NCBI GenBank assembly: GCA_903875465.1
Contig: CAIQWB010000087.1
Span: forward strand, 1-40,665
DNA: 40,665 nucleotides
Direction: 5' to 3'
Origin: an uncultured Verrucomicrobia subdivision 3 bacterium
GTDB taxonomy: Bacteria > Verrucomicrobiota > Verrucomicrobiia > Limisphaerales > UBA11358
The position numbers were made by a program, and so were the translations under genes. Positions within the stretch are counted from its first letter, which is position 1, and every line of letters begins with the position of its first letter. Of this stretch, positions 1-40,665 are shown one piece after another. The notes beneath the pieces are model-generated. The model saw nothing but the letters and a program-made list of their open reading frames with translations. It did no database searches and was not told the DNA's origin.

Positions 1-271
1 AATTTTCCGGAGGATCCCCCCATGCTCTTTTTTGGGGCATCCTGCAGCAATTTGGGGGGTGCGATTTTTCAGCGAGGTTTTTCGCTGGATTTTTGGGAAA
101 TCTGGCACGGAAAACCCAGAGCGCTTTCACTATAGTAAAATTGGAATTCCCTCGCCTGGAATTTATCGAACAGGCCCCGCTCCCCCCGGAAAAAGCATGC
201 TTTTTCCGGAGGTCAATGCATAAATCGCTAAGAATGTGTTGATGCTGAACATAGTTTTCGATTTTTTGAAT
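1..271. other. non-coding left edge
   Basis: No gene is convincing here. A 63-codon open frame exists on the plus strand from 32 to 223, but it runs through a palindrome and has no recognisable domain, so I treat it as chance. The stretch contains the half-motif TTTTCCGGAGG twice (about 3-13 and 203-213), the second forming the right side of the palindrome listed separately. It lies downstream of the minus-strand LysR gene. Confidence 0.5.
186..209. repeat. perfect 24-bp palindrome centred on GCATGC
   Basis: The 12-base half-site CCGGAAAAAGCA is followed at once by its exact reverse complement. A clearly related but imperfect copy lies in the opposite orientation at 10861-10884; similarity continues beyond the palindrome into a GGTCAA-type flank in both copies. 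This suggests a dispersed repeat family or mobile-element end rather than an operator of the neighbouring gene. Function unknown. Confidence 0.7.
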
Positions 272-1180
272 TTAAAAGCGGCATAGCTTTGCCAGTGCTT
301 GGCCGACTGAATGCAGTATTGGACGAATGCGGACGGAACGGGGGCTGAAACACAGGCTTATTTGCCGATCAAATTGCCGCAGAAAATCCAGCGGCACCTC
401 GACTGCGCCATGCATTTCCAGCTCCGTAGCGGCGATATTGGGCAGGATGGCGGCCATTTCTCCCTTGGCCACCACCCGCGCTGCCATGGGAAATGAGGAA
501 CATTCAATTTGGATGTTGATTTTGATTTTCTGTTTCCGTCCAATCTCCGCAAGGGCAACTCGGAAACTTCCCTCACCATCAATGGTTGCCAGCGCCAAGT
601 CGTCCAAAAGCTTCAATTTGTCTTTGGCACGGGCCAGGGAACTGAACGCTTGTGGGAGGAACAGTGAATATCCCAAAACACCAAGAGGAACGGCTTGGCT
701 TGGGCTGGCAACGGCATCTTCACGCACCAGCGTAAAATCAATCAGGCCGTCGGCAAGCCGCTTCACCGCCTCGTCGGTGGGGAGATTCAGAAATTTGAAC
801 CGGACGCGCGGAATGTTTTTGCGAATTTCCTGCAACCGGGGCAGCAGCAGCCATTGAATGATGCTGTCGCCGGTGCCGATGACGACCTCGACCGGACGCC
901 CTTCGCATTCGCTTTTGAAATCTGAAAGCGCGGTGAAACCCTCCCGTACGATGGCATGCAGACTGATGCCAGCCTCGGTGAGCACGATGCCCCGCCCCTT
1001 GCGGCGGATGAGTTCGGTGCCAAAAAATTCTTCGAGTTCGCGCACCTGACGGCTATAAAGACTCTGTTTGGCCGGGTCGCCCTTGGCGGCCTTGGTAACG
1101 CCACCGGCTGCGGCCACCAAACAAAAGCTTTGGAGCCGGTCAAATGAGAGCCCGCTGCGCTGGAGGAATTCAGAAACCAT
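272..1180 (-). CDS. LysR-type transcriptional regulator
   Basis: The 302-residue protein has LysR-family size. An N-terminal winged helix-turn-helix spans roughly residues 12-70, with the family pattern LQSFCLVAAAGGVTKAA followed by SLYSRQVRELEEFFGTELI and the wing sequence GRGIVLTEAG. A periplasmic-binding-like effector domain follows from about residue 95. It starts at an ATG and is divergent from the restriction operon, with 88 bp between the two start codons, the classic arrangement for a LysR regulator and its target. Control of the hsd operon is therefore a reasonable inference, but no ligand can be assigned and no clear operator was identified. The HTH is slightly atypical (GDPAKQSLYSRQV), so a specialised subfamily is possible. 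Confidence 0.88.
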   Translation of the reverse strand: MVSEFLQRSGLSFDRLQSFCLVAAAGGVTKAAKGDPAKQSLYSRQVRELEEFFGTELIRRKGRGIVLTEAGISLHAIVREGFTALSDFKSECEGRPVEVVIGTGDSIIQWLLLPRLQEIRKNIPRVRFKFLNLPTDEAVKRLADGLIDFTLVREDAVASPSQAVPLGVLGYSLFLPQAFSSLARAKDKLKLLDDLALATIDGEGSFRVALAEIGRKQKIKINIQIECSSFPMAARVVAKGEMAAILPNIAATELEMHGAVEVPLDFLRQFDRQISLCFSPRSVRIRPILHSVGQALAKLCRF

Positions 1181-1268
1181 GACTCAATAGTTATGACCTT
1201 TGCGAAAATAAGCCTAGAAGAAAATTTCCGACCGGGCAATACTGTCACCAGTCAAAGTTTTAAGCTGA

Positions 1269-3515
1269 ATGAGCCAACATGAGTCAGAAGCCGATGCGCG
1301 GATTGTGATCGACACAATGCTGCGGCAGGCTGGGTGGGACCCGGCGGACAAGTCGCAAGTCCGCACGGAGGTCACCGTCACGGAAAATCTGGCGATGCAC
1401 GACCGGCCGGCGGGCGTGGTGAACCAGGACGAAGAGGGCGCCAAGCGGACGGATTACATTCTGTTGGGAAGCAATGGGCGACCGCTGGCGGTGACGGAAG
1501 CCAAGCGCAAACGCATTGACCCCTATTCCGCGAAACAGCAAACCATCCCAATGGCCAAGTGGATTGGCGCACCCTTTATTTTTCTGTGCAACGGCGAAAT
1601 GATTTACTTTTGGGATTATGAAAATGACGATGCCCGCATCGTCAATTCCTTCTACTCGCAACGCGACTTGGAACGGTTACTTTTCCTCCGACAGAATGCC
1701 AAGCCGCTGGCGACACTGCCTATTCCTGACAATTACGTCCGCCAAGGCGAGGCACGCATCGTGCGGCCCTATCAAAAGGACGTGATGCGGGCGATGGATC
1801 AGGCGTTTGAACTGGGCAAGCGGCGTTTCCTGTGCGAATTGCCCACCGGCACCGGGAAAACTGATGTCGTCTGCCTCGAAACCAAGCGGATGTTTCAAGC
1901 GGGCCGGGCGGAACGCCTGCTGTTTCTGGTGGATCGCGAGCAACTGGCGGAACAGGCCATCGCCGCGCTGCAAGACTTGGGCGCGGAATACAGCAGCTAT
2001 TGGCTCAAACCCGGCATGGCCATCCAGCACAAACAAATCACGGTTTGCCTGCTCCAGACGATGATTGGCCGGTTCCATGAATTTACCAGCGGCTATTTCG
2101 ACGTGGTGATTGCCGACGAATGTCACCGTTCCATCTACGGCGCTTGGCAGGCGGCGCTGACGCATTTTGATGCGTTCCATATCGGCCTGACGGCGACGCC
2201 GGCGGCCTACATTGACCGCAACACTTTTTCATTCTACCAGTGCAAGGACGGCAAACCAGATTTCAGCTACTCCATCACCACCGCATTTCAGGAAAAGCAT
2301 CTGGTGCCTTATAAATTTGCCACTCGTATCACGCAGCTCATCGCGCAGGGCACGCAAGTGAACGGGGAAACTTACGACCCGGTGGAATTTGAGCGGACTT
2401 GGACGAACGAGGATTCAAACCGCAAGATGATGCAGGAGTTCGACCGGCTGGCCTGGGAGAATTACAAGGAACTTGCACCGAAACAAAAAGACGGGCCGGG
2501 CAAGGCGGTGGTGTTCGCCCTGTCGAAGCATCACGCGACGCGGCTGTGCTATTACCTCAACCAGCTTCACCCGGAACATGATGGACGTTATGCCGAAGTG
2601 ATCACCTCGGACATTGCCGATGCACCGGGCGCAATCCGGCGGTTCAAAAAGGATATTTATCCGATGGTGGCCGTGAGCGTGGATATGCTGACGACGGGAT
2701 TTGACTGCCGGGAAATTTTGCACATTGTTTTGTGCCGGAAAATTTTCAGCCCGATTCTTTACCAGCAGATTCGCGGGCGCGGCACGCGCACGGCCCCGCA
2801 CATCGGCAAAAAGCGGTTTGTCATCTACGATTTTTTCCGCAACCACGAGTATTTCAACGACAGCGAGACGGACATTTTTGAAGGTCAGGGCGGTTCCGGC
2901 GGCGGTGGTGGCACCAAGCCTGGGCCGGGGGGCACGCGCGGCGAACTGATTGAACTCGGCATCCAAGACGATTGGCTGGAAGCCTTGGCTTATGTGGAAG
3001 TCGGGCCGGAAGGCGAGCGCGTGGACAAGAAAGTTTATGTCAGCAATTGGGAAGACGCCATCAAGGCGGCGGCGAAAGACGACCCGCTTATTCAGAAAAT
3101 CAAGGATGGCATCCCGCTGACCGAACTCGAAGAACACAATCTGGCCAACGAGCTGAACAAGCCGGAAAATTATTTCAACGAAGACAATCTGCGGCTGGCC
3201 TACCGGCGGGCGGCGGGCAACATCGTGGAATTCATCCGCCACGCGTTGGGGCTGGAAAAGCTCAAGACCAAGGAAGATGAAATCGGCGAAAACTTCCATG
3301 CCTGGCTGGTCACGAAAAACGTGTCGCCGGAGCAGGCGCAATATCTGGATTTGATCAAAAACCGTGGCGTGGCGAAGGGTGAAGTGCGGCTGGAAGACCT
3401 GTTTGAACCGCCGCTGTCCATCCTCAACGCCGCCGACGTCGGCATTGAATTGTTCGGCGAAGAAGGTCTGCAAACCATCATCGCGGACATGAACGAAGCT
3501 CTTTTTGCCCCTTAA
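1269..3515 (+). CDS. hsdR: type I restriction enzyme, R (endonuclease/translocase) subunit
   Basis: This is the motor and nuclease subunit of a type I restriction-modification complex, which translocates and cuts unmodified DNA. An N-terminal PD-(D/E)xK nuclease is visible as D62 and E77-A-K79. The SF2 helicase core has Walker A GTGKT ending at residue 198, the DECH box at 283-286, the TAT motif at 308-310, and a later QIRGRGTR motif VI. A glycine-rich linker (about residues 540-555) separates the motor from a C-terminal EcoEI-type domain that contacts the methylase. At 748 residues it is shorter than EcoKI HsdR but normal for the EcoEI-like group. It is the first gene of a five-gene operon, 3 bp before hsdM. 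The ATG at 1269 is the first in-frame start; its ribosome-binding site is weak. Confidence 0.96.
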   Translation: MSQHESEADARIVIDTMLRQAGWDPADKSQVRTEVTVTENLAMHDRPAGVVNQDEEGAKRTDYILLGSNGRPLAVTEAKRKRIDPYSAKQQTIPMAKWIGAPFIFLCNGEMIYFWDYENDDARIVNSFYSQRDLERLLFLRQNAKPLATLPIPDNYVRQGEARIVRPYQKDVMRAMDQAFELGKRRFLCELPTGTGKTDVVCLETKRMFQAGRAERLLFLVDREQLAEQAIAALQDLGAEYSSYWLKPGMAIQHKQITVCLLQTMIGRFHEFTSGYFDVVIADECHRSIYGAWQAALTHFDAFHIGLTATPAAYIDRNTFSFYQCKDGKPDFSYSITTAFQEKHLVPYKFATRITQLIAQGTQVNGETYDPVEFERTWTNEDSNRKMMQEFDRLAWENYKELAPKQKDGPGKAVVFALSKHHATRLCYYLNQLHPEHDGRYAEVITSDIADAPGAIRRFKKDIYPMVAVSVDMLTTGFDCREILHIVLCRKIFSPILYQQIRGRGTRTAPHIGKKRFVIYDFFRNHEYFNDSETDIFEGQGGSGGGGGTKPGPGGTRGELIELGIQDDWLEALAYVEVGPEGERVDKKVYVSNWEDAIKAAAKDDPLIQKIKDGIPLTELEEHNLANELNKPENYFNEDNLRLAYRRAAGNIVEFIRHALGLEKLKTKEDEIGENFHAWLVTKNVSPEQAQYLDLIKNRGVAKGEVRLEDLFEPPLSILNAADVGIELFGEEGLQTIIADMNEALFAP

Positions 3516-3518
3516 AAA

Positions 3519-5207
3519 ATGAACCAAGAAATTCGCAGCAAGTTAGATCGCATTTGCAACGTGCTTTATGCCGGCGGCCTCGCGGTGCCGACATTGTTCG
3601 TCGAGCAAATCTCGTATCTGATTTACCTCAAGCTGCTGGACGAGCGGGAAAACGAACTGGAAACCAAAGCCCGGCTGCTCAAAAACAATAACGGCAACGA
3701 CAAGTCGCTGTTCCCCGACCAGGCCGCACGCTACCGCTGGAGCAACTGGCGGTTCAAGAGCGGCAAGGAACTGCGCGATTTCCTGCGCGACCAGGTGTTT
3801 CCCTACATGGCCTCGCTGCTCAAGGAGCAGCCGCAAGTTGCGATTTATTTCCAAGACGCGCGGATGGAAATTGACGACGCACACGTCTTGAAGGAGGCCA
3901 TTGATATTCTGGACGGGTTCCATTTCGCCAAGCTCGGGCCGGACGTGAAGGGCGACATTTTTGAATACCTGCTGCAATACCTCGCCAAGCAGCCGCAGTC
4001 TGATATGGGGCAGTTCCGCACGCCGCGCCAAATCCGCGTCGCGATGGTAGAAATGGTGGACCCGGATTTTGGCGACACGATTTATGATCCGGCCTGCGGC
4101 ACGGCGGGCATGTTGATTGACGCGCTGGAACACCTGCTGGCGAAGTATTCCACCACGCCGCGCGAAGTGCCGATTTATGGCGACGAATGGCTCGACGACA
4201 AGGGACTGACGCTGGCACAGGCAAAAAAGCAAATTCCGAACTTGCAAACCTACCGCAAAGGCGCGGGCGAAAAGATTCCCGATTGGGCAGTGCTGGAACA
4301 TTCTATTTACGGCATCGAGGTTTCGCGGCAAATGATGCGGATTTCCATGATGAATCTGGTGCTGCATGGCATCCGCAACGCCCATGTAAAGCGCGCCAAC
4401 GCGCTGTCTGAACTCGGCGGCTTGAGCGATGACGACCTGAACCGGAAATACAAGGTCATCCTGTCCAACCCGCCGTTTGCCGGGATGCTGCCGACGGATT
4501 CCATCCGCAAGGATTTGCCGACGCAATCCAAGAAAAGCGAACTGCTCTTTTTGGGGCTGATGATGGATGCGCTGGCACCGGGCGGACGCTGCGCGGTGAT
4601 TGTGCCGGAAGGCGCATTGTTCGGCTCGACCAGCGCACACGTTGAATTGCGGCAAAAGCTGGTTGAAGATTACGAATTGCTGGCGGTGATTTCTTTGCCG
4701 GCGGGCGTGTTCAAACCTTACGCGGGTGTGAAAACCAGCATTTTGGTTTTCCGCAAGCCGGGGGAATACGCCAGAGCAGAAAATAAAAAGCAGAAAGTCG
4801 AAAAGAAGGACGGGCGCAAGGTCTGGTTCTACGAACTCAAGAACGACGGCTATGATACCGACAAAATCTCCGGCGGTGGGCGACCGGAAACGCCAAATCA
4901 GAATGAAATCCCAGAAATGTTGCGCCAGTGGAAATACTTCAAGGAATCTGGCTTCAAGACGCCGCCGGGAACGGAAGCTGGCGCAGTGCTGCCTCCGGGC
5001 ACCGAAGAGGCTAAATGCTGGTGGGCAAAAGTCAGCACCATTGCAGAGAGTGATTACAACCTAGGCGCAGGACGCTACAAGCCGCAAGTTGGTGAAAAAC
5101 CGCCGGAGGAAGATGCCGTGGAACTCATCGGCAAGACTCTCAAGCTGGAGCGAGACATTGCAGACGGATTGGAAGAACTTTTGAAAGAATTGGAGGCGGT
5201 GAAATGA
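3519..5207 (+). CDS. hsdM: type I restriction-modification, M (methyltransferase) subunit
   Basis: HsdM transfers a methyl group from S-adenosylmethionine to adenine at the site chosen by HsdS and forms the core of the complex. Residues 1-135 form the N-terminal HsdM helical domain. The GQFRTPR stretch at 164-170 is family-typical. The SAM-binding motif I is DPACGTAG at 190-197, and the catalytic N6-adenine motif IV is NPPF at 317-320. The length of 562 residues is usual. It starts 3 bp after hsdR stops, and its stop codon overlaps the hsdS start (ATGA), indicating translational coupling of M and S, which are needed in fixed stoichiometry. Nothing suggests damage. Confidence 0.97.
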   Translation: MNQEIRSKLDRICNVLYAGGLAVPTLFVEQISYLIYLKLLDERENELETKARLLKNNNGNDKSLFPDQAARYRWSNWRFKSGKELRDFLRDQVFPYMASLLKEQPQVAIYFQDARMEIDDAHVLKEAIDILDGFHFAKLGPDVKGDIFEYLLQYLAKQPQSDMGQFRTPRQIRVAMVEMVDPDFGDTIYDPACGTAGMLIDALEHLLAKYSTTPREVPIYGDEWLDDKGLTLAQAKKQIPNLQTYRKGAGEKIPDWAVLEHSIYGIEVSRQMMRISMMNLVLHGIRNAHVKRANALSELGGLSDDDLNRKYKVILSNPPFAGMLPTDSIRKDLPTQSKKSELLFLGLMMDALAPGGRCAVIVPEGALFGSTSAHVELRQKLVEDYELLAVISLPAGVFKPYAGVKTSILVFRKPGEYARAENKKQKVEKKDGRKVWFYELKNDGYDTDKISGGGRPETPNQNEIPEMLRQWKYFKESGFKTPPGTEAGAVLPPGTEEAKCWWAKVSTIAESDYNLGAGRYKPQVGEKPPEEDAVELIGKTLKLERDIADGLEELLKELEAVK

Positions 5208-6337
5208 AATGGCCTGATGCAGAGCTTTTGGCCATCTGCAAACCAAAACAGTGGCCGACAATTTCTGGTAAAGACCTTACCGAGTCAGGTTTTCCTGTAT
5301 ACGGAGCAAATGGCAGAATTGGGTTTTACGATTCTTATAATCACGAGCACCCAACGATTTTGATTACTTGTAGGGGCGCAACTTGTGGCACACTCAACAT
5401 TTGCTCGCCTAAAAGTTACGTTACGGGGAATGCGATGTCGCTCGACGAACCAGATGTCGATCTGGTTGAAATGAAATTTCTCTATTTCGCTCTTCTGGCT
5501 CGTGGATTGAAAGACACAATCACAGGCGCGGCACAACCACAGATTACACGGGCTAACTTAACCAAAGTTAAAGTTCCCCTTCCTGCGCGCAAGGAGCAAC
5601 GGCGAATAGTCGAGTTATTGGATCAAGCGGATGATCTGCGACGACAGCGTGCCGACGCGGACAAATTGGCAGACAAAATCCTGCCCGCGCTTTTCCACAA
5701 AATGTTTGGCGACCCATTGACGAATCCGAAAGGTTGGCCCGTTAAATCATTGGGTGAAATCGCCAAATTGGAATGGGGAAATACGTCAATTACTAAAGCC
5801 AGTTATACTGAAAATGGATTTACGGCCTTTAGTGCTACTGGCCCTGATGGATTTCTGCCTTCCTTTGAATACGAAGGCGATGGAATTGTTGTCTCAGCCA
5901 TCGGAGCGCGTTGTGGCAAATGTTTCCTTGCTTCCGGTAAGTGGACTGCGATCAAGAATACTCTTACAATTTTGTCACGCGATCTCGCGCGGCTTAATCT
6001 CCGTTATCTATTTGCCATCATCGACAATGAAATGTTCTGGCAAAAAAGAGGTGGCGGGCAGCCATTTATCGCCTTGGGTTCTGCACGCGCTCAAGTTGTT
6101 CCTTTGCCTCCAATCGAACTGCAAAACGAATTTGCTGATAAGGCCAGCAACTACCTGAAAATCTACGACTGCCAAAAGCAATCATCCGAGGAAATAGAAA
6201 AACTTTTCAAAGTTTTTCTCCATCGCGCGTTCACCGGCGAGTTGACGGCGAAGTGGCGCGAGGCGCACCTGAAAGAATTGCTGGTGGAAATGGAGCATCA
6301 GGCCAAACTGCTCCGCACCGCTGCCAATAATAACTAG
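5204..6337 (+). CDS. hsdS: type I restriction-modification, S (specificity) subunit
   Basis: HsdS recognises the bipartite DNA target and positions the M and R subunits. The 377-residue protein shows the two-fold pattern of the family. A first target-recognition domain covers about residues 1-130 (TISGKDL...YGANGRIG, then GAAQPQITRANL). A central helical spacer follows around 135-175, and a second recognition domain (GEIAKLEWGN...GGGQPFIALGS) covers about 180-315, with a C-terminal helical region. It overlaps hsdM by 4 bp. Both recognition domains look AT-richer than the flanking genes, as is common for exchangeable hsdS segments. No inverted partial hsdS copies, which would indicate phase-variable shuffling, are visible nearby. 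The target sequence cannot be predicted from sequence alone. Confidence 0.95.
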   Translation: MKWPDAELLAICKPKQWPTISGKDLTESGFPVYGANGRIGFYDSYNHEHPTILITCRGATCGTLNICSPKSYVTGNAMSLDEPDVDLVEMKFLYFALLARGLKDTITGAAQPQITRANLTKVKVPLPARKEQRRIVELLDQADDLRRQRADADKLADKILPALFHKMFGDPLTNPKGWPVKSLGEIAKLEWGNTSITKASYTENGFTAFSATGPDGFLPSFEYEGDGIVVSAIGARCGKCFLASGKWTAIKNTLTILSRDLARLNLRYLFAIIDNEMFWQKRGGGQPFIALGSARAQVVPLPPIELQNEFADKASNYLKIYDCQKQSSEEIEKLFKVFLHRAFTGELTAKWREAHLKELLVEMEHQAKLLRTAANNN

Positions 6338-6349
6338 CCAACCAAGCTT

Positions 6350-8182
6350 ATGCCTCTCCGCATTTACGACATTTCCAAGAAACTTGGAATTGAAAACAGG
6401 CAGGTTCTTGCAAAGGCCAAAGAACTAGGCATCGCCGCGGCAAAAGTGCCGTCATCGACTCTGGATAAAATCAGCGCAGAATGGCTGGAGGAGGAAATTG
6501 TCAAATCAATGGCGGCCGCGTTTCAAAGGGGTTTTCGCGGGCTTTCGCTTGGGAATTTCAAGGCGTTCGCCGAAACGCAAAATGTTCCCATCAAGCCGCT
6601 GACGCTGATCTTTGGGGCCAACAGTTCCGGTAAGTCGAGCGTATTGCATGGACTGCTGCTGGCGTGTGAAGCTGCCAAGACACGCAAGCTGGACATCTCG
6701 CATCCGACTATCGGAGGCAAGGCGGTTGATTTGGGTGGCTTCCGGCAATACATCCACCGGAGGGACGTGGGAAGGCGGGTAGAATGGGGGGCGGAATTGG
6801 ATGTGCAATCCATCAGCCGCCCGGCTTATCAATGGCTGGAAAACCATAAGCGTGTGAGAGTATCGCTCACCTTTGGCGTCCCGCAAGATGACCACGGCAG
6901 TCCAATCAAGGGCCGGAATCCATGGCTAATTTCTTACCTGATTGAAAGCGACGGTGTGGAAATAGTCCGCATGAGCCGGCGGCTGGATGGCTCGATGCAC
7001 GTTGACCGAGTGGAATCGAAGATTTTGGAGAAGTTGATCCATGCCGTGATTGCGAATAATACGACTGCGTCCGGCGTGGCCGTAGACGACGATTTTCAAA
7101 GGATTAAAAAAGCTGTTGATGACCTTGTTGGTGACCTTCGATTTGTCGCCCCCGGTTTGCTGCCAGAGAAACTTTTGGGCGAATATCTCAGTCAATCATT
7201 CATTCCTGTAGCGATGGCGCAACGTGTTGAACAACTCATCAATGCCGCACGACTATTCATCCCTAAGGCGGTGGCTGATTTGGTTCTGGGTGTCAACAGT
7301 GCATTGGAGAAACAATTGGACCGGGTTCGCTACCTTGGGCCGCTGCGTTCGTTTCCTCGCCGCCATTTAGCTTTCGGCGATGATCATGACGGCAACTGGC
7401 TTGCCGGTGGCGGCTATGCATGGGACGTGGTTCGGACAAATGCAAAAGTCAGGGAATCGGTGAACGTCTGGCTGGGTGCTGATGCGCTGCAAACTAAATA
7501 CCAATTAAAAATCCGGCCGCTCACGCCTATGGACGAACTCGAGAAACGGCTGGCCGACGCAATTGAGGGATTGCCGATTGAAGAGATTGCGGAAGGTCAT
7601 GCGCCCAGTGGCCATCCACATGATGACGGCGAGATGCCTACTTACGGTATCAAGGATCCATCGAAAGAGGCGGCACAGATTCTGCGGGAAATTCACGAGA
7701 GCATAGGCGAACAGTATGACGAGCTAGTGCTGATGGATATGCGGAGCGGAACGCCGGTGACGCATCGGGATGTAGGCATCGGCATTAGCCAAGTTCTGCC
7801 AGTGCTGGTTCACGCCTACGCTGACGACTCAAAAATCATTGCGATCGAGCAGCCGGAAATCCACCTGCACCCGGCGCTGCAAGCAGAATTGGGAGACCTA
7901 TTTATCGAATCGGCACTTGGTGATCGCAAAAACACTTTCCTGCTCGAAACTCACAGCGAGCACTTGATTCTTCGCATCATGCGCCGCATCCGCGAGACGC
8001 ACTTAAAAACCTTGCCTGCTGGGAAAACACCAGTCAATGCGAATGACGTTTCCATTCTGTTTGTTGAACCGGACGGGTCCCAAAGCCTGGTTCGGCAAAT
8101 GCCGCTGAATGTTATTGGCGAACTCATTAAAAGCTGGCCAGGCGGATTTTTCGAGGAGGGTTACAAGGAGATGTTTCATTGA
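6350..8182 (+). CDS. AAA ATPase (OLD-like, DUF3696-type) with an IF-2 N-terminal-like domain
   Basis: Residues 1-50 (RIYDISKKLGIENRQVLAKA, then KELGIAAAKVPSSTLDKISA) match the pattern of the IF2_N domain of translation initiation factor IF-2. The rest is an ABC/OLD-like ATPase: Walker A GANSSGKSS at 89-97, a long helical insertion, a signature-like region (DVGIGISQVLPVL), Walker B IIAIEQPEIHLHP, and an H-loop (LLETHSEHLI). The C-terminus (VEPDGSQS...SWPGGFFEEGYKEMF) resembles DUF3696. No nuclease or TOPRIM domain is fused, unlike true OLD proteins. The gene lies 12 bp after hsdS and 3 bp before the PLD-like gene, so it is probably in the same operon. I infer a sensor or regulator of an anti-phage effector. 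The IF2_N-like part suggests contact with nucleic acid or the translation machinery; this is untested. Confidence 0.85.
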   Translation: MPLRIYDISKKLGIENRQVLAKAKELGIAAAKVPSSTLDKISAEWLEEEIVKSMAAAFQRGFRGLSLGNFKAFAETQNVPIKPLTLIFGANSSGKSSVLHGLLLACEAAKTRKLDISHPTIGGKAVDLGGFRQYIHRRDVGRRVEWGAELDVQSISRPAYQWLENHKRVRVSLTFGVPQDDHGSPIKGRNPWLISYLIESDGVEIVRMSRRLDGSMHVDRVESKILEKLIHAVIANNTTASGVAVDDDFQRIKKAVDDLVGDLRFVAPGLLPEKLLGEYLSQSFIPVAMAQRVEQLINAARLFIPKAVADLVLGVNSALEKQLDRVRYLGPLRSFPRRHLAFGDDHDGNWLAGGGYAWDVVRTNAKVRESVNVWLGADALQTKYQLKIRPLTPMDELEKRLADAIEGLPIEEIAEGHAPSGHPHDDGEMPTYGIKDPSKEAAQILREIHESIGEQYDELVLMDMRSGTPVTHRDVGIGISQVLPVLVHAYADDSKIIAIEQPEIHLHPALQAELGDLFIESALGDRKNTFLLETHSEHLILRIMRRIRETHLKTLPAGKTPVNANDVSILFVEPDGSQSLVRQMPLNVIGELIKSWPGGFFEEGYKEMFH

Positions 8183-8185
8183 GCT

Positions 8186-9115
8186 ATGCTTTCTCAATTT
8201 GCTATTGTTCCCAGGGCATTCAGTCCAGCCCACGCCACCAGTCCAAATGCCTTGGATTCCGGGATTGGCTCGCTCAATGACTTGTGCCGGGCCGAAGGAT
8301 TGTTCCTAGACTTACGAAATGGCGGATGGTCGGCATTCCTAAGCAGCTTGAACGACCGCGGCAAGGCATTCCTCAGCTTCGCAAAGAAACGAAACCGGAT
8401 TATTACTGTTGAGGGCAAACTAAAAACGGATCCGAACGAAGACGACGAATGGCTATGGGAAGCGCAGGCGATCAATGACAAGGGACGTTGTCGGGCCATC
8501 GTAGCCGACGACCAAATGGCAGGTGAAAATGGACACGATGCCTCCATTACCTCCATTGAGCGGTTAAACACAACCGCATGGTGGGAGAACCGTTCTCATT
8601 CCGAGGAAATCTCACGGACAACGAAAAATTATCTGGAAACGCTCTGGCCGCTCCTGAAACAGGCGCGGCTGCTGATGTTCGTTGACCCATACATTGATCC
8701 GGCTGCTGAGAATTATGAGGAATTTCCGCAAATCCTTCTATCCTCCGGCAGCAAAGAACTACGGCCGCTGATTCAAATCCACCGGGCGAGCTGGAGACGC
8801 GATACCGCCGGCAAATTAGTGACGCAAGGGCTAGGGGCTTGGAACGCCGATTTCGCGGCATGGAGCAATCAATTGGAGGCGGCGGGAATTACCTGTGAGG
8901 TCTATATTTGGCCGGACGTGCATGACCGTTTTCTGGTTACGGACATCATCAGCATCAACCTCCCGAACGGTTTTGACATCGCAAAAAGGGCGCACGCGCC
9001 AACGCGCTGGACGCGTCTGACGCAACAGGATCAGGAGCGATTACAAAAAGAATATGACCCAAGTTGCCGGATGCACGGCTCTGCGGGTTGTTTTGTCATT
9101 GGGAAAACCCCTTAG
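8186..9115 (+). CDS. PLD-like protein, candidate effector partner of the upstream ATPase
   Basis: I do not recognise this 309-residue protein as a named family. It carries VHDRFLVTD near the C-terminus (H246, R248, D253), which fits HxK(x)4D of phospholipase-D-superfamily enzymes with Arg replacing Lys. An earlier segment, RLLMFVDPYIDPAAENY (about 161-177), resembles the strand and acidic loop preceding a PLD-like active site. The N-terminal half (residues 1-130) has no recognisable domain. There is no signal peptide or membrane segment, so it should be cytoplasmic. It starts 3 bp after the ATPase gene, implying co-translation and a functional pair. A single PLD motif would require dimerisation for activity; the Arg could also mean a binding rather than catalytic role. 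Confidence 0.7.
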   Translation: MLSQFAIVPRAFSPAHATSPNALDSGIGSLNDLCRAEGLFLDLRNGGWSAFLSSLNDRGKAFLSFAKKRNRIITVEGKLKTDPNEDDEWLWEAQAINDKGRCRAIVADDQMAGENGHDASITSIERLNTTAWWENRSHSEEISRTTKNYLETLWPLLKQARLLMFVDPYIDPAAENYEEFPQILLSSGSKELRPLIQIHRASWRRDTAGKLVTQGLGAWNADFAAWSNQLEAAGITCEVYIWPDVHDRFLVTDIISINLPNGFDIAKRAHAPTRWTRLTQQDQERLQKEYDPSCRMHGSAGCFVIGKTP

Positions 9116-9197
9116 TCGCTCATGCAATGCTGGCATAGCTGCGGCTGTTCCCGGTCCATGCAACTGCGCTAAGAGAAATGGTTGATCCGGCTGGGCC

Positions 9198-9237
9198 GGC
9201 CTCGGCGCAGCCCCCTGGGGATGGAGGGGGCGAGGCC
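9198..9237. other. hairpin downstream of the defence operon
   Basis: The arms GGCCTCG (9198-9204) and CGAGGCC (9231-9237) are exact complements, with a second inner pairing between CCCCCT and AGGGGG. It lies 83 bp beyond the stop codon of the PLD-like gene, so it could end the operon transcript. No run of T follows on either strand, so a simple intrinsic terminator is not supported. It may instead be the first stem of the structured region. Confidence 0.45.
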
Positions 9238-9414
9238 ACAGCGTGGCTGGCGTTTTGGGGTTGGCGGGGGTTCCGGGGCCTTCCACGCCATATATTATAA
9301 AAGGCGGCAGCGGGCGGCTGGCGTGCGGGATGCCTGCAAACTGGCGCGGGGCCTGCCCCGCCCGAGCGCGAGGGGCGGGTTCGCAGGCTCCGTGACAGCG
9401 CGGCAGCGGGTCTG

Positions 9415-9542
9415 GGCATATCAGCACTTTGTGCAACATTTATCCAGCGCCGAAGGGTCCCGCGGGCGGGGAGTTGTCGGCGCGATTCGGATAAATGTGG
9501 AAGCGAGGCACGAGCGACCGAATGCACAAAGTGTGATATGCC
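9415..9542. repeat. nested inverted repeat, three coaxial stems
   Basis: The outer arms are at 9415-9434 (GGCATATCAGCACTTTGTGC) and 9524-9542, complementary except for one extra G on the left. The middle arms ACATTTATCC (9436-9445) and GGATAAATGT (9489-9498) are exact. The inner arms GCGCCGA (9447-9453) and TCGGCGC (9477-9483) are exact. The left arms are nearly continuous, while the right side has a 25-nt bulge (9499-9523) between outer and middle stems. This is far beyond chance pairing and suggests a structured RNA or a DNA hairpin used by a recombinase. Confidence 0.75.
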
Positions 9543-9659
9543 AGGACCCGGTAGCAAGGCCGGTGCCCAGACGCGCAGCTTGCGAGCATCGTAGCACCGG
9601 CCGGTCCCGCATGACAGTCGCCCGCAGAGCCATAGTTTAGCTGGCGTGAAGGGCTCGTG

Positions 9660-9905
9660 GGCACAGTCGCATTTGCGCGAAGCCCCCTCTCCTGACTCTC
9701 CAAGCATCTGGCGGAGCGCCGGGGCGGCGGGAGCAAGGGCGGCAGGGTGCTCCCGGACGCCTGGCGCGCAGACTGATGGATGGAGGGTCAGGCCGATATG
9801 GTTTTGGGAGTGAGGCCGGCCGGTTTTCGCGGAGGGTCGAGGCGCTTCTGGCCGAGCCCGCAGCGAAAATGGCTGTGCTCACGACCGGGAGAGCGCGCGT
9901 TTTCA
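9660..9905 (+). repeat. diverged direct repeat, copy A
   Basis: Shared blocks with copy B appear in the same order: GCGCGAAGCCC, CTGACTCTCC, GGCGGAG followed by GGGGCGGCGG, an AGGGTGC block, a GGAGGGTC block, TCGAGGCGCTTCTGGCC, a GAGCCC block, and CGACCGGG. The offset between copies drifts from 473 bp (at CTGACT, 9692) to 488 bp (at TCGAGG), so small insertions and deletions have accumulated. No protein reading is conserved in both copies over any useful length, which argues for a non-coding element. Confidence 0.6.
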
Positions 9906-10134
9906 CCCTGTCTCGGCGGCTTGGCGATCCGTCGGAGCGGAATGGAACGATCGCGTAGGTGCGAGCCGCACCGGCGACCACCGGAGCGTTAGTGGAATGG
10001 AGTGGAGCGGTCGGCAAGGTGGCGAGTCAGGCCGCGCGCTCAGCCGAACGGTGCCGATTTTGGGGGCGGAGGGGCCGGCGCAGTGAGGCGGGTGTTTTGC
10101 CGCACGGGTTACAAAGTGCGGCTGTCCCAGCGAG

Positions 10135-10390
10135 GCGCAGTCGCGGGAGCGCGAAGCCCGTGCGCTGACTCTCCGAACCGTCGGCGGAGTGCTGGGGCGG
10201 CGGTGCCAGGGTGCATGGGGCATCCGGCCGCCCAGGCACGCAGTCGTCGGGGCGGAGGGTCTGCCTGCTTTCGGTCCTTGCGGACGGCGTTTAAGGGAGC
10301 GTGTGCCGCCGGCTTTGCGCAGGATCGAGGCGCTTCTGGCCCGAGCCCGGAGCAAAACGGACGGCTCTCGCGACCGGGGTTGCTGGCGGT
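10135..10390 (+). repeat. diverged direct repeat, copy B
   Basis: This is the second copy of the module described for copy A, with the same ordered blocks, including CTGACTCTCC near 10165 and TCGAGGCGCTTCTGGCC near 10325. It continues into a hairpin-rich stretch (about 10390-10480) where GGCGTTAGCC and neighbouring G/C arms can pair. Both copies have the same orientation. Confidence 0.6.
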
Positions 10391-10860
10391 ACGGTCCACC
10401 CGGGTGAATGGCCGGGTGCATTAGCGCCCGGTTGCCTAAACGAAGGCGTTAGCCTGAGCAGGTATTGCCTGGCCTCGCGCGGGTGAGCTGTACGACCACC
10501 CCAACCGCCGAAATGGAAGCTGGATATCGAAACTGAGAATGACGTGATGATCCCGCGCGACGGCAAGCGTGCCCGCGCCGAGAATGACTTTCGATCACCG
10601 GTGATGGCGCGGGCTGAGCGCGTTAGCGCGAAAGCGACAGGCACGCGCGGGGTGAGGGATGTCCCTGCTAAAATGGACGCCGGAAGGTGCGCGTTCGTGG
10701 GTTTTGAGCGTAGCGAAGTAGCATAATGTACCAGAATGCAAATAGCCGATAGTTCGCCTGAAGCCATGGTCTGCCGGTAATCACCGGTAACGAAGGTCCG
10801 GCAGCGATGGCCAAGACAAGGCAAAACCGGGATGGTGGTAAGCATTCCAGTTCGTTGACC

Positions 10861-10884
10861 CCTCGAAAAAGCATGCTTTTACCG
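10861..10884. repeat. imperfect GCATGC-centred palindrome, inverted relative of 186-209
   Basis: The core AAAAGCATGCTTTT is a perfect 14-bp palindrome. Read on the minus strand, the unit and its following GGGTCAAC flank resemble the unit at 186-209 and its GGTCAA flank. The two copies therefore stand in opposite orientation on either side of the LysR-hsd-ATPase island. A minus-strand open frame of 140 codons crosses this copy and shares the peptide KSMLF..VN with the frame at the left edge, simply because the repeat is translated in the same phase. Confidence 0.6.
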
Positions 10885-11190
10885 AGAAATATCCCCTCGG
10901 CGAAGTGTTGGGGGTGGGTGCCGTTAGGTGCTAATTGGTGTGCCCCGTTATTGACGTGACAACAAAAAGCCGCATGGCCAATGTTATAGGGCAATGGATA
11001 AACCGTTAAATGGCGTCCGCTGTGAAAAGCGGTTCGGTTGGCAGGTGAATGGTGTTTCCGCGTATCCGCGGCGCTGCCTGGCTGCCGCACGGCTTGTGCG
11101 TATGGTTCACAGCATGGTCCATAGCATGGCTACGTTTGCACCACGGCAGGGCCCAAATACACATAGGGAACCTGTTACCAGTAGAATTCA

Positions 11191-11212
11191 TGCAGGGGGT
11201 AAACCCCCTGCA
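11191..11212. repeat. perfect 9-bp-stem hairpin
   Basis: TGCAGGGGG and CCCCCTGCA pair exactly around a TAAA loop. It sits 4 bp before the first of two 56-bp direct repeats that lead into a small HTH gene. It could be an operator, a terminator or a recombination site; the sequence does not decide between them. There is no T-run. Confidence 0.55.
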
Positions 11213-11216
11213 GCCG

Positions 11217-11272
11217 GTCGCTATGACCCATTTTCCAACATCGTTTCGGTTTCCTAAATGATATACTATGAA
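11217..11272 (+). repeat. 56-bp direct repeat, copy 1, with promoter-like -10
   Basis: It matches copy 2 (11340-11395) at 47 of 56 positions, starting GTCGCTATG and ending ATGAA. The 18-base core CAACATCGTTTCGGTTTC is identical. A -10-like TATACT lies at 11262-11267, but no good -35 was found at standard spacing. Each copy ends with a stop codon (TGA) and, a few bases later, the ATG of the next small frame, so the repeats could also be read as coding 3' ends. Likely a duplicated regulatory segment ahead of the element's HTH gene. Confidence 0.6.
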
Positions 11273-11384
11273 CGATCCCGCAACGCTGGAGGCCCGCCAC
11301 CGGGCCGGCGTCTGCTACGGCGGCAGGCCCCTCCTTTCTGTCGCTATGCGTCAATTTACAACATCGTTTCGGTTTCGTAATTGA
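11268..11384 (+). CDS. possible 38-codon ORF between the direct repeats
   Basis: The ATG sits at the end of repeat copy 1 and the TGA inside copy 2, six bases before the ATG of the HTH gene. The peptide starts MNDPATLEARHRAGVCYGG and ends TTSFRFRN. A frame ending in copy 1 finishes with the similar peptide PTSFRFPK, so the repeat keeps the same reading phase. No domain is recognisable. It may be a short leader-type ORF or no gene at all. Confidence 0.25.
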   Translation: MNDPATLEARHRAGVCYGGRPLLSVAMRQFTTSFRFRN

Positions 11385-11395
11385 TACACAATGAA
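11340..11395 (+). repeat. 56-bp direct repeat, copy 2
   Basis: This is the second copy of the repeat described at 11217-11272, offset by 123 bp. Its last five bases are the start of the HTH gene (ATG at 11391), so whatever the repeat does is placed directly at that gene's translation start. The AT-rich TTGATACACA here replaces the better TATACT of copy 1. Confidence 0.6.
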
Positions 11396-11576
11396 GCGCA
11401 AATCCAAATCATCGCTCAAGGCGCTTGCGCCGCTGATTTCCGCTGATGAGGTTGGAAAGTTGTTCGGTTGGACAGGCCGCCGGATTCGCCAGCTTGCGGG
11501 GGATGGTTCATTGCCTCGCACCGTCCATGGCCGGTGGGAAACCATGTCCGCGATAATGGCGAAGGCCGGGGGCTGA
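11391..11576 (+). CDS. small helix-turn-helix protein, excisionase-like
   Basis: The 61-residue protein contains ISADEVGKLFGWTGRRIRQL, followed by AGDGSLPRTVHGRW, the pattern of excisionase/MerR-like HTH_17 domains that bind DNA near recombination sites or promoters. It is a basic, single-domain protein. It is the only plus-strand gene of the element and is transcribed away from the structured region, behind two direct repeats that may carry its operator. A role as regulator or recombination directionality factor of the neighbouring integrase is inferred from family and position. The RBS is not obvious because the start lies inside the repeat. Confidence 0.6.
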   Translation: MKRKSKSSLKALAPLISADEVGKLFGWTGRRIRQLAGDGSLPRTVHGRWETMSAIMAKAGG

Positions 11577-12012
11577 CTGTCAACCGAATTGATAGTCAAT
11601 AATATTTCCTAAGGAATCTTTTTGTGCGAGAAATTCAGTAGGGGACTTCGTCCCCACCGCCCTCAACGCGAGCGGCACGAAAATATGAAAAAACACCAAA
11701 TAAACGACTTTGAATCCAAAGCAAAACAGGGCAACGGCGGGGCTGGATGGAGTGGCGTCTGCCTCGGCCTGGGTAGTGCCGTGGCCCCCCCCTTAAGAAA
11801 TCTTTTCCCAATACCTACTCCCCTATCTAGGGAAGGAATCCCGACGTCCCCACATGAGCGAATTACAAAACCGGGTTTACACCGCAACGGTCGGCCGGGC
11901 TGGCCTCGGATGAACTGATTGCCTGATGGAGAAATTATTTTCCGGTGCTTTCTCGTAATCTGGGCTACCTACCTGCACGCCGCCAAATTGCCTGGCGGTG
12001 TCATTTGGTCTC
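11577..12012. other. non-coding spacer inside the element
   Basis: Convergent space between the plus-strand HTH gene and the minus-strand helicase. A 98-codon plus-strand frame (11622-11918) has low-complexity, proline- and glycine-rich content with no domain and is not called; an internal ATG at 11685 (MKKHQINDFESKAKQ) is possible but unsupported. No terminator with a T-run was found. Confidence 0.45.
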
Positions 12013-12107
12013 GGGTTCATGGTTCCCGCCTACATATAGGCGGGTGAACCCATGACCCTAACCGGGTTCAATGAACCCAATTTGAACCCAATTTGAACCC
12101 TGAACCT
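12013..12107. repeat. TGAACCC iteron cluster, candidate replication origin
   Basis: The heptamer TGAACCC occurs six times exactly: inverted at 12013-12019 and 12064-12070, direct at 12045-12051, 12072-12078, 12083-12089 and 12094-12100. A seventh near-copy, TGAACCT, ends at 12107 and touches the helicase stop codon. The first two flank a perfect CCCGCCT/AGGCGGG stem, giving a two-part hairpin. The second pair forms the palindrome GGGTTCAATGAACCC, and the last two sit in tandem 11-bp units AATTTGAACCC. Spaced repeats beside a replication helicase are typical of iteron origins. A terminator or regulator-binding cluster is the alternative. Confidence 0.55.
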
Positions 12108-13515
12108 ATTTCTTTGTAAGTGCATATATTCCAGTGAGTTCCTTGGTGATAACGCCAGCTCTGAGCATTTGACCCAAACGGCGCATTGCGGTGGATTTTG
12201 AGACGTGAACCTCGTTTTCCAGAAATGTGATAAAATCCCGGTAGCAAATGGCAGCTTTTCGGGCGGCGGTGAATACCGCTTCGGCCTCGGTTTGCAGGCC
12301 TTGAATTGCGTCCATCTCCCGTGAACTTTGGCGGCTTTCGATGCTGATGTGCATCCCGGAGGGTTCGCACCATGCAAAACGGGGACCGGTGCTTTTTGGG
12401 ATGGGTGCCCGGCGGTTTTTATCGGCCCATATGACAGTGACGCCTTGGTCGTCTTTTTCCAACCGCAGGTTCGTCTCTGATTTGCGCTCCAGTTGGGAGC
12501 CAAGATGGCCGCGCGTTTTGGATTCGCTGCCGGGGTTCACATGGATGATGTTCAGAATTGGACAAGCGAACTCAATCGCCAGTCGATGAAGCTCGGCCAC
12601 AAATTCTCCCGCCTCGGCTGGATCGTTTACATCATGGGCGGCGTCGGCGATGCCATCAATGAAAATGGAATGGATCCCTCCGAATTCCCGGGCCGCCTGC
12701 TCCAGCACGATACGGATCGCGCTACGCACGTCGGCGGCGTTAAAACCTGTCAGGCAGTAGGACTTTAACCACGCGGGCACACGCTCGGCCCCGGCCCGGC
12801 GCCTGGCCTGCTCAATGACATTCCAATGGTCAAACGGTGCCTGCTCGGTGTCCAGGTCCACCACGGCATAGCCGTGGGGGTTTTGTGACTGGAAGCCGAG
12901 GCAGTCCGTGCTGGGGCCGGCAAAGGTGGCGGCCATCATGGCGCTTTTGGCGGCGGATTTGCCGGCCTTGGCCTGGGCGGAAATGGTGGTGAGGTTGGCC
13001 GGGGTGCAAATTCCGACCGGTCCGATGAAATAGCGCGGTTCTGGCTCCTGCGGTCTGACGATCGGTGAATAGAGCCGGGCGGCCAGGCGTTCAACGAGGG
13101 GATTCGCCTCGCTGGCAATGTGGTTGAGCGCGGAATGCGCGGCGGCAATGAGGGCCTTGGCTTTTTCTGGCGTGGACTCCAGGCCTCTAACCAAGCTCTC
13201 CCCGATGCCGGCGGCCCGGCGGATTTCGTAGGCCTGCCAAATATCTGGAGCGTAATGCTCGGCGGCCTCGGGCGACATCGGCTCGGATAGCTCGGCAACG
13301 ATGAAATTCAAAAACTGCGGGCAATTTCCACCCACGGTGGCCAAATTGACTGGCTCACGGGCGGCGCGCATGGCGCGCACAGCGGCGGCAACCTGGCCGG
13401 CGCGAGCGTCGTCGAAGGATTCCGGCGCGTGTTGGATCAGCCGGGCGATGAAGGGCGGCAGCGGGCCATTGTCGGCGTCAATCGCGGCGGCGAGCATGGA
13501 AAATTCAGTGGGCAT
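12106..13515 (-). CDS. RecA-like replicative helicase (RepA/AAA_25-type) of the element
   Basis: The 469-residue protein probably unwinds DNA for element replication. Residues 1-135 are helical and resemble a DnaB N-terminal domain. Walker A is AQAKAGKSA (180-188, with K186 and S187). Walker B lies in GGIHSIFIDGIADAA, and the following IIHVNPGSESKTRGHLGSQLERKSE section is typical of RepA/AAA_25 helicases. The last 70 residues form a winged-helix-like segment (FITFLENEVHVSKSTAMRRL). It is the most downstream minus-strand gene of the element, 21 bp after the preceding gene, and ends at the TGAACCC repeats. A DNA-repair RecA-like role is less likely given the context. Confidence 0.75.
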   Translation of the reverse strand: MPTEFSMLAAAIDADNGPLPPFIARLIQHAPESFDDARAGQVAAAVRAMRAAREPVNLATVGGNCPQFLNFIVAELSEPMSPEAAEHYAPDIWQAYEIRRAAGIGESLVRGLESTPEKAKALIAAAHSALNHIASEANPLVERLAARLYSPIVRPQEPEPRYFIGPVGICTPANLTTISAQAKAGKSAAKSAMMAATFAGPSTDCLGFQSQNPHGYAVVDLDTEQAPFDHWNVIEQARRRAGAERVPAWLKSYCLTGFNAADVRSAIRIVLEQAAREFGGIHSIFIDGIADAAHDVNDPAEAGEFVAELHRLAIEFACPILNIIHVNPGSESKTRGHLGSQLERKSETNLRLEKDDQGVTVIWADKNRRAPIPKSTGPRFAWCEPSGMHISIESRQSSREMDAIQGLQTEAEAVFTAARKAAICYRDFITFLENEVHVSKSTAMRRLGQMLRAGVITKELTGIYALTKK

Positions 13516-13536
13516 GGTGGCGGGTTGCGGTGGTTG

Positions 13537-14664
13537 TCACTTCAGTGACTCCCTGATTTTTTGGAAACCCTGGCGTCTTTCCTCAACTTTATCGGGTGCC
13601 CAATAATCGACCTGTGGATCCTCTCGGCCGGTTTTTTCATGGCTGGTGGGTGTGCTCACCGTCCCCGCATATGCTGAAGCATTTTTAGGAGCATTAAGAC
13701 CAGCCGCATTGACAGCAGCATTAAGTGGCGATGGGGTGGCGACGGAGTGGCTATCGGGTGGCCACTGGGTGGCGATTCCCCTATTACGTGGCGACTCGCT
13801 ATTATGTTGCGACGACTCCTGAGTTTCGCCACATAATGGGGCTTCGCCGTTTTTCGCTCGCTCGAGCATCTCCCCAAGCTCTTTTAACCGGGGATTGCTG
13901 GCGGTTCGTTTGGCGCGACGAATCAGTTCCATACCGATTAGCTCGTTTGGCAGGGTCTTGCTATACCAGGTCAGGCTGCCGCGTTTGGGCGGTGTAAAAC
14001 GGTGTAGCAAGCCGGTTTTTACAAGGTTGTCGATCAGTGTCCTGGCCTGGCTGGTGGTGGGCACGAGTTCCGGGGGAAAGGCCTGATCCTCTCGTGATTC
14101 GAGCAAGGCGCGTCCTGATGTGGTTAGTTGGCCAGCGTCGTCAAATAACACTGAACCACTTGAATATCCCAGCATCCCGGCGCGGACGCGATTGCGGGTT
14201 ACGATGGCGACCGGCTTTGAACCAATAACGGCATTCACCGCGCATAGTGCTGTGAATCTCCGATAGGTCCAGGCGTTGCCATCGCGGGCCTCAAAAACCA
14301 TGCGTCCTGGTACCCGGGTCCATGGGATGGTGTGTCCCGATGCTTTCCACGATTGCAGGAAATTTTCCACCCTTTGGAAGCATTGCATCCAATAATTTGC
14401 CTGTGATTTTGTTTTCGGTGCCACCACTCCGCAATATTTGCACCCTAATAAAATGGCCTTGATCTCGTCGGCTGAGACTCCATTACTCGCGGTCAGTGGG
14501 GGTGATCCGATCAATTCTTGCGCGGCCTGGGTGGGAGAAAGCACTTTGAATCGGTTTCTGCCGGTGCAGATTGCCGCGTATGTAATTGCAGCATCCAGCC
14601 GGGCGTGTGGCGTCTTTTCATACGCCAGCAACGGCAGGGGGAATTGTAGCGTGTCATGCGGCAT
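13537..14664 (-). CDS. element protein of unknown function, possible replication partner
   Basis: I do not recognise this 375-residue protein. The sequence is mixed alpha/beta. A central section (TTSQARTLIDNLVKTGLLHR, then FTPPKRGSLTWYSK) has winged-helix character, and the C-terminal third (about residues 285-360) is Ser/Pro/Asn-rich and probably disordered. It overlaps the small upstream gene by 11 bp and precedes the helicase by 21 bp, so it is in the same minus-strand operon. Its place beside the helicase would suit an initiator or a primase-like accessory, but no catalytic motif is visible. Confidence 0.6.
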   Translation of the reverse strand: MPHDTLQFPLPLLAYEKTPHARLDAAITYAAICTGRNRFKVLSPTQAAQELIGSPPLTASNGVSADEIKAILLGCKYCGVVAPKTKSQANYWMQCFQRVENFLQSWKASGHTIPWTRVPGRMVFEARDGNAWTYRRFTALCAVNAVIGSKPVAIVTRNRVRAGMLGYSSGSVLFDDAGQLTTSGRALLESREDQAFPPELVPTTSQARTLIDNLVKTGLLHRFTPPKRGSLTWYSKTLPNELIGMELIRRAKRTASNPRLKELGEMLERAKNGEAPLCGETQESSQHNSESPRNRGIATQWPPDSHSVATPSPLNAAVNAAGLNAPKNASAYAGTVSTPTSHEKTGREDPQVDYWAPDKVEERRQGFQKIRESLK

Positions 14665-14803
14665 ACCCCACCCTTGTCAAAAATTCCCGGCGTTTTTCGG
14701 ACGGCAAAGCGCGGCGGGCACCACGCTCGCCCAGCCTCATGACTCGCTCAATCCTGCGTTTGGTGCTGCCGCTGGCGCGGTTCCATTTCATTGGGGACTT
14801 CAT
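14654..14803 (-). CDS. small basic protein, unknown
   Basis: The 49-residue reading from the ATG at 14803 (MKSPMKWNRASGSTKRRIER) is strongly basic (many Arg/Lys), with no known domain. The frame is open further up to 14845, but that start would overlap the preceding HTH gene by 31 bp. The internal ATG leaves an 11-bp gap with a weak AAGAGAT ribosome-binding site. Its stop overlaps the start of the 375-residue gene by 11 bp, consistent with operon coupling. It may bind nucleic acid. Confidence 0.45.
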   Translation of the reverse strand: MKSPMKWNRASGSTKRRIERVMRLGERGARRALPSEKRREFLTRVGYAA

Positions 14804-14814
14804 GGCCGCATCTC

Positions 14815-15036
14815 TTATTTGCGAGCGCTGAGCGCGGCTTTGCAAGCGATGGGGTCAAAAAAGACCAAACGGCCGATTTTTACGGATGGGATTTTGCGTT
14901 TGGCTTGCTGCTCCCGGAGCCACCGGAGCGATGGCCGGCATTGCTCATCGAACAAAACCTCCAGGAGTTTGGGCGCGTCAACGTAACGTGCGCCGGGTGC
15001 ATTTAACTGCGGTTCTAATAGGTTGGGTGCATTCAT
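14815..15036 (-). CDS. small HTH protein, excisionase-like
   Basis: The 73-residue protein ends with SLRWLREQQAKRKIPSVKIG, then RLVFFDPIACKAALSARK. This is the usual pattern of an HTH_17 excisionase domain, in which a recognition helix is followed by a basic wing and a short acidic turn. The first 30 residues are variable. It lies between the integrase side and the replication genes, the common place for a recombination directionality factor. A 15-bp perfect palindrome lies 18 bp upstream of its start. Together with the plus-strand HTH gene, the element has two such proteins. Confidence 0.65.
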   Translation of the reverse strand: MNAPNLLEPQLNAPGARYVDAPKLLEVLFDEQCRPSLRWLREQQAKRKIPSVKIGRLVFFDPIACKAALSARK

Positions 15037-15054
15037 ACATCATCTGTGGCAAGT

Positions 15055-15069
15055 CAACTGATTCAGTTG
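15055..15069. promoter_or_regulatory. palindromic candidate operator
   Basis: CAACTGA and TCAGTTG are exact complements around a single T. It lies 18 bp upstream of the ATG of the minus-strand HTH gene (start 15036), where a repressor would block transcription. TTGACT directly downstream on the minus strand could be a -35, but the TATGAA that would serve as -10 is only 14 bp away, so the promoter is not established. Confidence 0.4.
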
Positions 15070-15159
15070 CGCTGACCTGCACGATGATGACTCTAGGCTG
15101 ATGAAAAAAATCCGCAGCTATATGGGACAAACGCAAAACCAATTTGTCCCGGAACCCGT

Positions 15160-16224
15160 TTACTCCGATTTTGGAGCCGGGCCGGGCTGATGTTTTCCCA
15201 CCAGCCCCAGAGTGCGATACCGAAATTGTTTCACCTGTCCCGCGGTGAATTTGGTCTCGAGGACCTCGCCTAGTCTCTGTGCCAGTTCCTCGTCGGATAG
15301 ATAACACCAGCCCAGCTCCCATTTGAACGCAATCAGAAAGATCGCCGCATCAATGATCTTGCTTTTGCCTCGCTTCGCGTAATTTTGCCCGGCCTTGTTC
15401 AAGGAGGCAATGAGCTGCATATCGGCCCGCACTTTGTCCCCGGCGGCAGCTTTCAAAGCCGGTTCTCCCCCTGCTCTGACCCGGTCCAACAAATAGGCAT
15501 CCTCCATCTCTCGATCAGCAATTTTGACCCCCGGATTTGCTTTCCGGCGCTCGAAAATTTTAAAACATTGCGGCCATTGCTTTTGCAAGGCCTTCAGTTT
15601 GGCATTTCCCAAATCCTGCCGGTCAGCGGCCGTGAGCTCGTTGCAGCGCGCCGGGGGCGGTGGCGTTAAACTCAAATTGCCCGAATTTAAATAATCCGGT
15701 GTTTTCTTCACGTATTCTTCCCGCCACTTGCCCGCCCAATACCTGGCTTCGCCTTCCGAATCAGTTTCCTTTTGCCGGATCGTTTTGGTTTCCAACGTGT
15801 CTTGATCCGTCTCCCGCATAACTGCCACCCAGGATTTTTTCCCGCCAGGCATATCCCCATAGAAGTATACCCATTCTACACAATATCGCCGGACAAGTGT
15901 CGCCCAACCAACAGACCCTCCGCCGGCACATTGGGTAACCACCAAAGTTCTCTTAAAGCGAGCCATCAGGTTGTCGCAAGTCTCCTTGACCTCGGCTTCT
16001 GTTTGGCAAAAAACCCCTGCGCCCGCTTGCTCCCATTGCAACCCTTTCACTAGCTTAAAGGGCGCCACCAAGTACAAAAATTCCTGCCCGGCCTGTTGGT
16101 GCGGCCTTTCCAATTTCGCATGTAATATAACCACCTTGTCGCCGGAATCCTTTAGAAATTCATCACTCACTTCCGCCGGGTTTCCCGGTACTATGGTTGA
16201 TAGGCCTTCCATTGCAACTTTCAT
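15160..16224 (-). CDS. element protein of unknown function
   Basis: I do not recognise this 354-residue protein. Its start is 1 bp from the integrase stop codon, so the two are almost certainly co-expressed. The N-terminal 170 residues are compact alpha/beta with several aromatic strands (VEWVYFYGDMPGGKKSWVAV). A proline-rich break (PPPPARC) occurs near residue 190, and the C-terminal half is charged and helical. No signal peptide, membrane segment or catalytic signature is visible. Tight linkage to an integrase suggests an element maintenance or regulatory role; this is position-based inference only. Confidence 0.6.
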   Translation of the reverse strand: MKVAMEGLSTIVPGNPAEVSDEFLKDSGDKVVILHAKLERPHQQAGQEFLYLVAPFKLVKGLQWEQAGAGVFCQTEAEVKETCDNLMARFKRTLVVTQCAGGGSVGWATLVRRYCVEWVYFYGDMPGGKKSWVAVMRETDQDTLETKTIRQKETDSEGEARYWAGKWREEYVKKTPDYLNSGNLSLTPPPPARCNELTAADRQDLGNAKLKALQKQWPQCFKIFERRKANPGVKIADREMEDAYLLDRVRAGGEPALKAAAGDKVRADMQLIASLNKAGQNYAKRGKSKIIDAAIFLIAFKWELGWCYLSDEELAQRLGEVLETKFTAGQVKQFRYRTLGLVGKHQPGPAPKSE

Positions 16225-16225
16225 A

Positions 16226-17506
16226 TTATGAATCTTCGAATGTCATTTGTTGTCCGTGGGGGTTCGGTTGAATCGCAAACCACTCTGCCGCGGCTGCCGG
16301 CCGCATCCGCTTCAAATAATTTGTGCGGATGACTTGGGGGCTGTTGCCGGCCTCATCCGCCACGCGGGGAATGTCCCCCAACTCGGCCACCCGGGCGGAA
16401 ATGTAGGTGTGCCGCAATGCGTTGTGTTTCCATTCCAGCGCCTCGATGGCTTCCTTGGGCTTGCCCGTAGCCGCTGCGGTGCGCAATAGCTGCTTGGTGG
16501 TATTTACCAGGGTGATGACCGGACCGCTTTCCTTGGCCAAAGGCTTTAAAAACGCCTTCAGGTTGTCGTGCATGGGCACAATGCGCCGGGTGTCGGTCTT
16601 GGCATTGCTCGCCTTCACCTCAATGAATCCCTCGGACAGGTCAATATCCTGCCAATCCAGCCGGGTAATCTCGGCATGGCGCAGGCCGGCAAACCCGCCA
16701 ATGAGGATCAGGGGCAGGATCCGCTCGTCAGCGGCAGCAATCAGCCGCCGCATTTCCTCGGGTGTGTAGGTGGAAATTTCCCCGAGCTTGCGGGCGCTGT
16801 AATTCTGAACCCCTTCCAGCCAGTCGGTGCCCTTGGCCAGGTAACCCCGGAGCACCAGCCACCGGTTGAAAAATCCAATCACGTCCCGGTGGTTGCGGCG
16901 GGTACGTTCGGCCAGGGGCAAGGCGGTCAGATGGTCGGCCACCATCTTGGGAGTGAGCGCCTGGACATCCACCTTGAATACTTCGGCAAAGCGGTCGAGG
17001 ACATTGGCCAGTTGCTTGCGGCGCAAGTCGGATTTGCCGTCCGACTCGGCCTGCTTCGTCAATAGCGCGACGGCGTCCAGCACGGTAATGCGAGGCAACT
17101 CAATATTGTGTTTCTCCAGCCAGTAGCGGATGGCCTCCTGAGGGGTCGCCCTGCCCCGCAGCGCCCGGATGGCGTCGGCCCCAATGCGGACGACTTCATC
17201 TATCGCCAAATCTATCTTCGTCTCACCTTCGCTGCCGGTCAGGATGGCGCGGGCGCGGATAACGGAATGAGCGTCGGCGGATTTGAGGTTGAGGACTTCG
17301 GCTTGGCCCTCGGTGATTTTATCAATGGCATCATTGGCGGCATCCCGTGCGTCGGCCATGGAGGAGCGCCAAACGAGCTTGCGCTGGCCCTGCACACGGT
17401 AATCGAGCACAAAATAGTCGGTGCCGTTCTTCTTGGTGGGGCGAATGCGAACGGAAACGCCGTTGCGTTTGATTTCCTTAACTTCGTTAGATGCATCGTC
17501 TTTCAT
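16226..17506 (-). CDS. tyrosine recombinase / integrase
   Basis: This site-specific recombinase inserts and excises the element. The 426-residue protein has an N-terminal arm-binding region, a SAM-like core-binding domain (about residues 140-235) and a C-terminal catalytic domain. R276 lies in GGFAGLRHAEITRLDW, the box II H361 and R365 in HNALRHTYIS, and the nucleophile Y397 in SPQVIRTNYLKRM. The position usually occupied by the third His/Trp reads GNSP instead of GHSS-type, a modest deviation. Transcription points away from the tRNA-Pro gene 61 bp away, the standard layout for a tRNA-targeting integrase. Short repeats of GATAG in the AT-rich gap to the tRNA may be arm-type binding sites. Confidence 0.93.
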   Translation of the reverse strand: MKDDASNEVKEIKRNGVSVRIRPTKKNGTDYFVLDYRVQGQRKLVWRSSMADARDAANDAIDKITEGQAEVLNLKSADAHSVIRARAILTGSEGETKIDLAIDEVVRIGADAIRALRGRATPQEAIRYWLEKHNIELPRITVLDAVALLTKQAESDGKSDLRRKQLANVLDRFAEVFKVDVQALTPKMVADHLTALPLAERTRRNHRDVIGFFNRWLVLRGYLAKGTDWLEGVQNYSARKLGEISTYTPEEMRRLIAAADERILPLILIGGFAGLRHAEITRLDWQDIDLSEGFIEVKASNAKTDTRRIVPMHDNLKAFLKPLAKESGPVITLVNTTKQLLRTAAATGKPKEAIEALEWKHNALRHTYISARVAELGDIPRVADEAGNSPQVIRTNYLKRMRPAAAAEWFAIQPNPHGQQMTFEDS

Positions 17507-17566
17507 CTATTAACATGATAGATAAAAGATAGAAATAGTCAAGAACTATCGAAAACCCTTTAAAAA

Positions 17567-17643
17567 TGGTCGGGGCGGTGAGATTCGAACTCACGACCTC
17601 TTGTACCCGAAACAAGCGCGCTACCAGGCTACGCTACGCCCCG
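17567..17643 (-). tRNA. tRNA-Pro (anticodon CGG)
   Basis: The 77-nt gene includes an encoded CCA end. The acceptor stem CGGGGCG pairs with CGCCCCG. The anticodon stem CTTGT/ACAAG encloses the loop TTCGGGT, giving anticodon CGG, which reads the proline codon CCG. The T-arm contains the usual GTTCGAATC. All arms are intact, so insertion of the adjacent element has restored the gene, as expected for integrases using the 3' half of a tRNA. Confidence 0.95.
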
Positions 17644-17759
17644 ACAACTGATTCGTGGAGTATGTCAGCAAGGGGATAAAAAGGCAATGCGGAATTGCAA
17701 AGAAAATGCCGGCTCCATGGACATTTACAACGCCGCATCGTACCAGACCTTTGACCTCA

Positions 17760-20700
17760 TCACGCTGCCAGCCGGGGTTGCCACCCCGTGAGTCGCGAAC
17801 GGACAACTTGCCCTTGGCGGGCCACCCATTGCTTGAGCCTTTCCAACTGCACATAAATCACCGGCGTGGTGTAGAGTGTGATGGTTTGGGATAATAACAG
17901 ACCACCCACCACCGCAACTCCCATCGGTTGGCGTAATTCGGACCCCGTGCCCATCCCCACGGCCAGCGGCACACTGCCCAATAGCGCAGCCATGGTAGTC
18001 ATCATGATCGGACGAAACCGGATGATGCAGGCTTGGTAGATCGCCTCCTCGGGGCTTAGATTTTCCTGCCGCTCCACCCCAATCGCAAAATCCACCATCA
18101 TGATGGCATTCTTTTTGACGATGCCCATAAGCAAAATAATACCAATGAATGAAACCAGCGACAGGTCGTAACCACATAGGATCAGGGCCAGCAATGCTCC
18201 GACGCCAGCGGATGGCAGCGATGACAGAATGGTCAGCGGATGCAACCAGCTTTCGTAAAGCATGCCCAGGACGATGTAGACCGTGACCAGTGCGGCGCCG
18301 AACAGTAGCGGTAGATTCGCCAGGGAGGTCTGAAAAACCTGTGCTGTGCCTTGAAAACTGCCTTGCACACTGGTGGGCATCCGCAATTCCTCCTTGGCTT
18401 TTTCAATTAATTCGGTCGCCGTCCCCAACGCTACGCCCGGAGCGAGGTTGAAGGAAATTGTGGCCGCCGGAAACTGGCCTTGATGATTCACGGAGAGGTA
18501 AGTGTTGCCCATGATAAATCGCGCCACGCTCGCCAACGGAACCTGTTGGCCGGTGGTGGATTTCACATAAATTTTTTGCAGGGCATCCGGATTTTTCAAA
18601 AATTGCGGTTGGGCCTTGAGAATCACGTGAAATTGGTCATATTTCTGGTAGATCACTGAAACCTGTCGCTCGCCAAAGGCATCGTAGAGGGTTTGGTCGA
18701 TGGCGGCCGGTGAGACATTCAAGCGGGCCGCCATGACTCGGTCAATTTCCACCATGGCCTGCAAACCTCCCGCCTGTTGGTCGCTGGTCACTTCCTTTAA
18801 TTCTGGGAACTGGCGAAGCCGGTTTACCAGGGCTTCGGACCAAAAAAGCAAGTCCTGCAGGTTGACGGTGGTGAGGGAATATTGATAGAGGGATTTCGTG
18901 GGACGGCCGCCCACGCGAATATCCTGACCCGGTTGCAGAAACAGGTTAATCCCCTGCAAGCGGGCCAGTTTGGGACGTAAGCGGGCAATCACTTCCTCCA
19001 CCCCCACCTTGCGCACGGACTTGGGTTTGAGCGCAATAAACATCCGGCCATTATTCAGCACCCCACCACCACCCGCACCAATGAAGGATCCCATGGCCGC
19101 CACTGCCGGATCGGCCAGCACCATCGCGGCAGCCTCTTTTTGAAGGCGCGACATCGCGGCAAAGGAAATATCCTGTGACGCCTCGGTAATACCCATCATC
19201 ATACCGGTGTCCTGCTGCGGAAAAAAACCTTTGGGCACGACCACGTAAAGGAAAACAGTAAACAGGCAGGTGGCTAGGGCTACCACCAGCATCAATGATT
19301 GATGCCGCAAGACCCAACGCAGACTGCGCTCGTACCCCCCCAGCAACCAGTTAAAACCCCGTTCAATCGTGCGGGCAAATCGACCGGGCGGACCATAGTC
19401 TGAATTCGGCCGGAGAAATCGGGAGCACAGTGTCGGAGTCAGGGTCAGGGAAATCACTCCGGAAACGAAAATTGCCACGCTTAGCGTAACCGCAAATTCA
19501 TGAAACAGCCGCCCCACCAGTCCGCCCATAAACAGCAACGGTATAAACACCGCGATGAGGGATAGGCTCATGGAGACCACCGTAAAACCAATCTGCCGGG
19601 CACCTTTCACGGTGGCAGACATGGTGTCCTCGCCCTGCTCGATAAAGCGAAAAGTGTTTTCAATCACCACAATTGCATCATCGACGACAAAGCCCACCGA
19701 AATGGTGATGGCCATCAAGGATAGATTGTCCAAGCTGAAATTTAATAGATACATTACCCCCAGGGTGCCGGCAATCGCCAAGGGCACGGTGATACTGGCA
19801 ATAAAAGTAGGCCAGAACCGGCGCAAAAAGAGAAATATTACCATGACTACCAGGGCAACCGTCAAACCCAGCGAAATCTGCACGTCATGAAATGAGGCAC
19901 GAATCGTCGTTGTCCGGTCATTGATCTGGGTGAATTTGATGGCGGGTGGAATCCACTGTTTGACACCCGGCAGCGCGGCCCGAATGCGCTCTACCGTGTC
20001 TATCACATTCGCCCCGGCTTGTTTCATGACAAATAACAGCACGGCCTGGTTGGTGCCTGACCATGCCGCCTGCCGGTCATTTTCCACCCCTTGCACCACC
20101 TGCCCTAACGCATCCAGCCTGACCGGCACTCCATTTTTTTGCGATAAGATGAGGCGTTGATATTGGCCCGCCCCGGTCAGCTGATCATTGCTCTCAATGA
20201 TGTAAGCTTGTTTGGACCCGTTTATGCTGCCCTTGGGCAAATCCACATTGACCCGTCCCAACAAGGTGCGCATATCCTCCAGGCTGTAACCCGTCGCGGC
20301 CAGCGCGGTAGGATCCACCAGCACGTTGACGGCGGATTTTTCGGAGCCACTGATGCCCACTTGGCTGACGCCCTCCACTTGGCTTAACTTTTGGCCAATG
20401 ATTTCATCCGCATACTGAAAAATGGTTGCAGCTGGCAAGGTGTCCGAGGTCAGGGCGAGCACCATGATGGGAGAATCAGCCGGATTAACTTTGCGCCACG
20501 TGGGCGGGCCTGGCAGATCCAGGGGGAGATCGGCAGCGGCCGCATTGATGGCGGCTTGCACGTCGCGCGCGGCACTATCAATTTTACGGTTTAAATCAAA
20601 TTGCACCGTCACCGAACAAGCCCCCAGCGTGCTGCCAGAGGTCATTTCGGTCACCCCGGCAATCTGGCCAAGCCGTTTTTCCAACGGCGCTGCCACTGCC

Positions 20701-20882
20701 GAAGCCATGGTGGCGGGCGCTGCCCCCGGCAGGCTGGCTCCCACGGAAACCACCGGAAAATCCACCCTCGGTACCGGGGCCACCGGCAGCAACCGGTAGG
20801 CCGCCAGCCCCAGCATGAACAAGCCCAGGGCCAATAGGGATGTGCCCACCGGGCGGCGAATGAATGGACCGGAAATGTTCAT
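17760..20882 (-). CDS. RND multidrug efflux pump subunit (MdtC-like)
   Basis: This is an inner-membrane proton-driven transporter of the HAE1/RND family. It begins at ATG 20882 (MNISGPFIRRPVGTSLLALG); the frame is open further upstream, but that part overlaps the preceding pump gene. The 1040-residue length, twelve membrane segments in two halves, and large periplasmic loops fit the family. The proton-relay aspartates are D401 and D402 in GFVVDDAIVVIEN, and the TM10 lysine lies in GIVKKNAIMMVDF. It overlaps the upstream pump gene by 4 bp (ATGA). The pairing of two different RND subunits with one adaptor is the MdtABC/heterotrimeric pattern. No TolC-like outer-membrane gene lies in the window. 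Confidence 0.93.
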   Translation of the reverse strand: MNISGPFIRRPVGTSLLALGLFMLGLAAYRLLPVAPVPRVDFPVVSVGASLPGAAPATMASAVAAPLEKRLGQIAGVTEMTSGSTLGACSVTVQFDLNRKIDSAARDVQAAINAAAADLPLDLPGPPTWRKVNPADSPIMVLALTSDTLPAATIFQYADEIIGQKLSQVEGVSQVGISGSEKSAVNVLVDPTALAATGYSLEDMRTLLGRVNVDLPKGSINGSKQAYIIESNDQLTGAGQYQRLILSQKNGVPVRLDALGQVVQGVENDRQAAWSGTNQAVLLFVMKQAGANVIDTVERIRAALPGVKQWIPPAIKFTQINDRTTTIRASFHDVQISLGLTVALVVMVIFLFLRRFWPTFIASITVPLAIAGTLGVMYLLNFSLDNLSLMAITISVGFVVDDAIVVIENTFRFIEQGEDTMSATVKGARQIGFTVVSMSLSLIAVFIPLLFMGGLVGRLFHEFAVTLSVAIFVSGVISLTLTPTLCSRFLRPNSDYGPPGRFARTIERGFNWLLGGYERSLRWVLRHQSLMLVVALATCLFTVFLYVVVPKGFFPQQDTGMMMGITEASQDISFAAMSRLQKEAAAMVLADPAVAAMGSFIGAGGGGVLNNGRMFIALKPKSVRKVGVEEVIARLRPKLARLQGINLFLQPGQDIRVGGRPTKSLYQYSLTTVNLQDLLFWSEALVNRLRQFPELKEVTSDQQAGGLQAMVEIDRVMAARLNVSPAAIDQTLYDAFGERQVSVIYQKYDQFHVILKAQPQFLKNPDALQKIYVKSTTGQQVPLASVARFIMGNTYLSVNHQGQFPAATISFNLAPGVALGTATELIEKAKEELRMPTSVQGSFQGTAQVFQTSLANLPLLFGAALVTVYIVLGMLYESWLHPLTILSSLPSAGVGALLALILCGYDLSLVSFIGIILLMGIVKKNAIMMVDFAIGVERQENLSPEEAIYQACIIRFRPIMMTTMAALLGSVPLAVGMGTGSELRQPMGVAVVGGLLLSQTITLYTTPVIYVQLERLKQWVARQGQVVRSRLTGWQPRLAA

Positions 20883-23800
20883 CGCACCGAAGCGCTTTTC
20901 ACGAATTGGCCGACTTGTGGCGGAGCCGCCACGGCCGCCCGGCCGCGCAAACGATTTGCCAGCCGGTCCAAGTAAAGATAGATCACCGGGGTGGTATAGA
21001 GGGTCAGAAATTGGGAGATAACCAATCCGCCTACAATGGCAATGCCCAGGGGCTTGCGCAATTCGGAACCGGATCCCTGCTCCAGCGCCAATGGCAGAGC
21101 CCCGAGCAACGCAGCCATGGAAGTCATCATGATCGGCCGGAAACGCAGCAAACAAGCCTGGTAAATGGATTGTTCCGGAGAGAGCCCCTCGTGGCGCTCG
21201 GCCTCCAAAGCGAAATCAATCATCATTATGGCGTTTTTCTCCACAATTCCCATGAGCAAAATAATGCCAATCAGGGCGATCAACGACAGTTCCGTATGCG
21301 TTAATAGCATGGCCAACAAAGCCCCCACCCCGGCCGAAGGCAGGCTCGACAAAATCGTGAGGGGATGCACATAGCTTTCATACAAGACGCCCAGAATAAT
21401 GTAAATCACCACAATGGCGGACAGAATCAGGAAAGGTTCACTGGTTAGGGAAGCGCGAAATTCGGCCGCACTGCCGGAATAACTCGCGACCACAGTTTCC
21501 GGCAATTGAATTTCCTCGCCTGCCCGCTGAATGGCGTCCACTGCCTCGCCAAGGGAACTACCCTGCCGGATGTTGAACGAAAGTGTCACCGCGGGAAACT
21601 GCCCTTGGTGGGTGATGGCCAGTGGCGCTGGCACGATTTTGGCCTGGGAAAAAGCACTCAAGGGCACCATTTGTCCCATGGTGGATTTCACGTAAATGTG
21701 GCTGAGCGAGGCCGGATTGCGTTGAAACGCCGGGGCCACCTCCAGAATCACCCGATACTGGCTCAATTGGGTGAAGATAATGGCCACCTGGCGCTGCCCA
21801 AAGGCATCATACAATGTATTGTCAATCGCCGCCGGTTGCACATTCAGCCGGGCCGCCGCATCGCGGTCCACCTCCACGCTCAATTGCAAGCCTTGGGACT
21901 GCTGGTCGGAGGCCGCGTCCGTCAATTCCGGCAGGGACTGCAATTTGGCGAGCAGCTTGGGGGCCCATGCCGCCAGTTCGGCATCGTCGGCGTCTTCCAG
22001 TGTATATTGATATTGTGTGCGGCTGACCCGGCTGTCAATTTGCACATCCTGCGCAGCCTGCATGAATAAGGAGATCCCTTCAATATCTTTGGTGGCCTCC
22101 CGGAGCCGGTCAATAATCTGGCTCGCGCTTTGCGCCCGCTGGTGGCGCGGTTTGAGGCTGATATAGAGGCGGCCGGAATTCACTGTTTGGTTAACCGTGC
22201 CCGCCCCCACAAACGAGGCCACACTCACGACATCCGGATCATGGCCGACAATTTCCGCCACTGCCCGCTGCCGCTCCACCATCGCCTCAAAGGAAATCGT
22301 CTGGGCCGCATCGGTGACCCCGATAATCATGCCCGTATCCTGTTGCGGCAGGAGCCCCTTGGGGATAATGATGTACAAATAGACGGTGGCTCCCAGCGTG
22401 ATAAAAAACACTCCGAGCACTAGTGGCTGGTGGCGCAGGACCCATTGCAACCCGCGGTCGTAGGCATTTAACCAGGCACGGAACCAGGCTTCCGTGATGG
22501 CAAACCAACGCCCCGGCTTCTGCTCCCCTTCCGGTTTCAGCAGCCGGGCACACAGCATGGGCGTGAGGGTCAGCGAAACCACGGCGGAAACCGCCACGGC
22601 GATGCTCACCGTCAGCGCGAATTCTCGAAAGAGCCGGCCCACCATGCCGGTCATGAACAGCAAGGGGATAAAAACGGCAATAAGGGATACGCTCAGCGAG
22701 ATGACGGTAAAGCCAATTTGCTTGGATCCCTTCAAGGCGGCATTCATCGGCGTCTCGCCCATTTCAATATATCGCACGATGTTTTCGATCATCACGATGG
22801 CATCATCTACCACGAAGCCGGTGGAAATGGTAAGTGCCATCAGGGACAAATTATCCAGGCTGAAGCCCGCCAGCTTCATCACGCCAAAAGTACCCACCAC
22901 CGCCAGCGGCAGGGCAATCCCCGGAATGACCGTGGCCCAGAATTTTCGCAAAAACACAAAAATCACCATAACCACCAGCGCGATCGCCAGGGCCAGGGTA
23001 AACTGTACATCGGCAATCGAAGCCCGAATGGTTTCCGTCCGGTCAGTGAGAATGCCCACCTTGACGGTGGGCGGAATGGAGGCCTCCAGTTTCGGCAGCA
23101 AGGCTTTCACCCGCGTGGCCGTCTCAATGATATTCGCGCCGGGTTGTCGTTGGATGTCCAGAATCACGGAGGGTTTGCCAGCCACCCAGCCACCCAGCCG
23201 CACGTTCTCCACATTGTCAATGACCTGGCCAATGTCCGACAAGCGCACCGGCGAACCGTTCGTGTATGCCACGATAACGGCCGCGAAATCTGCGGCAGAA
23301 ATCAACTGGTCATTCGCGCCAATGGCATAGGACTGCCGGGGTCCGTCGAAGCTGCCTTTGGGGGCATTTACGTTATTGGCGGCCAAAGCCGCACGCACAT
23401 CCTCCAGCCCGATGCCATAGGCGGCCAGTGCGGTGGGATTGGCCTGCACCCGCACCGCGGGCTTTTGATTGCCTTCAATGGTCACCAAGCCTACTCCCGT
23501 CACTTCGCTGAGCTTTTGCGCCAGCACCGTGTCCACAATGTCATTCACCTTCTCCAGCGGCAGAGTATCCGAGGAAATTTGCAGCGTCAGGATGGGCGTG
23601 TCCGCCGGGTTGACCTTGCTATAAGTAGGGGGACTGGGCATGGTGGCTAACACGCCTCCTGCCGCATTGATGGCCGCTTGAATATCCTCGGCCGCCGCAT
23701 CAATGTCCCGGTCCAGGTTGAATTGCAGGGTGATGCCCGCGTTGCCAAAGGAACTTACGGAGGTCATGCTATCCAGTCCGCTGATCTGGCCAAACTGGCG

Positions 23801-24004
23801 CTCCAGCGGGGTGGTCACTGAAGACACCATCACGCCGGGACTCGCACCGGGATATTGGGCGACGATTTGTACCGTGGGAAAATCCACCGGCGGCAGGGAA
23901 GACACGGGCAGCAGTGAATATCCCAGGCAGCCCATCAGCACCACGCCGACCATGAGCAGCGCGGTGGCCACCGGTCGCCGGATGAATGGTTCGGATAGGT
24001 TCAC
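20879..24004 (-). CDS. RND multidrug efflux pump subunit (MdtB-like)
   Basis: This is the second RND pump protein of the operon, 1041 residues, starting MNLSEPFIRRPVATALLMVG. The relay aspartates are D400 and D401 in GFVVDDAIVMIEN; the TM10 motif is GIVEKNAIMMIDF, with Glu before the conserved Lys where the companion has Lys. The sequence is homologous to, but clearly distinct from, its neighbour throughout, so the pair arose by an old duplication and probably forms a mixed trimer. It overlaps the adaptor gene by 4 bp and the next pump gene by 4 bp, giving translational coupling of all three. Confidence 0.94.
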   Translation of the reverse strand: MNLSEPFIRRPVATALLMVGVVLMGCLGYSLLPVSSLPPVDFPTVQIVAQYPGASPGVMVSSVTTPLERQFGQISGLDSMTSVSSFGNAGITLQFNLDRDIDAAAEDIQAAINAAGGVLATMPSPPTYSKVNPADTPILTLQISSDTLPLEKVNDIVDTVLAQKLSEVTGVGLVTIEGNQKPAVRVQANPTALAAYGIGLEDVRAALAANNVNAPKGSFDGPRQSYAIGANDQLISAADFAAVIVAYTNGSPVRLSDIGQVIDNVENVRLGGWVAGKPSVILDIQRQPGANIIETATRVKALLPKLEASIPPTVKVGILTDRTETIRASIADVQFTLALAIALVVMVIFVFLRKFWATVIPGIALPLAVVGTFGVMKLAGFSLDNLSLMALTISTGFVVDDAIVMIENIVRYIEMGETPMNAALKGSKQIGFTVISLSVSLIAVFIPLLFMTGMVGRLFREFALTVSIAVAVSAVVSLTLTPMLCARLLKPEGEQKPGRWFAITEAWFRAWLNAYDRGLQWVLRHQPLVLGVFFITLGATVYLYIIIPKGLLPQQDTGMIIGVTDAAQTISFEAMVERQRAVAEIVGHDPDVVSVASFVGAGTVNQTVNSGRLYISLKPRHQRAQSASQIIDRLREATKDIEGISLFMQAAQDVQIDSRVSRTQYQYTLEDADDAELAAWAPKLLAKLQSLPELTDAASDQQSQGLQLSVEVDRDAAARLNVQPAAIDNTLYDAFGQRQVAIIFTQLSQYRVILEVAPAFQRNPASLSHIYVKSTMGQMVPLSAFSQAKIVPAPLAITHQGQFPAVTLSFNIRQGSSLGEAVDAIQRAGEEIQLPETVVASYSGSAAEFRASLTSEPFLILSAIVVIYIILGVLYESYVHPLTILSSLPSAGVGALLAMLLTHTELSLIALIGIILLMGIVEKNAIMMIDFALEAERHEGLSPEQSIYQACLLRFRPIMMTSMAALLGALPLALEQGSGSELRKPLGIAIVGGLVISQFLTLYTTPVIYLYLDRLANRLRGRAAVAAPPQVGQFVKSASVR

Positions 24005-25272
24005 GGGCGATTGGTGGCTGTCGCGATCCCCTTCCCGGGCGTGCCGGATCCGGCCAGCCGGATGCGCGACCCGTCTTGCAATTTATACTGGCCATCTACC
24101 ACAACTTCCTCTCCCATGTCCAAGCCGTCGTTGATTAACGCCAGTCCATCCTGGATTTGTCCAACCGTCACGGCCCGCACCTCAACCGTGTCCTCATCTT
24201 TCACCACAAAAATAAACGCACCTTTGGGGCCACGCTGCACGGCCGCCTCGGGCACCACCAAAGCATTTGTCCGCGTCAACAATTGCAATCGGGTGTTAAT
24301 GAATTGTCCCGGCCACAATTGCGTTTTCTCATTGGGAAAGGTGGCTTTAAGTCGGATGGTCCCTGTGGTCGGATCGATCGAATTGTCGATGACCGTCACT
24401 TGGCCACGGTCCAGCACGGTGGTATTGTCCCGGTCCGTCGCCAGCACCGTGAGAATGCCGGCGCGACTTTGCTGCTGGATTTGGGCCAGATTTTGCTCCG
24501 GCAGGGTGAACATCACCGAGATGGGCCGCATCTGCGCAATGACGACCAGTCCACCGGCATCGCTCGCATGCACAATATTTCCCTGATCCACCAGCCGCAC
24601 CCCCGTCAGACCATCCAGGGGGGAAGTAACCTTTGTGTAATTCACCTGCACTTGGGCGGAATCGATGGCCGCCTGATCCGCCGTTACCGCGGCTTCCAGG
24701 GTTTTGACTTGGGCCGCCACCTGGTCATAGCTGTCTTGGGAATTAATCTTGGCCGCCAGCAAATCCGCCTCCCGCTTCAGTTCGATGCGTTGCAAATTCA
24801 ATTGGGCTTCATCCTGTCCCTTCTTGGCTGCCGCTTGTGCGCGGGTGGCGAGATAAGGTGCGGGATCAATTTCCGCCAGTACTTCGCCCGCGTGCACCGC
24901 CTGCCCTTCAGTAAAATTAACTTTTTCCAATTGGCCGTCCACCCGCACATGCACGGTCACAGAGTTGAAAGCCTGCACCGTGCCCAGTCCTTCCAAATAA
25001 ACCGCCACATTGGTTTTCATCACCTGTCCGGTCACCACCGGCACCGGCCCCCCCATGCCTCCCCGACCTCCCGCCGGTTTGGCCGTGGCTGCGGTGTTTA
25101 GGCGCCAGTTAACGAGCGCCCCCAACCCCAAGGCCAGGAGCACCAGAACAGAAATAAATATCCACCCGCCCTTTGGGCCAGAGCCACCACCCCTGACTGT
25201 GCTCAGGCGGGCGCGGTGCGCCTCCACCGCACCGGTCTTCGTTGGATCCAAATTGGATGGCAATTTCGTCAT
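24001..25272 (-). CDS. RND efflux periplasmic adaptor (membrane fusion protein, MdtA-like)
   Basis: This adaptor bridges the pump to an outer-membrane channel. From ATG 25272 (MTKLPSNLDPTKTG) it has 423 residues; a TTG at 25287 is an alternative start but lacks better spacing. A single anchor helix (about 36-56, WIFISVLVLLALGLGALVNW) is followed by a Gly-rich stretch, the split lipoyl domain (EKVNFTEGQAVHAGEVLAEI), a coiled-coil hairpin, and beta-barrel and proximal domains (GTIRLKATFPNEKTQLWPGQ). It is first in the operon, 4 bp overlapped with the MdtB-like gene. No adjacent regulator was found. Confidence 0.93.
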   Translation of the reverse strand: MTKLPSNLDPTKTGAVEAHRARLSTVRGGGSGPKGGWIFISVLVLLALGLGALVNWRLNTAATAKPAGGRGGMGGPVPVVTGQVMKTNVAVYLEGLGTVQAFNSVTVHVRVDGQLEKVNFTEGQAVHAGEVLAEIDPAPYLATRAQAAAKKGQDEAQLNLQRIELKREADLLAAKINSQDSYDQVAAQVKTLEAAVTADQAAIDSAQVQVNYTKVTSPLDGLTGVRLVDQGNIVHASDAGGLVVIAQMRPISVMFTLPEQNLAQIQQQSRAGILTVLATDRDNTTVLDRGQVTVIDNSIDPTTGTIRLKATFPNEKTQLWPGQFINTRLQLLTRTNALVVPEAAVQRGPKGAFIFVVKDEDTVEVRAVTVGQIQDGLALINDGLDMGEEVVVDGQYKLQDGSRIRLAGSGTPGKGIATATNRP

Positions 25273-25481
25273 GATTTCAAATCTCAAGCAGCCTTCGTTG
25301 GGTGTTACAATGTTGTAATGAACACTTTACGGCAAGACCATCAGCAGGGCAATGAAGGAACGCACCCCCCTCTTGACGTCAACTGAAACCGTCTTGCCGC
25401 CGGTCTTTAAAATTATGGGGTGCAATAATAAGCTGAATCTGGGGCTGGCCCGCGAAGCGGTGCCATAATAGTCTCTTGCCC

Positions 25482-25712
25482 ATGCAGAATAACGCGGCTT
25501 TTTTTCTGGGTTTGCGGCTCGTTTTCCTGGGCCTGTTCCTGTTCACGTTGGGCGCCGGGATTTACGGCGCGCGCCATTATCAAAAATTATTTGGGATCGA
25601 CCGGACCATGCCGAGTGAGACCCGCAGTGCCCGCAATTACACCAAACTCCTCGTCATCGCGGTTTGGATCCACGCACTGTTGATCATGGGGGCTTTTGCC
25701 TGGTTGCTGTAG
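25482..25712 (+). CDS. small inner-membrane protein, unknown
   Basis: The 76-residue protein from ATG 25482 (MQNNAAFFLGLRLVFLGLFL) has two predicted membrane helices, about residues 7-28 and 55-75, joined by a basic, polar loop (ARHYQKLFGIDRTMPSETRS). The frame is open six bases earlier at a TTG. It is divergent from the efflux operon with about 209 bp between starts and convergent with the M14 peptidase gene. It has no recognised family; the hydrophobic pattern and an intact frame support a real gene. Confidence 0.6.
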   Translation: MQNNAAFFLGLRLVFLGLFLFTLGAGIYGARHYQKLFGIDRTMPSETRSARNYTKLLVIAVWIHALLIMGAFAWLL

Positions 25713-25760
25713 ATTTTTTGCGCCCATCACCCGCCTGCCAAGGCCAACCTATCGCAGATT

Positions 25761-26594
25761 TTATTCAAGCAACCCCAGCGCCGCTTTCATCGCCGCCAAC
25801 AGCGCCTGTACCCGTCCCGCCAGGGGAAAGTCCGACGGTGCCTCCAGCGTGTAAACCAACCGGCACCGGTGTTGCAGCAGCCAGAATGCCTCCGGCCATA
25901 AAGGCCGTCCGCCCGGATCCAAATTGGGTTTGATAATCCCCCCCCTGGCCTCCCGGCCTTCAATCTCCGAAGCCAGGTCAATCGGGCAGCCCTGGGCCAC
26001 CGCCGCCACCATCGCCTCCGCCAGCGAAGGGCGTTCCTCTGGATTCAACTCATACAAATAAAAACCATTGGCCTCCCAATCCTCATGCAGGCAAAACGCT
26101 GCGTCAAAGACCGGCTGACGCTCCAGCCAGCGAATATGTGCCGCCACCTCCCCCGTCTCGGTGTCCCGGTAATCCCGGTTCAAATCCTTCCGATCCTCAT
26201 TCTCCCGGGAATTCAGAAAAAAACCCGTCGGATTCAGGCAGGGACAAACCCACAATTCCAGCTCTGCCGGCCAGTCATTCTTCCGGATCAGTTCCCGCAC
26301 TGCCAGCGGTCCCGCTGGTTCATCCCCATGAATGCCCGCAGAAATATAAACCCGCCGGGCACCCATTGCCCCGCGCTTGCGCAAGGCGAACACCTCCAAA
26401 TTGCCCGCCAGATAAATCAGCTCCCGACTCCAACCCTGCGCCTGCGCCACCGCCTTCAAATCCTTGAGGACGACGTGAATCTCCAGATTCTCGCCGAAAT
26501 ACCCGCCCCGATTCTTGCCCAATCGTTCCACCCGCTCATTTTCTCCAGAACCCGCCCCCGATGCAACGCTGAAGCTGGCCGCACCCGACTGCAT
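25761..26594 (-). CDS. M14-type zinc carboxypeptidase / deacylase-like protein
   Basis: The 277-residue protein has the M14/AstE-like zinc site: H89 and E92 in SAGIHGDEPAG, and H170 in AAFCLHEDWEANGFYLYEL. The substrate-binding Arg lies in KDLNRDYRD (R140), and a likely catalytic Glu in YTLEAPSDF near the C-terminus. No signal peptide is visible, so a cytoplasmic role such as trimming of cell-wall peptides (as for MpaA) or deacylation of an amino acid is possible; the substrate cannot be fixed. ATG 26594 is preferred over a TTG six bases upstream. It is divergent from leuD with 42 bp between starts. Confidence 0.8.
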   Translation of the reverse strand: MQSGAASFSVASGAGSGENERVERLGKNRGGYFGENLEIHVVLKDLKAVAQAQGWSRELIYLAGNLEVFALRKRGAMGARRVYISAGIHGDEPAGPLAVRELIRKNDWPAELELWVCPCLNPTGFFLNSRENEDRKDLNRDYRDTETGEVAAHIRWLERQPVFDAAFCLHEDWEANGFYLYELNPEERPSLAEAMVAAVAQGCPIDLASEIEGREARGGIIKPNLDPGGRPLWPEAFWLLQHRCRLVYTLEAPSDFPLAGRVQALLAAMKAALGLLE

Positions 26595-26636
26595 TTTCAA
26601 ATTGAAACGAACTCACATTCCCGGCAAATTGCAGGT

Positions 26637-27191
26637 ATGACAAAATCCGTTTTCACCGGCAAAGTTTACGTGGTGCGCGACAACATTGACACCGATCAAA
26701 TCATCCCCGCGCAATACTTGAACCTCGTCCCCACCATTCCGGACGAATATGAGAAGCTCGGGGCTTATGCGCTGTGCGGCCTGCCGGAATCCCTCTATCA
26801 AACCCGCTTCGTCGAGGAAGGACAGTTGGACACTGAGTACCCCATCGTGGTCGCTGGCAAAAATTTCGGCTGCGGCAGTTCCCGTGAACACGCCCCCATC
26901 GCTCTCGGTTCCGCCAATTGCGAAATCATCCTGGCTGAAAGCTTCGCCCGCATCTTCTTCCGCAATTGCGTCGCCACCGGCGAACTCTATCCTTGCGAAA
27001 GCGCCGACCGCCTCTGCGAAATCCTCAAAACCGGCGATGTCGTCACTGTGGACCTGGATGCCGCCACTGTCACTGCCGCCGCGACTGGCCAGGTGTATCC
27101 GTTCAAGCCGTTGGGCGATGTCCGTCCCGTCGTGGATGCCGGCGGCCTGTTCAACTACGCCCGCCAATCCGGCATGATCGCCAGTAAATAG
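26637..27191 (+). CDS. leuD: 3-isopropylmalate dehydratase small subunit (LeuD-like)
   Basis: With LeuC this enzyme isomerises 2- to 3-isopropylmalate in leucine biosynthesis. The 184-residue protein has the family start FTGKVYVVRDNIDTDQIIPA, the swivel-domain signature GCGSSREHAP (78-87), and AESFARIFFRNCVATGELYP. The ATG at 26637 fits the family start; an open frame extends far upstream but runs antisense to the M14 gene. No leuC lies nearby, so the large subunit must be elsewhere, and an archaeal-type homoaconitase or dimethylmalate dehydratase role cannot be excluded. The stop codon directly abuts the proposed start of the GH20 gene. Confidence 0.9.
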   Translation: MTKSVFTGKVYVVRDNIDTDQIIPAQYLNLVPTIPDEYEKLGAYALCGLPESLYQTRFVEEGQLDTEYPIVVAGKNFGCGSSREHAPIALGSANCEIILAESFARIFFRNCVATGELYPCESADRLCEILKTGDVVTVDLDAATVTAAATGQVYPFKPLGDVRPVVDAGGLFNYARQSGMIASK

Positions 27192-29126
27192 TTGCCCGGC
27201 CTTGCCGCCTTGAAAATCTTAAACCTTCTCCCCCTGCCCCGCTCAATTAAATTGGGCGCGGGCAGTTTACTTTTGCCCAAACGGCTTGGGCTCATACTCG
27301 ACCCCGCCCTGCCTGTTTCCACCGCTGCCGCCTTGACGGAGCGTCTGCAGTCGGCCGCCAAAGCCAATGGCCTCCTAATGCATTCCTCGCCGCCCACTCC
27401 GCGTGATTCGCAGATGGCAGTCCCGCAAATTCATCTTCGGCTGGATCCGCAACCGTCCAAGCCCGGAGAATATTACACCCTTAATATCGAACGCCAGGGA
27501 ATCCTGCTCGCCAGCCCCACCCCCGCCGGCTTGCGGGCTGGCGTGGCTACCCTGCGCCAATTACTCCGCGAGCGTGGCGCCACTTTACCCTGCCTAAACA
27601 TCCGCGACTGGCCGGATTTTTCCCGTCGCGGCTTCATGCTCGATATTTCCCGGGGCCGGGTGCCAAACCTGGCCACGTTGCTGGACCTTGCGGGCCACCT
27701 GGCCGATTTCAAAATCAACGAACTCCAGCTCTATACTGAGCACACGTTCGCCTATCAAGCCTACCAGCCGGTTTGGGAAACTTGGGGTGCCCTCTCCGCC
27801 GGGGAAATCCAACAACTCGACACGCATTGTCGCTGGCTGGGCATCGACCTCGTCCCCAACCAAAATTCCTTCGGCCATTTGCGGGAATGGCTGGCCTATC
27901 CCCCCCTCAAATCGCTGGCGGAAGTGGCCGCTCCCTACGAGGGGGCCAATGGCGAGTTTCTTCGATATCCCAGCACCCTGGCGCCCAATAATCCCGGCAC
28001 TCTGCCCTTTATTCGTGGGTTGTACGATGAGTTGCTCCCAAACTTTTCCAGCCCGTTTGTCAATGTTGGTTGCGATGAAACCTGGGACCTCAGCCGTGGC
28101 CAGAGTCAGGCGGAATGCGAGCGCCTCGGCAAAGGCCGGGTGTATGTGAATTTTCTCAAAAAAATCCATGCCGAGGTGAAGCAGCGTGGCCGCACCATGA
28201 TGTTTTGGGGCGACATCATCCTTAATCATCCGGAACTGATCCCCGAGTTGCCCCGCGACGCGATTGCCCTCAACTGGGGATATGAGGCAAATCATCCGTT
28301 TCCCAAGGAAACCGCCCTGTTCGCCCGTGCTAAAATCCCCTTTTACGTCTGCCCTGGCACCAGCACTTGGATGACTCTCATCGGCAAAAACGATAACGCC
28401 TTCACTAACTTGCGCCGCGCTGCCGCGGCAGGCCGCCGGCAGGGGGCCATCGGTTATCTAAATACCGATTGGGGTGATGGTGGCCATCCCCAACCGCTCG
28501 CCGTAAGCTGGCCGCTCATTGTGGCGGGAGCGGCCTTGAGCTGGCATGGCAAAGCGTTTGATGAAAAACGGCTCGCGCCCGTGCTAAACCGGGATGTCTA
28601 CCAAGATCCCACCGGCAAGGTGGCCCGCGCCGCTCTGGCTCTGGGCTTGGCCCATCAGAAATTAAAATTTACCGCCCTCAATGAAACCCCGCTGGGCACT
28701 GTCATCACCGCACCCCCTCCCGAACAGCGCGAGTTATTCTGTCGGAACGGTTTGAAACATTTTGCAAAAATACCGGCCAAAAATATTCGCGCCGCGTTAT
28801 CCGAAATCGCGCGGCAGCAAAGGGTGCTGGCCCAGGCCCGCCCTGCCCAGGCCGCCGGCCGCCTGCTGGCCCGTGAATTATCCCTGGCCGCCCGTCTCGC
28901 CGCCCTTTCTTGCTCCTACATGCTCTGGCAGCAACTTTGCGCCGCCGGGAAAAATACCGCCGCCAAAAAATTGGCCGCACCGATGGTCCGGGAACTTAAA
29001 AAATTGGATCGGGAATTCAAGGCTTACTGGCCCTTGCGGAACCAGGCCACCCCAGCCCATTGCACGCCGTTTCTTCAATGGCGTCTGCATGAGCTGGCTG
29101 GTGCCTCCCCGCAAGGGATTGTTTGA
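27192..29126 (+). CDS. GH20-family beta-N-acetylhexosaminidase-like protein
   Basis: The 644-residue protein shows a GH20b-like N-terminal domain (PLPRSIKLGAGSLLLPKRL, residues about 14-125), then a TIM-barrel catalytic domain starting LNIRDWPDFSRRGFMLDISR. The Asp-Glu catalytic pair is D295-E296 in FVNVGCDETWDLSRG, where Cys replaces the usual Gly of the GGDE motif. A helical C-terminal region of about 130 residues follows. No signal peptide is present, so it should act in the cytoplasm on imported amino-sugar oligosaccharides, unusual for the family. The start is uncertain: TTG at 27192, touching the leuD stop, or TTG at 27210; no early ATG is in frame. Confidence 0.87.
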   Translation: MPGLAALKILNLLPLPRSIKLGAGSLLLPKRLGLILDPALPVSTAAALTERLQSAAKANGLLMHSSPPTPRDSQMAVPQIHLRLDPQPSKPGEYYTLNIERQGILLASPTPAGLRAGVATLRQLLRERGATLPCLNIRDWPDFSRRGFMLDISRGRVPNLATLLDLAGHLADFKINELQLYTEHTFAYQAYQPVWETWGALSAGEIQQLDTHCRWLGIDLVPNQNSFGHLREWLAYPPLKSLAEVAAPYEGANGEFLRYPSTLAPNNPGTLPFIRGLYDELLPNFSSPFVNVGCDETWDLSRGQSQAECERLGKGRVYVNFLKKIHAEVKQRGRTMMFWGDIILNHPELIPELPRDAIALNWGYEANHPFPKETALFARAKIPFYVCPGTSTWMTLIGKNDNAFTNLRRAAAAGRRQGAIGYLNTDWGDGGHPQPLAVSWPLIVAGAALSWHGKAFDEKRLAPVLNRDVYQDPTGKVARAALALGLAHQKLKFTALNETPLGTVITAPPPEQRELFCRNGLKHFAKIPAKNIRAALSEIARQQRVLAQARPAQAAGRLLARELSLAARLAALSCSYMLWQQLCAAGKNTAAKKLAAPMVRELKKLDREFKAYWPLRNQATPAHCTPFLQWRLHELAGASPQGIV

Positions 29127-29167
29127 AATGGGCAATTCTGGAATTCGTTCGCACTGGGTGGCGGGAT

Positions 29168-30112
29168 TTATTTAGCCTTGATATCCCATGCATCGCGCAA
29201 ACCATCCCCAATAAAATTGAGCGCCAGCAGGGTCAGTACCATCACTCCGCCAGGAAAGAAAATCAGCCACCAATAAATGCGGATGGGATTGATCTGCCCC
29301 ACCCCCTCCGCCATCAGCGTGCCCCAGCTGGCCATGGGTGGTTGCACCCCCAGACCCAGATAACTAAGAAAGGCCTCGTAAAGCACAATGGCCGGCATCG
29401 TCAGGGCCAGGTAAGTGATGACCACGCCAAAGATATTGGGAATGATGTGCTTTTGGAGAATCCATGCCGGCCCGGCCCCCAGTGTCCGGCTGGCTTCGAC
29501 AAACGCCCGGGTCCGCAACGATAGGACCTGGCCGCGCACAATACGCGCCATGGTCAGCCATGAAATCGCGCCCAGTCCGACAAACAAAAGCAGCACGCGC
29601 AAGGCTGCGCCCATGAACGGCGATTGCGTCACAAAATGCGTTTGTTTCAACACTTCCCCCAGCGTGGTGATCAGTACAATGATAAAAATAATGGTGGGTA
29701 GGGAATACAGAATATCCACGACCCGCATCAGAAAACTGTCCAACCGTCCGCCCACGTAACCTGCCACCGCCCCCCAGAGGACCCCGATGACCAGGCTCAC
29801 GAGGGTGCCCACCAAGCCCACCAGGAGCGAAATTTGCGCACCGTAAAGCACCCGGGAAAACACATCCCGACCATGGACGTCCGTCCCGAACCAATGCTGG
29901 CCGCTCGGCGGCGAAAATTGCGCATCGGAAAGCTGGTCGGGCGCATGGTCATGACCGAAGGAACCGCCCACCAGGGTTAGCAGCACAGGCCAGCCGAGGA
30001 CCGAGACCACTAACCCCACCAGGTAAACTGCGGCTGCCATGGCCGCGCGGTTGTTGCGGAAGCGCCGCCCGGCCTGCTGGCCGGGGGAAAGATGTTGCGG
30101 GGTGTTACTCAT
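29168..30112 (-). CDS. oppC: oligopeptide ABC transporter permease (OppC/DppC-like)
   Basis: This inner-membrane permease pairs with OppB. The 314-residue protein has a short cytoplasmic N-terminus, a first helix (MAAAVYLVGLVVSVLGWPVL), the OppC-specific HWFGTDVHGRDVFSRVLYG, and a five-helix core. The ATPase-contact EAA loop reads EASRTLGAGPAWILQKHIIP. It is the last gene of the pgk-to-opp operon and overlaps oppB by 8 bp. No OppD/OppF ATPase genes follow; the next gene is convergent, so the ATPases must be encoded elsewhere. Confidence 0.93.
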   Translation of the reverse strand: MSNTPQHLSPGQQAGRRFRNNRAAMAAAVYLVGLVVSVLGWPVLLTLVGGSFGHDHAPDQLSDAQFSPPSGQHWFGTDVHGRDVFSRVLYGAQISLLVGLVGTLVSLVIGVLWGAVAGYVGGRLDSFLMRVVDILYSLPTIIFIIVLITTLGEVLKQTHFVTQSPFMGAALRVLLLFVGLGAISWLTMARIVRGQVLSLRTRAFVEASRTLGAGPAWILQKHIIPNIFGVVITYLALTMPAIVLYEAFLSYLGLGVQPPMASWGTLMAEGVGQINPIRIYWWLIFFPGGVMVLTLLALNFIGDGLRDAWDIKAK

Positions 30113-31019
30113 ATTTCACGCGCGGATCTAATAAAGTATACGCAAAATCCACCACCAGGTTCAAACCAATCAGCAAAACCGCATAGAGCAAGGACAGCCC
30201 CACCACCACAGTGTAGTCGCGGTTCAACGAGCTGTTCACCAGAAACACGCCAATGCCGGGAATTTGAAAGATATTTTCAATGATGAAGGATCCGGTTAGC
30301 AAATCCGCCAGCATGGGGCCGGCATAGGAAACCACCGGCAGGACCGCGATCCGAAAGGCGTGCTTGAAAAGCACTTCATTTTCCCCCAGTCCCTTTGAGC
30401 GCGCTGCGGTGACAAATTCGGATTGCATTGCACTCAGCATGCCTTCCCGCATCAACCGGGCCACCTGACCGGCAAAATATAGCCCCAGCGCAATGGTTGG
30501 CAGAATCATATGCCAGGGCGATTCCCACAGCGCCACCGGCAGCCAGTGCCACCGCACGGCAAAAATCATGATCAGGATCGGCGCAATCACAAACCCCGGC
30601 ACACACACGGCCAATAAAGCCAGAAAACTGCCTGCCCGGTCCGGCCAGCGTCCCCGGTTGGCGGCTGCAAAAAAGCCCACCGGTAGGCCGAGGGCCAGCG
30701 CAAAACAAAAGGCCAGCCCACCGAGCGTCATGGACACGGGCAATCCTTGGGCAATGATGTCATTCACCGAGTGGTCACGGTATTTGAGGGACACGCCAAA
30801 ATCACCATGAACCAGGTCATTTAAATAACGCAGGTATTGCCGCCACATGGGTTCATCAAGATGGTACTTGGCCAGCAGATGCTTCTGGATTTCCGGGGAG
30901 GCCGGCACCCGCTCCCGGTCAAAGGGCCCGCCCGGGGCCAGCCGCACCAAAATGAATGCTAGCCCGCTGATCACTAGCAGCAGCGGAATCGCAAACAGGA
31001 TGCGGCGCAGGTAATACAT
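30105..31019 (-). CDS. oppB: oligopeptide ABC transporter permease (OppB/DppB-like)
   Basis: This is the partner permease of OppC, 304 residues. It starts MYYLRRILFAIPLLLVISGL, continues with the family PGGPFDRERVPASPEIQKHL, and has about six membrane helices. The EAA loop reads TAARSKGLGENEVLFKHAFR, and the C-terminus is YTLLDPRVKYE, matching the usual DPRVRY ending. The start codon shares one base with the oppA stop codon (TAATG) and the gene overlaps oppC by 8 bp, so the three are coupled. Confidence 0.94.
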   Translation of the reverse strand: MYYLRRILFAIPLLLVISGLAFILVRLAPGGPFDRERVPASPEIQKHLLAKYHLDEPMWRQYLRYLNDLVHGDFGVSLKYRDHSVNDIIAQGLPVSMTLGGLAFCFALALGLPVGFFAAANRGRWPDRAGSFLALLAVCVPGFVIAPILIMIFAVRWHWLPVALWESPWHMILPTIALGLYFAGQVARLMREGMLSAMQSEFVTAARSKGLGENEVLFKHAFRIAVLPVVSYAGPMLADLLTGSFIIENIFQIPGIGVFLVNSSLNRDYTVVVGLSLLYAVLLIGLNLVVDFAYTLLDPRVKYE

Positions 31020-32638
31020 TAGTGGGGTGCCGCGATTCGATGAATCGCCTGCAATGGATGGTCATCCAGCAAATTTTGATAAATCCCCTCCACCCGGTTG
31101 GTCCGAAAATAGTTCAGCCCCATGTAAACATAGACCGGCACAATCGGCGCCTGGTCTCGGACCAGCAAGGTTTCCGCCTGCTGAAAGATATGTTCGCGCA
31201 CTTTCAGATCCGTTTGATCGCCCGCCTTGGCAATAAGGGCATCATATTCGGGATTTTTCCAGCCGGTGTGATTATTGCCATCCTCGCTGGTGAACATCCC
31301 CAAAAAGGTTTGGGCATCATTGTAATCACCAATCCAGGACGCCTGGCACACTTCGTAATCGAGATGTGCCTGCGCGCCCAGATAAACCTTCCATTCCAAT
31401 GGGCGCAACTCCATGGTGATGCCCAGATTTTCCTGCCACATTTGCTGCATCTCCACCCCGATGTCCTCGTATAATTTAACGCCATATACTAGATCCGTGA
31501 ACCGCGGAAACCCTTTGCCCCCGGGATAACCCGCTTCCGCCAGCAATTTTCGGGCGGCTTCGGGATTGTAGTCCAAGCCGGGCACGGGATCATAGTTCGC
31601 CACGCCCGGCGGCACCAGGCTGGTGGTGGCCGGCTCGCCTCCCCGCGTGATCTTTTTCACAATCCGCTCCCGGTCAATCGCCATGCCGAGCGCCCGCCGC
31701 ACGCGCGGGTCATCAAATGGTTTGCGGGTGATATTGAAGCGCACAAACATGGTGCCCAAATAACTGAAGGTATGAAAATCCGGCCGGTGGATTAGCACAT
31801 CCAGCAATTCTGACGGCACCAGGTTTTTGTCCCAAACAATGTCCGCCCGCTCCTGTTCATAAACATTTAACGCCGTGGTGGCCCCCGCAATGGGCAGCAG
31901 GTCAATGATCTCCGACCGGGTGTTGGCCGCGTCCCAGTAGCGCGGATTTTTGCGTAACCGCGACTTGTCGTTTAATCGCCAGTCCACCAGCTCAAAGGCA
32001 CCGCAACTGGGCAGCGGACGGGCCCGGGTCCAGCCATCCCCATATTTTTCAATTGTCTGGCGCGGCACCAGATACAGCGTTGGAAACGCGCACAATTCGA
32101 TGAAAAAGGCTGTCGGATGTTCCAGTTCCACCCGCAGGGTCAAGGCATCCAGCGCCTGCACGCCCACCTGGTTGGCGTCCGCTAGCTTCCCATTATTATA
32201 GGCCTCGCCGTTTTTAATATAATAGAGCTGCCCGGCGTATTCCGAAGCTGTCTCCGGGGCCAGTGCGCGATGCCAGGCGTAAACATAATCCGCCGCCTGA
32301 ATCGGTTCGCCAGTGGACCACATCAGATTGGTCCGCAAATGAAAGGTGTACACCTTGCCATCCGGCGAAACTTCGTAACGCTCCGCCATCCCCGGCACCG
32401 CCCGGGCCGTTTTGGGGTCCAGTCGCATCAATCCCTCAAACAGCCCTTGGACAATGCGCATGTCTGCCTGGCCGGTGATGATCTGGGGATCCATCGATTC
32501 CGGCTCCGCACCATTGATGATCGTGACATCGGCTGGCGGTTCGTGCCGCAAACATCCACTTAGCCCCAAGCCCAAGCCCACTATAAAGAAAAAACGCGCC
32601 GGGAGATAAAATCGCCAGGCGCGTTGGAGGAGAAACAT
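31019..32638 (-). CDS. oppA: oligopeptide ABC transporter substrate-binding lipoprotein (OppA-like)
   Basis: This extracytoplasmic binding protein (SBP_bac_5 family, 539 residues) captures peptides for OppBC. A lipoprotein signal is clear: basic N-terminus, hydrophobic stretch, and lipobox LSGC with Cys29. Mature family motifs include NGAEPESMDPQ, EGLMRLDPK, PIQAADYVYAWHRAL and MAIDRERI. It starts 4 bp after the secG stop and its stop shares a base with the oppB start. The length is typical. Peptidoglycan-derived peptides (MppA-like) are an alternative substrate. Confidence 0.94.
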   Translation of the reverse strand: MFLLQRAWRFYLPARFFFIVGLGLGLSGCLRHEPPADVTIINGAEPESMDPQIITGQADMRIVQGLFEGLMRLDPKTARAVPGMAERYEVSPDGKVYTFHLRTNLMWSTGEPIQAADYVYAWHRALAPETASEYAGQLYYIKNGEAYNNGKLADANQVGVQALDALTLRVELEHPTAFFIELCAFPTLYLVPRQTIEKYGDGWTRARPLPSCGAFELVDWRLNDKSRLRKNPRYWDAANTRSEIIDLLPIAGATTALNVYEQERADIVWDKNLVPSELLDVLIHRPDFHTFSYLGTMFVRFNITRKPFDDPRVRRALGMAIDRERIVKKITRGGEPATTSLVPPGVANYDPVPGLDYNPEAARKLLAEAGYPGGKGFPRFTDLVYGVKLYEDIGVEMQQMWQENLGITMELRPLEWKVYLGAQAHLDYEVCQASWIGDYNDAQTFLGMFTSEDGNNHTGWKNPEYDALIAKAGDQTDLKVREHIFQQAETLLVRDQAPIVPVYVYMGLNYFRTNRVEGIYQNLLDDHPLQAIHRIAAPH

Positions 32639-32642
32639 TGGC

Positions 32643-33062
32643 TCAGTTCGGCTTGGCCGGGGTGGCCGGGGCGTTCGGCGTGGACAACAACTGCAGGGTG
32701 TTCGTCGCAGCCACCGCTGCCGGCCTGGCCGCCGGCGGAGCCACCGGTGGCGTCATTGTGGCAGACTGTTGTTGCTGCATTTGCACCTTCTTGGCAAATG
32801 CGGAAACATCCGTGCCCTGCGAAAGGCGGTCATGCACCGTGCCCAGCAAAATCACCAGTACAAAGAAGGCCACAGCCGACCACTTGGTCACTTTGGTGAG
32901 GACATTGCCGGAACCGGCGCCAAACAAGGCATCCGCTGCCGCCCCGCCAAACGCCACGCCCGTGCCCGCGTCTTTTTTGGGTAATTGCACTAAAACCAGT
33001 AAAACTAGGAACGACGACACCAGGACCAGTGTCACCGTCAACAAAGCAAATAAGAATATCAT
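32643..33062 (-). CDS. secG: preprotein translocase subunit SecG
   Basis: This is a small membrane partner of SecYE. The protein has two helices (about 3-25 and 62-80) separated by the conserved loop LVQLPKKDAGTGVAFGGAAA. This is followed by a 50-residue Gln/Pro/Ala-rich tail (MQQQQSATMTPPVAPPAARP) that standard SecG lacks; at 139 residues it is longer than the usual 75-110. The position 9 bp after tpiA is a widely seen tpiA-secG linkage. It lies 4 bp before oppA. Confidence 0.92.
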   Translation of the reverse strand: MIFLFALLTVTLVLVSSFLVLLVLVQLPKKDAGTGVAFGGAAADALFGAGSGNVLTKVTKWSAVAFFVLVILLGTVHDRLSQGTDVSAFAKKVQMQQQQSATMTPPVAPPAARPAAVAATNTLQLLSTPNAPATPAKPN

Positions 33063-33071
33063 GACAACAAT

Positions 33072-33836
33072 TTAGATGGAATTTTTGATAATGTCAGCAA
33101 AACTTCTTGGTTCGAGCGAGGCTCCGCCCACCAGGGCGCCATCCACGTCGGGTTGGCTCATTAGTTCCTTGGCATTGTTGGCTTTCACGCTGCCGCCGTA
33201 CTGAATGCGCACTTTGCGCGCCACCGTTTCGTCGAACAGCTTCACCAGCAGCGAACGAATGAACGCGTGCGCCGCTTGGGCTTGTTCCGTGGTTGCCGTT
33301 TTGCCTGTGCCAATGGCCCAGACCGGCTCATACGCAATCACGGTTTCCACCATCTGTTCCTTGGAAAGACCGGCCAGACTGCCGCTGACCTGCGTTTCCA
33401 GCACAGTTTCCATCTGCCCGGATTCGCGTTCCGCCAAAGTTTCACCCACACACACGATTGGCTTGAGCGAGGCGCCATGCACGGCCAGCGCCTTCTTGGC
33501 GATCAGCGCGTCCGTTTCTTTCTGGTACTGGCGGCGTTCACTGTGGCCCAAAATGACGTAGCGCACGGAAAATTCCTTGAGCATGCCAGCGCACACTTCC
33601 CCGGTGTAAGCACCAAAATTATTCTCGCTCATGTTCTGCGCGCCCAGCCGGATGTTGGAATCCAGGATTTCCCGGGAAACTGATTCCAGCGCCGTGAACG
33701 GCGGGCAAACCACGATGTCCACTTCCTTGACCCCGGCCAGTTCACGTTTCAAATCGCGGACGAGGGCCTGACCCTCCGCCACGGTTTTGTTCATCTTCCA
33801 ATTGCCGGCAATGATTAATTTGCGTTCTTTATTCAT
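33072..33836 (-). CDS. tpiA: triosephosphate isomerase
   Basis: This enzyme interconverts dihydroxyacetone phosphate and glyceraldehyde-3-phosphate in glycolysis. The 254-residue protein has all catalytic residues: K14 in GNWKMN, H98 in ILGHSERR, and E170 in IAYEPVWAIGTGKTAT. The phosphate-binding loops IQYGGSVKANN and GALVGGASL lie near the C-terminus. It lies 17 bp downstream of pgk and 9 bp upstream of secG in one operon. The sequence appears complete and ordinary. Confidence 0.98.
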   Translation of the reverse strand: MNKERKLIIAGNWKMNKTVAEGQALVRDLKRELAGVKEVDIVVCPPFTALESVSREILDSNIRLGAQNMSENNFGAYTGEVCAGMLKEFSVRYVILGHSERRQYQKETDALIAKKALAVHGASLKPIVCVGETLAERESGQMETVLETQVSGSLAGLSKEQMVETVIAYEPVWAIGTGKTATTEQAQAAHAFIRSLLVKLFDETVARKVRIQYGGSVKANNAKELMSQPDVDGALVGGASLEPRSFADIIKNSI

Positions 33837-33853
33837 GTAAAACTGGGGGAAAA

Positions 33854-35107
33854 TTATTTATCCGAGAGCGCCGCCACCCCGGGCAGTTCGGTGCCTTCCA
33901 AAAATTCCAGGCTCGCCCCGCCACCGGTGCTCATGAAAGTGACCTTGTCACCGAGCTTGGCCTTGTTGATGGCCTTCACACTGTCGCCCCCGCCAATGAT
34001 GCTCACCGCACCATTTTTCTGCGTGGCTTCCACCACCGCCAGGGCCACGGCATTCGTACCGCCCGCGAACCGCGGATCCTCAAACATCCCCATGGGGCCG
34101 TTCCACAGCACCGTCTTCGCGCTGCTGATGATCTGGGCGTAATGCTTGGCGGTCTCGTCGCCAATGCTGAAGCCTTCCGCGTCGTCCGGGATGTCACCGC
34201 TAATGGTGCGCACATTCACCAGGTCATACACCGGTTTGCCTTTTTTATTGAGTTTGCCCGTGTCCACCGGGGTGGCAATAATCGTGTCCGTCGGCAGTTG
34301 GAAATTCACACCCAGCTTCTTGGCTTTCGCCTCCGCCGACAGTGCCGTGGCCGTTTGATCGGGTTCCACCAGGGATTTGCCCGTCTTCACGCCGTTGGCC
34401 AGCTTGAAGGTATAAGCCATCGCCCCGCCGATCAAAATCGTGTCGGCCTTTTCCAGCAAACGGTCGATCACCTTGATCTTGTCGGAGACCTTGGCCCCGC
34501 CGAGAATCACCACAAAAGGACGCGCCGGATTTTCCAGTTCGTCACCCAAAAACTTCAATTCTCGCTCCATCAGCAAGCCCGCCGCGCACTTGCCGCCGCG
34601 CGCTGCCACAATCGCCGCCACTCCCGCCGTGGAAGCATGGGCGCGATGCGCCGCGCCGAAAGCGTCGTTCACATACACATCCGCCACCTTGGCCAGCTTC
34701 TCGGCAAATGCCGGATCGTTGGCCTCTTCTTCATTATAATAACGAACGTTTTCGAGCAGGAGCACTTCGCCATCCCTCAAGGCCGCGACGGCGGTTTCCG
34801 CCACTTCGCCGATGCAATCGGTTGCAAACGCCACCGGTGTGCCGAGCAATTCACCCAGCTTCACCGCTACCGGCGCCAGCGACATCGAAGGTTCGCGCTT
34901 GCCCTTCGGACGGCCCAAATGCGCCGTTAAAATCAACTTGCCGCCCTTTTCAATCAGCAACTTCAGCGTCGGCAGGGTCTCCACTATGCGCGTGACATCG
35001 TTGATCACCATCTTGCCCTCTTTTTCCTCCATGGGCACGTTGTAATCCACCCGCAGGAAAACCCGTTTCCCGCGCACATCCAGGTCTCGAACCGTTAATT
35101 TAGCCAT
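33854..35107 (-). CDS. pgk: phosphoglycerate kinase
   Basis: This glycolytic enzyme transfers phosphate between 1,3-bisphosphoglycerate and ADP. The 417-residue protein has the N-domain signatures RVFLRVDYNVPMEE and LTAHLGRPKG, the basic patch FGAAHRAHASTAG, the hinge ILGGAKVSDKI, the C-domain VLWNGPMGMFE, and the nucleotide loop IIGGGDSVKA, then FMSTGGGASLEFLEG. It is the first gene of the minus-strand operon pgk-tpiA-secG-oppABC, so its promoter should lie in 35108-35250; no strong consensus was found there. Confidence 0.98.
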   Translation of the reverse strand: MAKLTVRDLDVRGKRVFLRVDYNVPMEEKEGKMVINDVTRIVETLPTLKLLIEKGGKLILTAHLGRPKGKREPSMSLAPVAVKLGELLGTPVAFATDCIGEVAETAVAALRDGEVLLLENVRYYNEEEANDPAFAEKLAKVADVYVNDAFGAAHRAHASTAGVAAIVAARGGKCAAGLLMERELKFLGDELENPARPFVVILGGAKVSDKIKVIDRLLEKADTILIGGAMAYTFKLANGVKTGKSLVEPDQTATALSAEAKAKKLGVNFQLPTDTIIATPVDTGKLNKKGKPVYDLVNVRTISGDIPDDAEGFSIGDETAKHYAQIISSAKTVLWNGPMGMFEDPRFAGGTNAVALAVVEATQKNGAVSIIGGGDSVKAINKAKLGDKVTFMSTGGGASLEFLEGTELPGVAALSDK

Positions 35108-35976
35108 AAATTTAAAACTACATCGCGCGATACTGCGCGTGGTTGCCAGTTTTCACGACTATTTTGCGTAAAAACCAAGCCCTGATTTTAGCCCATGGAA
35201 GCTCTTAGTAAAGTTCAAATTGCGCGTCTTGCACCTCGTCAGCCCGGTGCGAATCCTCACCGCGCCCTCCACGTGGATGCACGGAAAGCTGCCGCTCTGC
35301 TGGAGCCAAACGGCCTGGCTGCCTTGTTAAGCCGTCCATAGGATAAGGAGCCCGAGCGGAGCTGCCCCTTGAACTAACCAATCGGCACTTGCCCCCATCA
35401 ACCTTCATAAACTCGTCGTCGCCGCCTGCTGTTTCCCCTTCCGGAACTTGGCCACGCCACCCTTAAACCGTCCCCCCTTCAAATGGCGTTTCCAAAGCCA
35501 ACGAAGTTTCATTCAAGGCGACCAGAAAATCCGTGGTTTTATTAAGATTTACCCCATGCAGTCTGCCATTACGCGTTTCTTTTGACAAAATCACCCCGCC
35601 ACCATATACTCATCATCAGAGTGCATTGAATGGGTTCTTTGACAATTCTCGGAGGATTTTAAAAATTCGTTCCCCTTAGCGAAATTCGCGGATTAAATCC
35701 CGCAAGTCCGAGTGGTTCCGACCAATCCCCCACAAAACATGATTCTCGCCACCGCATGCCGCAAAAATGCCCGTGACTGCGGCCGCAAGGTCCACAGTCA
35801 AATCCAGCTCAGTCGTGTCTAATCGTGCCTTTGCCGGTTTTCGACCATGGACCTTGGACTTCTCCGTAAACCCCCGCCCTGTCGGTCAGAATCACTACAA
35901 CCCATTGTAAACAAATAAGTTCCTTGAAATTATGATAAAATCCCGTCAAGCCTCGTCAACCCCGCTCCCCGCCCGA
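35108..35976. other. 869-bp intergenic region without a convincing gene
   Basis: This stretch lies between the pgk start and the stop codon of the MlaF-like gene. A 67-codon minus-strand frame (35205-35408) has no domain and poor context, so it is not called. A consensus promoter reading rightwards lies at 35582-35610 (listed separately). Downstream of it are a ten-codon mini-frame (MGSLTILGGF, ATG at about 35629) and pieces of alternating inverted sequence such as GGTCCAC and GACCATGGACC. Motifs like TTAGCGAAATTCGCGGATTAA look like interspersed repeats. Confidence 0.5.
35582..35610 (+). promoter_or_regulatory. consensus sigma-70-type promoter with no gene downstream
   Basis: TTGACA (35582-35587) is separated by exactly 17 bp from TATACT (35605-35610). 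This is a perfect -35 and a 5/6 -10 at optimal spacing. Transcription would start near 35617 and run toward the convergent MlaF-like gene 360 bp away, with no protein gene in between. It could drive a small RNA or an antisense transcript, or be fortuitous. Confidence 0.5.
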
Positions 35977-36768
35977 TTAAATTTGGCCGCGGCTGCTGGG
36001 CCAAGCTTGTCCTGCGTCCAAAATGCTTGTCGCCGGGGCAATTCGCGCCTGCAAAAATTGTTGCACCCGCGGGTCCGGGTTGCCCCAGATCACTGTTGGC
36101 GTCCCGATGGCGATAATCCGCCCCTCCTCCAGCATTGCAATCCGCTGGGCCAGGCCGGACGCCAGGTCGCGGTCATGAGTGACAATCACGGAGGTCGCGT
36201 GGGTCCGCGTGTTGAGTTTTAAAATATCCTCGGCAATGTTCACGGCGGAAAGTGGGTCGAGCTCGCTGGTTGGCTCATCGTAGAAAATGAGTTGTGGCTC
36301 AATGGCCAGTGCCCGGGCTATGGCAACCCGCTTGCGCATCCCGCCGGAGAGTTCATCCGGCATTTTTTTTTGGGTGCCAGCCAGCCCGACCTCAGCGAGA
36401 TCCCGCGCCACGATGGCCGCAATTTCGGCGGGCGGTTTGAGATGATGTTCGGACAGATAAAAGCCGACGTTTTCGCCGACGGTCATGGAGGTAAGCAGCG
36501 CACCAGACTGGAAGACCATGGCCACGCGGTAGCGCGTGGTAAGGTCCGGTGCTTGCACCGGCTGGCTATCGATCAAAATCTCTCCCTGATCGGGTATTTC
36601 CAGCCCGATAAGCTGCCGGAGGAGGACGGATTTGCCACAACCGCTCGGCCCCATGATTACAAAAATTTCTCCAGGGTTGACCGTGAAATCAACCCCCTGA
36701 AGCACGGCCATGCCATCGTAACTCTTGTAAAGTCCGTGGACCGACAAACTAATACCCGGTAGGCTCAC
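35977..36768 (-). CDS. ABC transporter ATPase, MlaF/Ttg2A-like
   Basis: The 263-residue ATPase has Walker A GPSGCGKS (40-47), the Q-loop in [19 protein letters not shown], signature [16 protein letters not shown] (139 onward), Walker [13 protein letters not shown] and the H-loop VIVTHD. The [10 protein letters not shown] section is typical of the MlaF group that drives phospholipid movement with MlaE permease and MCE-domain MlaD. Glu replaces the usual Gly in PTSGLDP. Unlike most mla loci, no permease or MCE gene lies alongside; instead it overlaps the DnaJ-like gene by 4 bp (ATGA). Confidence 0.85.
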
Positions 36769-37745
36769 CCCATTTTCCGGGGGTTAAAGGTGGCTTGGGC
36801 CGCCAGTTGTTTCCACAAAACCTCGTCCGCTGGGCTGACCTTAAGCGGGATTTGGATCGAGGCCTCGACATAAAGATCGCCGCGTTTGGTGCCACCAGCC
36901 GGCAAGCCCTTGCCCCGAACGCGAAGTTTTTGGCCCGACTGAAAGCCAGGAGGGACTTTGACGGAAACCCTGCCTTCGAGGGTGGGCACGGGAACGGTCG
37001 CGCCGAGCACGGCTTCCCACGGGGCCAACTCGAGCTGGCCGAGCAGATCAGTGCCGTTGACCTGCCAGTCGGGGTGCTGGGCGTAGCGAACGCGTAAATA
37101 GATGTCGCCGGCACTGCCGCCATTTGCCCCCTCGCCGCCTTTGCCGGCGACGCGGATCGACTGGCCAGCCTGGACACCCTGCGGAATACGCACTTGGTAG
37201 GTTTCGGTTTCTTCCTGGCCGGTCTGGTTGTTGGTGCGCCGCACAGAAATGGCCCGCTGGGCGCCTTGGAGGACCTCATCCAAGGTGATAAGAATGTCGC
37301 CTTGAATATCCCGGCCGCGCTGGGCGGCCTGGGCAGATGCTTCCTTGGCAAACGGTGAGCCGCCGGATGACCGGCCAGCCCGGCCCCCAAAAAACTGTTC
37401 AAAAAAGTCGCTAAATCCAGTGCCTTCAAACCGGAAATCATCTCCACCGCCAGACGCTCCCGAGGCGGAAGGCCGGTTGGCACCGCGACCTGTGGAGGGT
37501 CTTTGGGCTCCGCCGGTTTTCCAATCAGCGCCGAGCTGGTCATATTTCCGGCGGCTCTCAGGATTACTCAGGACCTCATTGGCCTCATTGATCTCCTTGA
37601 ATTTTTCCTCGGCGGACTTTTTATCCTTGGCGACATCCGGATGATATTTCCGCGCCATGGCGCGGAAAGCTTTCTTAATGTCATCGTCCGTCGCCTGGGG
37701 AGAGACTCCCAAGACACGGTAATAGTCTTTGAAGTCAGCGGCCAT
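36765..37745 (-). CDS. DnaJ-family co-chaperone, CbpA-like (no zinc finger)
   Basis: This J-domain protein stimulates the ATPase of DnaK. Residues 5-72 form the J-domain, with HPD at 35-37. A Gly/Ser/Phe-rich linker (about 75-150) follows, then two beta-sandwich substrate domains starting at [20 protein letters not shown]. The Cys-rich zinc region of true DnaJ is absent, so it is CbpA-type, 326 residues. It overlaps grpE by 11 bp and the MlaF-like gene by 4 bp. Its linkage to grpE suggests it is a working partner of the DnaK-GrpE machine here; dnaK is not in the window. Confidence 0.93.
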
Positions 37746-38280
37746 GATGCGCAGGTTCAGCGGCAGTGAGATTGTTTACGATGATTTTGGCCGGGCGCAG
37801 TACCTTTGTGCCTTTGCGGTAACCACGCTGGATGACTTGCAGAATGGCGCGGTCGGGTTGCGCCGGATCACACCCTTGGGAAAGGGCCTCATGCTGGTGC
37901 GGGTCGAAGGGCTGGCCCGTGATTTCCGCACTCGCGACGCCCTGCTGGCGTAGCAACTGCTGCAGTTGTTGCAAGGTCATGGCCACTCCCTGATAAAATG
38001 GCGTGAGTTCTGAAGCCCCCCCCACAGCCAGGGCGCGTTCCAGATTGTCAATAACCGGCAACAACTCGACGATAAACGACTCCTTTTGGGCGCTGGCCCG
38101 GGTCTCGCTTTCCAACCGGCTGCGTCGCTTGAAGTTTTCAAAGTCGGCAGCCAGGCGCAAATGCAAATCCTTTTGCCCGGCCAGATCCTGCCGGAGGGCA
38201 TTCAACTCGCTGGCCGCAGCGGCGGCGCTGGGCTGGGACACCGGGCTTGCCGGGGGCGGATCGGAAATTTCAATATTCAT
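37735..38280 (-). CDS. grpE: nucleotide exchange factor GrpE
   Basis: GrpE releases ADP from DnaK. The 181-residue protein has a Pro/Ala-rich, probably disordered N-terminus, a long helix ([20 protein letters not shown]), the family signature [29 protein letters not shown], and a beta-domain ending [17 protein letters not shown]. It is the first gene of the grpE-dnaJ-mlaF-like operon and overlaps the dnaJ-like start by 11 bp. No heat-shock operator (CIRCE-like) was seen upstream. Confidence 0.94.
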
Positions 38281-38601
38281 AGGCTATGCTTATTTTGCCG
38301 GGTGCGGCTGACGGCCGGAGTGCTCGGTAACCGAAAGTGTTAACCGAAAAAGGAGCGCGGGCCATGGGGTAAAACCCTAACCAAAGCGTGACTGGGGACC
38401 GGATGGCATGCGACAATTGTCGTATGGTAGCGACAGGATATTTTGGCTTAATATCAATAGCAATCAACCATGCATCAATCATAAATTCCCGGCAGCCAGA
38501 CTTTCATGCCGGACCAGCCTGCTGCTGGCATACCATTGCCTGACATAACGAAAAATGGAGCAGGCCCCCCCCCATTGGTCCCGAAATGTAATGAAAATTT
38601 C
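38281..38601. other. divergent intergenic region between grpE and the secreted protein
   Basis: This 321-bp stretch must contain promoters for both flanking genes. No sigma-70 consensus stands out. Two short direct repeats TAACCGAAA lie near 38327-38350, and a 12-bp perfect palindrome at 38411-38422 is listed separately. No small gene is evident. Confidence 0.5.
38411..38422. promoter_or_regulatory. palindromic candidate operator
   Basis: CGACAATTGTCG is a perfect 12-bp palindrome located 180 bp upstream of the secreted-protein start and 131 bp upstream of grpE. A dimeric repressor could bind it. No regulator can be named from this sequence. Confidence 0.35.
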
Positions 38602-40528
38602 ATGAAACCACCAAAAATGCGTAAAGCCCGCTTTGCCTTGTGCAACCTGCTAGCCGTAACAGTCCTGGCCCTGGCGGGTGGGCAAGTTGAATTACGGGCC
38701 GCGAATGTCACGCTGACGGCCAGCGATGCCAACGGCGCGAACACGTCCTTTAACAGCGCCGGCAATTGGAACAACGGCCAGGCGCCATCCGCGAGCAACG
38801 ATTATTTCACGGCCGGTTATCTGTTGCGCACACCGACCATCACCAGCGGCTCGAATACTTTTGGCGGTAACTCCCTGCGACTGGATTTCAGCGCCGCCAG
38901 CCAGTTGGTGGGACTGGCGATGAAATACACCACCAGCGGGTCCGTCCTGGTCAACAACTTGACATTGAATGGTGGCGGAATCTTCAACGGCGTTGGGGGC
39001 ACGATGTCGGTTTATGGGAACATCACCGTCCTGACCAACTCCTACTTTGACCCGCAAGCCAACGGACGCACCCTGGCCATCTATGCGCCAATCAGTGGCG
39101 GTACCACCAATCTCTTGGGCATCCGCGCAGCGGCGGGTTCGGCTGGTGGCATCGTGCAATTGTTGGGCAACAACAGCGCCTATAATGGAAACTGGTATAT
39201 TTGGGGGGTTGGCGACAGTTCCCCCGGTGCGGTATTGCAGGTGGGGAATGGCGGCACCAATGGGACCCTCGGAACCGGAAGAGTCATTAACAATTACTCG
39301 CTGGTGTTTAACCGCTCGGACAATTTCACCGTAAACAACCCCATCAGCGGCCCGGGCACGGTGGTCCAAGCGGGGTCAGGCATAGTAACGCTCACCAGCA
39401 CTGGCAGCTACACCGGTTCAACTACCGTCAGCGGGGGCAGCCTTGCCTTGGGCCCCAACGGAACAATTGCCAGTAGTCCGGCCATTTACCTGGCAACGGG
39501 TACCAGCTTAAATGTTTCCGCAGTCTCAGGGTTTAGTCTCGCCCCGGGGCAGAATTTGGCGGGCTATGGCAGCGTGCTGGGTTCAGTCAACGCATCCTCC
39601 GGTGCGACGATTTCCCCGGGCGGGTCACTGATTTTCAATGGGAATTTGGCCCTCGGCAGTAATTCATTGGTTTTCAATTTAAACGCGCCCAACCTGGTCG
39701 GCGGGCCGAATAGTTTGTTGTTGGTCAATGGCAATCTCACCTTGAACCCCGGAATTACCGTGAACGCGGTTTTCCCCGGCGGGGCACCCGTCACCGGAAC
39801 TTACACGCTTTGCCAATGCACCGGCACGGTGACGGGCAATCCAGCCAATTTGGTTTCCACCCCGGGCAGTAAAGCCGTTTTTTCCATCAACACCGCGACA
39901 TCTCCCGCCGCGATCACCATGACGATTAGCGGCACCAATGCCGTGCCCGCCACGAATTCGGTGCAGATTGTAAAAGTATATCTGGAAGGCGGCCAGTCCA
40001 ATGCCGACGGCCGGGCGGTGACCAACGGCCTGCCGCTTAACCTGCTCCAACCGCAATCCATTGTGCCGTTTTATTATTATTTGGTGGGCGGGGCCGCCAA
40101 TGGGGATGGCACCCTGGGCAGCCTTACCACCTTGCGCCCCGGCTGTTCTGCCATCGGTGGCGGAACAACCTTCGGTCCGGAGTTGACCTTCGGCAACACA
40201 CTCGCCAATTACTATGCCATTTCCAATGGGGTGCCCACCAACAATGTCATGGTGGCGCTGATTAAATATGCCCATGGCGGCACGTCGTTGGCGGTCAATT
40301 GGGCTGCCCCAGGAATTAATGCCACCAATGGCGATGGTCCGGATTACCTCGTTTTTCAGCAAGTCGTGCGGGCCGGCCTGGCGCGACTGGCCACGGCGTA
40401 TCCCGGTGCCAGCCTCGAGCTGGACGGCATGATCTGGGTGCAGGGAGAAACAGACATCGACAACGCAACCGCCACTACTTATGGGACGAACCTGGTTCGC
40501 TTTATTAAAGACGTGCGTTTGAAGGTAT
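38602..40528 (+). pseudogene. secreted beta-strand-repeat protein with sialate O-acetylesterase-like domain, apparently interrupted
   Basis: From ATG 38602 the frame is open to the window end. Residues 1-34 are a signal peptide (basic start, hydrophobic core, LRAA cleavage region). Residues about 35-440 are glycine/asparagine/threonine-rich beta-strand sequence, including an autotransporter-associated repeat (GIVTLTSTGSYTGSTTVSGG). An SGNH-type esterase domain begins near 454, with GGQSNADGR (S466 the likely nucleophile) and WVQGETD (612-618) matching sialate O-acetylesterase blocks. After RFIKDVRLKVS (about residue 643) homology-like sequence stops and unrelated sequence follows, so the catalytic His expected near the domain end is missing. 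I infer an insertion near 40,530. The product would be exported and act on acetylated polysaccharide if intact. Confidence 0.72.
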
Positions 40529-40665
40529 CCGTGTGGCTAACCCCGTATAGGCCAGGTGGGCGGGCCGCACTAAACTGCGGGGGATGTCAGGAGACTTTTT
40601 TGTGGGCGGCTTGCCAAACGGTTGGGGTCAGCTCGGCGACGCGGTTAATGGGCCAGTCGCCGAGT
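40529..40665 (-). mobile_element. right-edge insertion sequence fragment
   Basis: The esterase-like reading ends abruptly near 40,528-40,530. The following DNA starts GTGTGGCTAACCCCGTATAG and contains a CCGCA/TGCGG hairpin just before a minus-strand open frame that enters from beyond the window. This layout suits one end of an IS inside the secreted-protein gene. The exact terminal repeat and target duplication cannot be seen because the other end is outside the window. Confidence 0.5.
40587..40665 (-). CDS. partial C-terminus of a putative transposase
   Basis: Reading leftwards from the window end, 25 codons end at a TGA (40587-40589): LGDWPINRVAELTPTVWQAA then HKKVS. The sequence loosely resembles C-terminal ends of IS66-type transposases, but it is too short to assign a family. 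Its main support is the simultaneous break in the overlapping esterase gene. Confidence 0.35.
   Translation of the reverse strand, partial: LGDWPINRVAELTPTVWQAAHKKVS

Follow-up and report, generated by a model that had tools for sequence, protein, structure and literature searches.

A conserved element of about 1.4 kb in a Verrucomicrobia subdivision 3 island is probably a large structured phage RNA

The window, by which we mean the whole stretch of DNA analysed here, is contig C87 (40,665 bases) of a MAG with a 5.3 Mb assembly in 153 contigs, 96% complete. It holds an integrase-bearing island linked to a tRNA-Pro gene (Table 1), in agreement with the mobile-element neighbourhood that a sequence-only reading of this DNA had noticed. 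The cargo of the island includes type I restriction genes and an AAA ATPase; the protein encoded next to this ATPase could be its partner in a two-gene defence system. Positions 17562-17592 of the window are identical to 31 nt elsewhere (G000:C7:2093-2123), corresponding to the 3' end of tRNA-Pro and representing a candidate second attachment site. The ends of contig C7 and of the window do not overlap by 10 bases or more, and searches for att sites in genomes G036 and G043 found nothing convincing. The palindrome AAAAAGCATGCTTTT was observed at 187-208 and 10859-10884, at both ends of the sequenced part of the island, and at L098:61-96, with variants on contig C7. A direct repeat of 68 nt (11205-11272 and 11328-11395, 79% identical) ends in ATGAA in each copy, the second of which precedes a possible small helix-turn-helix gene recognised by eye.

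Table 1. Features of the island and parts of the conserved element, in window coordinates
Feature	Position	Strand	Remarks
HsdR, type I restriction subunit, island cargo	1269..3515	+	
HsdM	3519..5207	+	
HsdS	5204..6337	+	
AAA ATPase, similar to defence-system ATPases, island cargo	6350..8182	+	
309-aa protein, stops just ahead of the block	8186..9115	+	No match in Pfam, NCBIfam or PADLOC
Predicted large structured RNA element (family core)	9286..10740	+	nhmmer family matches, alignments, covariation, z-score
5' domain, most conserved sequence of the family	9309..9625	+	Long-range closing helix; pair 9327/9608 covaries (E ~1e-4)
Nested three-stem structure	9411..9546	+	Covarying pairs 9411/9546, 9428/9530, 9433/9525, 9436/9498, 9438/9496, 9441/9493
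Module copy 1, counterpart in homologues	9660..9890	+	Module comparison
Long helix domain, strongest covariation of the element	9698..9785	+	11 significant pairs
Helix	9811..9881	+	Covarying pairs 9811/9881, 9812/9880, 9813/9879, 9816/9876
Helical domain	9909..10029	+	Pair 9909/10029 covaries
Module copy 2, internal duplication	10134..10380	+	Missing from nearest homologue L022
3' domain, two helices	10472..10611	+	Covarying pairs 10472/10564, 10474/10562, 10475/10561, 10574/10611, 10575/10610
AAA_25 ATPase	12106..13515	-	Weak DnaB/primase-helicase PHROG matches
Tyrosine integrase	16226..17506	-	76% identical to integrase of phage contig L077
tRNA-Pro (cgg), at which the island presumably integrated	17567..17643	-	31-nt copy of 3' end at G000:C7:2093-2123

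The block downstream of the defence cargo represents a family of conserved non-coding elements, ~1.4 kb in size. The sequence-only reading had placed a gene-free structured block at 9116-10500; a conserved element does lie there, but by homology it starts ~170 nt later and ends ~240 nt further on. Homology to the nearest relative (L022) begins at 9194, and an alignment of 26 loci contained a single conserved unit at ~9290-10735. The G+C content of the element is 63-70%, compared with ~54-56% in its flanks. ORFs overlapping the block were 96-195 aa long (threshold 80 aa), and the largest, at 9120-9707 on the minus strand and the only ORF of the block to be scanned, had no NCBIfam match. Among element copies with more than 75% identity, multiples of three made up 200 of 1037 short indels, versus 175 of 197 in portal genes and 74 of 132 in terminase genes (pairs more than 65% alike). 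Indels that are mostly not in threes, along with the unmatched largest ORF, rule out a protein gene, show that the element is non-coding, and bear out the earlier impression that no credible gene was present.

Structure was evaluated by folding and by covariation. The minimum free energy of 9286-10740 had a z-score of -6.9 on the plus strand and -5.5 on the minus strand against 24 dinucleotide shuffles, while the coding controls reached -1.4 (terminase), -1.6 (portal), and -1.1 (hsdM), which confirms the dense, strong structure described previously. Covariation was tested with our own script instead of R-scape, using a G-test with average-product correction against a Fitch-type tree null. In a first alignment, which kept 32 of 39 copies after seven short ones were dropped (mean identity 61%), RNAalifold predicted 292 pairs, of which 36 covaried at E up to 0.05; each of 11 null alignments folded in the same way had 0. 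A second alignment kept 49 of 67 copies, dropping those with 900 or fewer model positions, and here 57 of 300 predicted pairs covaried significantly, while ten tree-based nulls yielded 0 pairs in seven cases, 1 in two, and 2 in one. The consensus energy of the 49 copies was -429 kcal/mol, compared with -192 to -223 kcal/mol in the nulls. The structure was derived from the same alignment that was tested, and circularity was guarded against by running the nulls through the whole procedure. A structure-free test, which has little power, found significance (E up to 0.05) for 2 pairs among 821,121, and those ranked next included some that do not form base pairs. The significant pairs span at least nine helices between 9327 and 10611, and the window copy forms 205 of the 300 consensus pairs, with 42 broken and 53 gapped. 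These results show that base-paired structure is conserved through compensatory change. Covariation among homologues had been named as a check on a candidate long non-coding RNA, and the candidate came through it.

The internal features seen previously were also recovered. The nested three-stem structure, with arms at ~9411-9441 and 9493-9546, was aligned in 44 of the 49 copies and covaries, and the domain at 9698-9785 (aligned in 48 of 49) has double changes at 21 of its 22 predicted pairs. The two diverged module copies are 70% identical and have 24 folded pairs in common, 18 of them unchanged, 1 changed on one side, and 5 changed on both sides; module 2 is a duplication of the helices at 9660-9890. 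In several relatives the 3' domain is duplicated downstream, and the RNA is modular in this sense. Such extra copies were found at L034:8211-8461, L045:2712-2995, L052:7232-7777, and L054:1861-2379, ~0.6-2.2 kb downstream of the main element and sometimes past an ORF.

We compared the two strands to establish how the element is read. The reverse strand folds nearly as well, with 54 of 284 pairs significant and a consensus energy of -386 versus -429 on the plus strand. Across the 53 significant pairs shared by both folds, 62 cells were G-T and 41 were A-C, with more G-T in 23 pairs and more A-C in 15. The G-T excess and the better plus-strand fold modestly support an RNA read from the plus strand. 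Because the reverse strand folds nearly equally, the choice of strand, and of RNA over single-stranded DNA, draws on this modest excess and on synteny. Promoter and terminator scans found little or nothing above chance.

We searched 49 genomes of the genus at the DNA level, including the window's own, and 30 of them matched with E up to 0.01. In the best homologue, G043:C8 (L022), identity was 79% across 9194-10138 and 81% across 10410-10717. The longer copies of the element were mostly 1.3-1.9 kb. A profile HMM recognised the element in each of 66 loci, a set that had been collected by similarity to it. For wider searches we built a covariance model, R1, of the 5' domain from window positions 9309-9415 together with 26 homologues; 5 of 32 copies were too short to be used. 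In the host's order, R1 matched 39 of 320 genomes, spread over 17 of 118 genera, with several matches weak, down to E 0.0065; in a sample of the class it matched 12 of 384 genomes, all 12 belonging to the same order. Since R1 covers only the 5' domain, its absence from a genome is weak evidence. Six IMG/VR contigs carried the element, and no plasmid or INPHARED phage DNA matched it. The contigs of many MAGs were observed to stop inside or beside the element (L032, L028, L151-L154, L157, and others); short-read assemblies are therefore likely to under-represent the family.

Rfam returned nothing for the element across the window, nor for 9100-10800 at E up to 1, nor at the gathering score in five further element loci. 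A known RNA family is ruled out by these absent matches, GOLLD and ROOL included, and no group I or II intron was matched. A dispersed repeat within the window's own genome was also rejected, as the DNA search and R1 located no second copy there. We found no description of such an RNA in the open-licence papers searched.

The neighbours of the element point to phages. Its conserved neighbours were assigned by PHROGs as TerS, TerL, portal, scaffold, and major head protein (6299, 979, 145, 206, and 247, respectively). A terminase large subunit gene, a portal gene, or both lay nearby in 39 of the 66 loci, in all 39 on the strand of the element. Wherever each gene was nearby, terminase was upstream (30 of 30) and portal downstream (26 of 26), and in 17 of the 66 loci both flanked the element, always on one strand. 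The spacing was 115 to 3691 nt to terminase and 121 to 3388 nt to portal, with other ORFs inside the longer spacings. Because strand and order are constant in these 39 loci, we regard the element as a phage RNA of the packaging and head region. In the single-contig genome G091 (L136), the genes for TerS, TerL, portal, scaffold, and head protein stand in order around a copy that was recognised in its 5' part only (model 14-558). The other 27 loci had neither gene as an ORF of more than 500 nt. In two of them, L027 and L037, a short piece of a terminase gene is still present upstream, on the strand of the element, which indicates decayed prophages. L037, L042, L130, and others of the 27 are located among chromosomal genes, and these copies may be remnants.

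We also started from portal genes, choosing 40 stretches from the places found by a portal query. In 20 of these the element lies upstream and on the same strand as portal, or in 16 of 36 when four stretches already matched by R1 are left out. The other 20 had no recognisable element, and many of these hold little upstream DNA. One of them, L172 (G142), has a terminase-portal gap of 1146 nt from which the element is absent; the lineage can therefore manage without the RNA, and the element is not a universal marker of the lineage. By motif, 14 of the 20 negative stretches, L172 included, gave two chance-like matches only, and R1, run on 20 stretches, matched clearly in L188 and L160 alone, both known positives, and weakly in L164, L176, and L170. 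Divergence of the element was correlated with that of portal (Mantel r 0.41, p 0.0005, 22 loci), TerL (0.27, p 0.004, 21 loci), and MCP (0.47, p 0.025, 12 loci), reflecting co-inheritance of the element and the phage genes with some exchange. The element thus belongs to a phage lineage, with a fixed place and strand in the informative loci.

The window copy has a different setting. In the phage contig L077, integrase, AAA_25, terminase, element, and portal are all on a single strand, whereas in the window the element is oriented opposite to the integrase. No portal, TerL, or MCP of the phage family was found in the window's genome, a MAG; in the same search the portal query was positive in 47 of 320 genomes, while the TerL and MCP searches included no positive control. 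The sequenced part of the island has an integrase and an AAA_25 ATPase, as a satellite would be expected to have, and no capsid or terminase gene of the phage family was found in it. The 26 kb contig G043:C8 (L022) similarly has an integrase, an inverted element, and HmaA/DrmD-like helicase and methylase cargo, and none of its ORFs resembles terminase or portal from the phages used for comparison. In L030/L082 (G036:C32), a related integrase is found at tRNA-Pro (cgg) with the element on its strand, and terminase and portal were not found in the 13 kb of L030. The element thus also occurs in islands that yielded no capsid gene. From their gene content we read these three as satellite-like elements, which would presumably depend on a helper.

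Bacteria and phages have, to our knowledge, few described RNA families longer than 500 nt. GOLLD is often near tRNA islands, whereas a tRNA was near the element in none of the 10 element-bearing phage loci scanned. As described in PMC12286853, GOLLD is a large ornate RNA of phages and prophages with many members over 800 nucleotides, and ROOL a large phage and prophage RNA of complex structure (659 nt in ROOL env-120), the function of both being open. The element resembles these descriptions in being large, complex, and encoded in phages and prophages. It differs from GOLLD in its size of ~1.4 kb and its place between terminase and portal, and from ROOL in being larger than env-120 and having other genomic neighbours. 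Because Rfam gave no match to either, the element appears to be of the GOLLD and ROOL kind but not a member, so the comparison made in the sequence-only reading holds for kind and fails for family. While these two seem the closest in kind, the closest biological parallel may be phage ICP1 with its PLE satellites, each of which makes highly abundant ORF-less transcripts, that of ICP1 being ~800 bp (PMC7567579). There, phage and satellite transcripts are treated separately, whereas here one RNA family is predicted both in phages and in islands with no known capsid genes; the parallel is one of description.

Taken together, we consider it probable that the block encodes a free-standing, large (~1.4 kb) structured RNA of temperate Verrucomicrobia subdivision 3 phages, likely acting in trans. 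Located between the terminase large subunit and portal genes and on their strand, the phage element would be made along with the late packaging and head genes. The RNA would most likely act in trans as an abundant late RNA during assembly or lysis, possibly as a self-assembling particle by analogy with GOLLD and ROOL, which form homo-oligomeric RNA cages. The window copy would then sit in an integrative, satellite-like island that has no known capsid genes and carries type I restriction. Its retention in an island where no terminase, portal, or capsid gene was found alongside suggests that the RNA may be useful in itself to an element using the phage's particles.

A direct role in packaging, in which the RNA works with the terminase/portal motor or marks DNA for packaging, seems to us unlikely but worth weighing. 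The phi29 pRNA, ~174 nt long, acts with such a motor; there the tie to packaging is by function, here it is by gene neighbourhood, and the two RNAs differ in size, position, structure, and the absence of an Rfam match for the element. A packaging role would explain why the RNA is retained both in phages and in islands where terminase, portal, and capsid genes were not found, and it fits the constant strand and the position between the two genes in the 17 two-gene loci. The far larger size of the element, its absence between the terminase and portal of L172, and its variable spacing to both genes speak against such a role. We give rather little credence to a giant cis-acting leader or attenuator of the portal and head operon: portal does follow on the same strand in every portal locus, with the closest five 121-175 nt away, but the distance often exceeds 1 kb with intervening ORFs on either strand, and the element also occurs in islands that lack a portal gene.

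A structured single-stranded DNA site, such as an origin or a packaging site, is about as improbable as a leader. Good folds and similar covariation on both strands are what it would predict; against it are the excess of G-T over A-C, the better plus-strand energy and z-scores, and an architecture of more than 1.3 kb, which would exceed the needs of known origins. The sequence-only reading had offered accumulation of a repeat family as its alternative, and we consider it very improbable that a MITE, a REP-like repeat, or a decayed intron spread through insertion. Some genomes have multiple copies (seven R1 matches in G033), two copies in G031 (L037 and L042, one truncated) are ~93% identical over ~0.5 kb in dissimilar chromosomal surroundings, and some copies are found amid chromosomal genes. 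However, position and strand are constant in all informative loci, whereas accumulated repeats would be scattered over unrelated sites, the terminase fragments of L037 and L027 indicate decayed prophages, the window's own genome has no other copy, Rfam matched no intron, and covariation runs along the whole length of the element.

As a more tentative proposal, which we rate as possible rather than probable, the element may be among the largest structured phage RNAs, of a family distinct from GOLLD and ROOL, made with packaging genes and exploited by defence-carrying satellites of the same phages, perhaps as an RNA particle or a packaging cofactor that helper and satellite share. A larger, separate RNA family that keeps one position next to packaging genes, and that has copies in satellite-like islands and, partly recognised, in the single-contig genome G091, would provide a handle on the function of giant phage RNAs.
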